Shown: positions 1 through 64,000 of the stretch, one piece after another | Layout of the letters: every line of letters begins with the position of its first letter | Numbering within the stretch: the first letter of the stretch is position 1 | Assembly: GCA_021323265.1 (NCBI GenBank) | Contig: JAJTCO010000025.1 | Coordinates: forward strand, 1 to 64,000 | Source: Pseudoduganella sp. | GTDB lineage: Bacteria > Pseudomonadota > Gammaproteobacteria > Burkholderiales > Burkholderiaceae_D | Length of the DNA: 64,000 nucleotides | Direction of reading: 5' to 3' | Notes under the pieces: model-generated | The model's database searches: none | What the model was told of the DNA's origin: nothing | What the model saw: the letters and a program-made list of their open reading frames with translations, nothing else | Program-made: the position numbers and the translations under genes

Positions 1-91
1 CTCCTATAACCATCTTGCCGGCGCCATCAAGGATGCCCGGTAGAGGATGGGGTTAAACACGACAGGCAACATGCCTGCCACGGTACTACAA

Positions 92-109
92 CGGGTTTTT
101 ACAAACCCG
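92..109 (-). terminator. Hairpin at the trmD stop codon
   Basis: A 7-bp perfect stem (92-98 with 103-109) and a 4-nt loop overlap the trmD stop codon. No T-run follows on the minus strand, so it may protect or attenuate the transcript rather than end it. A second 6-bp hairpin lies at 63-77. Positions 1-98 otherwise look like the spacer before the next gene of this operon, usually rplS, which would lie off the left edge. Confidence 0.3.
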
Positions 110-845
110 CCAAAAACTTTTCATCCTTCTTCGAGAGCAGGCCCGCTGCGCGCGCCTTGTCTAGCAGGTCGGGACGCTTGCGCGCCGTCGCTTCCAGCAT
201 GCGCTCGCGGCGCCACTTCTCGATCTCGGCATGGTTGCCGCCCAACAGCACCGGCGGCACGCTCACGCCTTCGTAATTCTCCGGCCGCGTATAGTGCGGC
301 GAGTCCAGCAAGCCGTTGACGAACGAGTCTTCGACCGCCGACGCATCGGTGTTCAGTACCCCGGGCAGCTGGCGCACCACGGCATCCATCAAGGCCATGG
401 CAGGCAGCTCGCCGCCGGACAGCACGAAATCGCCGAGGCTGATTTCCTCATCCACGCAACGGTCCAGCAAACGCTGGTCGACCGCCTCGTACCGGCCGCA
501 CAGGATCACGAGGCCGGGTTCCTGCTTCAGCTGCATCACGCGCTCGTGCGTCAGCTGCTTGCCTTGCGGCGACATGTACACCACGCGCGGCGCCGGCAGG
601 CCGGACACGACCTGGCGCTGTTTCGCAGCCTGGATCGTTTCTTCCAGCGGCTTGGCCAGCATCACCATGCCCGGGCCGCCGCCATAGGGGCGGTCATCCA
701 CGGTACGGTGGTTGTCGGTGGTGAAATCGCGCGGATTCCACAGCGACAGGCCCCAGCGCTTCTGCTCGAACGCGCGGCGCGTCACGCCGGACTGCGTCAG
801 GGCAGCGAACATCTCGGGGAACAGCGTAATGACGTCGAATTGCAT
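99..845 (-). CDS. trmD: tRNA (guanine-N1-)-methyltransferase TrmD
   Basis: This SAM-dependent enzyme methylates N1 of G37 in tRNAs that have G at position 36, which prevents +1 frameshifting. The 248-residue length is normal. The N-terminus [13 protein letters not shown] is typical. The trefoil-knot SPOUT core shows in [13 protein letters not shown] and in the following [15 protein letters not shown], which forms the SAM and G37 pocket. It lies 14 bp downstream of rimM in the usual rpsP-rimM-trmD(-rplS) order. The stop codon sits inside a hairpin. Identification is secure. Confidence 0.97.
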
Positions 846-859
846 GGTGCGGTTCCGGA

Positions 860-1402
860 TTAGTAATCCAGGCCCCAGTCCACGATGATGTGCTTCGCGT
901 CCTTGTCCACCTTGATAACGTACTGGCTTACAAACGGGATCAGGCGCTCCTGCGCCTTTCCTTCGGCCTGGTATTCGACGCGCAGGATGGACTGTGGTCC
1001 ATTGCTCATCAAATCCACGACCGTGCCAAGGCTTTCGCCTTGTAGATTCTGTACTGCCAGGCCGAGCAGGTCGCCCCAGTAGTATTCATCCTCTTCCAGC
1101 TGCGGGAAGTCGGCGCGCGACACGAAGACCGAGGCACCTTTCAACGCTTCCGCATCATTGCGGTCCGTCATGCCGACGATCTGGGTGACCACGTCGCCAC
1201 CATGCAGCTTGGCCCGCTTGACTTCAACGTCGTGCAGGCTTGGCTTATCGAGCCACCAGGTGGTGGCATGCAGCAGCGCATCGGCTTCCGAGGAAAAGGG
1301 CCGGACACGGACCCCGCCAGTGATGCCATAGGCACCGAAAACAAAGCCGACCTGGACCAGGTCAGCCGGGGCTTGCGCCCCCGATGCGGTCTTGCTGCTC
1401 AA
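860..1402 (-). CDS. rimM: Ribosome maturation factor RimM
   Basis: RimM assists maturation of the 30S head and binds ribosomal protein S19. The 180-residue product has the N-terminal domain (about residues 15-95, [16 protein letters not shown]) and the C-terminal PRC barrel (about 100-178, [14 protein letters not shown]). The only sensible start is TTG at 1400-1402, six bases after the rpsP stop. No strong Shine-Dalgarno is visible, so translation probably depends on coupling to rpsP. The conserved operon position supports the call. Confidence 0.95.
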
Positions 1403-1408
1403 AGCGTA

Positions 1409-1654
1409 TTAAGCTGCTTTCTGGGTAGCAACCAGCTTGGCAACAGCTGGGGACAGCTGAGCGCCAACGCCTTGCCAGTAAGCCAGACGGTCAGCAGCAA
1501 CACGGAAGGTTTCTGCTTGGCCGGTAGCCATTGGGTTGAAGAAGCCGATACGTTCTACGAAACGGCCGTCACGACGATTGCGGGAATCGGTTGCAACGAT
1601 GTTGTAGAAAGGACGCTTCTTGGCGCCACCACGAGCTAAACGAATAACGACCAT
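1409..1654 (-). CDS. rpsP: 30S ribosomal protein S16
   Basis: A small-subunit ribosomal protein of 81 residues. It begins [20 protein letters not shown], the universal S16 start, so the ATG at 1652-1654 is chosen over an in-frame upstream extension of 21 residues with no S16 similarity. A GGAA Shine-Dalgarno precedes this ATG. It is the first gene of the operon with rimM and trmD, and a sigma70-like promoter lies about 40 bp upstream. Confidence 0.97.
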
Positions 1655-1697
1655 AATATTTCCAAAAAAAAGTGTGCTGAGTCGGAAAAAGCCGCAA

Positions 1698-1727
1698 ATT
1701 ATAGCGCGCTTTGACACCGACCCGCAA
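1698..1727 (-). promoter_or_regulatory. Sigma70-type promoter of rpsP-rimM-trmD
   Basis: On the minus strand TTGCGG (1722-1727) and a perfect TATAAT (1698-1703) are separated by 18 bp. The predicted transcript starts near 1691, leaving a leader of about 37 nt before the rpsP ATG. Confidence 0.65.
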
Positions 1728-1842
1728 GATTAATCAAATTGGTGGGGAATTGGACAATCCGGGATTATCCCCCGTTCCGGCCTCGGCGGCAACAGCTTTG
1801 TTGTGCGATACTGCCGGTTTTTCGCACCTTCCGGCAGCAACC

Positions 1843-2259
1843 ATGACTGTTTTACACAAGAACAAAACCTTCGCCACCCTGCTCGCCTTCCTGACGGGCG
1901 GACTCGGCCTGCACCGCTTCTACCTGCGCGGGCTGGCGGACAAATGGGGCTGGCTGCACGCCGCCAGCCTGCTCGGCTGCGCCGCCGTGTTTGCCGCCTG
2001 GCCGCATGCCGACCCTTACTTCCTGCTGCTGCCGCTGATCGTGTCGATACTGGCTGGTTTCCTGGAAGCGCTGGTATTGGGCCTGATGGCCGACGAAAAA
2101 TGGGACGCCGCCTTCAACGCCGGCAGCGCCCAGCGCACGGACTCGCGATGGCCGCTGGCGGTGATCCTGGTGACGACGCTGCTGTTCGGCGCCTTCGGCC
2201 TGATCGCCACGATCGCCCGCCTGTTCGACCTGCTCTACACCGGCGGCGCCTACGGCTGA
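1843..2259 (+). CDS. TM2 domain-containing membrane protein
   Basis: A small inner-membrane protein of unknown role, 138 residues from the ATG at 1843. The TM2 signature lies near the N-terminus: a hydrophobic segment (FATLLAFLTGGLGLHRFYLRG) containing the GLHRFYL core typical of TM2 proteins. Three further hydrophobic stretches follow, at about residues 35-50, 55-75 and 100-120. An in-frame extension back to 1711 is possible, but it lacks family similarity and would overlap the rpsP promoter. It is divergent from rpsP and likely monocistronic. Confidence 0.75.
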   Translation: MTVLHKNKTFATLLAFLTGGLGLHRFYLRGLADKWGWLHAASLLGCAAVFAAWPHADPYFLLLPLIVSILAGFLEALVLGLMADEKWDAAFNAGSAQRTDSRWPLAVILVTTLLFGAFGLIATIARLFDLLYTGGAYG

Positions 2260-2260
2260 C

Positions 2261-2300
2261 CCCGTGTCCACCAAAGGGTCTGACCCCAAGGTGGACGGGA
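2261..2300. repeat. Dispersed palindromic repeat, copy 1
   Basis: A nearly 40-bp element follows the TM2 gene stop directly. Its arms GTGTCCACC and GGTGGAC form an imperfect dyad, with GGGTCTGACCCC in the centre. The inverted orientation of almost the same sequence occurs at 16198-16240. It could fold into a hairpin at the 3' end of the TM2 transcript. Confidence 0.7.
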
Positions 2301-2409
2301 CGGCCATCCGGCGGACTGAGCTGTCGCAACGTCTTGTCACAATTGTGCATTCCAAACGGAAACTGTTGCCCTATACTTTCAGTCACCACCACCGTTTTGG
2401 AGAACACAC

Positions 2410-2823
2410 ATGAAATTAAAACAACTGCTCTTGCCAGCCATTCTGGCCGTAACGGTTTCCGGCGCGTATGCGCAACCGAAGAAAGCCGTTTGCGCCGAGT
2501 GCGGCACCGTGACCGCCATCAAGGTCGTTGAGAAGGATGGCGAAGGCAGTGCCACCGGCGTCATCGCCGGCGGCGTCGCGGGCGCCTTGCTGGGCAACCA
2601 GGTCGGCAGCGGCAGCGGCAAGGCCATCGCCACCGTGGCCGGCGCGGCCGGCGGCGCCTACGCTGGCAAGGCCATCGAAGGCAAGATGAACAAGGTCAAG
2701 GAGTGGCACATCAGTGTCAAATACGACACCGGCAAGATCGGCAGCGTCGTCCTCAAGGAAGACCCGCACCTGCGCAAGGGCGATAAGGTCAAGCGCGAGA
2801 ACGGTCACCTGAACCGCATTTAA
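2410..2823 (+). CDS. Exported glycine-zipper 2TM domain protein
   Basis: A 137-residue exported protein with a Sec signal peptide (MKLKQLLLPAILAVTVSGAY, probable cleavage after AYA) and no lipobox Cys at that site. Residues about 49-90 form a glycine zipper (GVIAGGVAGALLGNQVGSGS and onward) as in SlyB/PcpY-like envelope proteins, followed by a basic C-terminal domain. Function is unknown; related proteins sit in or near the outer membrane. A GGAG Shine-Dalgarno precedes the ATG and a TATACT -10 box lies at 2372-2377. Its TAA overlaps the stop codon of the convergent LysE gene. Confidence 0.8.
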   Translation: MKLKQLLLPAILAVTVSGAYAQPKKAVCAECGTVTAIKVVEKDGEGSATGVIAGGVAGALLGNQVGSGSGKAIATVAGAAGGAYAGKAIEGKMNKVKEWHISVKYDTGKIGSVVLKEDPHLRKGDKVKRENGHLNRI

Positions 2824-3443
2824 GTCCTTCGCGACAGCAACAGTCCCATCCCCGCGCCGGCCAGCAGGCCGGCGCAACTGCGGTTGAAAATCTTCTTCCC
2901 GCGCGGCTGCGCGAACCAGCGCTGCATGCGCGCACCCATCCAGGCATACGCCGCCATCGCCACCACCTCCAGCAGCAGGAACAAGGCACCCAGCACGCTG
3001 AACTGCAGCGCGACGGCGCCCGCAGGGTCGACGAACTGGGGCAGGAAGGCGGTGAAGATCAGGATGGCCTTCGGGTTCCCCGCCGCGACCAGGAATTCCT
3101 GCCGCGCCAGCGGCCACCAGCCCACGGCCGGTGCGCCGCCATCGTCCGCCCCTGTGCCGGGCTGCGCGCGCCACAGTTGCCACGCCAGATAGAACAGGTA
3201 GGCCGCGCCGGCCGTCTTGATCCCATAGAACAGCAGTTCCGACGTGTGCAACACGGCCGCCAGGCCGGCGGAGGCGAGCGCAATCATCCCGGCGAAGGCC
3301 AGCAGTCGTCCGGCGCCGGCCAGGCAGGAGCGGCGAAAGCCGTAGCGCGTGGCATTGCTGACGGAGAGCAGGTTGTTTGGCCCTGGCGCCATGTTCAGCG
3401 CGAAGCAGGCGGGAACGAACAAGATCAGCGTTGAAAAATCCAT
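2820..3443 (-). CDS. LysE family amino-acid exporter
   Basis: A 207-residue inner-membrane permease of the LysE/RhtB family, which exports amino acids or derivatives. The N-terminal segment with NMAPGPNNLLSVSNATRYG is the classic family signature. Five to six hydrophobic helices follow, and a second family motif appears in NPKAILIFTAFLPQFV. The ATG at 3443 has a GGAG Shine-Dalgarno eight bases upstream; a start four codons earlier is less likely. The substrate cannot be told from sequence. The stop overlaps that of the convergent glycine-zipper gene. Confidence 0.9.
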   Translation of the reverse strand: MDFSTLILFVPACFALNMAPGPNNLLSVSNATRYGFRRSCLAGAGRLLAFAGMIALASAGLAAVLHTSELLFYGIKTAGAAYLFYLAWQLWRAQPGTGADDGGAPAVGWWPLARQEFLVAAGNPKAILIFTAFLPQFVDPAGAVALQFSVLGALFLLLEVVAMAAYAWMGARMQRWFAQPRGKKIFNRSCAGLLAGAGMGLLLSRRT

Positions 3444-3525
3444 GGTCGGCTCCAAATGGAAACTTTAGTTAATATACAACGTGCGCCCGCGCTCCGGCAG
3501 GCGTCGAACTCGCAAGGAGACGCTA

Positions 3526-4515
3526 GTGCAAAACCATACCACGCCCACCTTTCCGCCGCAGTGGCAGCCGCTGGTCGACCAGGCCGCCAGCGCTTTGCGC
3601 GAGCTGGCCGTCAACGAGGATGCGAAGGCGCGCTTCCTGGAGGACCCGCAACTGCGCCCATTCATGGAACGCGTGGCGCGGCGCTATGTGGCCGGCAGCA
3701 GCGTGGCGCAGGCCGTGCAGCGCGTGGCCCTGATTAACCGCAATGGCCACCGCGCCTCGGCCGAGTATATGGGCGAGAGCGTGCGCGATGAGGGCCTTGC
3801 CAATGCCGAGACGGAAGTCTTCCTGCAGCTGGTGCAGGCGGTCGGCGAGCGGAAACTCGATTGCTCGATCTCCTTCGACCTGTCGCACGTGGGGTCGCTG
3901 GTCGATCCGGAACTGGGCTATCGCAATGCACTGCGCATTGCGCGCGCGGCCGACGCCATCGGGCAAGAGGTCATGATCTCGATGGAGGCGTCCGAGCGCA
4001 CCAGCGGCATCTATGCGTGCTATACCCGCCTGCACGAGCGCGACGGATTGTCAAACGTGGGCATCACGGTGCCGGCCAAGCTGCACCGCACGGCGGACGA
4101 CCTGCCGGCACTGATGCGCCTGCCGGGCCGCATCCGTCTCGTCAAGGGCGCCATGTTCGAACCGGCGGACATCGCCTACCCGCGCAACAGCGCCGAACTG
4201 GCTGCCGCCTACCGCCGCTATGCGGCCCTGCTACTGCGCAGCGGCCACGCCTGTTCGATCGCGACCCACGACCGCGCCATCCAGGATGAACTGTCGGCCA
4301 TGATCCGCGCCGACGGCATCCCTGCCGGGCACTATGAGTTCGAGTCGCTGATCGGGCTGGGGGAGCGGAACATCGCCGATCTGCGCGATGCGGGCTTTGC
4401 GACGCGCGAGTACGCGGTATTCGGGCAGGAACACTTCCTGTACGTCCTGAATCGCATCTCCGAGGAGCCGGTCCGGGTCTACCAGGCCATCGTTGATGCG
4501 CTGGGTGGCGCATGA
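3526..4515 (+). CDS. Proline dehydrogenase family protein
   Basis: A single-domain FAD enzyme of 329 residues that would oxidise proline to pyrroline-5-carboxylate, the step otherwise fused in PutA. The PRODH barrel shows in DLSHVGSLVD (about residue 120), EVMISMEASER, RIRLVKGAMFEPADIAYP and the C-terminal EFESLIGLGERN. A GTG start at 3526 is chosen because AAGGAG lies six bases upstream; the frame is open back to 3481. The next gene overlaps its stop by 4 bp, suggesting coupling. The substrate could also be a proline derivative. Confidence 0.85.
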   Translation: MQNHTTPTFPPQWQPLVDQAASALRELAVNEDAKARFLEDPQLRPFMERVARRYVAGSSVAQAVQRVALINRNGHRASAEYMGESVRDEGLANAETEVFLQLVQAVGERKLDCSISFDLSHVGSLVDPELGYRNALRIARAADAIGQEVMISMEASERTSGIYACYTRLHERDGLSNVGITVPAKLHRTADDLPALMRLPGRIRLVKGAMFEPADIAYPRNSAELAAAYRRYAALLLRSGHACSIATHDRAIQDELSAMIRADGIPAGHYEFESLIGLGERNIADLRDAGFATREYAVFGQEHFLYVLNRISEEPVRVYQAIVDALGGA

Positions 4516-5435
4516 TGCGCCGCCTGCTTGGCGCAGCCCTGCTGGCCGCCGCCTGCTCGGCACAGGCGCAATCGGTCGCCTTTACCTTTGACGACGGTCC
4601 GGACCTGGGCAGCACGCCGCGCATGACAGCCGGCGAGCGCAACGCCGCCATGCTGGCCGCGCTGGCCAGGCACAAGGTGCAGGCGGCGTTGTTCGTCACG
4701 GCCGGCAGCGGCGCCAACAAGCCCGAGGGCCGGGCGCTGGCGCGCGCCTGGGGCGAGGCGGGACATGCGATCGGCAACCACACCGTTACCCATCCGGACC
4801 TGCACAAGACGGAGCTGGCGGCCTACCAGCAGGAAGTGCTGGAATGCGACCGCCTGATCAGCACCTTGCCGGGCTACCGAAAATGGTTCCGCTATACCTT
4901 CCTGCGCGAGGGCAATACGCCGGCCAAGCGCGACGGCATGCGCAGCTTCCTGCGCGAGCAAGGCTACCGCAACGCCTACGTGTCGCTCGACACCAGCGAC
5001 TGGCGCCTGAACGAGGAACTGGTCAAGCTGCTGCAGGCCAATCCGGCGGCCGACACGGCGCCGCTGCGCAAGGCCTACCTGGCCCACGTGCGCCAGCGCG
5101 CGCAGGCGTACCGATCCCTGTCGCAGCAGCTGCAGGGACGCGACATCGCCCAGGTCCTGCTGCTGCACCATAACCTGATCAATGCGCTCTGGCTGGATGA
5201 CGTGATCGCGCAATTCAAGGACATGGGCTGGACCATCATCACGCCCGAGCAGGCCTTCCAGGACCCGGTCTACGCCCTGACGCCGGAACGCGCGGCGCCG
5301 GGCCAGAGCCTGCTGCTGTCGCTGGGCCGCACCCTGGGCCTGGGCCTGATGCCGGGCGGCGAGCGCCTGGTCGACGATGGCGACTTCGAGGTGGAGGGCC
5401 TGCGCGCCAGCGGGGCGCTGGCGCCGCAAAAATAG
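4512..5435 (+). CDS. Exported polysaccharide deacetylase (NodB fold)
   Basis: A 307-residue protein with a signal peptide ending near AQA (residues 1-19) and a NodB-type carbohydrate esterase domain. The catalytic base and metal motif is FTFDDGPD (about residue 24) and the metal-binding His motif is HTVTHPDL (about residue 94). The C-terminal HHN (LLLHHNLIN) fits the last family motif. Likely substrate: N-acetylated cell-wall or exopolysaccharide sugar. It overlaps the proline dehydrogenase gene by ATGA, but a functional link is not obvious. Confidence 0.88.
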   Translation: MMRRLLGAALLAAACSAQAQSVAFTFDDGPDLGSTPRMTAGERNAAMLAALARHKVQAALFVTAGSGANKPEGRALARAWGEAGHAIGNHTVTHPDLHKTELAAYQQEVLECDRLISTLPGYRKWFRYTFLREGNTPAKRDGMRSFLREQGYRNAYVSLDTSDWRLNEELVKLLQANPAADTAPLRKAYLAHVRQRAQAYRSLSQQLQGRDIAQVLLLHHNLINALWLDDVIAQFKDMGWTIITPEQAFQDPVYALTPERAAPGQSLLLSLGRTLGLGLMPGGERLVDDGDFEVEGLRASGALAPQK

Positions 5436-5512
5436 TCGTCCGTTTTTCGGTTGTGGCCGGGACCGGGGCGCCGCTAAGCTCCGGCCATCACTGACCACCA
5501 ACGGAAAACGCC

Positions 5513-6265
5513 ATGTCCCCATTCTTCTCCCCTGCCCCACTCCTGCTGGCCAACGCCTGGGACGCGCCCAGCGCGCAAGCCGCCGAGGCGGCGGGCTACG
5601 CGGCCATCGGCACCTCGAGCGCGGCCATCGCCGCCATGCTGGGCTACGACGACGGCGAGTCGATGCCGTTCGACGACCTGCTGTTCGTGGTGCGCCGCAT
5701 CCGCGCCAGCACCACCCTGCCGCTCAGCGTCGACATCGAGGCCGGTTACGGCGCGGACTGCGCCGCCATGCTGGCCAACGTGCAACGCCTGGCGGCGCTG
5801 GGCATCGATGGCATCAACATCGAGGACAGCCGCGTCAGCGGCGGCCAGCGCGCGCTGTTGCCGCCGGACTTCCTGGCACAGCGGCTGGCGGCCTTGCGCG
5901 CTGCCCTGCCCGGCTTGTTCCTCAATGCGCGCACGGACACCTTCCTCCTGGGCGGCGCCGACGCGCTGCAGGAAACCATCGCGCGCAGCCGCATGTATGC
6001 CGCTGCCGGCGCGCATGGGTTGTTCGTGCCCTGCATCAGCGCGCCGGACGACATTCATGCCGTTACCGGTACAATGGACTGCGCCGTCAACGTGATGTGC
6101 ATGCCGGACCTGCCCGATTTCACCACCCTGGCCAAGCTGGGCGTGCGCCGCATCAGCATGGGCAACTTCATGCACGGCGCCCTCACGCGACAGCTGCAGG
6201 CACTCCTGGCGGCCGTTCGCGGCCAACAAACTTTCGCCCCCCTGTTTGCCGATGAAATTCACTAA
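5513..6265 (+). CDS. Isocitrate lyase/PEP mutase family protein
   Basis: A 250-residue TIM-barrel enzyme of the PEP mutase/isocitrate lyase superfamily. It starts with the typical LLLANAWDAPSAQAAEAAGY and carries the Mg-binding strand SVDIEAGYG (about residue 80). The later INIEDSRV and LNARTDTFLLGG also match the family. Members cleave or rearrange C-C or C-P bonds of carboxylate substrates; the reaction here is unknown. The last 14 bp overlap the start of ada, so the two are probably co-translated. Confidence 0.88.
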   Translation: MSPFFSPAPLLLANAWDAPSAQAAEAAGYAAIGTSSAAIAAMLGYDDGESMPFDDLLFVVRRIRASTTLPLSVDIEAGYGADCAAMLANVQRLAALGIDGINIEDSRVSGGQRALLPPDFLAQRLAALRAALPGLFLNARTDTFLLGGADALQETIARSRMYAAAGAHGLFVPCISAPDDIHAVTGTMDCAVNVMCMPDLPDFTTLAKLGVRRISMGNFMHGALTRQLQALLAAVRGQQTFAPLFADEIH

Positions 6266-7301
6266 TCCCGCCGACATCCAGCGCTGCTACCAGGCCCTGG
6301 TCGACCGCTCGCCGGAACACGTCGGGGCCTTCTACGCGGCCGTGAAGACCACCGGCATCTTCTGCCTGCCGACCTGCCGCGCGCGCAAGCCCAAGGCCGA
6401 GAATGTCGACTTCTTCTCGGACATCAAGGAACCGCTCGCGCTGGGCTTCCGGCCCTGCAAGGTGTGCCGCCCCACGGAGAATGCGCCGGACGTGCCGCCG
6501 CAAGTGGCGCGCGCCGTGGCCCTGGTGCGCGAACAGCCCAAGCGGCGCATCCAGGATGCCCAATTGCGCGAGCTGGGCATCAGCCCGGAGCTGGTGCGGC
6601 GCTGGTTCCAGAAGCACCACGGCTTCAGCTTCCAGGCCTACCAGCGCATGCTGCGCATCAACCTGGCGATGACGGAGCTGAAGCAGGGCCGCAGCGCCAC
6701 CGACGTGGCGCTCGACAGCGGCTATGAATCGCTCAGCGGCTTTGCCTATACCTACAAGAAGATGACAGGCGCCGCGCCAAGCCAGGACGCGCAGCAGCTG
6801 GTGCTGCACCGCTTCGCCACGCCGCTCGGGCCAATGTTCGTGTGCGCCAGCGAGAGCGGCGTGTGCCTGCTGGAGTTCACCGACCGGCGCATGCTGGAGA
6901 CCGAATTGCGCGACCTGCAGCGCCGCTTCAAGGCACGCATCCTGGCGGGCGAGAATGCCCACACGCGCGAAGCCGTGCTGCAGATTGGCGAATACTTCGA
7001 AGGAAAGCGGCGCGCCTTTACCGTGGCGCTGGACGCGCCGGGCAGCGACTTCCAGCGCAGCGTCTGGGACGCCCTGCGCGCGATGCGGTTCGGGGAAGTA
7101 ACGCACTATGCCGAACTGGCCACCCGCATCGGGGCGCCGAACTCGGTGCGCGCGGTCGCTGGCGCCAACGGCGCCAACCGGATCGCCATCATCATCCCCT
7201 GCCACCGGATCATCGGCAAGGACGGGACGCTGACAGGTTATGGCGGAGGCCTCGCGCGCAAGGAGTGGCTCCTTGCGCACGAGGCGCGTGACGCCGCTTA
7301 G
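6252..7301 (+). CDS. ada: Ada: methylphosphotriester/O6-methylguanine-DNA methyltransferase and regulator
   Basis: A suicide DNA-repair protein and transcription activator of the adaptive response to alkylation. In order: a zinc-binding N-terminal domain with acceptor Cys in GIFCLPTCRARKP and the FRPCKVCRP pair; an AraC-type HTH (about residues 90-175); and a C-terminal O6-alkylguanine transferase with the active site IIPCHRIIG. The 349-residue length is standard for full Ada. The ATG at 6252 lies inside the end of the PEP-mutase-like gene. The stop overlaps that of the convergent acyl-CoA dehydrogenase gene. Confidence 0.96.
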   Translation: MKFTNPADIQRCYQALVDRSPEHVGAFYAAVKTTGIFCLPTCRARKPKAENVDFFSDIKEPLALGFRPCKVCRPTENAPDVPPQVARAVALVREQPKRRIQDAQLRELGISPELVRRWFQKHHGFSFQAYQRMLRINLAMTELKQGRSATDVALDSGYESLSGFAYTYKKMTGAAPSQDAQQLVLHRFATPLGPMFVCASESGVCLLEFTDRRMLETELRDLQRRFKARILAGENAHTREAVLQIGEYFEGKRRAFTVALDAPGSDFQRSVWDALRAMRFGEVTHYAELATRIGAPNSVRAVAGANGANRIAIIIPCHRIIGKDGTLTGYGGGLARKEWLLAHEARDAA

Positions 7302-9088
7302 AACTGCTCCACGTCCAGGCCCAGCACGCCGGCGCTGCCCTCGACGATGGAGGCGCGCACGCCGCTCGATGCGGACAGGATGTGGTCCGCGAAGAAGCGT
7401 GCGGTCACGATCTTGGCGCGGTAGAACGCCGCATCGCCCTCGCCGTTGGCCAGCTTGGACTGCGCCACCAGCGCGGCGCGGCCCATCTGCCAGCCGCCGA
7501 ACACGATGCCGGCCAGCTTCAGGTACGGCACGGAGCCGGAGAACACGCCCTTGATGTCGGACTTGAAGCGCGTGACGACGAAGTCCACTACGGCTTCCAG
7601 GTCGTTCGCACCTTGCATCAGGTGCTTGCGCAGCGCGTCGAAGTCAGGGCTGTTGACCTGACCCAGCTCGTCGGCGGTAGCGCGTACCTGGGCGATGAGG
7701 GACTTGGCCAGCGCGCCGCCGTCGCGCACGGTCTTGCGGCCGATCAGGTCATTGGCCTGGATCGCGGTGGTGCCTTCGTAGATGGTCAGGATCTTGGCGT
7801 CGCGGTAGTGCTGCGCTGCGCCGGTCTCCTCGATGAAGCCCATGCCACCGTGCACCTGCACGCCGTCGCGCGCCACGTTCTCGGACATTTCGGTCGACCA
7901 GCCCTTGACGATCGGCACCAGGAATTCGTACACGGCCTGGTTCGATGCGCGCACCTCGGCGTCGGCGTGGTGGTGTGCCACGTCGTGGATGCCGGCGGCC
8001 ACGTAGGCCAGCGCGCGCGCCGCTTCGGTCTGGGCGCGCATCGACATCAGCATGCGGCGCACGTCCGGGTGGTTGATGATGGCCACGCCGGCCGGCGAAC
8101 CGTTCAGGTCGCGCGACTGCACGCGTTCCTTGGCAAAGGTGGCGGCCTGCTGGTAAGCGCGTTCCGCCAGGCCGACGCCCTGCATGCCGACGCCGAAGCG
8201 GGCCGCGTTCATCATGATGAACATGTATTCCAGGCCGCGGTTTTCCTCGCCCACCAGGTAGCCGACCGCGCCGCCGTTGTCGCCGAACTGCAGCACTGCC
8301 GTTGGCGACGCCTTGATGCCCAGCTTGTGTTCGATCGACACGCAGTGCGCGTCGTTGCGCGCGCCCAGCGAGCCGTCGGCGTTGACCATGAACTTGGGCA
8401 CGATGAACAACGAAATACCCTTCACGCCCGGTGGCGCGTCAGGCGTGCGGGCCAGCACCAGGTGGATGATGTTCTCGGCCATGTCGTGCTCACCGTAGGT
8501 GATGAAGATCTTGGTGCCGAACACCTTGTAGCTGCCGTCTTCCTGCGGCACGGCGCGGGTACGCACCGCGGCCAGGTCGGAACCGGCCTGCGGCTCCGTC
8601 AGGTTCATGGTGCCGGTCCATTTGCCGGTGACCAGGGGCTCCAGGTAAGTTGCCTTCTGTTCGTCGGAACCGGCGGTCAGCAGCGCCTCGATGGCGCCGT
8701 CGGACAGCAGCGCCACCAGGGCGAACGACAGGTTCGAGCCGTGCAGCATTTCCACGCATGGGGTGCCGATCAGCTTGGGCAGGCCCTGGCCGCCGAATTC
8801 GGTCGGGTGCTGCAAACCCTGCCAGCCGGCTTCGGCGAACTGGCGGAAGGCTTCCTTGAAGCCTTTGGAGGTCGTAACGTTGCCGTCGGCCCAGTAGCTC
8901 GGCTCCTTGTCGGCCGTATGGTTCAGGGGAGCGACCACGCCGCTCACGAACTTCGCGTTCTCTTCCAGCACGGCTTCCGCGGTTTCCGCGGTCGCGTCTT
9001 CACAGCCTGGCAGCGCGGACACGCCTGCCAGGTTCGCCAGTTCGTTCATCACGAACAGCATGTCTTTCATTGGGGCTTGATAGCTCAT
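7298..9088 (-). CDS. Acyl-CoA dehydrogenase (long form, C-terminal extension)
   Basis: A flavoenzyme for the first step of acyl-CoA beta-oxidation, passing electrons to the ETF encoded just upstream. At 596 residues it is the long form with N-terminal, middle (TEPQAGSDLAAVRTR), C-terminal and an extra C-terminal domain. The region around DAKILTIYEGTTAIQANDLI holds the usual catalytic Glu context. The ATG at 9088 has a strong GGAGAGG Shine-Dalgarno; an upstream in-frame start lacks one. It is the last gene of etfB-etfA-acd. The chain-length preference is unknown. Confidence 0.95.
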   Translation of the reverse strand: MSYQAPMKDMLFVMNELANLAGVSALPGCEDATAETAEAVLEENAKFVSGVVAPLNHTADKEPSYWADGNVTTSKGFKEAFRQFAEAGWQGLQHPTEFGGQGLPKLIGTPCVEMLHGSNLSFALVALLSDGAIEALLTAGSDEQKATYLEPLVTGKWTGTMNLTEPQAGSDLAAVRTRAVPQEDGSYKVFGTKIFITYGEHDMAENIIHLVLARTPDAPPGVKGISLFIVPKFMVNADGSLGARNDAHCVSIEHKLGIKASPTAVLQFGDNGGAVGYLVGEENRGLEYMFIMMNAARFGVGMQGVGLAERAYQQAATFAKERVQSRDLNGSPAGVAIINHPDVRRMLMSMRAQTEAARALAYVAAGIHDVAHHHADAEVRASNQAVYEFLVPIVKGWSTEMSENVARDGVQVHGGMGFIEETGAAQHYRDAKILTIYEGTTAIQANDLIGRKTVRDGGALAKSLIAQVRATADELGQVNSPDFDALRKHLMQGANDLEAVVDFVVTRFKSDIKGVFSGSVPYLKLAGIVFGGWQMGRAALVAQSKLANGEGDAAFYRAKIVTARFFADHILSASSGVRASIVEGSAGVLGLDVEQF

Positions 9089-9163
9089 GACACCTCTCCA
9101 AGGTAGTAAAAGGGCCACTTGCGTGGCCCCGGTACTCAGTCCGTCGTCGGACTCTTTTTCAGA

Positions 9164-10096
9164 TTAACCCAGTTCCTTGACCAGTTGAGGGACAACCTCG
9201 AACAGGTCGCCCACGATGCCGTAGTCGGCAACGGAGAAGATTGGCGCTTCCGGATCCTTGTTGATGGCGACGATGGTCTTGGAGTCCTTCATGCCGGCCA
9301 GGTGCTGGATCGCGCCGGAGATGCCGACGGCGATGTACAGCGATGGCGCGACGATCTTGCCGGTCTGGCCAACCTGCCAGTCGTTCGGCACGAAGCCAGC
9401 GTCCACGGCGGCGCGCGACGCACCCATGGCGGCGTTCAGCTTGTCGGCCAGCGGCTCCAGGATCTTGAAGTTGTCGGCCGAGCCCATGCCGCGGCCACCG
9501 GACACGATGATCTTGGCGGCGGTCAGTTCCGGACGGTCCGACTTGGCCACTTCGCGGCCGACAAAGGCGGACTTGCCGAAATCGGCGGCGGCGGCCACGG
9601 TTTCCACGGTAGCGGAACCGCCTTCTGCGGCTGCGGAGTCGAAGCCGGTGGTGCGGACGGTGATGACCTTCACCTTGTCCGACGATTGCACGTAGGCGAT
9701 CGCGTTGCCGGCGTAGATCGGGCGCTCGAAGGTATCAGGCGCGTCGACCTTGGTGATTTCGGAGATCTGTGCCACGTCCAGCTTGGCGGCCACGCGCGGC
9801 AGGATGTTCTTGCCGTAGGCCGTTGCCGGCGCCAGGATGTGCGAGTAGGCGCCGGCGATCGCCAGGATCTGCTCGGAGACGTTTTCGGCCAGGCCGTCGG
9901 CGAAATGGGCTGCGTCGGCGTGCAGCACCTTGCTGACGCCGGCGATCTTGGCGGCTTCGGCGGCGGCGGCGCCGGCGTTGGAGCCTGCGACCAGCACGTG
10001 GACTTCGCCCGCGCACTTGGCGGCGGCGGTGACGGTATGGTGGGTGCTGCCCTTCAGGGATGCGTTGTCGTGTTCTGCGATGACGAGTGCGACCAT
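9164..10096 (-). CDS. etfA: Electron transfer flavoprotein subunit alpha
   Basis: The FAD-binding subunit of the ETF heterodimer, which accepts electrons from acyl-CoA dehydrogenases and reduces ETF:quinone oxidoreductase. Length 310 residues. The C-terminal FAD-binding domain shows SGGRGMG (about residue 197) and [19 protein letters not shown]. It lies 25 bp after etfB and 75 bp before the acyl-CoA dehydrogenase gene on the same strand. Confidence 0.97.
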
Positions 10097-10121
10097 GATT
10101 GAGTTCCTAGTGTTCGGTGAA

Positions 10122-10871
10122 TTAGATGACTTTTGCTTCGCTGCGCAGCTTGGACACCAGGGTCGCTACGTCAGGCACTTTGATGCCGGCGGAACGCTTG
10201 GCAGGCTCGGTCACTTTCAGGGTTTTCAGGCGCGGGGTCACGTCGACGCCCAGCGCTTCAGGGGTCACGGTCTCCAGCGGCTTTTTCTTCGCCTTCATGA
10301 TGTTCGGCAGCGTCACATAGCGCGGCTCGTTCAGGCGCAGGTCGGTGGTCACGATGGCGGGCAGTTGCAGCGCCACGGTTTCCAGGCCGCCGTCCACTTC
10401 GCGCGTCACGGTCACTTTGCCGTCGCCCAGTTCAACCTTGGAGGCGAAGGTAGCTTGCGGCCAGCCCAGCAGCGCAGCCAGCATCTGGCCGGTCTGGTTG
10501 GAGTCGTCGTCGATGGCCTGCTTGCCCAGGATGATCAGTTGCGGCTGCTCCTTGTCGGCCACGGCCTTGAGCAGCTTGGCCACGCCCAGCGGCTCCAGCT
10601 CGACGGCGGTCTCGATCAGGATGCCGCGGTCGGCGCCGATCGCCATGCCGGTGCGCAGGGTTTCCTGGCACTGGGCCACGCCGGCGGAAACGGCCACCAC
10701 CTCGGTCACTTTGCCCGCTTCTTTCAGGCGGGTCGCTTCTTCCAGCGCGATTTCATCGAACGGGTTCATCGACATCTTGACGTTGGCGATATCTACGCCA
10801 GTGCCGTCGGATTTGACGCGCACTTTCACGTTGTAGTCGACGACGCGCTTGACAGGTACCAGGACTTTCAT
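10122..10871 (-). CDS. etfB: Electron transfer flavoprotein subunit beta
   Basis: The AMP-binding partner of EtfA. It begins [20 protein letters not shown], a hallmark N-terminus, and runs 249 residues with the family motif [20 protein letters not shown] near residue 125. It is the first gene of the etfB-etfA-acd operon, and a TATAAT -10 box lies about 43 bp upstream. Confidence 0.97.
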
Positions 10872-10913
10872 AGGTGTGCCTTTGAAAAAGTGATAAGTAA
10901 ATTAGTGGGCTAG

Positions 10914-10944
10914 ATTATATGGGAATTCGATCAGTCTTATCGAA
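10914..10944 (-). promoter_or_regulatory. Candidate etfB promoter
   Basis: A perfect TATAAT on the minus strand (10914-10919), with TTCGAT (10939-10944) 19 bp upstream as a weak -35. It lies between the tusA terminator and the etfB ATG. Confidence 0.45.
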
Positions 10945-10968
10945 TAAAAGCACGGTCGTGCGTTTTTT
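10944..10968 (-). terminator. Intrinsic terminator of tusA (works both ways)
   Basis: A 5-bp G/C-rich stem (10950-10954 with 10957-10961) is followed by TTTTATT on the minus strand and by GTTTTTT on the plus strand. It ends the tusA transcript before the etfB promoter. Confidence 0.6.
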
Positions 10969-11018
10969 AAGTACAATCCGGCGCCGAAAAATCAGCAACC
11001 GGAAGGATACCGCAAAAC

Positions 11019-11279
11019 TTACTTGCGGCGCATCAGGAAAGTGAATTCAGTGCCCTGCTGGACGTGCGACAACAACGCGTTGCCAGTCTGCTTGGCAAAA
11101 GCTTGGAAGTCCCGCACGGAACCCGGGTCGGTGGCCACGATTCGCAGGACCTGTCCGCTCTCCAACTCAGCCAAGGCTTTCTTGGCTTTGAGGATAGGCA
11201 GCGGGCAATTTAGCCCGCGGGCGTCGAGGTCCTTATGAAAATCCATGGTCTCGGACTCGAGAGTAAGAGTTTCGCTCAT
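11019..11279 (-). CDS. tusA: TusA family sulfurtransferase
   Basis: A small sulfur carrier of 86 residues. The family core DARGLNCPLPILKAKKAL contains the single active Cys followed by Pro (CPLP), which carries persulfide for tRNA thiolation or other sulfur transfer. The start is uncertain: ATG at 11279 is used; a TTG just before it or an ATG at 11246 (MDFHKDLDARG) are alternatives. It lies alone between alaS and etfB and has its own terminator. Whether it serves tRNA 2-thiolation or another pathway is not shown by its neighbours. Confidence 0.88.
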   Translation of the reverse strand: MSETLTLESETMDFHKDLDARGLNCPLPILKAKKALAELESGQVLRIVATDPGSVRDFQAFAKQTGNALLSHVQQGTEFTFLMRRK

Positions 11280-11394
11280 CAATATCTCGCTTCTGTACTA
11301 CTGATTTCCAACATACTACTCCAATTTCGCGCGTCTGACGCACTGCACCAAAATAGTTAATGTTGCGTTGCAAAATCACAACGACATTGCAATG

Positions 11395-11425
11395 TTGGAA
11401 AGGCCCGCCCTAGCGAGGGCGGGCC
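11395..11425 (-). terminator. Terminator after alaS
   Basis: A perfect 10-bp GC-rich stem (11402-11411 with 11416-11425, loop AGCG) lies ten bases past the alaS stop. A short TTTCC tract follows on the minus strand. Confidence 0.65.
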
Positions 11426-11435
11426 GCAGCAGCCT

Positions 11436-14048
<2,613 letters not shown>

Positions 14049-14128
14049 GTCGTAAAAGGGAAGGTTGCAGGCTGGTGCAAAGGGTTGATTATACGTGAAG
14101 CGCCCGCCGTTGCGGTGGGCGGGGGCCT

Positions 14129-14890
14129 CTAGGCCCGCTCGGCGAAGTCCGGCCCGATCAGGTCGATGCGGTCGGTGCAGAAGCCATCCACGCCCCAGGC
14201 CAGGATTTCCCGCGCCCGCTCCGGCGTGTTGACGGTATAGCAAAACAGCCCGCAGCCGGCCGCCTTCACCGCCCGCGACAGTTCCGGCGTCAGGTACTTG
14301 TGGTTGGTGTGCACCGCCTGCGCGCCCAGTTCGCGCGCCGTGCGTTCCCAATCCGCCGGGATCTTATCGAACAGGCAAGCGCGCGGCAGGTCGGGCGCCG
14401 CGTCGCGCGCCGCCGCCAGGGCCGCCATGCTGAAGGACGACAGCAAAGGCAGCTGCGCCGGGTCGCCCGCCGCCACCTCCGCCGCGAAACGGGCGCGCGC
14501 CGTGTGCGCCACCCAGCGGCCGGTTTCCACTTCCTGCCCCTCGGCCGGCTTGATCTCGATATTCATCCAGATCCGGTGTTCCTTGCAGTAGTCCACCCAC
14601 TCCAGGAACAGCGGTACCGGCTCGCCGCGGAACTGCGGCGCGAACCAGCGCCCGGCATCCATCTTCGCCAGTTCGGCGGCCGTGAAATTGGGGACGTAAC
14701 CGTCGCCATAGATCGTGCGCCCGAAATGCGGATCGTGCATGACCACGCCGATGCCGTCGGACGACAGCATGACGTCGAATTCCACCGCGTGAAAGCCATA
14801 CGCCAGGCCGGCGCGCAAGCCGGCAATGGTGTTCTCCGGCGCCAGCGTGCCGCCACCGCGATGCGCAACGATTTTAGGGTATGGCCACAT
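14129..14890 (-). CDS. ugpQ: Glycerophosphodiester phosphodiesterase
   Basis: A cytoplasmic GDPD-family enzyme of 253 residues that hydrolyses glycerophosphodiesters to glycerol-3-phosphate and an alcohol. The signature [13 protein letters not shown] (about residue 9) is followed by [17 protein letters not shown], which supplies the metal and acid-base residues. The C-terminal [19 protein letters not shown] also fits. No signal peptide is present, as in UgpQ. It lies 80 bp upstream of alaS on the same strand and is divergent from the CoA-transferase gene. Confidence 0.93.
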
Positions 14891-14916
14891 GGATTAAGAC
14901 ACTAACACGGTTGGAT

Positions 14917-14931
14917 GCGTTAAGCTAACGC
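14917..14931. promoter_or_regulatory. Inverted repeat in the ugpQ/CoA-transferase divergent region
   Basis: GCGTTAAGCTAACGC is a perfect 6-bp inverted repeat around AGC, located 26 bp upstream of ugpQ and 28 bp upstream of the CoA-transferase gene. It could be an operator for either gene. Confidence 0.3.
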
Positions 14932-14959
14932 TCCCTGAAAACAGTAGGAAGAAGACAAC

Positions 14960-16186
14960 ATGACCCCGAAGGCCCTTGGACACATCCGCGTACTGGACTT
15001 AAGCCGCGTATTGGCCGGCCCCTGGTGCTCGCAGAACCTGGCCGACCTGGGCGCGGACGTGATCAAGATCGAACGCCCGGGCGCCGGCGACGACACGCGC
15101 GCCTGGGGCCCACCCTACGCCAAGGATGCCGCAGGGCGCGACACCACCGAAGCTGCCTACTACCTGTCCGCCAACCGCGGCAAGCGCTCGGTCACGGTGG
15201 ACATTTCCAAGCCCGAGGGCCAGGCCCTGATCCGCGAACTGGCGCAGCACGCCGACGTCGTGCTGGAAAACTACAAGGTCGGCCAGCTGAAAAAGTACGG
15301 CCTCGACTACGACTCCCTGAAAGCCATCAAGCCCGACCTGGTGTACTGCTCCGTGACCGGCTTCGGCCAGGACGGCCCGTACGCCCACCGCGCCGGCTAC
15401 GACTTCCTGATCCAGGGCATGGGCGGGCTGATGTCCGTGACCGGCGAGCGTGACGACCTGCCCGGCGGCGGTCCGCAAAAGGCCGGCGTGGCGCTGACCG
15501 ACCTGATGACCGGCATGTACGCCACCATCGCCATCCTGGCCGCCCTCACCCACCGCGACCGCACGGGCGAAGGGCAGTACATCGACATGGCCCTGCTGGA
15601 CGTGCAGGTGGCGATGCTGGCCAACATGGGCTCCAACTACCTGAACAGCGGCAAGGCGCCCAAGCGCTGGGGCAACGCCCACGCCAACATCGTTCCCTAC
15701 CAGACCTTTGCCTGCGCCGACGGCTACATCATCGTCGCCACCGGCAACGACGGCCAGTACCAGAAGTTCGTCGAAACGGGCGGCCGCCCCGACCTCGCCA
15801 CGCACGAACGCTACGCCACCAATCCCCTGCGCGTGCAAAACCGCGACGAGCTGGTGCCGATCCTGGCCGAGATGGTCAAACAGCAGCCGCGCGACTGGTG
15901 GATCGAACGCCTGGAGGCCGTCGGCGTGCCATGCGGCCCGATCAACGACCTGCACGACGTGTTCCAGAACCCGCAAGTGCAGGCGCGCGGCCTGGTGATG
16001 GAAGCGCCGCACCCCACGGCCGGCAAGGTCAAGCTGGTGCGCAGCCCGATGCGCCTGAGCGCCAGCCCGGCCGAGACGCAGGTCGCCCCGCCCCTGCTGG
16101 GCCAGCACACCGACGAAGTGCTGCGCGACGTGCTCGGCCACAGCGACGCCGACATCGCCCGCCTGCGCAGCCAGGGCGTCCTCTAA
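14960..16186 (+). CDS. CaiB/BaiF family CoA-transferase
   Basis: A family III CoA-transferase of 408 residues that moves CoA between carboxylic acids. The N-terminus GHIRVLDLSRVLAGPWCSQN and VIKIERPGAGDDTR are classic. The Asp nucleophile context is KAGVALTDLMTGMYA (about residue 178). An AGGAAGAAG Shine-Dalgarno precedes the ATG. It appears to be a single-gene unit, so the acid substrate cannot be inferred. A dispersed repeat follows the stop. Confidence 0.92.
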   Translation: MTPKALGHIRVLDLSRVLAGPWCSQNLADLGADVIKIERPGAGDDTRAWGPPYAKDAAGRDTTEAAYYLSANRGKRSVTVDISKPEGQALIRELAQHADVVLENYKVGQLKKYGLDYDSLKAIKPDLVYCSVTGFGQDGPYAHRAGYDFLIQGMGGLMSVTGERDDLPGGGPQKAGVALTDLMTGMYATIAILAALTHRDRTGEGQYIDMALLDVQVAMLANMGSNYLNSGKAPKRWGNAHANIVPYQTFACADGYIIVATGNDGQYQKFVETGGRPDLATHERYATNPLRVQNRDELVPILAEMVKQQPRDWWIERLEAVGVPCGPINDLHDVFQNPQVQARGLVMEAPHPTAGKVKLVRSPMRLSASPAETQVAPPLLGQHTDEVLRDVLGHSDADIARLRSQGVL

Positions 16187-16197
16187 CGACCGCCCAG

Positions 16198-16240
16198 CCC
16201 GTGTCCACCTTGGGGTCAGCCCCTTTGGTGGACACGGGCG
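16198..16240. repeat. Dispersed palindromic repeat, copy 2 (inverted)
   Basis: The reverse complement of the element at 2261-2300, with only a few changes. Here the dyad is longer, with CCCGTGTCCACC and GGTGGACACGGG as arms. It lies between the CoA-transferase gene and the convergent small hypothetical gene. Confidence 0.7.
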
Positions 16241-16255
16241 CGGCCGCTCGCCAGC

Positions 16256-16585
16256 TCAGTGCAGGTGCTGCTTGAAGTCGAACAGTTCGCGGTGCATGTG
16301 GTTGACGGCGGCTTTCATCTCAGGCGTCACCTGCATGCGCTCGCTGGCACAGACCCGGCGCGCGCGGGCGCCAAGCAGTTCCATGTCGCTCACCAGCTTG
16401 GGCACGTTGGCGTAGTCTTCGCTCACCAGCATTTCGCTGATGTCGTCGGAACGGCGGTCCAGCTTCTGGATCGTCTCGCGCAGCTCACCGGTCAGGTGCC
16501 GCTCCGCCGATAAGGTGCGCGCGGCCTGGCTGACCGCCCATTGAACATTGCTGAGCCTGGTACGAATTTCCCTGTCGTGCATCAT
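16256..16585 (-). CDS. Hypothetical protein, helical, 109 residues
   Basis: Not recognised. The sequence is hydrophilic and predicted helical, with no signal peptide or membrane segment. It starts MMHDREIRTRLSNVQWAVSQ and ends in a His-rich tail (MHRELFDFKQHLH). AAGGAG lies six bases before the ATG at 16585, so the start is well supported. Its single-gene layout beside an MFS exporter gives no functional clue. Confidence 0.7.
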   Translation of the reverse strand: MMHDREIRTRLSNVQWAVSQAARTLSAERHLTGELRETIQKLDRRSDDISEMLVSEDYANVPKLVSDMELLGARARRVCASERMQVTPEMKAAVNHMHRELFDFKQHLH

Positions 16586-16658
16586 GATCGTCTCCTTGGT
16601 TGAAACGGCACCGAGCGTGCCGGTCCGACTTGGAGTGCATTGACGCAAGGCGGTTCAG

Positions 16659-17861
16659 TCAGCCTGCCTCGGCTTTGATCTGGCTCAACATTGGTGCAAT
16701 TGGCGTCAACCGCCGCAGGTGCAACGCAATGGCCAGCGCGCCCAGCAGGCAGCTGCCCAATAGCGCGACGACCCCGCCCCAGCCGGCGTGCGCCCACAGC
16801 ACGCCGGTGGCCCAGCCGATGACGCTGGCGCCCAGGTAATAGAAAAACAGGTACAGGGCCGAGGCCAGCGCCGGCGCCCCGCGCGCCCGGCGGCCGACCC
16901 AGCTGCTGGTCATCGAGTGTGCGGCAAAGAAGGCGAAGGTGTACAAGGCCATGCCAAGCAGCACCAGCGGCAGCGCGCGCGACAAGGTCAGCGCCAGTCC
17001 CGCCAGCATGGCGGCGACCACCAGCCACAGCACGCCGCGCCGGCCATGGCGGTCGGCCATCTTGCCGGCCCAGACGGAACTGTAGATCCCCAGCAGGTAC
17101 AACAGGGAAATGCCGCCGACCAGGCTTTGCCGTAGCGAAAACGGGGCCGCCAGCAGGCGGTAGCCGATGTAGTTGTAGGCGCTCACCATGCACCCCATCA
17201 ACAGGAAGGCCAGCGCGAAAAGCCACGGCAGGCCGGCATCGCTGCAATGGCGGCGCATGGCGTGCGGCAGGTCGCGCCAGCGGCCGGCGCCGGCACGGAA
17301 GCGGCGCGACACCGGCAGGCTGCGCCAGAACTCCAGCGCCGCCAGCAGGCCGGCCAGGCCCAGCACCACCAGCGCCGCGCGCCACGAATAGAAGTCGCTC
17401 AGCACCGAGCCCAGCATGCGCCCCACCATGCCGCCGCACGCGCTGCCACTGATGTACAAGCCCATCGCCAGGCCCAGCCCATCCGCGTCGATCTCTTCGC
17501 CGAGGTAGGCCATGGCCACGGCGGGCATGCCGCCCAGGGCCACGCCCAGCAGGGCGCGCGCCAGCAGCAGCTGGCCGAAGCTGCCGGCCAGCGCGCACAA
17601 CACCGTCATCAAGGCGGCCACCGCAAGCGCGCCCACCATCAGCGGCTTGCGTCCGAAGCGGTCGGACAAGGCGCTGGAGGCGACCAGCGACACGGCCATG
17701 GCGGCCGTGGAAATCGACAGCGACAGGCTGCCCTGCGCCGCCGTCAGCGCGAATTCCCGGGACAGCAGCGGCAACAGGGGCTGCACGACGTACAGCAGCG
17801 CGAAGCCGGAAAAACCGCCGAGGAACATGGCGCGGTTGGTGGGGTGGCGGAGGGCTCTCAT
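16659..17861 (-). CDS. MFS transporter, YnfM-like
   Basis: A 12-helix major facilitator of 400 residues. The family motif between helices 2 and 3 appears as SDRFGRKPLMVGAL (about residue 65), and ARALLGVALGGMPAVAMAYLG lies in helix 4. Overall it resembles the YnfM group of putative drug or arabinose exporters. It is divergently paired with a LysR regulator across 73 bp, the same arrangement as ynfM/ynfL in enterics, so that regulator probably controls it. The substrate is unknown. Confidence 0.88.
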   Translation of the reverse strand: MRALRHPTNRAMFLGGFSGFALLYVVQPLLPLLSREFALTAAQGSLSLSISTAAMAVSLVASSALSDRFGRKPLMVGALAVAALMTVLCALAGSFGQLLLARALLGVALGGMPAVAMAYLGEEIDADGLGLAMGLYISGSACGGMVGRMLGSVLSDFYSWRAALVVLGLAGLLAALEFWRSLPVSRRFRAGAGRWRDLPHAMRRHCSDAGLPWLFALAFLLMGCMVSAYNYIGYRLLAAPFSLRQSLVGGISLLYLLGIYSSVWAGKMADRHGRRGVLWLVVAAMLAGLALTLSRALPLVLLGMALYTFAFFAAHSMTSSWVGRRARGAPALASALYLFFYYLGASVIGWATGVLWAHAGWGGVVALLGSCLLGALAIALHLRRLTPIAPMLSQIKAEAG

Positions 17862-17879
17862 GGTGGACCCATCTTAGGA

Positions 17880-17908
17880 TTGCCCTGTAATACAGTCCAA
17901 TATATATT
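17880..17908 (+). promoter_or_regulatory. Promoter of the LysR gene in the divergent region
   Basis: TTGCCC (17880-17885) and TATATT (17903-17908) are 17 bp apart, giving a predicted start near 17915, about 20 bp before the gene. The AT-rich 73-bp region must also hold the MFS promoter and regulator sites. Confidence 0.45.
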
Positions 17909-17934
17909 TGAGGCGTTATTAATCGCTTCTAAAT

Positions 17935-18822
17935 ATGATGGAACTGCGTCACCTGCGCTATTTCGTGGCCGTGGCCGAGGAGCTGAGCTTCACGCGGGCC
18001 GCGGCGCGCCTGCACATCGGCCAGCCGCCCCTGTCCCAGCAAATTCAGGCGCTGGAAGCCGAGGTGGGCGCGCGCCTGTTCGAGCGCAGCAAGCGCTGGG
18101 TGCGGCTGACGCAGGCGGGCAAGCTGTTCCTGACCGACGCGCGCGCCATCCTGGCGCAGGCGGAGCAGGCGGCGCAGCGGGCGCGCCGGGCGCAGCACGG
18201 CGAGGCGGGCGAACTGCGGGTGGGCTTCACCTTTTCCACGCCCTTCACGCCGCTGTTTGCGCGTACCATCCGGCGCTACCGCCAGCTCTATCCCGACGTC
18301 GCGCTCACCCTGCATGAAATGACCACGCTGCACCAGCTCGATGCGATCGAAGCGCGCAAGCTGGACCTGGGATTCGTGCGCCCGCCGGAAGTGGCACTGC
18401 CGCAGCAGCTCTCGCTGACGACGCTGCGACGCGATCCCCTGCTGCTGGTACTGGCCAGCGACTCGCCATTGGCGCGCAAGCGCAAGGTGAAGGTGGCGGA
18501 CCTGGCGCACCTGCCGTGGGTCATGTATCCGCCCGCGTCAGGCGTCGGCATCAACCATGCGATCCTGGGCATGTGCCGCGCGGCGGGCTTCGTGCCGCAG
18601 GTGGCAATGGAGGCGGGAGAGGCCGCCACCATCATTGGCCTGGTGGCGGCGGGGATCGGGGTGTCGGTGCTGCCCTCCCCCTTCAACTCCATCCATCTGG
18701 AAGGCGTTGTCTATCGGCCGCTCGACGATGAGGGCGCACTGGCTTCGCTGCAGCTGGCCCAGCGCAAGGACGACAACAGCCCGCTGGTGGAGGCGTTCAT
18801 GCGCATTGCGCTGGAGGATTAG
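17935..18822 (+). CDS. LysR family transcriptional regulator
   Basis: A 295-residue LysR protein. The winged HTH is at residues 1-60 (HLRYFVAVAEELSFTRAAAR and QPPLSQQIQALE) and the effector-binding fold is at about 90-290. The divergent MFS exporter gene is the likely target. Start at ATG 17935; the next codon is also ATG. Its TAG overlaps the TAA of the convergent hypothetical gene. The inducer is unknown. Confidence 0.92.
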   Translation: MMELRHLRYFVAVAEELSFTRAAARLHIGQPPLSQQIQALEAEVGARLFERSKRWVRLTQAGKLFLTDARAILAQAEQAAQRARRAQHGEAGELRVGFTFSTPFTPLFARTIRRYRQLYPDVALTLHEMTTLHQLDAIEARKLDLGFVRPPEVALPQQLSLTTLRRDPLLLVLASDSPLARKRKVKVADLAHLPWVMYPPASGVGINHAILGMCRAAGFVPQVAMEAGEAATIIGLVAAGIGVSVLPSPFNSIHLEGVVYRPLDDEGALASLQLAQRKDDNSPLVEAFMRIALED

Positions 18823-19691
18823 TCGTAATCCGCGTCGAGCTCGGAGCCGGCGTAGTTTTCCAGCTCGGTCCACAGGGTCTTCATGGCAAAGCGCCCGGGC
18901 AACTTGTGCAGCACGGTGCAGGTGCGGCGATACAGTTCGATGCGGTTCAGCAGCACCGGGCGGTGCTGCTCGGGCACGGCGGCAACCAGGGCGGCAAGGC
19001 CGGCCTCGTAGTCCGGCTTTGCCTTGCGCACGGCCTTCACGAAGCGTTCGAACTCCTTCTGCCCGGTGCGCGCCACGATGCGCCCGCCGCCCTCCACCGC
19101 AAAGATGATCGCCAGTGCGATCACCCCTTCGGCGTTGAGGTCCGGATCCTTGATGGCGCCGTCCGCGTTATGGCGGCGCAGCCAGTTGGCCAGCCGCACC
19201 ACGGCCTGCACTTCCTGCCGCTGCTTGAACTGGGCCTGGTACTTGGCAGGACCGTCCCAGTTGGCGCCCGGCTCGGTAAAGCAGATGTCGAAGAACAGGT
19301 CGCGCAGGCGGCGCTGCGCATAGGTCGGGTCGTTGTCGTATTCACCGATCAAGGTGTCTTCCGGCATCGCCGCCAGGTCCTTCAACTGGCGGAAGCCCGC
19401 CTGGAAGGCCAGCTCGGCGCCCTGCTCCACCAGGATGTCCAGCGCCAGCTCGTCGGAATCGACGGTCAGCAGTTGCTCCAGGCCCAGCGAGACGCCGCCC
19501 ACGGTCAGGTTGACCGCGCGCTGGATGCCGTCGGCCGTGCGGTTGTTGGTGAACTTGTCCGCCACCATGGCCGTGATGCCGCTCAACTCCTCGGCCAGCA
19601 CGAGCGCCGCGTCTTCGCGTTCGTCGCCCGGCAACAGCTTGATGGCGCGCGTCAGGCGCGGCAGGCTTTCTTTGACGAGTGCGGGCAGCAT
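18819..19691 (-). CDS. Hypothetical protein C of the J-domain operon
   Basis: Not recognised. A 290-residue soluble protein, last of four minus-strand genes. It begins MLPALVKESLPRLTRAIKLL. Notable parts are helical repeats, a central region with DNDPTYAQRRLRDLFFDICF and an acidic C-terminus ending ELDADYD. No signal peptide or membrane segment is seen. Its ATG shares one base with the preceding gene's stop, so the two are translationally coupled. Its role probably ties to the J-domain protein heading the operon. Confidence 0.8.
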   Translation of the reverse strand: MLPALVKESLPRLTRAIKLLPGDEREDAALVLAEELSGITAMVADKFTNNRTADGIQRAVNLTVGGVSLGLEQLLTVDSDELALDILVEQGAELAFQAGFRQLKDLAAMPEDTLIGEYDNDPTYAQRRLRDLFFDICFTEPGANWDGPAKYQAQFKQRQEVQAVVRLANWLRRHNADGAIKDPDLNAEGVIALAIIFAVEGGGRIVARTGQKEFERFVKAVRKAKPDYEAGLAALVAAVPEQHRPVLLNRIELYRRTCTVLHKLPGRFAMKTLWTELENYAGSELDADYD

Positions 19692-20467
19692 CAGCCGAAG
19701 ATCCCCGTGCCGATCGAGCGACGCACGCGTTCGCGGCCGCTGCCGCTGCGGGTGGTCGGCACTTGCTTGCGCAGGCGGTACAGCAGTTCCTTGGTGGAGC
19801 GTTGCAGGTGCTCGGGCTCCGCGTCCGGATCGTCGCTGAACTCGGCGTCGGCCAGGTCGGCGCTGTGGCGGAATTCCGGGAACAGTTCGAACAGCGCACG
19901 GTCCCAGCCGTCCTCGTTGGCCTGCGCCAGCGCGACGGCGACCGGGACCACGTCATTGTCGGACGAGGTCTGGCCGGTCAGGTAGGCGCCCTTGGAGATG
20001 ACTTCGCCCGCCACCTCCAGCACTTCCTTCGGCGCCAGCGAGAACAGGATGGCAAAGGCGGTGCAGCCCCAGTCCGTGGCCGAGGCTTCCTTCAGCAGCT
20101 CGGCGCGGCGTTCTTCGTCTTCGGTGCCGAAGATCACGCCGTGCATGTGCGCGAACAGCGATTCGGCGACGCGCTCGGGGTCGTCCTCGATCATGTCGTC
20201 CGGCCAGGTGGCGGCGATGTAGGCCAGGCTCTCGGCCCACTGCTTGGGCGGCACCAGCAGCGTCGCCAGCGACAGCTTGCCGCCGTCGAAGCCGGACATG
20301 TGCAGCGCCGTCACGTGCGGCGGCAGCTCCTGCAGCACTTCGATCACGGCCAGGTCGCCGTGCGTGTCGGCTGCTTCGGCAAAGGCGCGTTCGGCATGCT
20401 CCAGGGAGCCGGCCAGCACCAGTTCGGTGACCTGCTTGCGGATGGCTGGCAGATTCTTGTCGGACAT
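19691..20467 (-). CDS. Hypothetical protein B of the J-domain operon
   Basis: Not recognised. A 258-residue soluble protein with predominantly helical, HEAT-like character (ADTHGDLAVIEVLQELPPHV), an acidic middle and a basic Arg-rich C-terminus (SGSGRERVRRSIGTGIFG). It starts three bases after protein A ends and overlaps protein C by one base. The tight packing suggests the three proteins are made in fixed ratio and may form a complex. Confidence 0.8.
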   Translation of the reverse strand: MSDKNLPAIRKQVTELVLAGSLEHAERAFAEAADTHGDLAVIEVLQELPPHVTALHMSGFDGGKLSLATLLVPPKQWAESLAYIAATWPDDMIEDDPERVAESLFAHMHGVIFGTEDEERRAELLKEASATDWGCTAFAILFSLAPKEVLEVAGEVISKGAYLTGQTSSDNDVVPVAVALAQANEDGWDRALFELFPEFRHSADLADAEFSDDPDAEPEHLQRSTKELLYRLRKQVPTTRSGSGRERVRRSIGTGIFG

Positions 20468-20470
20468 AGC

Positions 20471-20971
20471 TTAATCCTCCTGCTGGTCAAAGATGCCGGT
20501 GAAGTCGTCGGTGGCGACATCATCCGCGTAATCGTCTTCATCGTCGCCTTCGTCGCCTTCGGCCAGGCGTTCGAGCGAAGTGTCCTCGTCGTCCCACATG
20601 CGCGGATGCTTGTGCAGCAGCGCCGTGATGATGGCCTGGCGCGCCAGGTCCGGGTGATTCTCTTCCAGCGCTTCCAGCAGGCCGGCGGCTTTCGGGCAGC
20701 TGGCCGCGCCAAACACGCGCGCCGGGTCGCCGTACTCGAAGTCCTCGGCATCGGCCAGGGCGGCCTTCGGGTCGTGGAATTCGATCACGTCCACCAGCGC
20801 AAAGGCCATCATGTTCAGGTCATCGATGCCGCCGCCGTTGAGGTATTCGGTGCGCAGGGCGTCGACCATTTTCTTGTAGTTCTTGTGGTCAGGCGGATCG
20901 CCGAGGATGCCCTCGATCTGCCCTTCCAGTTCGCGCGCCTGATAGGCGAACTCTGGGTGTACTTTTCTCAT
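20471..20971 (-). CDS. Hypothetical protein A of the J-domain operon
   Basis: Not recognised. A 166-residue acidic protein. The N-terminal part (MRKVHPEFAYQARELEGQIE) is helical and the C-terminus is very acidic, with a run of Glu and Asp near residues 138-155 (EGDEGDDEDDYADD). It lies 19 bp downstream of the J-domain gene. An acidic tail of this kind is common in proteins that bind basic partners; here protein B has a basic tail, which is suggestive only. Confidence 0.8.
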   Translation of the reverse strand: MRKVHPEFAYQARELEGQIEGILGDPPDHKNYKKMVDALRTEYLNGGGIDDLNMMAFALVDVIEFHDPKAALADAEDFEYGDPARVFGAASCPKAAGLLEALEENHPDLARQAIITALLHKHPRMWDDEDTSLERLAEGDEGDDEDDYADDVATDDFTGIFDQQED

Positions 20972-20990
20972 TTGCTGCTACTTTCCTGGT

Positions 20991-21284
20991 TCAGGCGGCG
21001 GGGATGGTCACGCCGTTGACGCTGAAGATGGAGCGCCACTGTTGGTAGGCTTCCGCTTCCGGGTCGATGATGATGCGGTGGTGCACACTCTGGTTATACT
21101 CTTCCCGCTTCACGGGATCGGACAACACTTCGTACGCTTTGACGATGGCCTTGAAACGGGCGTCGGCGCCCGGCTCCTGGTTGCGGTCCGGATGGAAGCG
21201 CATGGCCAGGGAACGGTAGACCTTCTTGATTTCCTCGTCAGAGGCATTGGGCGCGACACCGAGCACATTATATAAATTTTCCAT
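20991..21284 (-). CDS. Short J-domain (DnaJ-like) protein
   Basis: A 97-residue co-chaperone-like protein. The J domain fills residues 1-65: [20 protein letters not shown], then [17 protein letters not shown], which contains the HPD tripeptide that stimulates Hsp70 ATPase. No Gly/Phe, zinc or CTD region follows, only about 30 residues ending VNGVTIPAA. The ATG at 21284 is the family start; the open frame upstream overlaps glnS. It heads the operon with proteins A-C, which may be its clients or adaptors. Only 37 bp separate it from the glnS ATG. Confidence 0.9.
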
Positions 21285-21321
21285 AAAGCAAGGTTTACCG
21301 GGGTTTATACAAAGAACATAC

Positions 21322-23073
21322 ATGAGCAACGACAAAACCCACGCCCCCGCGCCCAATTTCCTGCGCAACATCGTTGAAGCCGACCTGGCCGCCGGTACGC
21401 ACAGCCGCGCAGGCTTGCCGCCCGTCATTACCCGCTTCCCGCCGGAGCCCAACGGCTACCTGCACGTGGGCCACGCCAAGTCCATCTACACCAATTTCGG
21501 CCTGGCGCGCGATTTCGGCGGCCGCTGCCACCTGCGTTTCGACGACACCAATCCGGAAAAGGAAGAGCAGGAATACGTCGACTCCATCATCGACAGCGTG
21601 CGCTGGCTTGGCTTCGACTGGGACTACAAAGGCCCGGTGGGCGCCGGCAACCACCTGTACTACGCTTCCGACTACTTCGGCAAGCTGTATGACATGGCCG
21701 AATACCTGATCAAGGTCGGCAAGGCCTACGTCGACAGCCAGAGCGCCGCCGACATGGCCGCCAACCGCGGCAACTTCACCACGCCCGGCACCAACTCCCC
21801 GTTCCGCAACCGCTCGGTGGAGGAAAACCTGCAACTGTTCCGCGACATGAAGGCGGGCAAGTACAAGGATGGCGAGCACATCCTGCGCGCCAAGATCACG
21901 GAAGACGCCATGTCCGCGCCGAACATGAACATGCGCGACCCGGCCATCTACCGCATCCGCCACGCGCACCACCACCGCACGGGCGACGACTGGTGCATCT
22001 ACCCGATGTACGACTACACGCACCCGATTTCGGATGCGCTGGAAAACATCACGCACTCGATCTGCACCCTGGAATTCCAGGACCACCGTCCGTTCTACGA
22101 CTGGTTGCTGGCCACCCTGGCCGAAGGCGGCTTCTTCCAGCAGCCGGTGCCCAAGCAGTTCGAGTTCGCGCGCCTGAACCTGACCTACATCGTCACCTCC
22201 AAGCGCAAGCTGCGCCAGATGGTGGAAGAAGGTATCGTCGACGGCTGGGACGACCCGCGCCTGCCGACCATGGCCGGCATGCGCCGCCGCGGCTTCACGC
22301 CGGAAGGCATCCAGCTCATGTGCGAACGCACCGGCGTCACCAAGTCCGACGGCTGGATCGACTTCGGCGTGCTGGAAGGCGCCGTGCGCGAAGACCTGGA
22401 CCCGAAGGCGCCGCGCGCCATCGCCGTGCTGCGTCCGCTCAAGCTGATCGTCGAGAACTTCCCGGCCGGCCAGTCGGTCGAATGCACCTCGCCGGTCCAC
22501 CCGCACCACCCGGAACTGGGCCAGCGCACCTTCCCCTTCACCCGCGAACTGTGGATCGAGGAAGAAGACTTCATGGAAGTGCCGACCAAGGGCTACTTCC
22601 GCTTTACCCCGCCCACCGGCGACCAGCCGGGCAGCCGCGTGCGCCTGAAGTACGGCTTCGTGGCCGAGTGCACCGGCTTCGACAAGGATGAAAACGGCAA
22701 AGTCACCGCCGTGCGCGTGAAGTACTTCGAAGATTCCAAGTCCGGCACCCCGGGCGCCGATACTTACAAAGTGAAAGGCAACATCACCTGGGTCAGCGCC
22801 GAAGCAGCCCTGCAGGCGGAAGTGCGCCTGTACGATCGCCTGTTCACGGAGGAAAAGCCGGACGCCGGCGGCAAGGACTTCAAGGAATTCCTGAACCCGA
22901 AAGCGCTGGAAGTGCTGCAAGCCTACCTCGAGCCCGGCCTGCAGGCCGCCGTGGCCGAGCAACGCTTCCAGTTCGAGCGTCACGGCTACTTCGTGGCCGA
23001 CCGCGTGCTGTCGCAACCGGGCAAGCCCGTGTTCAACCGCATCGTCACGCTGAAGGACAGCTGGGCCAAGTAA
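21322..23073 (+). CDS. glnS: Glutaminyl-tRNA synthetase
   Basis: Charges tRNA-Gln. The 583-residue length fits. The class I HIGH motif appears in [16 protein letters not shown] (about residue 45) and the KMSKS loop as [11 protein letters not shown] (about residue 290). The C-terminal anticodon-binding beta-barrels follow. The ATG at 21322 starts [13 protein letters not shown]; the open frame upstream belongs to the divergent J-domain gene region. A strong terminator lies 37 bp after the stop. Confidence 0.97.
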
Positions 23074-23109
23074 GCGACGGCCAGGAAAAGGATTTTCGCA
23101 GCATACAAA

Positions 23110-23136
23110 ATGCCCCGCCCCTGCGGGGCATTTTTA
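23110..23136 (+). terminator. Terminator of glnS
   Basis: A 9-bp stem (23110-23118 with 23123-23131, loop CCCT) is followed by TTTTA. It is a textbook rho-independent terminator. Confidence 0.9.
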
Positions 23137-23146
23137 TTGTCTTGGT

Positions 23147-23160
23147 TTGATTTCAATCAA
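23147..23160. promoter_or_regulatory. FNR/Anr-type box upstream of the CHASE kinase
   Basis: TTGATTTCAATCAA is a perfect match to TTGAT-N4-ATCAA. Its centre is about 60 bp upstream of the predicted start of the histidine kinase transcript, a class I activator distance. This suggests control by oxygen through an FNR-like regulator. Confidence 0.65.
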
Positions 23161-23177
23161 AGTGGCTTTCTTGCAAC

Positions 23178-23207
23178 TTGACCATGACCTTAGGAAATTC
23201 TTATAGT
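23178..23207 (+). promoter_or_regulatory. Promoter of the CHASE kinase, possibly leaderless
   Basis: TTGACC (23178-23183) and TATAGT (23202-23207) are 18 bp apart. The predicted start falls at 23213-23215, on the ATG at 23214, which would make the mRNA leaderless. Confidence 0.5.
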
Positions 23208-23213
23208 CAAGCA

Positions 23214-24995
23214 ATGAGCCGCGTTCCGCCACATCTGCCCACCCTCTCCAAGCCCTTGTGGTGGCTCGGCATCGCGCTGGCCCTGGGCGTGGGCCTGGGG
23301 CTGCATACGCTGGCCACGCGGTCCGTGGAAAGCGCGGCAGGCGAGCGTTTCGACAACCAGGCGCGCAACACCCAGTTCAACATCAACGCCAGCATCAAGG
23401 CCTACACCGACGTATTGCGTGCGGCCGCCAGCTATTTCCAGGCCGGCGGCGAAGTCACGCGCGAAACGTTCCACCGCTACGTGCAGGGACTGGACCTGGA
23501 ACGCAACTACCCGGCCATCGACAATATCAATTTCGCCGAGTACTACTCCGACGCCGTGCGCCCCGCCGCCGAGACGCGCCAGCAGGCGTTCACCGACCTG
23601 GACTATCCCCCCTTCCAGCGCCACCCGGCCGGCGTGCGGCGCGAGTACGCGGTGCTGACCCTGATCGAACCGCTCTCCGGCTTCAGCGACCGCTATGGCC
23701 TCGACATTGCGGCCCGGCCCGGCGTGGCCGAAGCCCTGTTCGCGGCGCGCGACCAGGGCGTCATGAGCAGTTCCGGCCAGCCCATTCCGCTGCGCAGCGC
23801 GCCAAGCCATGTCGGCATGGCCATACGCATTCCGATCTACCGCAGCGGCATGCCCACGCGCAGCGTCGCCGAGCGGCGCGCCGCCTGCATCGGTTCCGTG
23901 GGCCTGGGCTTCAGCGTACCGCGCCTGGTCAGCGCGGCCCTGGGCGAAATGCCGGTGCAGGCCATGCGCGTGGTGCTGCGCGACAGCAGCACCGCCGACA
24001 AGCCCACCTTGCTGTTCGACAGCCGGCCCAACGCGCCGGCTGCGTCCAGCGATCATTTCACGCTGGACCTGCCGGTCCAGTTCCATGGCCGCACCTGGCG
24101 CGCCTGGTTCAGCGTGCCCAAGCACGCCCTGTATTCGCGCTTCGACCAGTTCCTCCCCATGCTGGCCGGCAGCCTGGGTTTTGTCGCCAGCGCCCTGCTG
24201 TACGCACTGTTCTTCACCCTGGCCTCGTCGCGCCGCCGGGCCGTGAAGATGGCGCGCGCCATGACGCGCGAATTGCGCGACAGCCAGGCACGCCTGCAAC
24301 TGTCGCACCACCGTTTGCGCCGCCTGGCCGCGCATGCGGACCACATCAAGGAAGAAGAGCGCAAGCGCATCGCGCGCGAAATCCACGACGATCTGGGACA
24401 GAACCTGCTGGCCTTGCGCATCGAGGCCGACATCCTGGCCACGCGCACCGAGAAGAGCCATCCGCGCCTGCACGCGCGGGCACGCGCCACGCTGCACCAG
24501 ATCGACAACACAATCCGCAGCGTGCGCCACATCATCAACGACCTGCGGCCGAACGTACTGGACCTGGGCCTGTCGGCGGCGGTGGAATGGCAGATCGCCC
24601 AGTTCCGCCAGCGCTCGGGCATCCAGTGCGAATTCGTGGAAGACGGCATCGCCGATCATGGCGTGGACGATCATTGCGCCACTGCCTTCTTCCGGGTACT
24701 GCAGGAGTCGCTGAGCAATATTCACCAGCACGCCGCCGCCAGCGCGGTGCGCGTCGAACTGCACCAGTCGCACGGCATGCTGCGCATGACGATCAGCGAC
24801 AACGGCATCGGCATCAAGACCGCCTGCCGCCACAAGGCCGGCTCCTTCGGACTGGTGGGCATCGAGGAGCGCATCAGCCTGCTAGGCGGGAACTGCTCGA
24901 TCAACAGCCTGGCGCATGGCGGCACCACGGTCAGCATTGCCGTGCCGGTCGGCTACCGGGTGGCACCGGCCGATGACATGCGCCTGAGCGCGTAG
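23214..24995 (+). CDS. CHASE-domain sensor histidine kinase (NarL-system type)
   Basis: A membrane sensor kinase of 593 residues. Helix 1 is at about residues 15-33. A periplasmic CHASE domain (about 45-300) begins near AYTDVLRAAASYFQAGGEV. Helix 2 is at about 315-337. A coiled linker leads to a HisKA_3 dimerisation domain with KRIAREIHDDLGQNLLAL (phospho-His in EIHDD), then a HATPase with SDNGIGI and GLVGIEERISLLGG. Such kinases partner with LuxR/NarL-type response regulators, but none lies nearby, so it is an orphan. The ATG at 23214 fits the promoter; ATG 23184 would fall inside it. Confidence 0.9.
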   Translation: MSRVPPHLPTLSKPLWWLGIALALGVGLGLHTLATRSVESAAGERFDNQARNTQFNINASIKAYTDVLRAAASYFQAGGEVTRETFHRYVQGLDLERNYPAIDNINFAEYYSDAVRPAAETRQQAFTDLDYPPFQRHPAGVRREYAVLTLIEPLSGFSDRYGLDIAARPGVAEALFAARDQGVMSSSGQPIPLRSAPSHVGMAIRIPIYRSGMPTRSVAERRAACIGSVGLGFSVPRLVSAALGEMPVQAMRVVLRDSSTADKPTLLFDSRPNAPAASSDHFTLDLPVQFHGRTWRAWFSVPKHALYSRFDQFLPMLAGSLGFVASALLYALFFTLASSRRRAVKMARAMTRELRDSQARLQLSHHRLRRLAAHADHIKEEERKRIAREIHDDLGQNLLALRIEADILATRTEKSHPRLHARARATLHQIDNTIRSVRHIINDLRPNVLDLGLSAAVEWQIAQFRQRSGIQCEFVEDGIADHGVDDHCATAFFRVLQESLSNIHQHAAASAVRVELHQSHGMLRMTISDNGIGIKTACRHKAGSFGLVGIEERISLLGGNCSINSLAHGGTTVSIAVPVGYRVAPADDMRLSA

Positions 24996-25033
24996 GCGTT
25001 TTTACCACGCCCTAGGAATTGACCGGTCCCTTA

Positions 25034-25047
25034 TTGATCCAAATCAA
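25034..25047. promoter_or_regulatory. FNR/Anr-type box 1 upstream of the AYSGRV gene
   Basis: TTGATCCAAATCAA fits TTGAT-N4-ATCAA exactly. It lies 296 bp before the ATG and about 156 bp upstream of the best promoter, so a closer promoter may exist or it acts from a distance. Confidence 0.6.
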
Positions 25048-25162
25048 ACACCCTTTCCCAAGCTCAGCAAAAATGCATATGTAACATTTGACGACGCGAC
25101 AAGCTATTGATTTGAAAGGACCAATCCAGTGTTGTTTAAGCCGCGTTCGATTGAATTGTTAC

Positions 25163-25190
25163 TTGCATTTGAGGGGACCCTGTCTATACT
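25163..25190 (+). promoter_or_regulatory. Promoter of the AYSGRV gene
   Basis: TTGCAT (25163-25168) and TATACT (25185-25190) are 16 bp apart, placing the start near 25197. Confidence 0.5.
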
Positions 25191-25198
25191 TGAGCTAG

Positions 25199-25212
25199 TT
25201 GACCCACATCAA
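25199..25212. promoter_or_regulatory. FNR/Anr-like box 2 at the predicted transcription start
   Basis: TTGACCCACATCAA differs by one base from TTGAT-N4-ATCAA. It would lie at about +9 of the predicted transcript, a position where binding would repress. Confidence 0.4.
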
Positions 25213-25335
25213 CACTGCGTTCCCAGCTCCGAACGCTTCAGATGCCCAGGCGACGACACAGCCCTCCCGAACGGCGTCTTTCTCACTCTCTCTCATCGGT
25301 TTTAAATTCGCTCACTTTTATAGGGAATGTCACTC

Positions 25336-26238
25336 ATGATTTCTGCTGAAAGCTACAAGGCCATCGCCGAACTCGACCTCGAACCAATCAAGGTGAAACT
25401 AATGCACGTGGAATCCGGCGAAGGCTGGTCGCTGGAAAAGGTCAATGCCGTTGAGTTTGAATACCGCCGCTTCCTGTACCTGATGAAAATGTTCCCCAAC
25501 GAACAGACCGCCCCGCTGATGGACGTGGACATTTTCTGGCACTACCACATCCTCGATACGATGAAGTACTTCATCGACTGCGAGAACGTGTTCGGCTACT
25601 ACCTGCACCACTTCCCATACATCGGCCTGCGCGGCGAGGACGATGAACAGGCGCATGAGCGCGTGGGCAACCGCATGAAGGAGCTGTACGAGGAAACCTT
25701 CGGCGAAGCCTACCTGCGCGAAACGGAGCCGGCGCAAGCAGCCTATTCGGGCCGGGTGGCCGGGGAAGCGGTGGCCTACTCCGGCCGCGTAGCGGCCGAA
25801 CCGGGACAGGAAGCGAAGGTCGCCTACTCGGGCCGCGTCAGCAGCGAAGTCGCCTATTCGGGCCGCGTCGCCGACCAGACGGCGTATTCCGGACGCGTGA
25901 CGGCCGACGCCAAGACCGCCTACTCGGGCCGCGTCGCCAACCAGGTGGCCTATTCGGGCCGTGTGGCGGCCGATGCCAGGACCGCCTACTCGGGCCGCGT
26001 CGCCACCGAGGCGAAGACCGCCTACTCGGGCCGCGTCGCCACCGAGGCGAAGACCGCCTACTCGGGCCGCGTGGCCACCGAAGCGAAGACCGCGTATTCG
26101 GGCCGGGTTGCCGACCAGACCGCGTACTCGGGCCGCGTCAGCGCAACCACTGCCTACTCGGGCCGCGTCGGCAGCGAGGCGGCTTCGGCGGAAGTGAGCA
26201 AGTTTTACGGGGAGCGTCCGCGCCTGGCCGCAGCGTAA
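25336..26238 (+). CDS. WHxH-motif (GRDP-like) protein with 13 AYSGRV repeats
   Basis: A 300-residue protein in two parts. Residues 1-130 resemble the glycine-rich-domain-containing protein (GRDP-like) fold, with the signature DVDIFWHYHILDTMKYFIDC (WHxH core) and YYLHHFPYIG. Residues 136-278 are 13 copies of AYSGRV joined by variable linkers such as ATEAKT or ADQT. No signal peptide or membrane helix is seen. AGGGA lies nine bases before the ATG at 25336, so this start is preferred to the ATG at 25327. Its function is unknown. The repeats could be an interaction or modification platform; FNR-type boxes upstream suggest expression at low oxygen. A terminator follows, so it is monocistronic. Confidence 0.85.
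   Translation: MISAESYKAIAELDLEPIKVKLMHVESGEGWSLEKVNAVEFEYRRFLYLMKMFPNEQTAPLMDVDIFWHYHILDTMKYFIDCENVFGYYLHHFPYIGLRGEDDEQAHERVGNRMKELYEETFGEAYLRETEPAQAAYSGRVAGEAVAYSGRVAAEPGQEAKVAYSGRVSSEVAYSGRVADQTAYSGRVTADAKTAYSGRVANQVAYSGRVAADARTAYSGRVATEAKTAYSGRVATEAKTAYSGRVATEAKTAYSGRVADQTAYSGRVSATTAYSGRVGSEAASAEVSKFYGERPRLAAA
25741..26169 (+). repeat. In-frame tandem repeat encoding AYSGRV units
   Basis: Thirteen units encode AYSGRV with periods of 10, 11, 12 or 16 codons. Three neighbouring units (about 26000-26100) are nearly identical 36-bp copies, showing recent expansion. The YSGRV core is invariant while linkers vary, which points to selection on the core peptide. Confidence 0.95.
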
Positions 26239-26253
26239 GCAACGCCGCAAAAC

Positions 26254-26283
26254 AAACGGCCGCCCAAGGGCGGCCGTTTTTCA
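26254..26283 (+). terminator. Terminator between the AYSGRV gene and the convergent XRE gene
   Basis: A 12-bp stem (26254-26265 with 26268-26279) is followed by T-runs on the plus strand; the minus strand also has a T-rich tail, so it may serve both genes. Confidence 0.85.
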
Positions 26284-26300
26284 TTGCACGCTGGGCGTGC

Positions 26301-26543
26301 TTAGTGCGTCATCAGGTCGCGCAGTTCACGGATGCTGAGATCGCTGATTTCGTGCATGCGGATCAGGATCGTCGCACCGATCGGCAGCGTGTTGTGACGG
26401 ATCTTGCTGATCACGGGTGGGGCAACTTCCAGCGCACGGGACAGGGCGGCATCGTTCTTCAACTGCAGCTTTTCAATGATGGCATCCAGCACGCGATTCG
26501 GATTGTAAGTCGGCGACGCGGTAATTTCTTTCAGAGAGCTCAT
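26301..26543 (-). CDS. Small XRE/Cro-CI-like HTH protein
   Basis: An 80-residue protein common in Burkholderiales. The segment NDAALSRALEVAPPVISKIR (about residues 31-50) reads as an HTH, followed by IGATILIRMHEISDLSIREL. It likely binds DNA. The ATG at 26543 is used; a TTG six codons upstream is an alternative. A perfect 18-bp palindrome lies 20 bp upstream of this ATG, suggesting that it represses itself. No partner gene is seen, and its targets are unknown. Confidence 0.8.
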   Translation of the reverse strand: MSSLKEITASPTYNPNRVLDAIIEKLQLKNDAALSRALEVAPPVISKIRHNTLPIGATILIRMHEISDLSIRELRDLMTH

Positions 26544-26562
26544 GACTTGGTACTTTTTCAAA

Positions 26563-26580
26563 TGTTGCGATATCGCAACA
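26563..26580. promoter_or_regulatory. 18-bp perfect palindrome, candidate XRE operator
   Basis: TGTTGCGATATCGCAACA is fully self-complementary. It sits 20 bp upstream of the small HTH gene, where a repressor would block transcription. Confidence 0.6.
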
Positions 26581-26765
26581 AAATAATTGGCGGAATTTTC
26601 GACAAAGAGCGCCAGAAAAAGCCGTTATTGACGCAATTTTCGGCACACGGCCCGTATGATACACCTTTTTATTGCCGTTCGCTTAACGCACGGCAACGAA
26701 AGTGGGATTTTGATAGATTCTAGCGTGCAAAGCTGTGCTAGGAATTAAGATAGTTTAATAAAAAA

Positions 26766-26999
26766 CTACTTTTGGTCATTTCTTGCCAAGGAAAACGGCA
26801 CGAAAGGCAGGCAAAGCCAGGTAAACGTTATCCAGAACAGGGCGGGCGGCAGATACATGAGCGCGGCCGGCATGGGCTCCGCGTCCGTGCGCCAGTCCAG
26901 CCGGCGCCGGATTTCCTCCGGCGACGGCGGCGGCAGGTGGGCATGGCCGCGCTGGGCCAGATACACGCGCACTTGCTCCTTGGTGGGATGGCTATACAT
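26766..26999 (-). CDS. Small membrane protein, 77 residues
   Basis: Not recognised. The N-terminal half (MYSHPTKEQVRVYLAQRGHA) is soluble with a Pro-rich stretch HLPPPSPEEIRRRLDWR. One hydrophobic helix follows (about residues 47-68, MYLPPALFWITFTWLCLPFV). AAGGAGG directly upstream supports the ATG at 26999. It lies 45 bp downstream of the SDR gene on the same strand and may be co-transcribed with it. Confidence 0.65.
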   Translation of the reverse strand: MYSHPTKEQVRVYLAQRGHAHLPPPSPEEIRRRLDWRTDAEPMPAALMYLPPALFWITFTWLCLPFVPFSLARNDQK

Positions 27000-27044
27000 G
27001 GCGCCCTCCTTGGCTGAGATTGGCACACGATAGCGCCAACGGCA

Positions 27045-27938
27045 TCACTGGCGCTTGATGCAACGCAAGGCGGCCGCCACATCGGGGTAGCGCAACCGCA
27101 CCTGCAACTCCTCCTTCAGGCGCCGGTTCGCCAGACGGCGCGATTCGGACATGAAGGACAACAGCGTTGGCGCCACCACTTGGGCCAGCTCGGCCCGCGC
27201 CAGGCGCGGGGCGCGCGGCAGGCCGAAATGATCGGCTACCATGTCGAAATATTCCCCCATTTTCAGCTCGCTGTCATCCACCGCATGATATACACGGTTG
27301 TTTACGCCACGGCGCAGCGCAGCGAGCACCGCACGCGCCAGGTCGTCGGCATGGATATGGTTGGTATACACGTCGTCCTGCGCGCGCAACGCCGGCGTGC
27401 CCTGTTCCAGGCGCTTGAGCGGCAGGCGGTCGGCGCCGTAGATACCGGGCACGCGCAGGATGGCGAGCCGGGCCTGGGCCCGGCGCGCCCAGGCCCGCAG
27501 CACGCGCTCGGCGTCCACCCGCCGCAGCGCGCGCGCATTGCGCGGCGCCACCGGCTGCGTCTCGTCGGCCCAGCGCCCACCCAGGTCGCCGTACACCCCG
27601 GTAGTGCTGACATAAACGACGCGCGCCCGGTCAGGTAAAATGGCGGTCACATTGCGCGTGCGCCGGTCGTACACGCCTTCGCCGGGCGGCGGCGCCAGAT
27701 GCACGATATGATGCGCAAGCCCGGCCAGGCGGCGCAGCGTCTGCGGCTGGTCCAGGTTGGCCAGCAGGGGCACGGCGCCCGCCGCACGCAATTCGGCAAA
27801 GCGCTCGCGCTGGCTGGTCAAGGCAAATACGCGGTAATGCGCGCGCACCAGGGGCAGCAAGCGCATGCCCACATCGCCGCAGCCGATGATCAGCAGGCGC
27901 GGCTTGTTGAATTTTTTACTGATTTCCATTCTTAACAT
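27045..27938 (-). CDS. NAD-dependent epimerase/dehydratase family protein
   Basis: An extended SDR-like protein of 297 residues with a Rossmann nucleotide site LLIIGCGDVGMRLLPLVRAH (about residue 15). VVYVSTTGVYGDLGGRWADE resembles the active-site strand of YeeZ-type proteins. Function is unknown; a nucleotide-sugar or general NAD(P) enzyme is likely. The ATG at 27938 has GGAAAG seven bases upstream; ATG at 27929 is an alternative. This start is only 3 bp from the ATG of the divergent ferredoxin-reductase gene. Confidence 0.85.
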   Translation of the reverse strand: MLRMEISKKFNKPRLLIIGCGDVGMRLLPLVRAHYRVFALTSQRERFAELRAAGAVPLLANLDQPQTLRRLAGLAHHIVHLAPPPGEGVYDRRTRNVTAILPDRARVVYVSTTGVYGDLGGRWADETQPVAPRNARALRRVDAERVLRAWARRAQARLAILRVPGIYGADRLPLKRLEQGTPALRAQDDVYTNHIHADDLARAVLAALRRGVNNRVYHAVDDSELKMGEYFDMVADHFGLPRAPRLARAELAQVVAPTLLSFMSESRRLANRRLKEELQVRLRYPDVAAALRCIKRQ

Positions 27939-27941
27939 TGT

Positions 27942-28967
27942 ATGTCTTTCCAAATTACTGTTCAGCCAAGCGGCCACCAATTCAGCTGTGAAGAAGACGA
28001 AACCGTGCTGGCCGCGGCCATGCGCGCCGGTATCGGCCTGCCGTACGGCTGCAAGAACGGCGCCTGCAGCTCCTGCAAGGGCAAGGTCGTGTCCGGCGCC
28101 GTCAGCCACAAGGCGCACCAGCGCCGCGCGCTGAGCGAGGAAGAGGAAGCGGCCGGCATGTCGCTGTTCTGCTGCGCCATTCCGCATTCGGACCTGGTGC
28201 TGCAGGCACGCGAAGTGGTGGGCAGCGGCGACAATCCAATCAAGAAGATGCCGACCCGCGTCAACGCGCTGGAAAAGATGGCGCCGGACGTGATGGTGCT
28301 CACGCTGCAACTGCCAGCCAACGAAACCCTCCAGTACAAGGCCGGCCAGTACCTCGAGTTCCTGCTGCGCGACGGCAAGCGCCGCGCCTACTCCATCGCC
28401 ACCGCGCCCGAAGGCGGCCCGATCACGCTGCACATTCGCCACATGCCGGGCGGCCTGTTCACCGACCAGGTGTTCAGCACCATGAAGGAGCGCGACATCC
28501 TGCGCTTCGAAGGCCCGCTCGGCACCTTCTTCGTGCGCGACGATTCCGACAAGCCGATGGTGCTGCTGGCCTCGGGCACCGGTTTCGCGCCGATCAAGGC
28601 CATCGTCGAGCATGAACGCGCCAGCGGCTCGCAGCGCCCGATGACGCTGTACTGGGGCGGGCGCCGTCCGCAGGACCTGTACATGGATGCGCTGTGCCGC
28701 CAGTGGGCGGCGGAATTGCCGAACTTCCGCTACGTGCCGGTGGTTTCGGACGCGCTGCCGGAAGAGAATTGGAGCGGCCGCACCGGCTTCGTGCACCAGG
28801 CCGTGATCGACGACCTGCCCGACATGTCGGGCCACCAGGTGTACGCCTGCGGCGCGCCGATCGTGGTCGAATCGGCCAAGCGCGACTTCGTCAAGCTGTG
28901 CCGGCTGCCCGAAGACGAGTTCTACGCCGACGCCTTCACGTCCGAAGCGGACCTGCAGCAACCTTAA
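27942..28967 (+). CDS. 2Fe-2S ferredoxin/FAD-dependent NAD(P)H reductase (AscD-like)
   Basis: An oxidoreductase of 341 residues. The N-terminal plant-type ferredoxin has CKNGACSSCKGKVVSG and a final Cys at about residue 74 (LFCCAI). The FAD domain has RRAYSIATAP (about 146), and the NAD(P) domain has VLLASGTGFAPIKAIVEHE (about 206). Such proteins are named CDP-6-deoxy-delta-3,4-glucoseen reductase, but no deoxysugar genes are near, so it may feed electrons to another enzyme. The start MSFQITVQPSGHQF is family-typical, yet no Shine-Dalgarno precedes it. Confidence 0.9.
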   Translation: MSFQITVQPSGHQFSCEEDETVLAAAMRAGIGLPYGCKNGACSSCKGKVVSGAVSHKAHQRRALSEEEEAAGMSLFCCAIPHSDLVLQAREVVGSGDNPIKKMPTRVNALEKMAPDVMVLTLQLPANETLQYKAGQYLEFLLRDGKRRAYSIATAPEGGPITLHIRHMPGGLFTDQVFSTMKERDILRFEGPLGTFFVRDDSDKPMVLLASGTGFAPIKAIVEHERASGSQRPMTLYWGGRRPQDLYMDALCRQWAAELPNFRYVPVVSDALPEENWSGRTGFVHQAVIDDLPDMSGHQVYACGAPIVVESAKRDFVKLCRLPEDEFYADAFTSEADLQQP

Positions 28968-29025
28968 GCCCTCCCCCATGCGCTGCGTGCCGTGGGGCGC
29001 GTAGCGCCACACAGCACGCAAACGT

Positions 29026-30249
29026 ATGTCATCGAACGGATTCTCAGTCCTCCGCCACCGCAACTTCGCCTTCTACCTGTCCGCCCGCCTGCTTGGCACC
29101 ATCGCCGTGCAGATGCAGAACGTCGCCATCGGCTGGCAGGTCTACGCGCAGACCAAGAACCTGTACTACCTGGGCCTGATCGGCCTGGCGCAGTTCGCCC
29201 CCTTCCTGCTCCTGATCCTGTACGCGGGCCACGCCGCCGACCGCTACAACCGCCGCAACATCATCGCCACCTGTCTCGGCGCGCAACTGCTGTGCGGCCT
29301 CGGGCTGCTGGCCTACACGCACAGCGGCTTTGACGCCGTGTGGCCGATCTTCGCCGTCCTGGTGCTGTACGGCAGCGCGCGCGCCTTCATGAGCCCCGCC
29401 ACGCAGGCCGTGCTGGTGAACATGGTGCCCACCGAAGACTTCAGCCGCGCCGTGGCGCTCTCCAGCTCCACGTTCCACGTCGCCGTCATTGTCGGCCCCA
29501 CGCTGGGCGGGCTGCTGTACCTGTCCGGGCCCGGCACCGTGTACGGCGTCACCTCCGCCATGCTGCTGCTGGCCGTGACGCTGATGTGCCTGACGCGCCC
29601 CGCCCCGCAGGCCACGCGCAAGGAACCGGCCACCTGGCACAGCGTGCTGGAAGGGATGCGCTTCGTCAGGTCGCGCCCCATCATGCTCGGCGCCATTTCG
29701 CTCGACCTGTTCGCCGTGCTGTTCGGCGGCGTCACCGCCCTGCTGCCGGCCCTGGCGCACGACGTGCTGCATGTCGGCCCCACCGGCCTAGGCCTGCTGC
29801 GTACCGCGCCCGGCGCCGGCGCCGCCGTCTGCTCCATTGCACTCGCCTTCTGGCCCATCACGCGCCGCGTCGGCGCCTGGATGTTCGGCGGCGTTGCCGT
29901 GTACGGCGTCTGCACCGTGATCCTCGGGATGAGCGCCAGCTTCGGTGTGGCCCTGGCCTGCCTGCTGCTGCTGGGCGCCGGCGACATGATCAGCGTCTAC
30001 GTGCGCCACCTGCTGGTGCAGTTCGAGACGCCGGACGCCATCCGCGGCCGCGTCAGCGCCGTCAATGCCGTCTTCATCGGCGCCTCCAACGAGCTGGGGG
30101 AGTTCGAGTCCGGCATCACGGCCGGCTGGCTCGGACTGACGCGCGCTGTGGTCTTCGGCGGCGTCGCCACGCTGGCCGTGACCGGCATCTGGGCCTGGCG
30201 CTTCCCCATCCTCTCGCGCATGGACCGCTTCCCGCATCACAAGGAGTAA
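29026..30249 (+). CDS. MFS transporter (MFS_3/EntS-like)
   Basis: A 407-residue transporter with about 12 helices. The N-terminus RHRNFAFYLSARLLGTIAVQ and GWQVYAQTKNLYYLGLIGLA match the MFS_3 group, which includes the enterobactin exporter EntS. The loop 2-3 motif reads YAGHAADRYNRRNIIATCLG. Export of a small molecule is likely, but no siderophore genes are close. It precedes the DUF1345 gene by 10 bp, so the two may form an operon. Confidence 0.88.
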   Translation: MSSNGFSVLRHRNFAFYLSARLLGTIAVQMQNVAIGWQVYAQTKNLYYLGLIGLAQFAPFLLLILYAGHAADRYNRRNIIATCLGAQLLCGLGLLAYTHSGFDAVWPIFAVLVLYGSARAFMSPATQAVLVNMVPTEDFSRAVALSSSTFHVAVIVGPTLGGLLYLSGPGTVYGVTSAMLLLAVTLMCLTRPAPQATRKEPATWHSVLEGMRFVRSRPIMLGAISLDLFAVLFGGVTALLPALAHDVLHVGPTGLGLLRTAPGAGAAVCSIALAFWPITRRVGAWMFGGVAVYGVCTVILGMSASFGVALACLLLLGAGDMISVYVRHLLVQFETPDAIRGRVSAVNAVFIGASNELGEFESGITAGWLGLTRAVVFGGVATLAVTGIWAWRFPILSRMDRFPHHKE

Positions 30250-30259
30250 CATTGGCCAC

Positions 30260-30904
30260 ATGAGTTACCACATCCTGCGCAGCCGCCCGCACCTGAGCGT
30301 CGCCATCCTGGCCGGCGCCGTGGCCGGGTTCTTCCTGCCGTCGGAATGGACGCTGCTGGTGCGCGTGCTCACCGCCTGGGATATCGGCGTCTGGATCTAC
30401 CTGCTTACCGTGGGCACGATGATGATGCGCGCCGACCACCATGAAGTGCGGCGCATCGCCGCGTGCCAGGATGAGAAGGCCGCGGTCATCCTGGCCAGCC
30501 TGGTCGTGGCCACCGTCGCCAGCCTGGTGGCCATCAGCAGCGAACTGGCCAGCCTGCGCGAACTGCCGCGCCCAGAGCGCGGCCTGCACTACGCTTTCGT
30601 GGTGGTGACGCTGATCGGCTCCTGGTTCCTGGCCGGCACCCTGTTCTGTTTCCACTACGCCCACCTGTACTACAACGCCCGCAGCCCGCAACGCCCCCTT
30701 GCCTTCCCCGGCGGCGAAGTACAGCCGGACTACTGGGATTTCCTGTACTTCTCCTTCACCATCGCCGTCGCCGCCCAGACGTCCGACGTCACCGTGCAAT
30801 CGGCCAGGTTGCGCAGGCTGGTGCTGGGCCAGGCAGTGCTGAGCTTCTTCTTCAATCTTCTTATCCTGGGTCTATTTGTGAATATGGCAGCATCGCTGAT
30901 GTAG
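30260..30904 (+). CDS. DUF1345 membrane protein
   Basis: A 214-residue inner-membrane protein with six hydrophobic segments and the DUF1345 features LLTVGTMMMRADHHEVRRIA, LAGTLFCFHYAHLYY and PDYWDFLYFSFTIAVAAQTS. The latter stretches resemble the pore region of ion channels, but the role is unproven. It is 10 bp after the MFS gene. Confidence 0.85.
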   Translation: MSYHILRSRPHLSVAILAGAVAGFFLPSEWTLLVRVLTAWDIGVWIYLLTVGTMMMRADHHEVRRIAACQDEKAAVILASLVVATVASLVAISSELASLRELPRPERGLHYAFVVVTLIGSWFLAGTLFCFHYAHLYYNARSPQRPLAFPGGEVQPDYWDFLYFSFTIAVAAQTSDVTVQSARLRRLVLGQAVLSFFFNLLILGLFVNMAASLM

Positions 30905-30958
30905 GAGTAAGATGGAATCGCGTGGCAACACGTACTGGTAAACAAACGGGAGCAGCAT

Positions 30959-31315
30959 ATGCAAATCAATGTGAACACCGACAAAACCATCGAACGTACC
31001 GCAGGCCTGGACGACCATGTCAGGGAAGTCGTCAAATCTGCACTCAACCGGTTCGGCGAGCACATCGGACGTATCGACGTCCACCTCAGCGAAGGCAATG
31101 CCCAGAAGTCCTCCGACGGCGATATCCGCTGCACCATCGAGGCGCGCGTCAACGGCTACCAGCCGATTGCCGTCAGCGGCCACGACGCCACCCTGCATCA
31201 ATCCATCAACGGCGCGGCGGAAAAGCTGCAACGGGCCATCGACAGCGCGTTGGGCCGCCTGAACGACAGCAAGCGCCACCCCGCCCAGCCCAACTTTGAA
31301 GAGGCCGAAGAATAG
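30959..31315 (+). CDS. HPF/RaiA family ribosome-associated protein
   Basis: A 118-residue protein of the ribosome hibernation or Y family, which binds the 30S decoding region in stress. It begins MQINVNTDKTIERTAGLDDH with strand-helix pattern and the helix GAAEKLQRAIDSALGRLND. It lacks the long C-terminal domain of long HPF, so it is a short form. A GGGAGC Shine-Dalgarno lies upstream. This may be a paralogue in addition to the genome's main HPF. Confidence 0.8.
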   Translation: MQINVNTDKTIERTAGLDDHVREVVKSALNRFGEHIGRIDVHLSEGNAQKSSDGDIRCTIEARVNGYQPIAVSGHDATLHQSINGAAEKLQRAIDSALGRLNDSKRHPAQPNFEEAEE

Positions 31316-31318
31316 CCT

Positions 31319-32101
31319 TCAGCCCGTGGCAGCCAAGCCTTTCAGGTAGCGCATACCTTGCAGGGCACGGCTGCCATACCAGGACATCATCTCCCCATCC
31401 ACCAGCTGCACCGGCTTGCCGATCTGGCGCTCCAGCGCGTCCACGTGTTCCTCCGTGAAGCGGTAGGGTTCCGACGACAGCAGCACCTGGTCGATATCGC
31501 GCAGCAGCGCATCGCTCCACTGGAAGACCGGATAACGCACGTCCCCGATTGCCGGCACCGACCAGCCGATCAGCGCCAGCATGCGCGCAATATACGTGTC
31601 GCGCGACACCGTCATCCACGGATCCTTCCAGATGCAGTACAGCACGCGCTGCGGGCGGCCCCGTGGCAGCGCTTCCAGCGCCGCCAGTTCCGCCTCGAAG
31701 GCGCGGCACCACGCGGCCGCCTTGTCCTGCGCGCAGAACACGCCGCCCATCAGCTGCGCCAGCGCCAGGTTGTCGCGCGGCTCGATCGGATGCGTGACCA
31801 CGATGTTGGGCACGAACTGCGCCAGCAGGTCCACCGTCGGCTTCTCGTTCTCGTCGATGTTGACCACCACGTGGGTCGGCGCCAGCCGGCGGATCTTCTC
31901 GATGTTGACGTCCTTGGTGCCGCCCACCTTCGCGATAGCGCGCACCACGTCGGCGGGGTGGATGCAGAATCCCGTGCGCCCCACCAGCTGCGGCGCCAGG
32001 CCCAGGTCGCACAGAAGCTCGGTAATGGACGGCACCAGGGAGACGATGCGCGCATGGGGATCGGCCGCGTGTTGCTGGCCGAGGATATCGGTGTATTTCA
32101 T
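31319..32101 (-). CDS. Helical-backbone metal receptor (BtuF-like), cytosolic
   Basis: A 260-residue protein with the periplasmic-binding class III fold: RIVSLVPSITELLCDLGL (about residue 18) and GRTGFCIHPADVV. Such folds bind cobalamin or iron complexes. No signal peptide is seen, unlike BtuF, and no ABC transporter genes lie beside it, so it may bind a metal complex inside the cell or be mis-started. Its TAG lies just after the HPF gene stop on the other strand. Confidence 0.8.
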   Translation of the reverse strand: MKYTDILGQQHAADPHARIVSLVPSITELLCDLGLAPQLVGRTGFCIHPADVVRAIAKVGGTKDVNIEKIRRLAPTHVVVNIDENEKPTVDLLAQFVPNIVVTHPIEPRDNLALAQLMGGVFCAQDKAAAWCRAFEAELAALEALPRGRPQRVLYCIWKDPWMTVSRDTYIARMLALIGWSVPAIGDVRYPVFQWSDALLRDIDQVLLSSEPYRFTEEHVDALERQIGKPVQLVDGEMMSWYGSRALQGMRYLKGLAATG

Positions 32102-32167
32102 GGGCGGTATTGAACCACACTTAGGCTATCATTAACACCTGTTACCTCCGCAGTAAGAAAGTTCATC

Positions 32168-33136
32168 TTGAAAGCAATCGGCACCTTCGGCACCTCCGCC
32201 TACCAGATCCAGTCACTGCAGCTGTTCCGTGGCGCCGACAGCCTGCGCCTCACCCCACTGCTGAAGGACTGCCCGATCGTGCAGGTGGAACAGGGCGAAA
32301 GCGTCAGCGACCCGCAGCACGCACGCCTGTACATCGTGCTGCGCGGCGCCCTGTCGGTGGCGGCCGACACGCGCACCGGCATGTCCGACGGCACCGTCAG
32401 CAAGGTGCTGCCCGGCGAAAGCGTGGGCGAACAGGCGGTGCTCGACGACGAAGCCAACCAGGCCACCATCACCGCGCTCGAGCAAAGCGAACTGCTGGTC
32501 CTGGAAGCCGATCTCGCCTGGCAGCTGATCGACGCCGCCAACGGCGTCGCGCGCAACCTCCTGCGCCTGCTCTCCTTCCGCATCCGCGCCGCCAATGCCC
32601 AGCTGCGGCGGCGCCAGAAGCTGGGCGAGTTCTACCGTCAGCTGTCGATGGTCGACGGCCTGACCAACCTGTACAACCGTGCCTGGCTGAACGACTTCCT
32701 GCCGCAGCTTGTCGCCAGCGCCCAGGCCACCGGTCAGCCGCTGTCGCTGATCATGCTCGACATCGACCACTTCAAGAAATTCAACGACAGCCACGGCCAC
32801 CTGCAAGGCGACCAGGCCCTGCGCACCGCCGCGCAAGTGCTGATCGGCGCGCTGCGCCCGACCGACTTCGCGGTGCGCTACGGCGGCGAAGAGATGATGG
32901 TGGTGCTGCCCGACACGAACGTGCAGGTGGCCGAAGCGGTGGCCGGCCGCCTGTGCCAGCGCATGCGCGACGCCGTCGTCTTCAGCGACATGCGCCTGCC
33001 GCTGCCGCACGTGACCAGCTCCTTCGGCGTGGCCGCGCTCGCCCCCCACCAGGACGACACCGCCCTCATCGCCTGCGCCGACGCGGCCCTCTACCGCGCC
33101 AAGGAAGCGGGCCGCAATTGCGTGATGGTCGGCTAG
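32168..33136 (+). CDS. Cyclic-nucleotide-binding domain plus GGDEF protein
   Basis: A cytosolic 322-residue diguanylate cyclase-like protein. Residues about 20-125 form a cNMP-binding fold (VLPGESVGEQAVLDDEANQA). The GGDEF domain (about 160-320) has MLDIDHFKKFNDSHGHLQGD and the active loop RYGGEEMMVVLP, where the motif is GGEEM rather than GG(D/E)EF. The inhibitory I-site RxxD (RPTD, five residues before) is intact. Start TTG at 32168 is the only plausible one. It may make c-di-GMP under control of another nucleotide. Confidence 0.85.
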   Translation: MKAIGTFGTSAYQIQSLQLFRGADSLRLTPLLKDCPIVQVEQGESVSDPQHARLYIVLRGALSVAADTRTGMSDGTVSKVLPGESVGEQAVLDDEANQATITALEQSELLVLEADLAWQLIDAANGVARNLLRLLSFRIRAANAQLRRRQKLGEFYRQLSMVDGLTNLYNRAWLNDFLPQLVASAQATGQPLSLIMLDIDHFKKFNDSHGHLQGDQALRTAAQVLIGALRPTDFAVRYGGEEMMVVLPDTNVQVAEAVAGRLCQRMRDAVVFSDMRLPLPHVTSSFGVAALAPHQDDTALIACADAALYRAKEAGRNCVMVG

Positions 33137-33143
33137 CTTCCCG

Positions 33144-33698
33144 TTAAGCGCCGGTGGCGGCCTCATCGGTGGAGGCGCTGCGGCCCTGGTTGGCGACGAA
33201 GTCGTCCAGGCCTTTCATCACCAGTTCGTAGGTCTTGTCGACGTTGGCGGCGATGTCGCCGTTCAGCACCTGCAAGCCTTGCAGGATGTCGCGCGCTTCC
33301 TTGAAGCCTTTTTCGATGCCGCCCTTGATCGTTTCCATGAAACGGTTCAGGGCCTCGTCGCCTTCCAGCCCGGCATGCTGCTGCTGGAAGGCGCCAAAGA
33401 ACGCGGTGGAGAGGGACACGATGCGCCCCGCCGTCGCTTCCGGCGAATTGTCCTGCCCCAGCGCGTTCTGGATCGCGTCCGGGCCGAAATCGGCTTCCAG
33501 CTGCTCGTTGAGCGAGGTGATCGCCGATTTGTACAGCAGCGCCAACGGGTCGTTCTCGGAACTCAGCGACACGGCGGCCGATTCCTGCAGGATGGACACA
33601 TTCAGCTGCATCTTGGCGCGCGCGGGCGCCGAAATCGCCGTGTCATTGCTCGCTGCGGCGGGCGTGGCACGGGTATTGATGGAAATGGGATTTGACAC
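33144..33698 (-). CDS. DUF5610 domain-containing protein
   Basis: A 184-residue protein with the DUF5610 core PLALLYKSAITSLNEQLEAD followed by GPDAIQNALGQDNSPEATAG and a glycine-rich helix. A GTG start at 33698 is chosen because AAGGAGG lies six bases upstream, although the frame is open further. Its role is unknown. It is convergent with the GGDEF gene and divergent from sbcB. Confidence 0.75.
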   Translation of the reverse strand: MSNPISINTRATPAAASNDTAISAPARAKMQLNVSILQESAAVSLSSENDPLALLYKSAITSLNEQLEADFGPDAIQNALGQDNSPEATAGRIVSLSTAFFGAFQQQHAGLEGDEALNRFMETIKGGIEKGFKEARDILQGLQVLNGDIAANVDKTYELVMKGLDDFVANQGRSASTDEAATGA

Positions 33699-33748
33699 AA
33701 CAGTCCTCCTTGCCTCAGCATTCGATAACGAGAACCAACCTTTGCACC

Positions 33749-35194
33749 ATGAGTAACCATACTTTCCTGTGGCATGACTACGAAACCTTCGGCGCCGTGC
33801 CACGCCGTGACCGCCCCGCCCAGTTCGCCGCCATCCGTACCGATGCCGAATTGAACGAAATCGGCGAGCCGATCATGCTGTTCTGCCAGCCGGCCAACGA
33901 TTACCTGCCCGACCCGACCGCTTGCCTGATCACGGGCATTACCCCACAGCAAGCATTGCAGCAGGGCGTGCCCGAATACCAGTTCGCCGCAACGGTCGAG
34001 CAGGCCTTTGCCCAGCCCGGCACCATAGGCGTAGGCTACAACACAATCCGTTTCGACGACGAAGTCACCCGTTTCCTGTTCTGGCGCAACCTGATCGATC
34101 CCTATGCGCGCGAGTGGCAAAACCAGTGCGGGCGCTGGGACCTGCTGGACGTGGTGCGCATGACCTATGCCCTGCGCCCGGAAGGCATCGAGTGGCCTAT
34201 CCATGATAACGGCAAGCCAAGCTTCAAACTTGAGCATTTAAGCAAGGCCAACGGCCTGGTGCACGAGGCGGCGCACGATGCGCTGTCGGACGTGCGCGCC
34301 ACCATCGCCCTGGCCCGCCTGATCCGGCAAAAGCAGCCCAGGCTGTTCGATTTCTGCCTGGCCCTGCACAAGAAGGACCGCGTGGCCGAGGAAATCGGCC
34401 TGCACCTGGCGCCCCACCTGCGCCAGCCTTTCCTGCACGTGTCGGGCATGTTCCCGGCCGAGCGCGGCTGCCTGGCCCTGGTGTGGCCGCTGGCGCCGCA
34501 CCCGAGCAACAAGAACGAATTGCTGGTGTGGGATTGCGCGCATGACCCGCAGGAACTGTTCGCGCTGGATGCGGACACCATCCGCCTGCGCATGTTCACC
34601 CGCAGCGACGCCATGCCGGAAGGGATGACGCGCCTGCCGATCAAGAGCATCCACCTCAACAAGTCGCCCATGCTGGTGGCGAACCTGAAGACGCTGCGCC
34701 CGGAAATGGCCGAGCGCTGGGGCCTGGACCTGGACGCGGCGCGCGCCCACGCGGCGCGCGCCGCGGCAGGGCCGGACATGGCGGCTGTCTGGGAGCAGGT
34801 GTTCTGGCGCCCGGCCAGCGAGCCGGCCGACGTGGACGAGGACCTGTACGGCGGCTTTGTCGGCAATGGCGACAAGCGCCTGCTGGAATCGCTGCGGCGC
34901 GAGAGCCCGGCCAAACTGGCCGCGGCGTCGCCGCACTTCCAGGATGAGCGCCTGGGCGAACTGCTGTTCCGCTACCGCGCACGCAACTTCCCGCACACCC
35001 TGAGCGAGGAGGAACATGAGCATTGGGAACAGCACCGCGCCGCGCGCCTGTTCGAAGGCGCCGGCGGCGCCCGCACCGTCGATGAGCTGTTTGCGGAGCT
35101 GGACCGCCTGGGTGCCGAGGCCGACGAACGCGGCCAGCAACTGCTGGCGGCCCTGTACGACTACGCGGAAATGATCGTACCCGAGCGTCACTGA
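33749..35194 (+). CDS. sbcB: Exodeoxyribonuclease I
   Basis: A 481-residue 3'-5' single-strand DNA exonuclease used in recombination and mismatch repair. The DEDDh catalytic residues lie in FLWHDYETFGAVPRRDRPAQ (start of the domain) and later in HEAAHDALSDVRATIALARL. The C-terminal SH3-like and helical parts follow, with DEDLYGGFVGNGDKRLLE. The ATG at 33749 matches the family start; 19 codons of open frame upstream are excluded. Confidence 0.95.
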   Translation: MSNHTFLWHDYETFGAVPRRDRPAQFAAIRTDAELNEIGEPIMLFCQPANDYLPDPTACLITGITPQQALQQGVPEYQFAATVEQAFAQPGTIGVGYNTIRFDDEVTRFLFWRNLIDPYAREWQNQCGRWDLLDVVRMTYALRPEGIEWPIHDNGKPSFKLEHLSKANGLVHEAAHDALSDVRATIALARLIRQKQPRLFDFCLALHKKDRVAEEIGLHLAPHLRQPFLHVSGMFPAERGCLALVWPLAPHPSNKNELLVWDCAHDPQELFALDADTIRLRMFTRSDAMPEGMTRLPIKSIHLNKSPMLVANLKTLRPEMAERWGLDLDAARAHAARAAAGPDMAAVWEQVFWRPASEPADVDEDLYGGFVGNGDKRLLESLRRESPAKLAAASPHFQDERLGELLFRYRARNFPHTLSEEEHEHWEQHRAARLFEGAGGARTVDELFAELDRLGAEADERGQQLLAALYDYAEMIVPERH

Positions 35195-35200
35195 TGAGCG

Positions 35201-35232
35201 GGTGCCGGCCCCCCCGGCACCGGTTTACCGGT
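35201..35232. terminator. Hairpins between convergent sbcB and pyrF
   Basis: An 8-bp GC-rich stem (35201-35208 with 35214-35221) and a second small stem (35219-35223 with 35228-35232) lie between the two stops. No T-run follows, so termination is likely but not certain. Confidence 0.45.
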
Positions 35233-35242
35233 TCTTACCGTC

Positions 35243-36064
35243 TCAAGCGCGGTGCTGATTGATGGCGTCGCGCGTTTCCAGCGCCACGCGGCGCGCCGCC
35301 GCGGCGAAGTCCTCGCCCGCCTGCGGCGCCGCATACAGGATCGCGCGCGAAGAATTGATCATCATGCCCGTGCCATTGCCGGTACGGCCCGCCGCCACGG
35401 TGGCCGCGATGTCCCCGCCCTGCGCGCCGATGCCCGGCACCAGCAGCGGCATGTCGCCCACGATGCTGCGCACCTGCGCCAGCTCTTCCGGGAAGGTCGC
35501 CCCCACCACCAGCGCGCACTGGCCGTTGGTGTTCCATTTCTGCGCCACCAGCCTGGCCACGTGCTGGTACAGCGGCTTGCCGTCCACGTTCAGGAATTGC
35601 AGGTCCGAACCGCCCGCGTTGGACGTGCGGCACAGGATGATCACGCCGCGCTCGCTCCACTCCATGTACGGCTCGACCGAGTCCGAGCCCATGTACGGAT
35701 TCACGGTCACCGCGTCCGCGCCATACCGGTCGAATGCTTCGCGCGCATACTGCTTGGCGGTGGCGCCGATGTCGCCGCGCTTGGCGTCCAGGATCACCGG
35801 GATGTGCGGGTAGTGCTCCCTGGCATAGGCGCAGATCATTTCCAGCTGCTCTTCCGCGCCGAGCGCCGCGAAATAGGCGATCTGCGGCTTGAAGGCGCAG
35901 GACAGGTCGGCCGTGGCGTCCATGATCTCGGTGCAGAAGCGGTAGATGCCTTGCGGATCGTTCTGGAATTGCGCAGGCAGGCGCGCCATGTCCGGGTCCA
36001 GGCCAACACACAGCAGCGAGTCGTTGGCTGCCCAGGCAGCGGATAGTTTATCGATGAATGTCAC
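35243..36064 (-). CDS. pyrF: Orotidine 5'-phosphate decarboxylase
   Basis: Last step of UMP synthesis. A 273-residue type-2 enzyme; the catalytic Lys/Asp tetrad lies in [35 protein letters not shown] is the N-terminal strand. The GTG start at 36064 has AGAGG six bases upstream; the open frame beyond it is not PyrF-like. Confidence 0.96.
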
Positions 36065-36188
36065 GGCGGGCCTCTTTAATCTTGGCGTTGCAAACCCTAC
36101 ATTATAACGGTGTGACTGTGTGCCTTGCCGCACACGGGCAGTGGCCAATTGCGTGTATATTTCGATAATAGCTTCCAGGGAGCGAAGA

Positions 36189-36779
36189 ATGCGAAAAATT
36201 GTGGCAATGAGCGTACTGGCAGCGGCCTGCCTGACCGGCTGCGGTTACAACGATTTCCAGGCCAAGGACGAGGCGGTCAAGGCGCAGTGGAGCGAGGTGG
36301 TCAACCAGTACCAGCGGCGCGCCGACCTGATTCCCAACCTGGTGAACACCGTCAAGGGTTACGCCGCGCATGAGCGGGAGACGCTGGAGGCGGTGACCAA
36401 GGCCCGCGCGTCGGCCACCAGCATGCAGGTGACGCCCGATGTGCTCAACAATCCGGGCGCCTTGCAAAAGTTCCAGCAGGCGCAGGGGGAACTGAGCACG
36501 GCGCTGTCGCGGCTGATGGTGGTGGCGGAAAAGTATCCCGACCTGAAGGCCGATGCCAGCTTCCGCGACCTGCAGTCGCAGCTGGAGGGCACGGAGAACC
36601 GCATCACCGTGGCGCGGCAGCGCTATATCGCCTCGGTACAGGAGTTCAATATCCTGGCGCGGCGCTTCCCGACCAACCTGACGGCCATGATGTTCGGCTA
36701 TGACGTGAAACCGAGCTTCACCGTCGAGAACGAAAAGGCGATTTCGACCGCGCCGACAGTGGACTTCAACAAGAAGTAA
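36189..36779 (+). CDS. LemA family lipoprotein
   Basis: A 196-residue LemA protein. The signal peptide [20 protein letters not shown] contains a lipobox (LTGC), so it is a lipoprotein. The coiled LemA domain has [20 protein letters not shown] and [15 protein letters not shown]. It begins a three-gene run with two TPM-domain genes, the common LemA-YgcG grouping of unknown function. Confidence 0.92.
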
Positions 36780-36788
36780 GGAGCCGTC

Positions 36789-37775
36789 ATGGCCACACCA
36801 CGGCAGACGCGCGGCGACGGCAAGGGTTCGCGCCGCGACGAGGACCGCCTGAGCGATCCGCTGCGCGACCGCGACCTGGCGCGCCGCAGCGGCGGCCTGG
36901 CGGAGAACGCCCGGCGCTGGCACCTGCTGCCGGGATCGCCCTGGGTGCGCGTGGTGGCCGGCCTGGCCCTGGCGGTCCTGCTGGTGCTGGTCGTCACGGG
37001 CGCGGCACGCGCCGCCGACGCCGGCTTTGTCGCCGTGCCAGCGCACGCGGCGCGCGTGACCGACCTGGCCGGCATGCTGAACGCCCAGCAGCGCAGCGCG
37101 CTCGATGGCGTGCTGGCCGACTATGAACGCAAGACGGGCAGCCAGATCGCCGTGCTGCTGGTACCGTCCACCGCACCGGAGGCGATCGAGCAGTACAGCA
37201 TCCGCGTGGCCGATGCCTGGAAGCTGGGGCGGCGCGGCGTCGACGATGGCGTGCTGCTGGTGGTCGCAAAGGACAACCCGAGCGCGCTGCGCCGCCTGCG
37301 CATCGAAGCCGGGCGCGGCGTGCAGGGCACGCTGACCGATGCCCAATCGAAGCGTGTGCTGCAGGATGTGATCGCGCCGCACTTTCGCCAGGGCGACTAT
37401 TACGGCGGCCTGGCCGCGGGCGTGAGCGCCATCGCCACCTTGCTGGACAAGGAGCAGTTGCCGCCCGCCGCGCGCAGCGGGGCGGGCGCTGCCGGCCAGG
37501 ACGACGGCGCATCGAGCGGCTGGCTGCTTCCCCTGCTATTGTTCGGCGTCTTCGTCATCATGCCCCTCCTGCGCGGCAAGCGGCGGCACGGCCTGCGGCG
37601 CGGCGGCTGGGGCTCGGATGCGACCGGCGTACTGCTGGGGGCGGCCCTGGGCAACGCCTTGAGCGCGGGCAGCCGCGGTGGCGGCTGGAGCGGCGGCGGC
37701 GGTTTCGGTGGCGGCGGCGGCTTTGGCGGCGGTGGCGGCACATTCGACGGCGGCGGCGCCTCGGGAGACTGGTGA
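36789..37775 (+). CDS. TPM domain (YgcG-like) membrane protein
   Basis: A 328-residue protein. After a basic N-terminal segment of about 50 residues, a signal-like helix (about 53-73) leads to a TPM domain (about 80-215) with VTDLAGMLNAQQRSALDGVL and RIEAGRGVQGTLTDAQSKRV. A second hydrophobic helix (about 245-258) is followed by a Gly-rich tail (GGGGFGGGGGFGGGGG) ending GASGDW. AAGGAG supports the ATG at 36789. Adjacent LemA and TPM genes suggest a complex at the membrane. Confidence 0.85.
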   Translation: MATPRQTRGDGKGSRRDEDRLSDPLRDRDLARRSGGLAENARRWHLLPGSPWVRVVAGLALAVLLVLVVTGAARAADAGFVAVPAHAARVTDLAGMLNAQQRSALDGVLADYERKTGSQIAVLLVPSTAPEAIEQYSIRVADAWKLGRRGVDDGVLLVVAKDNPSALRRLRIEAGRGVQGTLTDAQSKRVLQDVIAPHFRQGDYYGGLAAGVSAIATLLDKEQLPPAARSGAGAAGQDDGASSGWLLPLLLFGVFVIMPLLRGKRRHGLRRGGWGSDATGVLLGAALGNALSAGSRGGGWSGGGGFGGGGGFGGGGGTFDGGGASGDW

Positions 37776-38299
37776 TGGCAACCCTTCCCTCAAGCTTCTT
37801 CGGGCGCCTGCGGCGCGCCTGGCACCACGCCACGACCGGCACCGCGGCCGGCAAGCGCGCCTTCCCGCCCGCCACGCTGGAAGCCATCGAGCAGGCCATC
37901 ACGCAAGGCGAGCAGCGGCATCGCGCCGAAGTGCGCCTGATCGTCGAACCCGGCCTGGACGCGCGCTCCGCCTTCAACAACGTCAGCAACCGCCAGCGCG
38001 CCCGCACCCTGTTCGCGCAGTACGGTGTCTGGGATACGGAGGAAAACTGCGGCGTCCTCATTTACATCAACCTGGCCGCCAGGGAGGTCGACATCGTCGC
38101 CGACCGCCATGTCGGGCGCGCGGTGGCGGACACCGAATGGCAAACCATCTGCCGCACCATGACCGGCGGCTTCGCCAGGGGCGACTACCACGCCAGCACG
38201 CTGTCGGCGCTGGAACAGCTGAACACCCTGCTGGCGCGGCTCTACCCGGCCGGCGGCGAACGTCCGAACCAGCTGCCCAACGACGCGGTCATCCTCTAA
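37775..38299 (+). CDS. TPM domain protein, short
   Basis: A 174-residue protein with a TPM domain lacking signal peptide and Gly-rich tail. Family features include VWDTEENCGVLIYINLAARE and EVDIVADRHVGRAVADTEW. The ATG at 37775 overlaps the stop of the preceding TPM gene, so it is coupled to it. Domain present, function unknown. Confidence 0.85.
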   Translation: MATLPSSFFGRLRRAWHHATTGTAAGKRAFPPATLEAIEQAITQGEQRHRAEVRLIVEPGLDARSAFNNVSNRQRARTLFAQYGVWDTEENCGVLIYINLAAREVDIVADRHVGRAVADTEWQTICRTMTGGFARGDYHASTLSALEQLNTLLARLYPAGGERPNQLPNDAVIL

Positions 38300-38331
38300 A
38301 ATGAGCCTCCTCAGCAAAAGTGGAAGCCAAC

Positions 38332-39096
38332 ATGAAATTAACGAATAAAGTAGCCATCGTCACCGGCGCCACCCAGGGCATCGGCCTGGCCTGCGCCCAG
38401 CGCCTGATCGCCGAAGGCGCCCAGGTCATGCTGGTGGACATCAAGCCGGAAGGCGCCCAGGCTGCCGAAGCGCTGGGCGACCAGGCCCGCTTCTGCGCGG
38501 CCGACGTCAGCCAGAAGGCCGACGTGGACGCCATGGTGGCGGCCACCCTGGCCGCCTTTGGCCGCATCGACATCCTGGTCAACAACGCCGGCGTCACCCA
38601 CAAGTGCAGCTTCCTCGACCTGGCCGAAGCCGATTTCGACCGCGTGCTCGGCATCAACCTGAAATCCATGTTCCTGTGCGGCCAGGCGGTCGCGCGCGAA
38701 ATGGTCAAGCAGGAGAGCGGCTGCATTATCAATATGTCAAGCGTGAACTCGGAGCTGGCCATCCCCGACCAGGTGCCCTACGTGGTGTCGAAAGGCGGCG
38801 TCAACCAGCTGACCAAGGTCATGTCGCTGAACCTGGCCCCGTATGGCATTCGCGTCAACGGCATCGGCCCCGGCACTATCCTGACGGAACTGGCGAAACA
38901 GGCCGTGCTGGCCAGCCCGGAAGCGAAACGCACCATTTTGTCGCGCACTCCTTTGGGGCGTTGCGGTGAGCCCGAAGAGGTCGCTTCCATCTGCGCTTTC
39001 CTCGCCAGCGACGATGCCAGCTACATGACCGGACAGACGCTGTTCGTGGATGGTGGCCGCCTGGCGCTGAACTACGTTGTACCAGTTAAAGAATAG
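38332..39096 (+). CDS. SDR family oxidoreductase
   Basis: A 254-residue classical short-chain dehydrogenase/reductase with cofactor motif TGATQGIG (about residue 12), NNAGVTH (about 88), catalytic YVVSKGG (about 152) and the C-terminal MTGQTLFVDGG. The substrate is unknown. It follows the TPM gene by 33 bp but ends in its own 3' region, with a terminator about 110 bp downstream. Confidence 0.93.
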   Translation: MKLTNKVAIVTGATQGIGLACAQRLIAEGAQVMLVDIKPEGAQAAEALGDQARFCAADVSQKADVDAMVAATLAAFGRIDILVNNAGVTHKCSFLDLAEADFDRVLGINLKSMFLCGQAVAREMVKQESGCIINMSSVNSELAIPDQVPYVVSKGGVNQLTKVMSLNLAPYGIRVNGIGPGTILTELAKQAVLASPEAKRTILSRTPLGRCGEPEEVASICAFLASDDASYMTGQTLFVDGGRLALNYVVPVKE

Positions 39097-39170
39097 TTAT
39101 ACGAAACGTGAATAACGATTATCGGAAACAAAAATTGGACTGATATGCGGCAATGCACCATAATTGCACA

Positions 39171-39235
39171 TGTCTCCACTATTCTCCTCCAAGAAAATAG
39201 TTTAAGCCCGCTTTAACCAGCGGGCTTTTTTTTTG
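39171..39235 (+). ncRNA. Candidate small RNA with anti-Shine-Dalgarno motif
   Basis: TTGGAC (39135-39140) and CATAAT (39159-39164), 18 bp apart, predict a transcript starting near 39171 and ending at a strong terminator (39205-39235). The 65-nt RNA would have an unpaired 5' part with TTCTCCTCC (about 39183-39191), complementary to Shine-Dalgarno sequences. It could instead be the 3' end of the SDR mRNA. Confidence 0.35.
39205..39235 (+). terminator. Strong intrinsic terminator
   Basis: An 8-bp stem (39205-39212 with 39219-39226, loop TTAACC) is followed by at least eight T residues. It ends the SDR transcript or the candidate small RNA. Confidence 0.9.
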
Positions 39236-39296
39236 TCCGTTTTTTCCCCACGCTGCTTGCCGAACATTACAATTGGGAAAGCGAGGAGGGACTGCG

Positions 39297-41180
39297 GTGG
39301 ACAGACTGTTGAGCCGACTGAAGCTGTGGCAGCGCTTCGCGCTGCTGGGCCTGATGGGCGTCCTGCTGGTCGCCCCGCCCTTCTATCTGTTTTTGCTGGA
39401 AAACAATCGCGCCATCCACTTCTCCCTCAAGGAACAGGGCGGCCTCGCGCCGGGCGCCCAGGCGCTGGACCTGCTGCAGGCGATCCAGCAGCACCGCGGC
39501 CTGTCGGCGGCCTTTATCGGCGGCGGCCAGCTGGCCGACGAGCGCAGCGCCAAGGAAGCGGAAGTGACGCGCCTGCTGCTGGGGATGGCGGGCCTGCTGG
39601 CCGGGGGCCGGGGCGAAGAGCGCAAGATGCTGGCACGCATGAGCGACGATTGGGCCCGCCTGGCGCGCGACGTCAGCACGCGCAGCGCCACCACGCTGGA
39701 CAGCTATGCACGCCACACCGCCCTGTGCGAGTACACGCTGCTGTTCATCGAGCAACTGGCTGACCAGTCGGGCCTGTCGCTCGATCCGCAGGCCGACTCT
39801 TACTACCTGATGCGCGCCGTCTATTTCGACTTGCCGCGCGTGGCGGAAGACCTGGGGCAGATGCGGGCGCGCGGCGCCGGCTACCTGGCCGCGCGCAAGA
39901 TCGATATCGAAGGCCGCGCCATCCTGTACAGCCTGCTCAGCAAGGCGCGCCACGCCAGCGCCGGCATGCAGCGCACGCTGGGCAAGGCTTACCATGCCAA
40001 TGGCGCGCTGAAGAAAACGCTCGACCCCACGGTGGCCACCGCCGTGGCCGGCGCCGCCGAAGTGACCGAACTGGCGCGCACGCGCATTGTCCTGGCCGGC
40101 ACGCTTGACTACGCCGCGCCGGACTATATCCGCGCCACCACGCGCGCCATCGACCAGCAGTTTGGCGCCGCCGACGCCGCCATGGCAACGCTGACGGCAC
40201 GCATCGGCCAGCGCCTGCAGCAGCAGCGCGACACGCGCAAGCTGCTGGCCGGCGCCGTGCTGGCCATTGCCGCGCTGGCCACCCTGGTCGGCTATGCCAT
40301 CAGCCACCACCTGGTGCGCCAGATTGGCGGTGAACCGGCCGCCGTCTGCCATCTGCTGGAACGGCTCGCCCAAGGCGACCTGACGCAGCGCATACGACTG
40401 CACGCGTCCGACCGCCGCAGCCTGGCGTACATGGTGCAGGACATGGCGCACCGTCTGCACGCCACCGTCACCAGCGTGCGCCAGGCCGCCGACGCCCTGT
40501 CCAACGCGGCCGCACAGGCGAGCGCCACCGCGCAAGCGCTCAGCACCAGTTCCACCGAGCAGGCGGCCAGCGTCGAGCAGACCAGCGCCGCCGTCGAGGA
40601 AATGAGTTCCTCCATCTTCCAGAACCACGAGAATGCGCGCGACACCGACGACGTGGCGGCACGCGTGGCCGACTATGCCGTGCAAGGCGGCACTGCCGTG
40701 GCGCGCACCGTCACGGCCATGCGGCAGATCACGCGCGAGATCGCCATCATCGACGACATCGCCTACCAGACCAACCTGCTGGCCCTGAACGCGGCAATCG
40801 AGGCGGCGCGCGCCGGCGAACACGGGCGCGGCTTTGCCGTGGTGGCGGCCGAAGTGCGCAAGCTGGCCGAACGCAGCCAGGTCGCTGCGCAGGAAATCAG
40901 CGGCGTGGCGCACGACAGCGTGAGCGTGGCCGACCAGGCCGGCAAGCTGCTGCAGGACATCGTGCCCGGCATCCGCCGGACCTCGGAACTGGTGCAGGAG
41001 ATCAGCGCCGCGTCGCGCGAACAAAGCAGCGGCGCCAGCCAGATCAGCGCAGCGATCAACCAGTTGAGCGACACCACGCAGCGCAACGCGGCGGCGGCGG
41101 AACAACTGGCCGCCACCGCGGAAGAGCTGGCGGCGCAGGCCGAAACCCTGCTCGACGCTGTGGCCTTCTTCAAGGTCTGA
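39297..41180 (+). CDS. Methyl-accepting chemotaxis protein
   Basis: A receptor of 627 residues. Helix 1 is at about residues 13-35; a long periplasmic helical sensor lies at about 40-310; helix 2 is at about 318-340, followed by HAMP. The signalling domain (about 400-627) has the hairpin tip [20 protein letters not shown] and [20 protein letters not shown]. The GTG start at 39297 has AGGAGG upstream; the open frame before it reads into the spacer. The sensed ligand is unknown. Confidence 0.92.
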
Positions 41181-41334
41181 GCAAAACTTGTTCTATGTCA
41201 TGGTGCCGTCACACCGGCTCCCTATAATGGCTACATCTGCGACACACGCAACAGATATGCGTGGTGGCAGAAGGTGCGCCGGCCCTGTGCCGGCGCAACC
41301 GCTTCCTGGCGGCGCCTGTGGTATCTTCCCTCCC

Positions 41335-41733
41335 ATGCAAAAATTCCTGACCCTGCTGTTCCTCAGCGATGCCCATGCGCGCCTGCGCTTCTGGGGTGCC
41401 ATCACCCTCTTCACCCTCAACTGCATCGTCGGCTCGATCCCCGGCGCGCGCGCCGAAGCGGCGCAATACGCGAGCGGCCTGGTGCTGCACAGCTTCGGCT
41501 ATTCGGTGCTGGCCTTCCTGCTGTTTACCGGTTGCCGCGGCGAGCCGGCGCAACGCGCACTGAAGGCCGTGGGCGGCGTCGCCATCCTGGGCGCCATCGA
41601 TGAGCTGGTGCAGTCCTTCTTCCCCTACCGCCACGGTTCCGTCGACGACTGGCTGGTCGACATGGCTGCCGCGATCATTGCCGCGACCGTAATGTGGGCC
41701 TTGTGGAGCCTGCGCAAGCGTCCTGCCGCGTGA
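41335..41733 (+). CDS. VanZ family membrane protein
   Basis: A 132-residue protein with four hydrophobic segments and VanZ features IDELVQSFFPYRHGSVDDWL. Its role is unclear. Start at the ATG 41335 gives MQKFLTLLFLSDAHARLRFW; the open frame 49 codons upstream is not family-like. No Shine-Dalgarno is evident. Confidence 0.8.
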   Translation: MQKFLTLLFLSDAHARLRFWGAITLFTLNCIVGSIPGARAEAAQYASGLVLHSFGYSVLAFLLFTGCRGEPAQRALKAVGGVAILGAIDELVQSFFPYRHGSVDDWLVDMAAAIIAATVMWALWSLRKRPAA

Positions 41734-41811
41734 CACGTGCGTCGGCCGTAAACGGAACGGCGTACACTTCCCCGGCGCGCAAACTTTCCGTGGCTTTCAA
41801 AGGGAGGATGT

Positions 41812-42168
41812 ATGAAATACACCGTGATCATGCTGATGAGCCTGGCCCTGGCGGGTTGCGCCCATGACAGCAGCAAGAAAACCGCAGACCTGGATGAGAC
41901 CAGCACCTCGACCGCTACCGCGAGCGAAGGCAGCCCAACCATGGCAAGCTGGGATGGCGTGGTGCAGTCGATTGATCCGGCCGGTTCGATGTCGGCCGGC
42001 GGTGCCGTGGGCGCCACGGCGGCGGGCGGCGGCAGCGGCTATCGCGTCACCGTGAAAAAGGCGGACGGCACGCTGGAAACCATCAGTGTGGACAGCATGC
42101 CCAGCTATCGCGTCGGCGACAATGTGCGCTATGCGAACGGCACGCTGAGCACCAGCCCGAAATACTAG
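41812..42168 (+). CDS. Small lipoprotein, hypothetical
   Basis: A 118-residue protein with a clear lipobox (LALAGCAHD) after a short signal peptide. The middle is Ser/Thr- and Gly-rich, and a C-terminal domain (about residues 75-115, VTVKKADGTLETISVDSMPS) has a beta pattern. AGGGAGG precedes the ATG. Not recognised further. The stop overlaps that of the convergent TraB gene. Confidence 0.75.
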   Translation: MKYTVIMLMSLALAGCAHDSSKKTADLDETSTSTATASEGSPTMASWDGVVQSIDPAGSMSAGGAVGATAAGGGSGYRVTVKKADGTLETISVDSMPSYRVGDNVRYANGTLSTSPKY

Positions 42169-43100
42169 TAGACCTTTTCCACTTCGTAGCCGTGCTGGCG
42201 CAGCAGTGCCGGCACGCCATTGTCGCCCACCAGGTGCAGCAGGCCGATGCCGATGAAGGCGTCGCCTTTGCGCATGATGGCTTCGATGCTGGCTGCCATT
42301 TCGGGATTGCGCTTGCCCAGCAAGGTGCGGTCCATGAAGCGGGCGGACACCGTGTCGCCCGTGGTGAGCTCGTGCGTCAGCGCGGCGATGCGTGCCGCAT
42401 CGGCTGCGCTCCACGCATCGATCAAGCCGGCCGATTTGCGCAGCGCCGCGCCATTGTTGATCTCGTCGATATTCTCCAGCAGGTAGGCTTCCTGCTGCGC
42501 GTCATCCATGGCGCTGAACAGGCCCAGCTGGTAGTCCGCGTTTTCCAGTTCCAGCAAGGGCTTCTTGCTGGCCTTGGACAGCAGGTAGCCTTCCACGCCC
42601 AGGCCGCGGTGAAAGCCGCTCTTTTCGATTTCCTGTCCCACCAGGATGTTCGCCACCACCCACGGGCGATAGTGCTCCACGCTGCGCAGCGGCAGCTTCA
42701 CCTTCTCCAGGGCCACCTCCAGACGCGCCAGCGCGTCCGGCGACAGGTGGTCGCGCAGGGTTTGCCCGGCCGGATACTGGCCGTGGCGCGCCAGCGCGCG
42801 GTGATAGGCGGCGCTGGCGCGCACGTCGAGTTCCAGCACCAGCGCACTGGACTTGGCCAGCGCCTCGGTGACTTCGGGCTCCAGGGGGAAGAAGTCCTGC
42901 TTGCCCACGTGGATGGTGCCAAACAGGTAAGAGGTTTTGCCTTCGTGATGCACACGGTACAGCGCGCCGCGTTTCGGCACGTCGCTGAGCTGGATGGCAT
43001 CGGCAGGCGCGGCGGCGTGCGCCGGCGGGATACTCATATCCATACTGTGTGCCGACAGGGAGAAAGACAATGCAGTCAGGAAGACAAGCTTGCGGAACAT
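42165..43100 (-). CDS. TraB/GumN family protein, exported
   Basis: A 311-residue protein with a signal peptide (residues 1-20 or so). The TraB/GumN core begins with SYLFGTIHVGKQDFFPLEPE, followed by ELDVRASAAYHR, and ends with FIGIGLLHLVGDNG. Such proteins are suspected metalloproteases, but activity here is unproven. It has its own start at 43100; the 107-bp region upstream contains a hairpin (43146-43167). Confidence 0.85.
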   Translation of the reverse strand: MFRKLVFLTALSFSLSAHSMDMSIPPAHAAAPADAIQLSDVPKRGALYRVHHEGKTSYLFGTIHVGKQDFFPLEPEVTEALAKSSALVLELDVRASAAYHRALARHGQYPAGQTLRDHLSPDALARLEVALEKVKLPLRSVEHYRPWVVANILVGQEIEKSGFHRGLGVEGYLLSKASKKPLLELENADYQLGLFSAMDDAQQEAYLLENIDEINNGAALRKSAGLIDAWSAADAARIAALTHELTTGDTVSARFMDRTLLGKRNPEMAASIEAIMRKGDAFIGIGLLHLVGDNGVPALLRQHGYEVEKVY

Positions 43101-43207
43101 GGCATCTTTTCATTCGATGCCTGTAGCGCAGCCAGGCATGGGCTGAGGCTTCCTTCATCGGAAGCCTTGTTGCCCATCATAAAGTACGATCTGCCGTGCG
43201 GCAACTT

Positions 43208-44704
43208 TTATTTCGCCAATTCCACGAGCACGGCGGTGTACATTTCCAGGTTGAGAAGGAGTTGTTTTTCCGTAATGTACTCATGCTCGGAGTGGCCGGT
43301 GTAGACCTTGCCCGGCATGGTCGGGCCGAAGCTCACGGCGCGCGGGAACAGGCGCGAATTGGTGCCCCCGCCAATGGCGATCGGCTGCGGGTCCTGGATA
43401 CCCGTGTAGTGGGAGAACACCTTCATCAGCGTCGGCAACTGCGGCGCATTGTCCTGCACCCACGGCTCGCCGATCTGTGCCGCCAGCGTGGCGCGCGCCT
43501 GGTTCTGCTCTTTCCATGCCTCGAAGGCCGCGTTGATTTCCGTTGTCAGTTCGGCTGTTGTTTTTCCGCGCGGGCGGCGCAGGTTGATGCCCAGGACCAG
43601 GCCTTCCTCGCTTGCCTTGAGCGTGGTGGGCGCCACCGTCATCGGGCCCATGAAACTGTCGCTGTAGGCAATCTTGCCGAACTTCTCACCATGCAGTCCG
43701 GTGCCGATCATGTCGTTGACGAAATCGACCATCAGGCCCGCCTGGCTGCCGCGCCAGCGCTGCACGGCCAAGGCATCGGCCAGCATGGCGATGGCGTTCA
43801 CGCCTTCCTGCGGCTTGGAGGAATGCGCCGCCAGTCCCTTGGCGCTCACGCTCAGGCGCTTGCCATCCCAGGCGAAGCGGTAGCTCATGCCCACCTGCTG
43901 CGCGGCGCGGGCACGGATGGCCGCCTCCAGCGCCGCGTCGGCGTTGTCGATGTCGGCGCGCGCGTCTTCCGGAATCTGGCTGTCGAAGAAGCCGCCCGTG
44001 AAGCTGGCCACCAGCGGCGTGCTGCCCGGCGCGGACGCCGTGTTCGGCAAGGTCACACGCACGCTGCCCCAGCCCTTCTCCGCCGTCACGGCCGGATACT
44101 CGGCGTCGATGGTGATATTGGTCTGCGGCGGCGTGTGGGTCTTGAGGAAGGCTTCCAGTGGCGCCCAGTCCGATTCCTCGGCCATGTAGATATACAGCTC
44201 GATGCGTTTTTTCAGCGGCACCTTGCGGTCCTTGATCGCCTTCATGGCGTACATGGCGGTGGCGATCGGACCCTTGTCGTCTTCCGCGCCGCGTCCCAGC
44301 AGCAGGCCCGGTTCGCTGCTGCGATCGAGCTTGAACGGGGACTGCTTCCATTTCGCCGGGTCGACCGGCTGCACGTCGCCGTGCGTGATGACGCCGATCC
44401 TTTCCTTGCCCTGCCCCAGGCCGACGATCAGGATGTAGCCATGGTCGGCGTAGTCCAGGCCCAGACGCGCCGCTTCCTCCTTGACGAAACGCTTGAAGCC
44501 AATGTGCTGCGGGTTCTTCTCGAACGGTACCTTGGGATCGGCCACGGTATTGAAGCTGACCATGGTGGCCAGGCTGCCAATGACCTTTTCTCCGTAGGCC
44601 TGGCGCGCATGGCGCGCGGTGGCGGTGGCGGTACTGCTGACAGGTGCTGCGGCTTGGGCGGTGGCATGGGCCAGCATCGCGGCCAGGACAAGTTTCTTGA
44701 GCAT
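43208..44704 (-). CDS. M20 family dipeptidase (PepV-like), exported
   Basis: A metal-dependent dipeptidase of 498 residues. The signal peptide covers about residues 1-20. Metal and catalytic motifs are ITHGDVQPVD (about 106), GRGAEDDKGPIATAMYAMKA and YMAEESDW; the His near the end lies in VYTGHSEHEY. It likely cuts dipeptides in the periplasm. It is downstream of two solute-binding genes on the same strand, which could supply peptides or amino acids for uptake. Confidence 0.9.
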   Translation of the reverse strand: MLKKLVLAAMLAHATAQAAAPVSSTATATARHARQAYGEKVIGSLATMVSFNTVADPKVPFEKNPQHIGFKRFVKEEAARLGLDYADHGYILIVGLGQGKERIGVITHGDVQPVDPAKWKQSPFKLDRSSEPGLLLGRGAEDDKGPIATAMYAMKAIKDRKVPLKKRIELYIYMAEESDWAPLEAFLKTHTPPQTNITIDAEYPAVTAEKGWGSVRVTLPNTASAPGSTPLVASFTGGFFDSQIPEDARADIDNADAALEAAIRARAAQQVGMSYRFAWDGKRLSVSAKGLAAHSSKPQEGVNAIAMLADALAVQRWRGSQAGLMVDFVNDMIGTGLHGEKFGKIAYSDSFMGPMTVAPTTLKASEEGLVLGINLRRPRGKTTAELTTEINAAFEAWKEQNQARATLAAQIGEPWVQDNAPQLPTLMKVFSHYTGIQDPQPIAIGGGTNSRLFPRAVSFGPTMPGKVYTGHSEHEYITEKQLLLNLEMYTAVLVELAK

Positions 44705-44709
44705 TGTGC

Positions 44710-45423
44710 TTATCGGTAGTTGGAAAGGATTTTGTTGATTGCGCCATCGCGCATCAGCTGCAGGATGGCGGCGTCGACCTCGGCCAGCGTCACTTTGCTG
44801 CGCAGCGACACGGCGCAGCGCGTGAGCTGGTGTTTGATCACCAGCGGCGGATGGGCGTCGACCTTCATGCCGAGCCGCACCTGATAATCGTAGAAGGCCT
44901 TGTCGATGATGATGTGCTGGATGCGTCCGAGCCTGAACTTGGTGAGGTTGGCCAGCGCCGACGGCGCATCGGAGCGCACGAAGCCGTCGCCCAATGCCTG
45001 CTCCATCTCCGGATAGGCGAAACCCAGCACGGTGCCCACCTGCTGGCCGCGCACGGCGCCGACGGTGAGCGGCCGCGGCACGGTGGCCGCGGACACCAGC
45101 AGTTCCGACTGCGGAAAGAAGGGCTGCGTCCATGCGTGCTGCCCCTCCAGCCATCCCGGCTGATAGGTGCACAGGACATCGGCGCGCCCGGATTCGAGGG
45201 CCTGGGCCAGCCGCTTGCGCGGCAGGACTTCGATGACCAGCTCGCGGCGCAGCCTGTTCGCCAGCGCCTTGCCCAGGTCCAGGTGGACGCCGCCGTGCAG
45301 CTTGCCGTCGCGGATATCGGCCATCGGCATGTCGACACTGGTGGCCACCAGCACCACCAGATGGTCGGCCTGCGCCGCCGCCATGGCCAGCCAGCTAATC
45401 AGCAATATACATAGCGCCCTCAT
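44710..45423 (-). CDS. Periplasmic solute-binding protein, paralogue 1
   Basis: A 237-residue protein with a signal peptide (residues 1-19) and an extracellular solute-binding fold of the amino-acid type. Typical parts are GGVHLDLGKALANRLRRELV and LTLAEVDAAILQLMRDGAIN. It shares high similarity over its length with the next gene, so they come from a tandem duplication. No permease or ATPase lies beside it. Confidence 0.85.
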   Translation of the reverse strand: MRALCILLISWLAMAAAQADHLVVLVATSVDMPMADIRDGKLHGGVHLDLGKALANRLRRELVIEVLPRKRLAQALESGRADVLCTYQPGWLEGQHAWTQPFFPQSELLVSAATVPRPLTVGAVRGQQVGTVLGFAYPEMEQALGDGFVRSDAPSALANLTKFRLGRIQHIIIDKAFYDYQVRLGMKVDAHPPLVIKHQLTRCAVSLRSKVTLAEVDAAILQLMRDGAINKILSNYR

Positions 45424-45451
45424 GCCGGAATAGTAACCGATCCACCAGAAA

Positions 45452-46165
45452 TCATTGGTAGGAGGACAGGATCTTGCCGACCGTCCCCTCGCTCACCAGC
45501 TGCGCGATCGCATGGTCGACCTCGGCCAGCGCCACACTGCTTTTGGGCGAAAGCGCGCAACGCGTCAGGTACTGCTTGATCACCAGGGGCGGGTGCGCAT
45601 TGAGCCGCTCTCCCTTGCGCAGCTGGTAATCGTAGAAGGTCTTGATGGTGGCCACATGCGGAATGCGGCCGGCGGCGAGCTTGCGCAGGTTGATGACATT
45701 GGAGGACACATCGCTGCGCCGAAAACGCGTTCCCAGTGCCGCCTCCAGCTCCGGGTAGCTGTAGCCCAGCACGGTGCCGATGGGCTGCCCGGCCAGGTCG
45801 CCCAGCGATTGCGGCTGGGGCGCCACGCGCGCCGTGACCAGCAGCTCCGTTTGCGGAAAGAACGGTTGCGTCCATTGGAAGCGTCCCGGCAGCCATTCCG
45901 GCAGGTACAGGCAAAGCAGGTCGCCCTGCCCCGTGCCAAGCGCCTGGGCAATGCGCTTGCGCGGCAGGACCTGCACCTCCAGCGTGCGGTTCAATTTGCG
46001 CGCCAGCGCCTGCGCCAGGTCGCGATGGATGCCGCCCCGCAGCTGCCCGTGCTGGATGTCCGCCAACGGCATTTCCGTGCTGGTGTCGACCAGCACGACC
46101 AGTTGCCCGGCGTGCGCCGGCGCCACGGCCGCGAGCGAGAGCAAGAGGGCGGAGATCGCTTTCAT
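45452..46165 (-). CDS. Periplasmic solute-binding protein, paralogue 2
   Basis: A 237-residue protein with a signal peptide (about 1-20) and the same fold as its neighbour: GGIHRDLAQALARKLNRTLE, LTRCALSPKSS and VDHAIAQLVSEGTVGKIL. The ATG at 46165 is family-typical; a start nine codons earlier is not. Upstream sequences of both paralogues share GGTTACTATT, so regulatory DNA was duplicated with the gene. Confidence 0.85.
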   Translation of the reverse strand: MKAISALLLSLAAVAPAHAGQLVVLVDTSTEMPLADIQHGQLRGGIHRDLAQALARKLNRTLEVQVLPRKRIAQALGTGQGDLLCLYLPEWLPGRFQWTQPFFPQTELLVTARVAPQPQSLGDLAGQPIGTVLGYSYPELEAALGTRFRRSDVSSNVINLRKLAAGRIPHVATIKTFYDYQLRKGERLNAHPPLVIKQYLTRCALSPKSSVALAEVDHAIAQLVSEGTVGKILSSYQ

Positions 46166-46232
46166 GCGGAAATAGTAACCCACCAGCGGCAATTTTGTTG
46201 CGGGGCCGCAGCCGGCGACCTGCCGCGCCAGC

Positions 46233-46691
46233 CTAGTGCGCCCAGACGCGCAGTTCGCCCTGCATCTGCAAGTTGCCGTTGATGTTCACGCTGCCCAGGT
46301 TGCCGCTGACGGCGCCATGCGGGTCGTTCTGCACGCTCATCGATTCGAAGCCGAAGTTCGCGTAGCGCAAATGCGCCGGCAGCGTGATGGCAAGATAGTC
46401 GCCGCCGCCGTCGGGGCGGGACTTGACGTCGATGCCGAGGGCGAACATGTCGATCGTGCCGCGCACATTGCGCAGCACGATGTAGCGCGGCGTACTGCCG
46501 TCATGAAAACCCAGCGACAGGCGGCTGTCGCTCAAGGCGCCGGCCAGGTTGGGATCGTTCACCACGATATGGGCGGCGAAGCCGATGCCGTCGCGCGCCT
46601 CGACGCGGGACAGTTCGGCGTCGTCCAGCATCCGGGGCGGCGCGGCGTGCAGCAAGGCGGGGCACAGCAACATGGCGGCAAGTCGTCTCAT
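46233..46691 (-). CDS. Exported DUF6160-like protein 1 (D-x-LSxV motif)
   Basis: A 152-residue exported protein. After the signal peptide (MRRLAAMLLCPALLHAAPPR) the mature start has LDDAELSRVEARDGIGF, the family motif. The rest is beta-rich and ends RVWAH. Its ATG overlaps the stop of the next gene upstream (ATGA). It is the last of four such genes, all minus strand. I liken the motif to DUF6160/FilA-type proteins from memory; function unknown. Confidence 0.78.
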   Translation of the reverse strand: MRRLAAMLLCPALLHAAPPRMLDDAELSRVEARDGIGFAAHIVVNDPNLAGALSDSRLSLGFHDGSTPRYIVLRNVRGTIDMFALGIDVKSRPDGGGDYLAITLPAHLRYANFGFESMSVQNDPHGAVSGNLGSVNINGNLQMQGELRVWAH

Positions 46692-47566
46692 TGGCGGAAG
46701 CGGATGTCGAGGTAGTTGATCTGGATGTTGCCGATGCGCGAGGCACCGAGATCGACGCTGCCGCCCGGTGCCGTGAAGCTGATCCTGCCGATCTCGATGC
46801 CGCCGCTGGCGGCCTGGCCGCTGCCGTACTGCGCGTCCGGCGCGCCGATGCCGATGTGCAGGCGCGGCCCGCTGGCGTCGGCCAGCGCATTGACCACGGC
46901 CGGCTGGCGCACGACGTCGGCGATGGCCCAGGGCAGGCCGGTGAAGTTGCCGGCATCGTCGGTGGCGCCGATGCGCACGTTCTCCAACGCCAGCTGCCCG
47001 CCGCTGTTGGCGCGCCCGTTCGGGCGCAGCGACCATGCGCCGATGTCCATGCGCAGCGCGGCGCCAAAGGCCAGGCCGTCCTGCGTGCGCGGCGTGGAAA
47101 ACTGCCAGCCGCCGCCATACAGGGCGAGATCGCTGACGACGACGGCGCCGCCTTCGCGGCCGATGCCATCGGCATTGACGCCGAAGTCGTACGCCAGCTG
47201 CCACTTCTGCTCCCCGCCCGCGTTCTGCGGCAGCGACAGCTGCGCAATGTCGGCCAGCCCCGGCGGGCCGCGCACGATGTCGAACCGATAGGGGTCCGCG
47301 AACGGCTGGGCACTGTCGCTGCGCGACGCGCTCGGGTTGGCGGCCCAGATACTGGCGCCGTCGGGACGCGTATAGGTCACGCGCAGGTCGCCGCTCATGG
47401 CGTAGCCACTGAGGTCGAAGCTGACACCGTCGCGTCCGCGCACGTCGGACAGGGCCGTGTCGCTCAGGGGGCGCAGCCCCTGCGCCCAGGCCGGCGTGCC
47501 CGCCAGCACGGCGCCGGCAAGCAGCGCCAGGCTGGCGCACATGGTCGGTGTGGGGCGCGCCATCAT
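46688..47566 (-). CDS. Exported DUF6160-like protein 2
   Basis: A 292-residue exported protein. After the signal peptide, LRPLSDTALSDVRGRDGVSF is the family motif, followed by a long beta-rich domain with repeated short strands (GGGWQFSTPRTQDGLAFGAA) and a C-terminal ISFTAPGGSVDLGASRIGNI. The ATG at 47566 overlaps the stop of the upstream gene (ATGATG), and its stop overlaps the start of the next, so the run is translationally coupled. Confidence 0.78.
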   Translation of the reverse strand: MMARPTPTMCASLALLAGAVLAGTPAWAQGLRPLSDTALSDVRGRDGVSFDLSGYAMSGDLRVTYTRPDGASIWAANPSASRSDSAQPFADPYRFDIVRGPPGLADIAQLSLPQNAGGEQKWQLAYDFGVNADGIGREGGAVVVSDLALYGGGWQFSTPRTQDGLAFGAALRMDIGAWSLRPNGRANSGGQLALENVRIGATDDAGNFTGLPWAIADVVRQPAVVNALADASGPRLHIGIGAPDAQYGSGQAASGGIEIGRISFTAPGGSVDLGASRIGNIQINYLDIRFRQ

Positions 47567-48345
47567 CGCATCGTCGGCAAGACGGGCGGCGCGGCGGGCG
47601 TGGGCGCGGCCGGCGGCGGCATGGCCGGCAGGGCCGTCAGCGACACCAGCTTGTCGCGCCAGTTCAGCCAGACGCCGGCCTGCGCCAGGTCGGGTACCTG
47701 CGCCGTGCCGGCCGGCGCCTGGAATTGCACGCCCGACTTCAGCACGGAAATCCAGAAATCCCGGCTGGGGCCGGAGGCGTCGCCCGCGCGCACGCCGGCC
47801 AGCGACGCGGCGCCATCCCAGCGCTTGCCGCCGCCAGGATCGCTGCGCGAATCGACGCTCGCCGGCTGGCCGTTGGCGTCCACTCCGCTGACCAGGAGCG
47901 AGCCGGAAAGGCTGTTGACCTTCAGGCCCACGTCGCCGCGGATCGTGTCGAAGCCCAGGCGCATGCCCACCACCTCGCGCGGCGCGGCAGCGTCTGCGCT
48001 GTCGCGGTACACGATTTCGAAATAGGGATTGGTGATCGACACCTTGCCGCCGTTCTGCCCGAACTGCAGCAGCGGCATGTCGATGTCGGCGCCCGTCCCT
48101 TCGCGCGAAGGAAAACGGTAGTCGCCCAGGCGGATATGGCGCAGGCTCGCATTCAGCTCGACGTCCGCGTCCAGCGCAATGCGCATGAAGTCGAAACCCT
48201 GGTGCGTGCTGTTGCTGATGGCGAGCAGGCCCTGCCCGCGTGCGCGCGACAGGTCGTCGTCGCTCATGGGACGCAGCTGCGCGGCAGCCGGAGCGCAGAA
48301 AAAGACGGCCGCGAGCGCGGCCGCAAAGAGACGGGATTCCATCAT
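47563..48345 (-). CDS. Exported DUF6160-like protein 3
   Basis: A 260-residue exported protein. After a signal peptide (about 1-22) the motif reads LRPMSDDDLSRARGQGLLAI. The middle is beta-rich, and the C-terminal part is Pro/Ala-rich (LPAMPPPAAPTPAAPP), perhaps a flexible linker or wall-spanning piece. ATG 48345 is used; the next codon is also ATG. No strong Shine-Dalgarno is seen; 44 bp separates it from protein 4. Confidence 0.76.
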   Translation of the reverse strand: MMESRLFAAALAAVFFCAPAAAQLRPMSDDDLSRARGQGLLAISNSTHQGFDFMRIALDADVELNASLRHIRLGDYRFPSREGTGADIDMPLLQFGQNGGKVSITNPYFEIVYRDSADAAAPREVVGMRLGFDTIRGDVGLKVNSLSGSLLVSGVDANGQPASVDSRSDPGGGKRWDGAASLAGVRAGDASGPSRDFWISVLKSGVQFQAPAGTAQVPDLAQAGVWLNWRDKLVSLTALPAMPPPAAPTPAAPPVLPTMR

Positions 48346-48389
48346 CGAGGACTCGAGGATGCGGCTGCATGAGGCAGCCGCAAAGCCGA

Positions 48390-48902
48390 TCAGTGTGCCC
48401 AGATCCACACTTGGGTGCCGCGCATGTCCAGCTGGTTGATCGCCATCGAACCATAGGATGCGTTGCTGCCGCCCATCTTGATCGCGTCGACCGAGATGTT
48501 CAGCAGCTTGCCGGCGGCCACCTGCACATCGGCCGGGATGGCGATCTGCACCACGTCGCCGCCGCTGGCGGCGTTGTAGAAGGTGCCCGGGTTGGTGACG
48601 CCGGCAGCGCCGGCCGCCTGCAGGAAGGAAGCGCGCGACAGGATGTCGATGGACGCGGCGATCAGGCCATTGACCTTGATGTTGTTGAAGCTCACCGAAC
48701 CGCCGCCCAGGCCGTTGGCGTCGAGTGCGTCCGTGTCGGTGTAGACGAAGGACTCGACCTTGATGTTCAGGTTGGCGCCGATCGACACGCCGTCCTGGCC
48801 GGTGACGGTGCTCAGTTCTGCGTCCTGGATCGGGGTCATGGCGGATGCCGACAGGGCCAGGGTGGACAGGGCAACTGCTACAGCGGTGGCAATACGTTTC
48901 AT
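48390..48902 (-). CDS. Exported DUF6160-like protein 4, first of the operon
   Basis: A 170-residue exported protein. Signal peptide MKRIATAVAVALSTLALSAS, then MTPIQDAELSTVTGQDGVSI, the clearest family motif. The C-terminus GSMAINQLDMRGTQVWIWAH is shared in pattern with the other family members. GGAG lies nine bases before the ATG. As the first gene it probably starts from the divergent region at 48903-49285. Confidence 0.8.
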   Translation of the reverse strand: MKRIATAVAVALSTLALSASAMTPIQDAELSTVTGQDGVSIGANLNIKVESFVYTDTDALDANGLGGGSVSFNNIKVNGLIAASIDILSRASFLQAAGAAGVTNPGTFYNAASGGDVVQIAIPADVQVAAGKLLNISVDAIKMGGSNASYGSMAINQLDMRGTQVWIWAH

Positions 48903-49285
48903 AGCGTTTATCTCCGTTCGAATATTGGTGTGGTTTTCTCCTGTGCGCCCCCTTGCCGGCGGCCAGGCCTGGTGGGCCCGGTGCGACGAAGCGCCGTCTT
49001 AATATTGTTTCAATATTAATTAAATTTATGATAGGTGCCCTCTTTCGCCAGGGTCCAGCATGTTGCGCTGACCGTGCGGGCCAAACGCTTGGCCTGGCGA
49101 GCCATCCAGAGGAAGAGCGCCGTTGCCGGCCTGTTGCCGACGTGTTGCGTGCTTTAGCATAAGTTTTCGCGCACGAGCTAGAGGTGTGCATCTAATCTTT
49201 TTGCATCCCGTGCGCAAAAAAACGTGCGTAAATAAATAACAAAAGAGCAAGGACGAACGTTCGTCCGCATAAACTTGGAGACGTC
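48903..49285. other. Divergent control region of the surface-assembly locus
   Basis: This 383-bp gap separates four minus-strand exported-protein genes from the plus-strand peptidase operon. It has an AT-rich core with inverted repeats (AATATT at 49001-49006 and 49012-49017), a 16-bp perfect palindrome (49251-49266) and the leader ORF start at its right end. Promoters for both operons are expected here but none matches consensus well. Confidence 0.6.
49251..49266. promoter_or_regulatory. 16-bp perfect palindrome upstream of the peptidase operon
   Basis: GGACGAACGTTCGTCC is fully self-complementary, 20 bp before the leader ORF. It could be an operator, possibly for the AraC regulator of this locus, or fold as an RNA hairpin. 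Confidence 0.5.
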
Positions 49286-49360
49286 ATGGGAGCAGATTTC
49301 GACGCGCGTTCGACGCGCCAGGGCAGCGCTCACCCCTACGATCGGGAGCTGCCATGCTGA
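49286..49360 (+). CDS. Short leader ORF (24 codons) overlapping the peptidase start
   Basis: This ORF begins MGADFDARSTRQGSAHPYDR and ends in ELPC. TTGGAG lies five bases before its ATG. Its TGA (49358-49360) overlaps the first codons of the peptidase gene (ATG at 49354), so ribosomes finishing it could reinitiate there. It is predicted from position only; conservation is not checked. Confidence 0.4.
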   Translation: MGADFDARSTRQGSAHPYDRELPC

Positions 49361-50121
49361 TGCTGTTGATGGGGGTGCTGGCGGCCCTGATCGGCGGTTC
49401 CGCCGCCCTCTCCCGCCACGAAATCCAGGACCGCCCCAAAGGCCAGTACGACATGCCGCAAACCATGCTGGGGGGCGGCGCCTATGCGCAGTCGGTCAGC
49501 ATGGAGCCGTTCTCCGAACTGAAATACCGCCACATCGTGCGCCAGGCGTATGACTACAGCTGCGGCTCGGCGGCGCTGGTCACCATCCTCAAGTTCCACA
49601 TCGGGATCGACGTCACCGAACAGCAGGCCATGGAAGGCATGCTGGAAAAGGGCGAGAAGGAAAAGATCATCGAGCGGCGCGGCTTCTCGCTGCTGGACAT
49701 GAAGCGCTACGCCGCCTCGCTCAACGTACCCGCCGCCGGCTACCGCGCCGAAGTCAAGGACCTGCTGACGCTGAACGAACCGGCCATCGTGCCAATCGAC
49801 TATGCGGGCAGCAAGCACTTCGTGGTGTTGCGCGGCATCCGCGACGGCGTGGTCTTCATCGCCGATCCTTCCGCCGGCAACCTCGCCTTCTCGGTCGAGG
49901 AGTTCGCGACGCTATGGGACAAGAACACCCTCTTCATCCTGTCCGCTCCCGCCGGACACAAGGCGCCGGCACAACTGGCGCTCAACGACCTGGAACTGGG
50001 CGTGGTCGACATGGATCGCGTGACCCATCGCGGCCAGCTGGATCCCTTCAACAACACAACGCAGCTGCTGGAGCGCGCCGTGAACTCGGGCGCAGCCCGC
50101 ACCTGGATGCATCGACAATAA
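49354..50121 (+). CDS. C39-like cysteine peptidase
   Basis: A 255-residue protein with an N-terminal hydrophobic segment (residues 1-18), so exported or membrane-bound. The peptidase domain has the Cys motif RQAYDYSCGSAALVTILKFH (about residue 66) and the His motif KHFVVLRGI (about 153), with an Asp in IADPSAGN. C39 domains process leader peptides in ABC exporters; here the domain stands alone. GGGAG precedes the ATG. The neighbouring exported motif proteins are candidate substrates. Confidence 0.82.
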   Translation: MLMLLMGVLAALIGGSAALSRHEIQDRPKGQYDMPQTMLGGGAYAQSVSMEPFSELKYRHIVRQAYDYSCGSAALVTILKFHIGIDVTEQQAMEGMLEKGEKEKIIERRGFSLLDMKRYAASLNVPAAGYRAEVKDLLTLNEPAIVPIDYAGSKHFVVLRGIRDGVVFIADPSAGNLAFSVEEFATLWDKNTLFILSAPAGHKAPAQLALNDLELGVVDMDRVTHRGQLDPFNNTTQLLERAVNSGAARTWMHRQ

Positions 50122-50132
50122 GGATACCGAGC

Positions 50133-51140
50133 ATGAAATACGCAACCCTGCCTGTTTTGCTTGCCACCGCGCTGCTGGTGCATTCGACCGCCGGCGCCCA
50201 GGAAGGCACGGCAGCCAATAGTTCCGCGGCCGCGCGCGAAGCGCTGGCGAAGAAGGAAGGCGAAGGCGACCAGAGCGCCCTGCTGAAGGAAACGCTGACC
50301 GCGGTCGACAAGCAGTACTCCCTGATCCGCAAGGGCCGCTCGCAGTTCACCTATGACCTGAACTACAGTTACATCGGGCAGGAGAAGATCGTCACCGATA
50401 TTGCCGCCGACGGCCTGACCCTGTTCGAAATCGAGAACGTGTCGGCCCACATCGTCACCAACACCCTGTCCGCCGATTACGGCGTGTGGGACAACCTGAC
50501 CGCCAACGTGACGCTGCCCGTGATCGCCAAGTTCGCCGAAGCGCGCGGCGGCAACCATACCTCCTACTCGCTGGGCGACATCGCGCTGGGCGCGCGCTAC
50601 CAGCCATGGGAAGCGCGGCGCGACACGGCCAACGTCACCCTGACCAGCAACCTGCGCCTGCCCAGCGGACGCAGCCCGTTCAAGATCATCGCCGGCAGCG
50701 GCGAGGCAACCGGCAGCGGCGTCGCTTCGCTGTCGGCCGGCGTCAACGTCAACCGCATCGTCGACCCGGTGGCGCTGTTCGGCTCCATGTCGCTGACGGC
50801 GAGCGCGCCGGCCACGGGCCTGCACCAGGCCAACGGCACGCGCGTGCTGACGCGCGTGGCGCCGGGCACGCAGTTCGGCTTCGGCATGGGCTTCGCCTAC
50901 GCGCTTTCCTACGGCATTTCCACCACCATGTCGTTCCAGGGCGCCATCGCGCAAGGCGCCAAGCTGCGCTTTGCGGACGGCCTGAACGTGCGCACCAATA
51001 CCCAGACCTCGGCGCTGCTGAACTTTGGCCTGGGTTACCGCGTCACGCCCAAGAAGACCGTCAACCTGTCGGTCGGCATCGGCCTGACCAGCGACTCGCC
51101 CAACTTCTCGGTCGGGCTGAACCTGCCGCTGGCGTTCTGA
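50133..51140 (+). CDS. Outer-membrane beta-barrel protein ('transporter' family)
   Basis: A 335-residue exported protein with a signal peptide (residues 1-20). The body shows alternating hydrophobic/polar strands with conserved Tyr/Gly turns, as in YDLNYSYIGQ and LSVGIGLTSDSPNFSVGLNL at the end, so it is probably an outer-membrane barrel of the Phenol_MetA-like/transporter group. AAGGA precedes the ATG at 50133. It is the second gene of the plus-strand operon. Confidence 0.75.
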   Translation: MKYATLPVLLATALLVHSTAGAQEGTAANSSAAAREALAKKEGEGDQSALLKETLTAVDKQYSLIRKGRSQFTYDLNYSYIGQEKIVTDIAADGLTLFEIENVSAHIVTNTLSADYGVWDNLTANVTLPVIAKFAEARGGNHTSYSLGDIALGARYQPWEARRDTANVTLTSNLRLPSGRSPFKIIAGSGEATGSGVASLSAGVNVNRIVDPVALFGSMSLTASAPATGLHQANGTRVLTRVAPGTQFGFGMGFAYALSYGISTTMSFQGAIAQGAKLRFADGLNVRTNTQTSALLNFGLGYRVTPKKTVNLSVGIGLTSDSPNFSVGLNLPLAF

Positions 51141-51150
51141 CGGGACGGCC

Positions 51151-52752
51151 ATGCGAGCCCCGCTCCGCCTGGCGGCATGCGCCGCCGCGCTCACCTGCAT
51201 CCTGCCCGCGCGCGCCGCGCTGGTGGAAAACCTTACCACCAGCGTGGTGGCCATGGCGCTTGGCAATGCCGTGACGGCCGACCCGCCCGGCATCGACTCG
51301 GTGCATTTCAACCCCGCCGGGCTGGCGCGCCTGCAGGGCGACAGCGCACAGCACGCCGCGTTCGGCGCATCGATCCGCGCCCGCGCCAGTTTCCGGCGCC
51401 CGGACGGCTTCGACATCGGCGGCTGGAAGGACGACCCGGTCAGCGGCACCAGCACCGGCCCGATGCGCCAGACCATGTACGTGCCCGGCTATGGCATGCC
51501 GGGCTGGCGCCTGCCCGGCGTGATCGTGCCGAGCCTGGGCTTCGCCTGGAACAAGCCCGGCTCGCCCTGGACCTTCGCCACCAACTCCTACATGGCGCAG
51601 GCGATCAGCCTGGACCGAACGACCGACCCGAACGACCCGGGCCGCTTCGACGGCCGCCAGGTCCAGCTGCAACGCCTGGTGTACGCCTCGCCAGCGGTCG
51701 GCTACAAGTATTCGGAAACGCTGCGTTTCGGCGCCGCCGTGCCCATTGCCCACTCGGCCTTCGTGGTCGACACGCACATGCGCTTTCCCAACGAGCTGCT
51801 GGGCATTTTCGGCAAGCTGCAGTCGGGCTGGTGCCCGGAGGAAGGCGGCAACATCATCGACACCTTCGGCTTCGGCCTGTGCGGCGGCGGCAAGGAAGGC
51901 ATGGTCAACCCGTTCAAGAAGGCGGCCGCCATGCGCCTGCAGATGACGGCGCCGGTCGACCCCACGCTGAACCTTGGCGTACTGTGGGAACCGCGCCCCT
52001 GGTTCGCGCTGGGCGCGGCCTACCAGGGCGGCTCGAAGACGCGCTACACGGGCCACTACCAGTTCGACACGGAACCGATGCTGCGCAACTTCGTCAAGGG
52101 GCTCAACTCCAGCCTGTTCGGTCCCGTGGCCGGCGCGGTGCTGGGCATGCCGACCTCGATCCCGGAAACGCAGCACGGCAATATGTCGGCCAGCATCCCC
52201 TTCCCCGCCCACCTGCAGGTCGGGGTCAAGTTCAAGCCGGTGCGCTACGTGCAGCTGAACGTGGACGCCAGCTATGCGCGCTGGAGCGACTGGAACCAGC
52301 TCACCTTCGAGTTCGACCAGAGCGTCAAGCTGCTGGAAGTGGCGCGCCTGTACGGCATTCCCGACTCCACCAGGCTGAAGATCCCGCGCGGCTACAAGAG
52401 CGTGCTGAACATGGCCTACGGCCTGCAGCTCTTTCCCTTCGAGGGCGCGGCCCTGCGCCTTGGCTACGAGCCGCGCAAGACGTCGGTCCCGGCCAGCAAG
52501 ATCGACCTGATCGCGCCACTGCCGGACACGCGCCTGTACAGCGTGGGCCTGCATTGGCGCATCAACAAGCAGTACGAGCTGAACCTGACCGGCAGCTACA
52601 TGCAGGGCCGGTTCGATGCGCCGGCCGAATCGTCGGACAACATGAACAGCAGCAAATTCCTCAACATCATCTACAACCCTTATGCCGGCCACGACGTGTC
52701 CGGCGACATCAAGGTCCGCTATGTCGGATTCAGCCTCATTGAACGTTTCTAG
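51151..52752 (+). CDS. FadL-like outer-membrane transport protein
   Basis: A 533-residue beta-barrel of the FadL/OmpP1/TodX family, which moves hydrophobic substrates through the outer membrane. The signal peptide ends near ARA. The N-terminal hatch part has NAVTADPPGIDSVHFNPAGL, the family NPAGLA-type motif, and strands run to FSLIERF at the C-terminus. It lies 10 bp after the barrel gene and may let a hydrophobic or lipidated product leave or enter. Confidence 0.85.
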   Translation: MRAPLRLAACAAALTCILPARAALVENLTTSVVAMALGNAVTADPPGIDSVHFNPAGLARLQGDSAQHAAFGASIRARASFRRPDGFDIGGWKDDPVSGTSTGPMRQTMYVPGYGMPGWRLPGVIVPSLGFAWNKPGSPWTFATNSYMAQAISLDRTTDPNDPGRFDGRQVQLQRLVYASPAVGYKYSETLRFGAAVPIAHSAFVVDTHMRFPNELLGIFGKLQSGWCPEEGGNIIDTFGFGLCGGGKEGMVNPFKKAAAMRLQMTAPVDPTLNLGVLWEPRPWFALGAAYQGGSKTRYTGHYQFDTEPMLRNFVKGLNSSLFGPVAGAVLGMPTSIPETQHGNMSASIPFPAHLQVGVKFKPVRYVQLNVDASYARWSDWNQLTFEFDQSVKLLEVARLYGIPDSTRLKIPRGYKSVLNMAYGLQLFPFEGAALRLGYEPRKTSVPASKIDLIAPLPDTRLYSVGLHWRINKQYELNLTGSYMQGRFDAPAESSDNMNSSKFLNIIYNPYAGHDVSGDIKVRYVGFSLIERF

Positions 52753-52764
52753 GAGCGCACAACC

Positions 52765-53295
52765 ATGAAAAAAATTGCGATCATGATCGCCGCCCTGGCC
52801 ATCGGCGGCACCGCCCAGGCGGCAGCTACGCCTGCCAAGCAGGAACTGGTGAACCGCGTGCTGCAGCTGTGGCACCCTGAATCGATCGGCGAATCGATGC
52901 TGCAGGCGCCGGTGGGCGACGCCGTGCAGCAGGCACGCGCGGTGCTGCAGGGACGCGTCTCGCCCGAACGGCGCGACGCGGCGCTGAAGGAGATCTTGGC
53001 CGACGCGCGCAAGTTCATGGAAGAGAACAAGCCGCTGGCGCACGCGAGCGCGCAGAAGCTGGTCGGCAGCACCGTGGCGCCGATGCTGGCCGAACGCTTC
53101 AGCGAAGAGGAGCTGCGCCAGGTCATCGCCATCCTGGAGTCGCCGGTCAAGAAGAAGTTCGAAGCGATGCTGCCGGAACTGCAGAAGAAGCTGGGCGAGA
53201 GCGTGGCGGCCGACACGCGCGCCGTGATCGACCCCAGGCTGCAGGAACTGCAGCAGCGCATCGGCAGCCGCCTGCGCAGCGCAGTGACGCCCTGA
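52765..53295 (+). CDS. DUF2059-type exported protein
   Basis: A 176-residue exported protein with a signal peptide (residues 1-18, ending AQAA) and a helical domain of the DUF2059 kind (FSEEELRQVIAILESPVKKK). It likely sits in the periplasm. TAGGAG precedes the ATG. It is the fourth main gene of the operon and could act as a periplasmic chaperone for the exported proteins. Confidence 0.75.
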   Translation: MKKIAIMIAALAIGGTAQAAATPAKQELVNRVLQLWHPESIGESMLQAPVGDAVQQARAVLQGRVSPERRDAALKEILADARKFMEENKPLAHASAQKLVGSTVAPMLAERFSEEELRQVIAILESPVKKKFEAMLPELQKKLGESVAADTRAVIDPRLQELQQRIGSRLRSAVTP

Positions 53296-53309
53296 GCGGA
53301 GACCGGGCC

Positions 53310-54278
53310 ATGAGCTACTCTTCGGCTCTTCACCTGGTGCGCGGTGTGAAATCGCGCTTACTGCATTCGGGCGTCCAGGCCGAGCAGCTGTTCGCGCAGG
53401 CCGGCCTGGACGAAGGCGACGGCATCGCCTGCGATGCGCTGACGCTGTCCGACAAGCTCAGTCACCTGTGGGACTTGCTGGTCGAGCATTCCGGCGATCC
53501 CCTGATCGGGCTGAAAGTCTCGACGCCGCACCGGCTTGGCTGGCTGGGGGTCATGGGGCACATCATGCTGGTCTCGCCGACCTTGCAAAGCACGATCGAG
53601 CGCTGCCACGGCCGCACGCGGGTGGGCATCTTGCTGCCCGGCCTGCGGCGCGCCGTGCCGCGCCAGCGCTACGACTTCGTATGGTGCGTGCTGCTGCGTA
53701 CCCTGCGCTGCGCATCCGGCCGCGACGACGCGGTACCGGTGGTAGTGGAGTATAGTTTCCCGGAACCGGCCAACGCCGCCTACTACGAACAGACATTCGG
53801 CTGTCCGGTGCATTTCGACCGGCCACACAACGTGATGGAATTTTCCGATTCCGACCTGGTGGCGGCGCTGCCCAACGGCGGCATGCCGCAGGCAGGCGAC
53901 GCCGCCGGGGCGTCGGTGCTGGCGCGCCTGGCCGAAGCGCACCCGCCGGCCTTCACCGCGCGGGTGCAGGAAATCCTCGCGTCGCTGCTGGCCAAGGGTC
54001 CGCCGCACCGCGAAACCGTGGCAGGCCTGCTGGCAATGAGCGAGCGCACACTGCAGCGGCGCCTGGCGGAGGAAGGCACCAGCTTTTCCGCCCTGGTGGA
54101 CGACACGCGCCGCGCGCTGGCGCGCCAGTCGCTGGAAGCGGGCGAGCTGTCGCTGAAGATGCTCAGCTTCCAGCTGGGCTTTTCCGAACCGAGCGCGTTC
54201 TACCGGGCCTGCAAGCGCTGGTTCGGCATGACGCCTTCCGACCTGGCCAATCATGGAGAACGACATGGCATGGTATAG
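53310..54278 (+). CDS. AraC family transcriptional regulator
   Basis: A 322-residue regulator. The N-terminal effector-binding fold (about residues 20-190) includes LGWLGVMGHIMLVSPTLQST. The HTH pair (about 225-310) has ETVAGLLAMSERTLQRRLAE and LSFQLGFSEPSAFYRACKRW. It resembles OruR-type regulators. Around residues 98-115 it seems about 20 residues shorter than relatives, possibly a small deletion. It is likely to control this operon and overlaps the next gene by 14 bp. Confidence 0.85.
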   Translation: MSYSSALHLVRGVKSRLLHSGVQAEQLFAQAGLDEGDGIACDALTLSDKLSHLWDLLVEHSGDPLIGLKVSTPHRLGWLGVMGHIMLVSPTLQSTIERCHGRTRVGILLPGLRRAVPRQRYDFVWCVLLRTLRCASGRDDAVPVVVEYSFPEPANAAYYEQTFGCPVHFDRPHNVMEFSDSDLVAALPNGGMPQAGDAAGASVLARLAEAHPPAFTARVQEILASLLAKGPPHRETVAGLLAMSERTLQRRLAEEGTSFSALVDDTRRALARQSLEAGELSLKMLSFQLGFSEPSAFYRACKRWFGMTPSDLANHGERHGMV

Positions 54279-54954
54279 ACCCGAGCACCCCGCGCAGCTG
54301 TTCGGCCAGCTGCTGGTGAAGCACAAGCTGGTGACCGAGGAACAGCTGCACAGCGCCATCGCGCAGCAGCGCGACACCGGCCAGCGCCTGGGCGAGATCT
54401 TCGCCGAATGGAACCTGGTGACGCAGCAGCACGTGCAGGACATGCTGCGCAAGCAGCGCCGCGTGCGCATGGCGGCGGCCCTGATCAGCGCCATCTTCGC
54501 GCCGCTGGAAGCCTATGCCGCCGAAGCGCTGGCCGCCGCCCCTGCCGCCGTCAGCACGCCGGCCGTCCTGCCGCGCGGCGCCCTGTCGGAGGCCGAACTC
54601 GGTGCCGTGTCGGCGCAGGGCCTGGACGACGACCTGGTGCGCCAGGTGCGCGAGCAGCTCAAGCGCAACGGCGTGGAAGTGGTCGGCGACCTGGCCAAGC
54701 TGGTCAACCCGGTGCTGGGCGTGCTCGATGCCGACGTCAGCGTGCACAACGTCGTGTACGCGCCGCAGCGCGCCGCCACCACGATCAATCCGGACGGCTC
54801 GATCAGCCTGAACCTGCCCACCACCATCGGCGAGATCAACTTCAGCAATATCCGCGTGCACGGCGCCGCTGCCGGCGGGCCGTCCTTCGGCAGCATCGCC
54901 ATCCGCGGCATCGACCTGACCGGCACGGTCATCACGCTGTCGCTGAAGCGGTGA
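54265..54954 (+). CDS. MshEN-like domain fused to a DUF6160-like exported region
   Basis: A 229-residue protein. The N-terminus has an MshEN-like (T2SS E N-terminal) fold (about residues 10-60, LLVKHKLVTEEQLHSAIAQQ and RLGEIFAEWNLVTQQHVQDM), a possible c-di-GMP site, though several Gly and Arg of the motif are changed. A hydrophobic helix (about 63-85) follows, then the motif LSEAELGAVSAQG and a beta-rich part ending IAIRGIDLTGTVITLSLKR. It joins a cytosolic domain to an exported family domain. Start at ATG 54265 has GGAGA upstream. Confidence 0.8.
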   Translation: MAWYRPEHPAQLFGQLLVKHKLVTEEQLHSAIAQQRDTGQRLGEIFAEWNLVTQQHVQDMLRKQRRVRMAAALISAIFAPLEAYAAEALAAAPAAVSTPAVLPRGALSEAELGAVSAQGLDDDLVRQVREQLKRNGVEVVGDLAKLVNPVLGVLDADVSVHNVVYAPQRAATTINPDGSISLNLPTTIGEINFSNIRVHGAAAGGPSFGSIAIRGIDLTGTVITLSLKR

Positions 54955-55568
54955 AACACGTCCCGCACCCGCTGTACGCCGCCCTGGCCGCGGCCCTGCT
55001 CCTGGCGCCAGCGGTGCGCGCCGGCGCGCCTGCTCCGGACTGGGCGGCGCTGGCTGGCGGCGCGGTCCAGGTGAGCGCGGTGGCCAGCCCCGGCCTGCCG
55101 GGCAAGGCCTTCACGGCCTGGACCCTGGTGCCCGCCTCCGTGGATCGCCTGTGCGCCCTGGTGCAGGACTACCCGTCCTATGCCGCCTACATGCCGAACA
55201 CGAAAAGCGCGCAGCCGCTCGCCGGCGGCGAAGGCTACGTGCTGGTGGACATGACGCTGGACCTGCCGCTCGGGCAGGAAAAGAAATACCGCCTGCGCCT
55301 GGAACCGCGCGCCGACGCCACGCACTGCCGCCTGGCCTGGCGCCTGGTGCCCAGCGGCCTGGCGCCGGCGGACACCATTGCCGACACCAGCGGCTACTGG
55401 CTCTTCACGCCCCAGCCCGGGGCCCATGGCGGCCACACCCTGGTCGAGTACCACGTCTACGCCGATCCCGGCCCCGTGCCCTTCGGCTTGGGCTGGATCG
55501 TGGACATGATGAGCCGGCGCAGCCTGCCGCGCACGCTGGAGGCGCTGCGCGCGCAAGCGGCCAAATGA
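54951..55568 (+). CDS. SRPBCC/START-like exported protein
   Basis: A 205-residue protein with a signal peptide (residues 1-22). The SRPBCC/START-like fold shows in VPASVDRLCALVQDYPSYAA and LPLGQEKKYRLRLEPRADAT. Such folds hold lipids or other hydrophobic molecules. The GTG start overlaps the preceding TGA (GTGA), so it is coupled. It ends the operon; two bases separate it from the convergent DUF4019 gene. Confidence 0.8.
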   Translation: MKHVPHPLYAALAAALLLAPAVRAGAPAPDWAALAGGAVQVSAVASPGLPGKAFTAWTLVPASVDRLCALVQDYPSYAAYMPNTKSAQPLAGGEGYVLVDMTLDLPLGQEKKYRLRLEPRADATHCRLAWRLVPSGLAPADTIADTSGYWLFTPQPGAHGGHTLVEYHVYADPGPVPFGLGWIVDMMSRRSLPRTLEALRAQAAK

Positions 55569-55569
55569 C

Positions 55570-56427
55570 TCACTCCGCGCAGCGGTACACGCCGCGCATC
55601 TTGGCGCGCTGCTCGGGCGTCAGTTGGGCGTCGGTGGCCTTGTAGATGAAGTTCTCTTCCTCGCGCACCAGCAGGAAGCTGCCGTCGGCCTGCTCGCTCC
55701 AGACCAGGTAGCCGCAATAGGTGTCGGCGTTGGCGAAGCGGCCCGTGAAGTCGACCGCGGCGTAGGTGCCCGGCGTGCCGCCATGCGCGCTGCGGTACAC
55801 CGTCACCTTTTTCACCTCGCGCTGCAGCGGCGCACCGGCTTTGGCTGCCGTCTCCGCCGCCGCGCTGCGCCACTGCGCAAAGCTCGATTGCTGCTGCGCG
55901 GCCGCGGCCAGGCGCGCCCACGCCTCGCGGTAGCGCTGGGCATCCTTGTCGGCGAAGTACGCCCGGCTCAACTCTTCCACGCGGCTCTTCTGCGAAGCGC
56001 TCGGCTTCCACGGCGCGGCCGGCGTCGCGGGCGCCGCCAGCGCCTGCTGCAGGGCCGCGTTCACGCGCCGGAATTCCTCGGTCAACGCATCGCAGGCGTC
56101 GCGCCGCCCCTGGCACAGCGTGTGCATGCGGATCGACGGCTGGCCATCCTGGTTGACCACCGTGCGCCGCACCACGGCCGGATGCGCGTCGTGCCCGGGC
56201 GGCGTGAACGACCACAACGTGCTGTTGGCCTTGTCGTCCGCGATGGTCCAGCCGTCTTGTACGGTGACGGTCACGTCGGGCCGCGCCTTCAACGCCTCGA
56301 GCGCCGCCGCGACGGACGGGTAGCCCGTGCCATTCACGCTGGCCGCGGCGACAATGGTCGATAACACAAGATTAAGCATCATAGCAATATAGACCACGGC
56401 GCGCGCGCGGGTCAATTGTGATAGCAT
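55570..56427 (-). CDS. DUF4019-like exported protein
   Basis: A 285-residue exported protein. The signal peptide is best if translation starts at 56427 (basic TRAR then a hydrophobic stretch to AAAS); ATG 56382 is an alternative. The C-terminal half (about 165-275) resembles DUF4019, with VKKVTVYRSAHGGTPGTYAA. Function unknown. Its promoter region overlaps the FadR-type operator of the divergent GntR gene, so it may be that regulator's target. Confidence 0.7.
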   Translation of the reverse strand: MLSQLTRARAVVYIAMMLNLVLSTIVAAASVNGTGYPSVAAALEALKARPDVTVTVQDGWTIADDKANSTLWSFTPPGHDAHPAVVRRTVVNQDGQPSIRMHTLCQGRRDACDALTEEFRRVNAALQQALAAPATPAAPWKPSASQKSRVEELSRAYFADKDAQRYREAWARLAAAAQQQSSFAQWRSAAAETAAKAGAPLQREVKKVTVYRSAHGGTPGTYAAVDFTGRFANADTYCGYLVWSEQADGSFLLVREEENFIYKATDAQLTPEQRAKMRGVYRCAE

Positions 56428-56431
56428 CCCG

Positions 56432-56442
56432 TGGTCTTACCA
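56432..56442. promoter_or_regulatory. GntR/FadR-type operator
   Basis: TGGTCTTACCA matches the TGGT-N3-ACCA palindrome of FadR-subfamily regulators. It lies between the divergent GntR and DUF4019-like genes and inside an outer inverted repeat (GTCAATTG 56411-56418, CAATTGAC 56449-56456). Confidence 0.65.
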
Positions 56443-56459
56443 TTAGGCCAATTGACATC

Positions 56460-57209
56460 ATGCCATCCGCCCAACGCCTGTCCGACGTCGTCGCCGCTGA
56501 ACTTGAAACTCGCATCCTGGAAGGTTCGCTCAAGCCGGGCGACCGCTTGCCGGCCGAGCGCGAACTGGCGGTGGAACTGGGCGTGTCGCGCCCTTCGCTG
56601 CGCGGGGCGCTGCAGGCACTGGTGGCCAAGGGCCTGCTCATTACGCGCCATGGCGGCGGCACCTTCGTCACCGATTCCATGCAGGCGGCATTCACCGACC
56701 CCTGGCAACAGATGCTGAACGACCATCCGGACATCCATGGCGACATGCTGGAGTTCCGCCACATGCTGGAAGGCCAGGCCGCGCAGCTGGCCGCCGAGCG
56801 CGGCACGCAGGAAGACTTCGACCGCATCCGCAGCTGCTATGAGGCGCTGGAACGGGCCTTCGAGGAACAGGACCTGGAACGGTGCATCGAGACCGACGTC
56901 GAATTCCACCAGGCCATCGCGGAGGCGTCGCACAATGTGCTGATCGGGCACCTGAGCTCCAGCCTGCACAAGGTGATGGAAGGCCACGTGCAGGGCAACC
57001 TGGAATACCTGAATGCGCGCCCAGAGCTATGGGCCCAGCTGCGCGAACAGCATCGCGCGATCTGGGACGCGGTGCGCGAGCGCTGCATGGACGTGGCCGG
57101 GCGCGCGGCGCACCACCACCTCGATTTCGTGCAGCAGACCATGCGCGAAACCAGGAAGAACGAGGGGCGCCGCAGCGCGGCCACGCGGCGGCTCAGCGCC
57201 GCCGCGTAA
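56460..57209 (+). CDS. GntR family regulator (FadR subfamily)
   Basis: A 249-residue regulator. The winged HTH is at about residues 8-75 (LKPGDRLPAERELAVELGVS) and the FCD effector domain at about 90-230, with a helical bundle including HRAIWDAVRERCMDVAGRAA. FCD proteins usually bind small carboxylates. The ATG at 56460 is used; the frame is open 14 codons earlier. It likely represses itself through the TGGTCTTACCA site. Confidence 0.9.
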   Translation: MPSAQRLSDVVAAELETRILEGSLKPGDRLPAERELAVELGVSRPSLRGALQALVAKGLLITRHGGGTFVTDSMQAAFTDPWQQMLNDHPDIHGDMLEFRHMLEGQAAQLAAERGTQEDFDRIRSCYEALERAFEEQDLERCIETDVEFHQAIAEASHNVLIGHLSSSLHKVMEGHVQGNLEYLNARPELWAQLREQHRAIWDAVRERCMDVAGRAAHHHLDFVQQTMRETRKNEGRRSAATRRLSAAA

Positions 57210-57221
57210 GGCCGGCAGGCC

Positions 57222-58847
57222 TTAGTTGGCGCGCGCCTTGCCGAAGGCGTCGCCCGCCTTCCACGCCGGCATCGCCGGCGCATCGGCCACCATACGGCCC
57301 AGGTTCAGGGTGAACTGCGCCATCTGCGTCATGCCCGCCATCGACCAGTTCGCGTCGTACTCGTCGCTGACCTGGTGATAGCTCTTGCGGTAGGCCGCGC
57401 GCATCTGCTCCGCCTTGGCCTTGTCGCCCAGGTAGTCGCTACCCGAGGTGATCGAGAACGCCGGCACGCCCGCCTTGGCGAAGCTGAAGTGGTCGGAGCG
57501 GAAGTAGCCGCCCGCCAGGTCCGGCCGCTCCTGCGCGATCACCATCTTCATGTTGCGCGCCGTGGCGGCGGCCATCTTGCCCAGGTCGGTGCGCTCGCTG
57601 CCGGCGGTGCCGATATCGCGCGTGGTGCCGATCCAGTTCAGCGAATCGAGGTTCAGGTTGGCGGCGGTCTTTTCCAGCGGCCACAGTGGCGCTTCCGCAT
57701 AGGCCGCGCTGCCGAGCAGGCCCTGCTCTTCCGCCGCCACCCACAGGAACATCTGGCTGCGCTTGGCCGGCGCCTTCACGGCTTCCTGCGCCATGGCCAG
57801 CAGGGCCGCGGTGCCGGACGCGTTGTCGACCGCGCCGTTATAGATGGTGTCGCCGGAGGTGCCCTGCTTGCCCAGGTGGTCCCAGTGCGCGGTGTAGATC
57901 ACCACTTCGTCCTTCAGCTTGGGATCGGTGCCCGGCACCACGCCGGCCACGTTGTACTGGTCGACCTTGCGCACTTCGGCCTTCATGTCGCCCACCAGCC
58001 TGGCCTTCAGCGCCACCGGCTGGAAGTCCTTGCGTTCGGCGGCGGCGCGCTGCTGGTCCAGGTCCAGGCCGGCGGCCTTGAACAGGGCCACGGCGGCATC
58101 GTTGGTCAGCCAGCCCTGCAGCTCGGTGCCCGGCGTGCCTTGCGCCAGCTGGAAGCGTTCCACGCCGTCCCAGCTGTTCTGCACCACGCTGTAGCCGTAG
58201 GAGGCGGAGGCGTCGGTGTGGATCAGCAGCGCGCCGATGGCGCCCTTGCGCTTGGCTTCCTCGAACTTGTAGGTCCAGCGGCCGTAGTAGGTCAGGGCCT
58301 TGCCGCCGAAGCGGTTGGGCGCCTCGGCCGTCGGCAGCGGGTCGTTGACCATCATGACGATGACCTTGCCCTTCACGTCATGGCCCTTGTAGTCGTCCCA
58401 GCCTTCTTCCGACGCCGTGATGCCGTAGCCGACGAACACCATGTCGGCATTGAAGCTGTGCGCCGCCTGCGCATCGCCCGGCGCGTACACCCAGTCCTTG
58501 CCGAAGCTGACCGGCAGCGCGGCGCCGTTGACCAGCAGGCGCAGGCTGGAAGCCGCGGCGTCGGTCTTCACGCCGGCAATCTTCACCAGCTGGCGATAGC
58601 TGTTGCCGTTGCCCGGCTTCAGGCCGGCGGCCATGGCCTGGTTCTCCAGGTAGGAAACGGTCAGGTCGCCGCCGCGCTGGCCGGTGCCGCGCCCTTCGAG
58701 CAGGTCGCTGGAGAGGAAGGCCAGGTGCGCGCGCAGCGGTGCTTCCTGCACCACCGGCTGCGCCGCCTTGTTGGCGGCAACGGCAGGCAGCGCCAGCGCC
58801 ACGCTGGCGGCCAGGGCGGAGACGATGAAGGTCGGGAGTTTTTTCAT
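57222..58847 (-). CDS. M28 family metallopeptidase, exported
   Basis: A 541-residue zinc peptidase with a signal peptide (residues 1-24) and a PA domain insert before the catalytic domain. Zinc ligands appear in VVIYTAHWDHLGKQG, GAVDNASGTAALL, WVAAEEQGLLGSAAYAE and FRSDHFSFAKAGVPAF. It is likely an aminopeptidase in the periplasm or outside. The ATG at 58847 is the family start; upstream open frame is not similar. Confidence 0.92.
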   Translation of the reverse strand: MKKLPTFIVSALAASVALALPAVAANKAAQPVVQEAPLRAHLAFLSSDLLEGRGTGQRGGDLTVSYLENQAMAAGLKPGNGNSYRQLVKIAGVKTDAAASSLRLLVNGAALPVSFGKDWVYAPGDAQAAHSFNADMVFVGYGITASEEGWDDYKGHDVKGKVIVMMVNDPLPTAEAPNRFGGKALTYYGRWTYKFEEAKRKGAIGALLIHTDASASYGYSVVQNSWDGVERFQLAQGTPGTELQGWLTNDAAVALFKAAGLDLDQQRAAAERKDFQPVALKARLVGDMKAEVRKVDQYNVAGVVPGTDPKLKDEVVIYTAHWDHLGKQGTSGDTIYNGAVDNASGTAALLAMAQEAVKAPAKRSQMFLWVAAEEQGLLGSAAYAEAPLWPLEKTAANLNLDSLNWIGTTRDIGTAGSERTDLGKMAAATARNMKMVIAQERPDLAGGYFRSDHFSFAKAGVPAFSITSGSDYLGDKAKAEQMRAAYRKSYHQVSDEYDANWSMAGMTQMAQFTLNLGRMVADAPAMPAWKAGDAFGKARAN

Positions 58848-58942
58848 GGCTTCTCTAGTGTTTATCCAAGCGGGGCATTCTAGCGGATTTGCGCCGTGCG
58901 CCAAGCTGCAGCGCAGCATGCGGGATGGTATGCTACGCGGCC

Positions 58943-59860
58943 ATGAACGCTACGCATTACATCGGACGTTTCGCGCCTTCCCCGACCGGACCGCTGCACC
59001 TGGGCTCCCTGGTGGCCGCCATGGCCAGCTACCTCGACGCCAAGGTGCACGGCGGCCAGTGGCTGGTGCGCGTGGAGGACATCGACCGCGACCGCAACGT
59101 GGCCGGCGCCGACCAGCACATCCTGGCTTCGCTGCAGCGCTGCGGCATGCAGTGGGACGGCGAGGTCACCTGGCAGACCCGGCGCGAACACCTGTATGAA
59201 GCGGCCCTGCGCCAGCTGGGCGACCACATCTACCCGTGCGGCTGTTCGCGCCGCGAGATCGCCGACTCCCAGTTGCGCCTGGGCCAGTCCGGCGCACCCA
59301 ACCTGGTGTATCCGGGCACCTGCCGCAACGGCCTGGCGCCCGGCCGCACGGCGCGCGCGCTGCGCCTGCGCACGCCGCAAGTGCCGCATTGCGTGATCCA
59401 TTTCCACGACCGCTTCGCCGGCGAGGTGAGCCAGGACATCACGGCCGACGTGGGCGACTTCGTGGTGCGCCGCGCCGACGGCTTCTGGGCCTACCAGCTG
59501 GCCGTGGTGGTGGACGATGGCGCGCAGGGCATCACCGACATCGTGCGCGGCGCCGACCTGCTGGACTCCACGCCGCGCCAGATCTTCCTGCAGCAGCTGC
59601 TCGGCTTGCCGCAGCCGCGTTACCTGCACGTGCCGGTCGTGCTCAACGCCGACGGCGAGAAACTGTCCAAGCAAACCGGGGCCGCCGCGTTCGACACGGG
59701 CGCCCCGGCGGAAAGCCTGCTCGGCAGCGCCCTGCTGCCGGCGGCGCGCCTGCTCGGCCTGGAACTGCAGGCCGAGTCGCTGGCCGGCTTCTGGCGCGCG
59801 GCAATACCGGCCTGGGACGCGCTGCTGCGGGCCCACGGTGAGGCGCCGCACAGACCCTGA
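58943..59860 (+). CDS. gluQ: Glutamyl-Q tRNA(Asp) synthetase
   Basis: Attaches glutamate to queuosine in tRNA-Asp. A 305-residue protein that resembles the catalytic half of GluRS without the anticodon domain. The HIGH-like motif is RFAPSPTGPLHLGSLVAAMA, a zinc site uses YPCGCSRREI and PGTCR, and the KMSKS-like loop is GEKLSKQTG. The ATG at 58943 fits the family; upstream frame does not. Confidence 0.93.
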   Translation: MNATHYIGRFAPSPTGPLHLGSLVAAMASYLDAKVHGGQWLVRVEDIDRDRNVAGADQHILASLQRCGMQWDGEVTWQTRREHLYEAALRQLGDHIYPCGCSRREIADSQLRLGQSGAPNLVYPGTCRNGLAPGRTARALRLRTPQVPHCVIHFHDRFAGEVSQDITADVGDFVVRRADGFWAYQLAVVVDDGAQGITDIVRGADLLDSTPRQIFLQQLLGLPQPRYLHVPVVLNADGEKLSKQTGAAAFDTGAPAESLLGSALLPAARLLGLELQAESLAGFWRAAIPAWDALLRAHGEAPHRP

Positions 59861-59907
59861 GGCCGCACGCGCCCACACTGGCTGCACCAAGTAGAAGGAG
59901 GTGCGCC

Positions 59908-60225
59908 ATGCGGCAAATACTGATCTCTTGTGCGACGTGCGCCGCCTGCGCTGTCGCGCTGCCGGCCAGCGCCCAGGACACCCTGTACCGTTGCATCGAC
60001 CGCCAAGGCGTCACCATGTTGACCGACCGCCCGTGCGAAACCTTGCCCAACGCGCCGCGCCCGGCCCTGGAAAAGGAATACTTCGTCCTGCCGCCCTCGG
60101 AACTGGGGCGCGGCCGCTGGGTCAAGAAGCCGCCGGTGAGCGTGCCGCCCAAGGTGGACGTGGAAACCCTGCGCCTGGCACGCCAGGCGCTCGAACTGCG
60201 CGACAAGGTTGCCAGCGCGCGCTAG
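59908..60225 (+). CDS. DUF4124-like exported protein
   Basis: A 105-residue exported protein with a signal peptide ending near ASA (residues 1-22) and a DUF4124-type start LYRCIDRQGVTMLTDRPC. The rest is Pro/Arg-rich and helical at the end. Role unknown. An AAGGAGG Shine-Dalgarno precedes the ATG. The stop overlaps that of the convergent membrane gene. Confidence 0.75.
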   Translation: MRQILISCATCAACAVALPASAQDTLYRCIDRQGVTMLTDRPCETLPNAPRPALEKEYFVLPPSELGRGRWVKKPPVSVPPKVDVETLRLARQALELRDKVASAR

Positions 60226-60578
60226 CGCTCGTCTTCCTCCAGCGGCAGCAGGAGCATGCTGGCGGCCGCCGCGCCATGCACGACGGGCAGCAGCACGAGC
60301 GCCAGTTCCAGCGGGGCCGCCGGGTCGCTGACGGAAAAGTAGGTGATCGCGACCGCCATCACGATGGGCGCCAGCGGCAGCACCGCAGCCGACAAGGTGG
60401 CGGGATTCAAGCGGCGCACGGCCAGCAAGTTCAACAGCAACGCCGCCAGGTAGAGGGAACGGTACATCCATTCCACGCCCGGGGAGTCAAAGTGCAGCCC
60501 CGCAAGCATCCCTTGCATCAGCAATCCCAGTAGCAACGTCAGCAACAGCACGGGCAAAACAGAGCGTTCCATGATCAC
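60222..60578 (-). CDS. Small membrane protein, four helices
   Basis: Not recognised. A 118-residue inner-membrane protein with four hydrophobic segments, the first near SVLPVLLLTLLLGLLMQGML. The GTG at 60578 has GGGAGG six bases upstream and is used; ATG at 60572 is an alternative. The 200-bp region upstream holds the divergent hydrolase promoter and no other clear signal. Confidence 0.6.
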   Translation of the reverse strand: MIMERSVLPVLLLTLLLGLLMQGMLAGLHFDSPGVEWMYRSLYLAALLLNLLAVRRLNPATLSAAVLPLAPIVMAVAITYFSVSDPAAPLELALVLLPVVHGAAAASMLLLPLEEDER

Positions 60579-60734
60579 TTTGGGCCTCCCAGTCGTTACG
60601 CCCAATTAAGCAAATTCTGCGCCATGTCTCGACTGCCAAGGGGAAGGTTGCCGAATTTCTAGTTTTCTGTAAGAAATTTCGACATTTAGCGCTTGAAGGG
60701 GCGGCCGCTTGCGCGAGCGCATGCTGCGGCGCGC

Positions 60735-60740
60735 TATAAT
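60735..60740 (+). promoter_or_regulatory. -10 box of the hydrolase gene
   Basis: A perfect TATAAT with no good -35 at normal spacing (TTGCGC is 20 bp away). The predicted start near 60747 leaves a leader of about 35 nt. Confidence 0.45.
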
Positions 60741-60781
60741 AGCGGGCTTGTCTTTTGGATATCGGTTTTTCAGTGAAGAAG

Positions 60782-61579
60782 ATGCACCCTACGCAAGACC
60801 CACGCCCCGCAGTCGTCCTGTTGCACAGCTCCCTCAGTTCGCGCAGCCAATGGAATGCCCTGATGGCCGAACAGGAAGCCAATTTCCGCTGCGTCGCCAT
60901 CGACCTGCTGGGCTATGGCAAGGCCGCCTTCCCGACCGAAGCGGCCGCCGCCGGCTATACGCTGGCGCACGAGGCCGATGCCGTGGCCGCCGCCCTGGCC
61001 TCGCACCTGGACGCGGGCGAACCGTTCCACCTGATCGGCCACTCCTACGGCGGCGCCACGGCCCTGCGCCTGGCGCGCCAGATGCGCGAGCGCGTGCTGT
61101 CGCTGGCGCTGTTCGAGCCGGTGGCCTTCCACCTGCTGTCGCCGCAGGACGCCGGACGCCAGGAAATCGAGGCGGTGGTGGCGCGCATCGGCGCCGCCGC
61201 CACGGCGGAAGAGGCCACGCGCACCTTCATCGACTACTGGAACCGGGCCGGCGCCTTCGACAGCCTGCCCGACGTGCAGCGCGCGCGCTTCACGGCCGGC
61301 ATCGCCAAGGTCAAGCTGGACTTCATCGCCCTACTCGGCGAACCGGCCAGCGTGGCCGACATGGCGCAGCTGGACATGCCGGCCCTGGTGCTGGCCGGCG
61401 CCAAAGGCCCGGTTTCCACCCGCCGCGTGGCTGAAACGCTCGCTGCTGCACTGCCGCAAGCGCAGCTGCGCCTGACCGACGGCGGCCACATGGCGCCCAT
61501 CACGCACGCCGCTGCCGTCAACGAAGTGCTGCTGGGTTTCCTCGAAACCAGTTGCTCGCCTGATAGTATTGTTCGATAA
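60782..61579 (+). CDS. Alpha/beta hydrolase
   Basis: A 265-residue hydrolase. The nucleophile elbow is LIGHSYGGATAL (about residue 88), with the catalytic Asp and His likely near VLAGAKGPVS and LTDGGHMAPITH. The oxyanion strand VVLLHSSLSSRSQW lies near the N-terminus. The substrate is unknown. ATG at 60782 is used; GTG 60773 or TTG 60755 are possible. Confidence 0.85.
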   Translation: MHPTQDPRPAVVLLHSSLSSRSQWNALMAEQEANFRCVAIDLLGYGKAAFPTEAAAAGYTLAHEADAVAAALASHLDAGEPFHLIGHSYGGATALRLARQMRERVLSLALFEPVAFHLLSPQDAGRQEIEAVVARIGAAATAEEATRTFIDYWNRAGAFDSLPDVQRARFTAGIAKVKLDFIALLGEPASVADMAQLDMPALVLAGAKGPVSTRRVAETLAAALPQAQLRLTDGGHMAPITHAAAVNEVLLGFLETSCSPDSIVR

Positions 61580-61609
61580 TATCCGGATAATTATTCGGGG
61601 GGCCGCATC

Positions 61610-61798
61610 ATGAGCGACACGCGCTACAACCAGCAGTTGGCAATCCAGGTGGACAAAGGCATCGAACTGCTCGCGCAAATGGGCGCGGCCAACGCCTGGA
61701 TTTACATGCAAAGCAAGCAGGTGCCGCGCAGCGTGATCCTGCGCGTGCTGGCCTATCCGGAACAGCGCCGCCACGACAGCGCGCGCTCACTGCACTGA
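61610..61798 (+). CDS. Conserved small protein, 62 residues
   Basis: Not recognised. It begins MSDTRYNQQLAIQVDKGIEL and ends with a basic tail. It has no signal peptide or membrane helix. A purine-rich GGGGGG stretch lies upstream of the ATG. It follows the hydrolase gene by 30 bp and may be co-transcribed. Confidence 0.65.
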   Translation: MSDTRYNQQLAIQVDKGIELLAQMGAANAWIYMQSKQVPRSVILRVLAYPEQRRHDSARSLH

Positions 61799-61800
61799 CC

Positions 61801-62685
61801 TCACGCCGCTAGCTGCAGTTCGCGCACGGCCTGCAGCACGCGCTGCTTGGCGGCATCGGGCCGCTTGCCGCTGCGCCAGGCCACCATCGCTTCCCACTCC
61901 CAATGCGGCAAGTCCGCAATCTCCAGTTTCACCAGGTTGCCCAGCTTGAGCTGGCGCGCCGCCGCCATCTCCGGCATGAAGGTCAGGAATCCGTGCTCCA
62001 GCGCCAGCTCGATCGCCGCGCTGGCCGGCTGGATGGCGTGGATCGCGCTGTCGCTGCGCCGGTGCGCGCGCAGCAGCCGTATCAGCTCATCGCAGGGCTC
62101 GCCCCAGAACTGCGGCGCCAGCCGCGCATTGGCCACGTCGGCCAGGTTCAGGGCACGGCGCCGCGCCAGCGGGTGGCCGCGCCGCACCACCGCCACAATG
62201 GGCGACACGTACAGGCGTTCCAGCTGGATCCCGGCAATGGCCGGGCACTTCAGCACAAAGCCCAGCTGCGCGCGTCCGGTGAGCAGCTTGTCCATGATGA
62301 CGGGCGAATGGTCGGTGCTGCAGCGGATCTCCAGCGGCGCATCGGCCAGCTTGGGCAGCAAGGGGCCGAAGATCAGCGAGGTCAGCGACGGCACGCAGGC
62401 CAGCGTCACCTGCGGCAGCGCCGGCGCCCCCTGCACCGCCTGCCGGCCCGTCTCGATGGCGGCCAGCGCCTGCTGCGCCGACGGCAGGAAGATCTGGCAG
62501 GCCGGCGTGGGCGTGGCGCCGCGCCGGTGGCGCGCGAACAGCTGCACGCCAAGCTGCCCCTCCAGCGCCGCCACGCGCTGGCTGACCTGCGGCTGCGACC
62601 AGCGGCGGCGCGCGGCGGCCTGGCTGAAACTGCCCGACTCCACGATTTCCACCAGCAAGGCCAGGTCGTCGACGCTAAGAGACAT
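61801..62685 (-). CDS. LysR family transcriptional regulator
   Basis: A 294-residue LysR regulator. The HTH is at residues 1-60 (LALLVEIVESGSFSQAAARR and SQPQVSQRVAALE), with the effector domain at about 90-290. ATG at 62685 is used; TTG four codons earlier is an alternative. It is divergent from the broken MFS gene, which was probably its target. Confidence 0.9.
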   Translation of the reverse strand: MSLSVDDLALLVEIVESGSFSQAAARRRWSQPQVSQRVAALEGQLGVQLFARHRRGATPTPACQIFLPSAQQALAAIETGRQAVQGAPALPQVTLACVPSLTSLIFGPLLPKLADAPLEIRCSTDHSPVIMDKLLTGRAQLGFVLKCPAIAGIQLERLYVSPIVAVVRRGHPLARRRALNLADVANARLAPQFWGEPCDELIRLLRAHRRSDSAIHAIQPASAAIELALEHGFLTFMPEMAAARQLKLGNLVKLEIADLPHWEWEAMVAWRSGKRPDAAKQRVLQAVRELQLAA

Positions 62686-62775
62686 AAGAGAATCCAATAC
62701 GAAATATCATGAGATGGCGGCTTCTATTATGTCTTAACCCTGCCTAGACTGTCAGCACTCAGCAAGGGGGAAAGC

Positions 62776-63700
62776 ATGGCGAAGGCGGCACGGGCAAGGC
62801 AATTGGGCAAACGGTTCCTGATGTTCGACCACATGCTGGTGGTGGCGGGCTTCTACCTGGTGTTCCCCATCATCGGCCTGCATTTCGTCGGCCAGCTGCA
62901 ATGGGCTGCGGCCGCGGTCGGCCTGGCGCTCGGGGTGCGCCAGATGTCGCAGCAGGGCCTGGCCCTGTTCGGCGGCTCGCTGTCGGACCGTTTCGGCGCC
63001 AAGCCGATGATCGTCGCCGGCATGCTGCTGCGCGCGCTCGGCTTTGCCGTGATGGCCTTCGCCGCCAATCCCGCCGTGCTGCTGCTGTCTTGCGTGCTGT
63101 CGGGCCTGGGCGGCGCGCTGTTCGACCCGGCCCGCGCCGCCCTGGTGGCCAAGCTCACGCGCCCGGCGCAGCGGCCGCGCTTTTACGCGCTGCTGATGGT
63201 GCAGGAAAGCGTGGCCGCGGTGACAGGCGCCCTGCTTGGCACCATGCTGCTGGGCCTGAACTTCCAATGGGTCGCACTGGGCGGCTGCGCCGTGTTCGTG
63301 CTGGCGGCGCTGGCCAACCAGCTGCTGCTGCCGGCCTACCGCGCGGCGCCGCCCGGCACCTCCGCGCTGGCGGCCATGCGCACGCCGCTGCGCGACCGTC
63401 CCTTCCTGCTGCTGGTGCTCACGCTGAGCGGCTACTACATCCTGACCGTGCAACTGATGCTGCTGGTGCCCGTGACCCTGACCCCAGCCGGCCGCGCGCG
63501 CCAGCTACATGGGGTTGAGCCGGTTCGGGCTTGCCCTGGGCGGCTTGTTCGGCTACACCGCCGGCGGCTGGCTGCTGGACTGGAGCCGCGCCGTGCGCAC
63601 GCCCGCCCTGCCCTGGCTGGTGCTGGCCGCCATCGGCCTGCTGACGCTGTGCGCGCTTGCTTTCCGCGCCGCGCCGCTGCCCGCCGCCAGCAAGGCGTGA
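62776..63700 (+). pseudogene. MFS transporter (MdtH-like) broken by an internal deletion
   Basis: The first 240 or so residues form a normal MFS N-terminal half (for example GGSLSDRFGAKPMIVAGMLL). Near 63490 the frame changes; a second frame from about 63500 gives [20 protein letters not shown], the end of an MdtH-like transporter, stopping at 63700. Roughly 100 residues are missing between them, so helices 8-10 are lost and the frames do not join. The protein is probably non-functional. A good Shine-Dalgarno (AGGGGG) remains before the ATG. Confidence 0.8.
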
Positions 63701-63702
63701 TG

Positions 63703-63732
63703 CGAAAAAAAAGAGCCCGCCAGAGGCGGGCT
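63703..63732 (-). terminator. Orphan minus-strand terminator
   Basis: An 8-bp GC stem (63714-63721 with 63725-63732) is followed on the minus strand by CTTTTTTTT. No minus-strand gene ends here; the gene to the right is on the plus strand. Confidence 0.6.
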
Positions 63733-63858
63733 GAAAACACTTTGGTTGGGTGCCGCATTGTACTGCGCCAGGCGGGGCTTGAATCTCTCCAATCGTCACC
63801 GGGATAAGTTGATCTGCGTCATGGCAGCGGGAGTCGATGCTGCGCGATCATCGCCGGT

Positions 63859-64000
63859 ATGAAAACCCGCCTGCTTTCCGCTTTCGCCGCCGCCACGCTC
63901 GCCGCAACCGCTGCCATGGCCGCGCCGCCCCGTCCCACGCTGGGCACGTCCGGCGCCTTCGACGCCCAGGGCCGCCTGTGGGTGGCCCACGTCGCCGAGG
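63859..64000 (+). CDS. Exported protein, truncated by the window edge
   Basis: The first 47 codons only. A signal peptide (MKTRLLSAFAAATLAATAAM, cleaved near AMA) is followed by PPRPTLGTSGAFDAQGRLWV, a pattern seen in secreted beta-propeller or sialidase-like proteins, but the fragment is too short to be sure. No stop occurs before the end. Confidence 0.5.
   Translation, partial: MKTRLLSAFAAATLAATAAMAAPPRPTLGTSGAFDAQGRLWVAHVAE

Follow-up and report, generated by a model that had tools for sequence, protein, structure and literature searches.

A divergent gene cluster of Pseudoduganella sp. that very probably builds a surface filament from subunits trimmed at a "double-glycine" leader by a periplasmic protease

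What is made by two adjoining operons that combine a set of exported proteins with a stand-alone peptidase and two outer-membrane barrels? The operons lie at positions 46233 to 55568 of the window, the whole 64,000-nucleotide stretch of Pseudoduganella sp. DNA that was analysed. The product is very probably a filament on the bacterial surface whose exported subunits are trimmed at a bacteriocin-like "double-glycine" leader by a periplasmic protease. Four coupled minus-strand genes for exported proteins, as proposed in the sequence-only reading, are borne out, each encoding a signal-peptide-like start (judged by eye) and then the shared motif. Family models also recovered the expected stand-alone C39 peptidase, two outer-membrane barrels (one of the FadL family), AraC regulator, MshEN-type fusion and SRPBCC protein; the homology of the supposed DUF2059-type protein is weak. 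The operons had been described as facing. They are divergent (back to back), and 451 bp separate m4 from the peptidase gene. The features are as follows.

46233..46691, minus strand: m1, exported, leader-bearing (leader 46593-46628), resembling m4 in its C-terminal part; DUF6160 only 13.2 bits
46688..47566, minus strand: m2, exported, leader-bearing (leader 47432-47467); DUF6160 34.5 bits over residues 16-59
47563..48345, minus strand: m3, exported, leader-bearing (leader 48232-48267); DUF6160 18.6 bits, below the cut-off of 27
48390..48902, minus strand: m4, FilA-type (DUF6160) pilin, precursor of 170 aa, predicted mature start D37; DUF6160 66.4 bits, cut-off 27
48795..48830, minus strand: m4 leader core IQDAELSTVTGQ, residues 25-36, predicted cut GQ/DG (slash at the cut), register taken from PDB 9xfv and its identical gene
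48903..49353, no strand: intergenic region of the divergent operons
49354..50121, plus strand: FilB/FapD-type stand-alone C39 peptidase, hydrophobic N-terminus; Peptidase_C39 72 bits, cut-off 22
50133..51140, plus strand: FilC, outer-membrane barrel of the FapF family containing an LP(S/T)G stretch, from the FilC model, FapF chains and alignment
51151..52752, plus strand: FilD, FadL/OmpP1-family barrel; Toluene_X 134.9 bits
52765..53295, plus strand: DUF2059-like, signal-like start; 19.4 bits, below the cut-off of 23.6; homolog in 78 of 80 named loci
53310..54278, plus strand: AraC-family regulator (Arabinose_bd and HTH_18); homolog in 74 of 80 named loci
54253..54954 (start may be 54265), plus strand: fusion of an MshEN domain, a membrane/signal-like segment, a leader and a pilin-like tail
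54298..54456, plus strand: fusion, MshEN motifs I and II
54469..54519, plus strand: fusion, hydrophobic segment with a signal-peptidase-like AYA at its end (by eye)
54583..54618, plus strand: fusion, leader core LSEAELGAVSAQ, followed by GL
54951..55568, plus strand: SRPBCC/Polyketide_cyc2, signal-like start, GTG start (by reading), peripheral; 29.7 bits, cut-off 27.4

A further "leader ORF" proposed at 49275-49553 was rejected as a gene because it has a TTG start, runs into the peptidase gene in a different reading frame and finds full-length matches only in close relatives.

The suggested kinship with the fil genes of Acinetobacter is supported by the NCBIfam Fil models. Homologs of the C39 peptidase FilB, of FilC and of FilD are adjacent in the order B-C-D, as in Acinetobacter, and a FilA-type gene lies nearby. 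The window differs in that none of its four proteins reaches the curated cut-off of its model: 45.5 bits for m4 on the FilA model (cut-off 220), 219.7 for FilB (475), 254.6 for FilC (630) and 391.8 for FilD (970). FilE and FilF found no match among the 10 window proteins scanned. The window also differs in its additional DUF2059-like, AraC and MshEN-fusion genes and in the divergent orientation of the FilA-type operon. The gene set is not confined to one species; it keeps together across many genera in the named loci, which include Pseudoduganella violaceinigra and a Duganella sp., and the FilB-type C39 peptidase and DUF6160 co-occur in the family and phylum samples. The term "undescribed" does not hold in full, since the Fil models already carry the name "putative pilus system" and the structure of a related filament has been deposited.

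One leader, with the consensus [LIM]xDxELSxVxG[QRG], is common to exported proteins of the cluster that are otherwise unrelated. No relative was found for the mature part of m3 or of m2, and the C-terminal part of m1 resembles m4 with the leader removed (hhalign probability 90%). The leader expression was written from earlier loci and then applied to 60 further named loci, where it matched 100 of 103 m4, 57 of 57 m2, 54 of 56 m1, 45 of 57 m3 and 32 of 45 MshEN-fusion ORFs, families being assigned with models that themselves include the leader; the other 20 of the 80 named loci were left out of this count because their C39 was already in the working set. Only 7 of 11863 other ORFs in the 80 named loci matched, and the motif is far beyond chance. 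Among the matches selected by the expression, the spacing of L-12, L-7, V-4 and G-2 is kept in m1, m2 and m4, m3 often has T at -4, and the fusion has A at -2. Position -1 in these selected matches is mostly Q or R; G stands there in 16 of the 65 distinct m2 sequences and in 17 of the 65 distinct m1 sequences. The m4 site is GQ, not GG.

The fate of the leader is indicated by a solved structure. The m4 protein matches the subunit of the "Pilus-like-alpha" filament in PDB 9xfv (E 5.8e-24 alone, 1.6e-40 as a profile) with 46% identity in the structural alignment, and the homology extends from the predicted mature start of m4 to its end. A gene 100% identical to the 9xfv subunit was found in a cluster of the same kind as that of the window. 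This gene encodes a precursor of 210 residues, of which 38-210 are present in the deposited chain; missing are the signal peptide and an additional segment that ends in LSTVSGQ. The chain starts exactly after the leader, with the break at GQ/DG, which supports the earlier proposal that the motif proteins lose an N-terminal piece and end in a filament; alternatively, the chain could begin at residue 38 because of disorder or by choice of the depositors. Literature searches turned up no paper on 9xfv, and the available portion of the entry names no genes, peptidase or pathway.

The double-glycine leaders cut by C39 peptidases follow the register L-x3-E-L-x2-(V/I)-x-G-G, into which the predicted GQ/DG break falls. 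The window peptidase belongs to the C39 family by its Pfam score and by C70, H155 and D171, which together with Q64 are invariant in an alignment of 22 FilB sequences; these four residues fit the C39 active site. It scores 126.9 bits on the FapD model, below the cut-off of 330. The domain and the leader register resemble those of double-glycine bacteriocin export by C39-ABC transporters such as PCAT1. However, FilB is a stand-alone protein of 255 aa with no fused ABC transporter, its substrates have Sec-type starts and the cut would be periplasmic. FilB is a likely processor of the motif proteins, in agreement with the earlier proposal; the 9xfv start fits the site but names no protease. The latter fact leaves room for an unlikely alternative, namely that the leader is an assembly or export signal bound uncut by FilB (or FilC), that another protease trims the subunits and that FilB is a chaperone-like C39 domain. 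A subgroup of T1SS does carry a C39-like domain that lacks catalytic activity, according to the available text of PMC5557850, but the same text reports that secretion of FapC depends on the Cys of FapD, a relative of FilB. The invariant FilB residues and the position of the cut in the C39 register also argue for cleavage.

A C39 peptidase adjoining a FapF-family barrel also characterizes the Fap system (FapA-F), and both window homologs, which are below the FapD and FapF cut-offs, could point to a functional amyloid of the Fap kind. This reading is very unlikely. No NCBIfam match to FapB, FapC or FapE was obtained among the 10 window proteins scanned, whereas m4 is predicted to be a folded beta domain and matches a pilus-like filament subunit; the FadL barrel is a further addition relative to Fap. 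The two systems may nevertheless share their leader. A variant, LxxxELxxxRG[GRK][FY], occurs in FapE-type proteins next to FapD, the substrate of which is given as undetermined in the available text of PMC6173800 and PMC5557850. A 14-position matrix of the Fil leader scored Fap ORFs at no more than 9.1, below the 14 used for Fil; it was then shortened to 11 positions with other weights, and the FapE pattern was written post hoc from those loci. Without further changes the pattern was then run on 20 additional FapD-type loci; these all belong to the family sample of the window, so they are new data and not distant relatives. No motif was found downstream in 6 of 30 and 6 of 20 FapD-type loci, and "FapD-type" for 58 and 16 genomes denotes a FilB-model score below 150 bits, assigned without individual checks. 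The leader in FapE only fits gaps in published mass spectrometry.

The barrels were also considered. The FilC profile matches FapF crystal chains (E 1.1e-29), and FilC would be the exit route through the outer membrane. Export of lipids or other hydrophobic molecules by the FadL-family FilD (homologs in 79 of 80 named loci) and the neighbouring SRPBCC carrier, with the motif proteins as periplasmic or surface partners, is likewise very unlikely, because an SRPBCC match turned up in only 12 of the 80 named loci, FilC groups with FapF and m4 groups with a filament subunit; on the first two grounds the hydrophobic cargo proposed earlier is not supported.

The MshEN fusion probably links the surface filament to c-di-GMP. 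Unlike the MshE/PilF GSPII receptor domains, its MshEN domain carries no ATPase and is fused instead to a membrane segment, a leader and a pilin-like tail. The c-di-GMP consensus, taken from the available text of PMC12002112, comprises two motifs of 24 residues, each with Arg at position 1, Gly at 3 and Gln at 24. The window copy has G3 and Q24 in both motifs and Arg in motif II only, and c-di-GMP binding by this copy is doubtful because the first Arg is absent from motif I. Arg is present in both motifs in 8 of 47 aligned rows, seven of these being rows from other orders, which first came up when the window protein served as the only query against 22 chosen genomes, 21 of them with FilB. The fusion occurs in 9 of 9 phylum genomes with the peptidase versus 0 of 290 without it, and in 18 of 23 versus 2 of 222 family genomes; because of relatedness among the genomes, these counts are not independent events, and the fusion alignment was built from genomes that have FilB as far as known and may favour them. 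Exceptions include the 5 of 23 FilB genomes of the family sample that lack a full fusion and one genome (G435) with a fusion and no FilB. One locus (L176) has no fusion within its own bounds.

Together, a surface-pilus pathway is the account that we favour with good confidence. Sec would export the m4, m3, m2 and m1 precursors, and signal peptidase would take off the signal peptide while the short leader is retained. Periplasmic FilB would then cut behind the leader to give the mature subunit, much as FapD may handle FapE in Fap systems, and FilC would carry the subunits across the outer membrane. There m4 would polymerise into the pilus, with m3, m2 and m1 probably as minor subunits, and the fusion, as a membrane protein with its own leader and pilin-like tail, would probably tie c-di-GMP to assembly.

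More tentatively, and at somewhat less than even probability, FilB for folded pili and FapD for amyloid may share one post-Sec leader code that keeps subunits unassembled until they are cut; for the pili, a membrane-spanning c-di-GMP receptor with a leader and a pilin domain of its own would gate this cleavage from the cytoplasmic side. If this is true, the second messenger c-di-GMP would control the proteolytic licensing of fibre growth. The analysis provides a precise candidate cut site in FapE-type proteins and Fil pilins that is testable by one mutant. It also gives the solved environmental filament a gene cluster, protease and channel, which makes the assembly pathway testable, and it suggests a candidate route by which c-di-GMP could act directly on pilus assembly, namely a receptor that is itself subunit-like.

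The cluster lies on contig C92 of an incomplete assembly (149 contigs, completeness 83) and comprises two operons, which the sequence-only reading had described as facing. They instead diverge from a common intergenic region, and the plus-strand run begins 451 bp from m4.

48902 down to 46233, minus strand: m4, m3, m2 and m1, exported leader-bearing proteins
Plus strand, in this order: C39 peptidase, FilC barrel, FilD barrel, DUF2059-like protein, AraC regulator, MshEN fusion, SRPBCC protein

The closest named protein matches are from Massilia, Pseudoduganella and Duganella. Against NCBIfam, the peptidase scores 219.7 bits for FilB and 126.9 for FapD, the first barrel 254.6 for FilC and 78.8 for FapF, the second barrel 391.8 for FilD, and m4 45.5 for FilA. 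All of these scores are below the curated cut-offs, so the proteins are Fil/Fap relatives rather than certified members. The neighbouring genes (44710-46192 and 55570-58919) encode two tandem SBP_bac_3-type proteins (one just below cut-off), a DUF4019 protein and an M28 peptidase; some have homologs adjoining the cluster in close relatives.

A scan of genome contigs confirmed 455 relatives, and the best 80 of these (the closest ones) were taken as loci; they come chiefly from Burkholderiales genera, with a few MAGs labelled just Proteobacteria. The proposed check of whether the gene set stays together gave a positive answer. Among the best 80 of 455, with counts that are lower bounds given that contig ends cut some loci, the C39 peptidase and FilC occur in 80, FilD in 79, the DUF2059-like protein in 78, AraC in 74, m4 in 75, m3 and m2 in 73 each, m1 in 71, the MshEN fusion in 57 and SRPBCC in 12. 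C39, FilC and FilD also occur together in 30/30 loci (22 from the window's family, 8 from other orders of its class), several from the same genomes as the 80. A MalT/LuxR-type protein of >900 aa, read from sequence, adjoins the cluster at three loci that have no linked MshEN fusion (L006 6303-9116, L010 6309-9242, L032 10633-13407). One genome without a FilB-type C39 or DUF6160 match carries a full MshEN fusion (G435 contig C1, 23013-23819). Short fusion paralogs at L099-L104 lack the MshEN domain and consist of a signal-like start, leader and pilin-like tail.

The m1, m2, m3 and m4 families share a leader, [LIM]xDx(E/A)LSxVxGx(D/G)G or a GQGL variant of it, after a signal-peptide-like start. 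Counted back from the predicted cut in distinct sequences picked by regex, L/I/M is at -12, D (or E) at -10, L at -7, V at -4 (often T in m3) and G at -2; position -1 is mostly Q or R, with some G or A. Double-glycine leaders follow the consensus LSxxELxxIxGG, and the m1-m4 motif resembles this in its register; a true GG is present in part of the m1 and m2 sequences. In 60 further loci, drawn from the 80, the regex found the leader in 100/103 m4, 57/57 m2, 54/56 m1 and 45/57 m3 ORFs. Inspection of the sequences shows GQA instead of GQG in the 12 m3 proteins that it missed, and two of the three m4 ORFs that escaped it are incomplete. An hhalign comparison of leaderless sequences links m4 with m1 (90%) and with the MshEN-fusion tail (95%); m2 and m3 are related to none of the others (16% at most). 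The leader thus looks like a processing signal, as one short signal precedes unrelated mature proteins. The best of five AlphaFold models of m4 (mean pLDDT 74.5) places a low-confidence leader helix (27-34) before a beta domain (39-167).

The pilin family of m4, DUF6160, follows the high-scoring FilB-type peptidase across genomes. FilB-model matches (E 1e-15 or better) occur in 81/245 family genomes, 23 above 200 bits and 58 below 150 bits. DUF6160 occurs in 24: all 23 of the former and G318, which belongs to neither group and is 86% complete; DUF6160 occurs in 0/58 of the latter. In the phylum sample (299 genomes), 25 have a match, 9 above 200 and 16 below 150 bits; DUF6160 occurs in 11 (9/9 of the former, G113 and, below cut-off, G186) and in 0/16 of the latter. 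None of the matches in either sample reaches the curated FilB cut-off. Fisher values are 2e-31 (family) and 1e-15 (phylum) for genomes that are related to each other. In G354, G447, G409, G174 and G138 the DUF6160 genes detected are separated from filB by tens of kilobases or sit on a different contig, and extra copies lie elsewhere in G062, G058, G146, G190 and G261, which argues that the link is not merely whole-operon transfer. Within the window's genome, DUF6160 was detected in the cluster alone. Second clusters of 3-4 leader-bearing genes lie far from filB at L045, L051, L052 and L055, in other orders of the class.

A variant of the leader is found in Fap loci. An 11-position matrix built from Fil leaders (threshold 14.5) matched 16/1228 ORFs near the peptidase and 0/2988 other ORFs in 30 FapD-type loci; partly by reading, the matches are 13 FapE-type proteins, 2 small exported ORFs and 1 amyloid repeat. 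The L066 FapE, which bears LKDQELAQLRGKY, scores 346 bits against the curated cut-off of 250; four other candidates match the FapE model below cut-off, and the L070 candidate does not match it. The pattern [LM]xxx[RHKT]G[GRK][FY] occurs in an ORF directly downstream of the peptidase in 24/30 loci and in 5/3266 far ORFs; in 20 new FapD-type loci it is present in 14, and in 2/1037 other ORFs. The window's own genome has a second, FapD-type C39 peptidase adjoining a FapF-like barrel (L035, contig C9, 83301-103300), and an adjacent ORF has LEQARGGY. One of 26 FapF ORFs contains an internal motif copy, PDDLVTMRGRY (L043 11842-13296). At L083 (9501-10666), close to a weakly matching C39 peptidase, small exported ORFs carry LSDSQMDSVAAGQ or LTESQMDTVSAGQ, which may represent a third post-Sec leader class.

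Profile comparison matches FilC to the crystal chains of FapF (E 1.1e-29, profile positions 142-331), and FilC retains an LPTG-like stretch, which resembles a PTG motif that PMC6173800 describes in FapF and COG4313. These two features make FilC a better candidate than FilD for subunit exit. In the most likely route, subunit precursors would be exported by Sec and processed by signal peptidase, FilB would cut at the leader, and the products would leave through FilC, after which m4 would polymerise, m1-m3 serving as minor subunits. A constant role would also fall to FilD and the DUF2059-like protein. Our guess, from its architecture, is that the MshEN fusion provides a c-di-GMP input, either its own tail being freed when cut or FilB being held.

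Our overall reading is that the cluster encodes Fil-type pili built by Fap-type machinery. FapE was already suspected as a FapD substrate (Rouse et al.); what this analysis adds is a leader common to Fap and Fil and its tie to DUF6160 pilins. The cluster points to a specific, testable position for the predicted cut and, in the MshEN fusion, to a candidate receptor for c-di-GMP.
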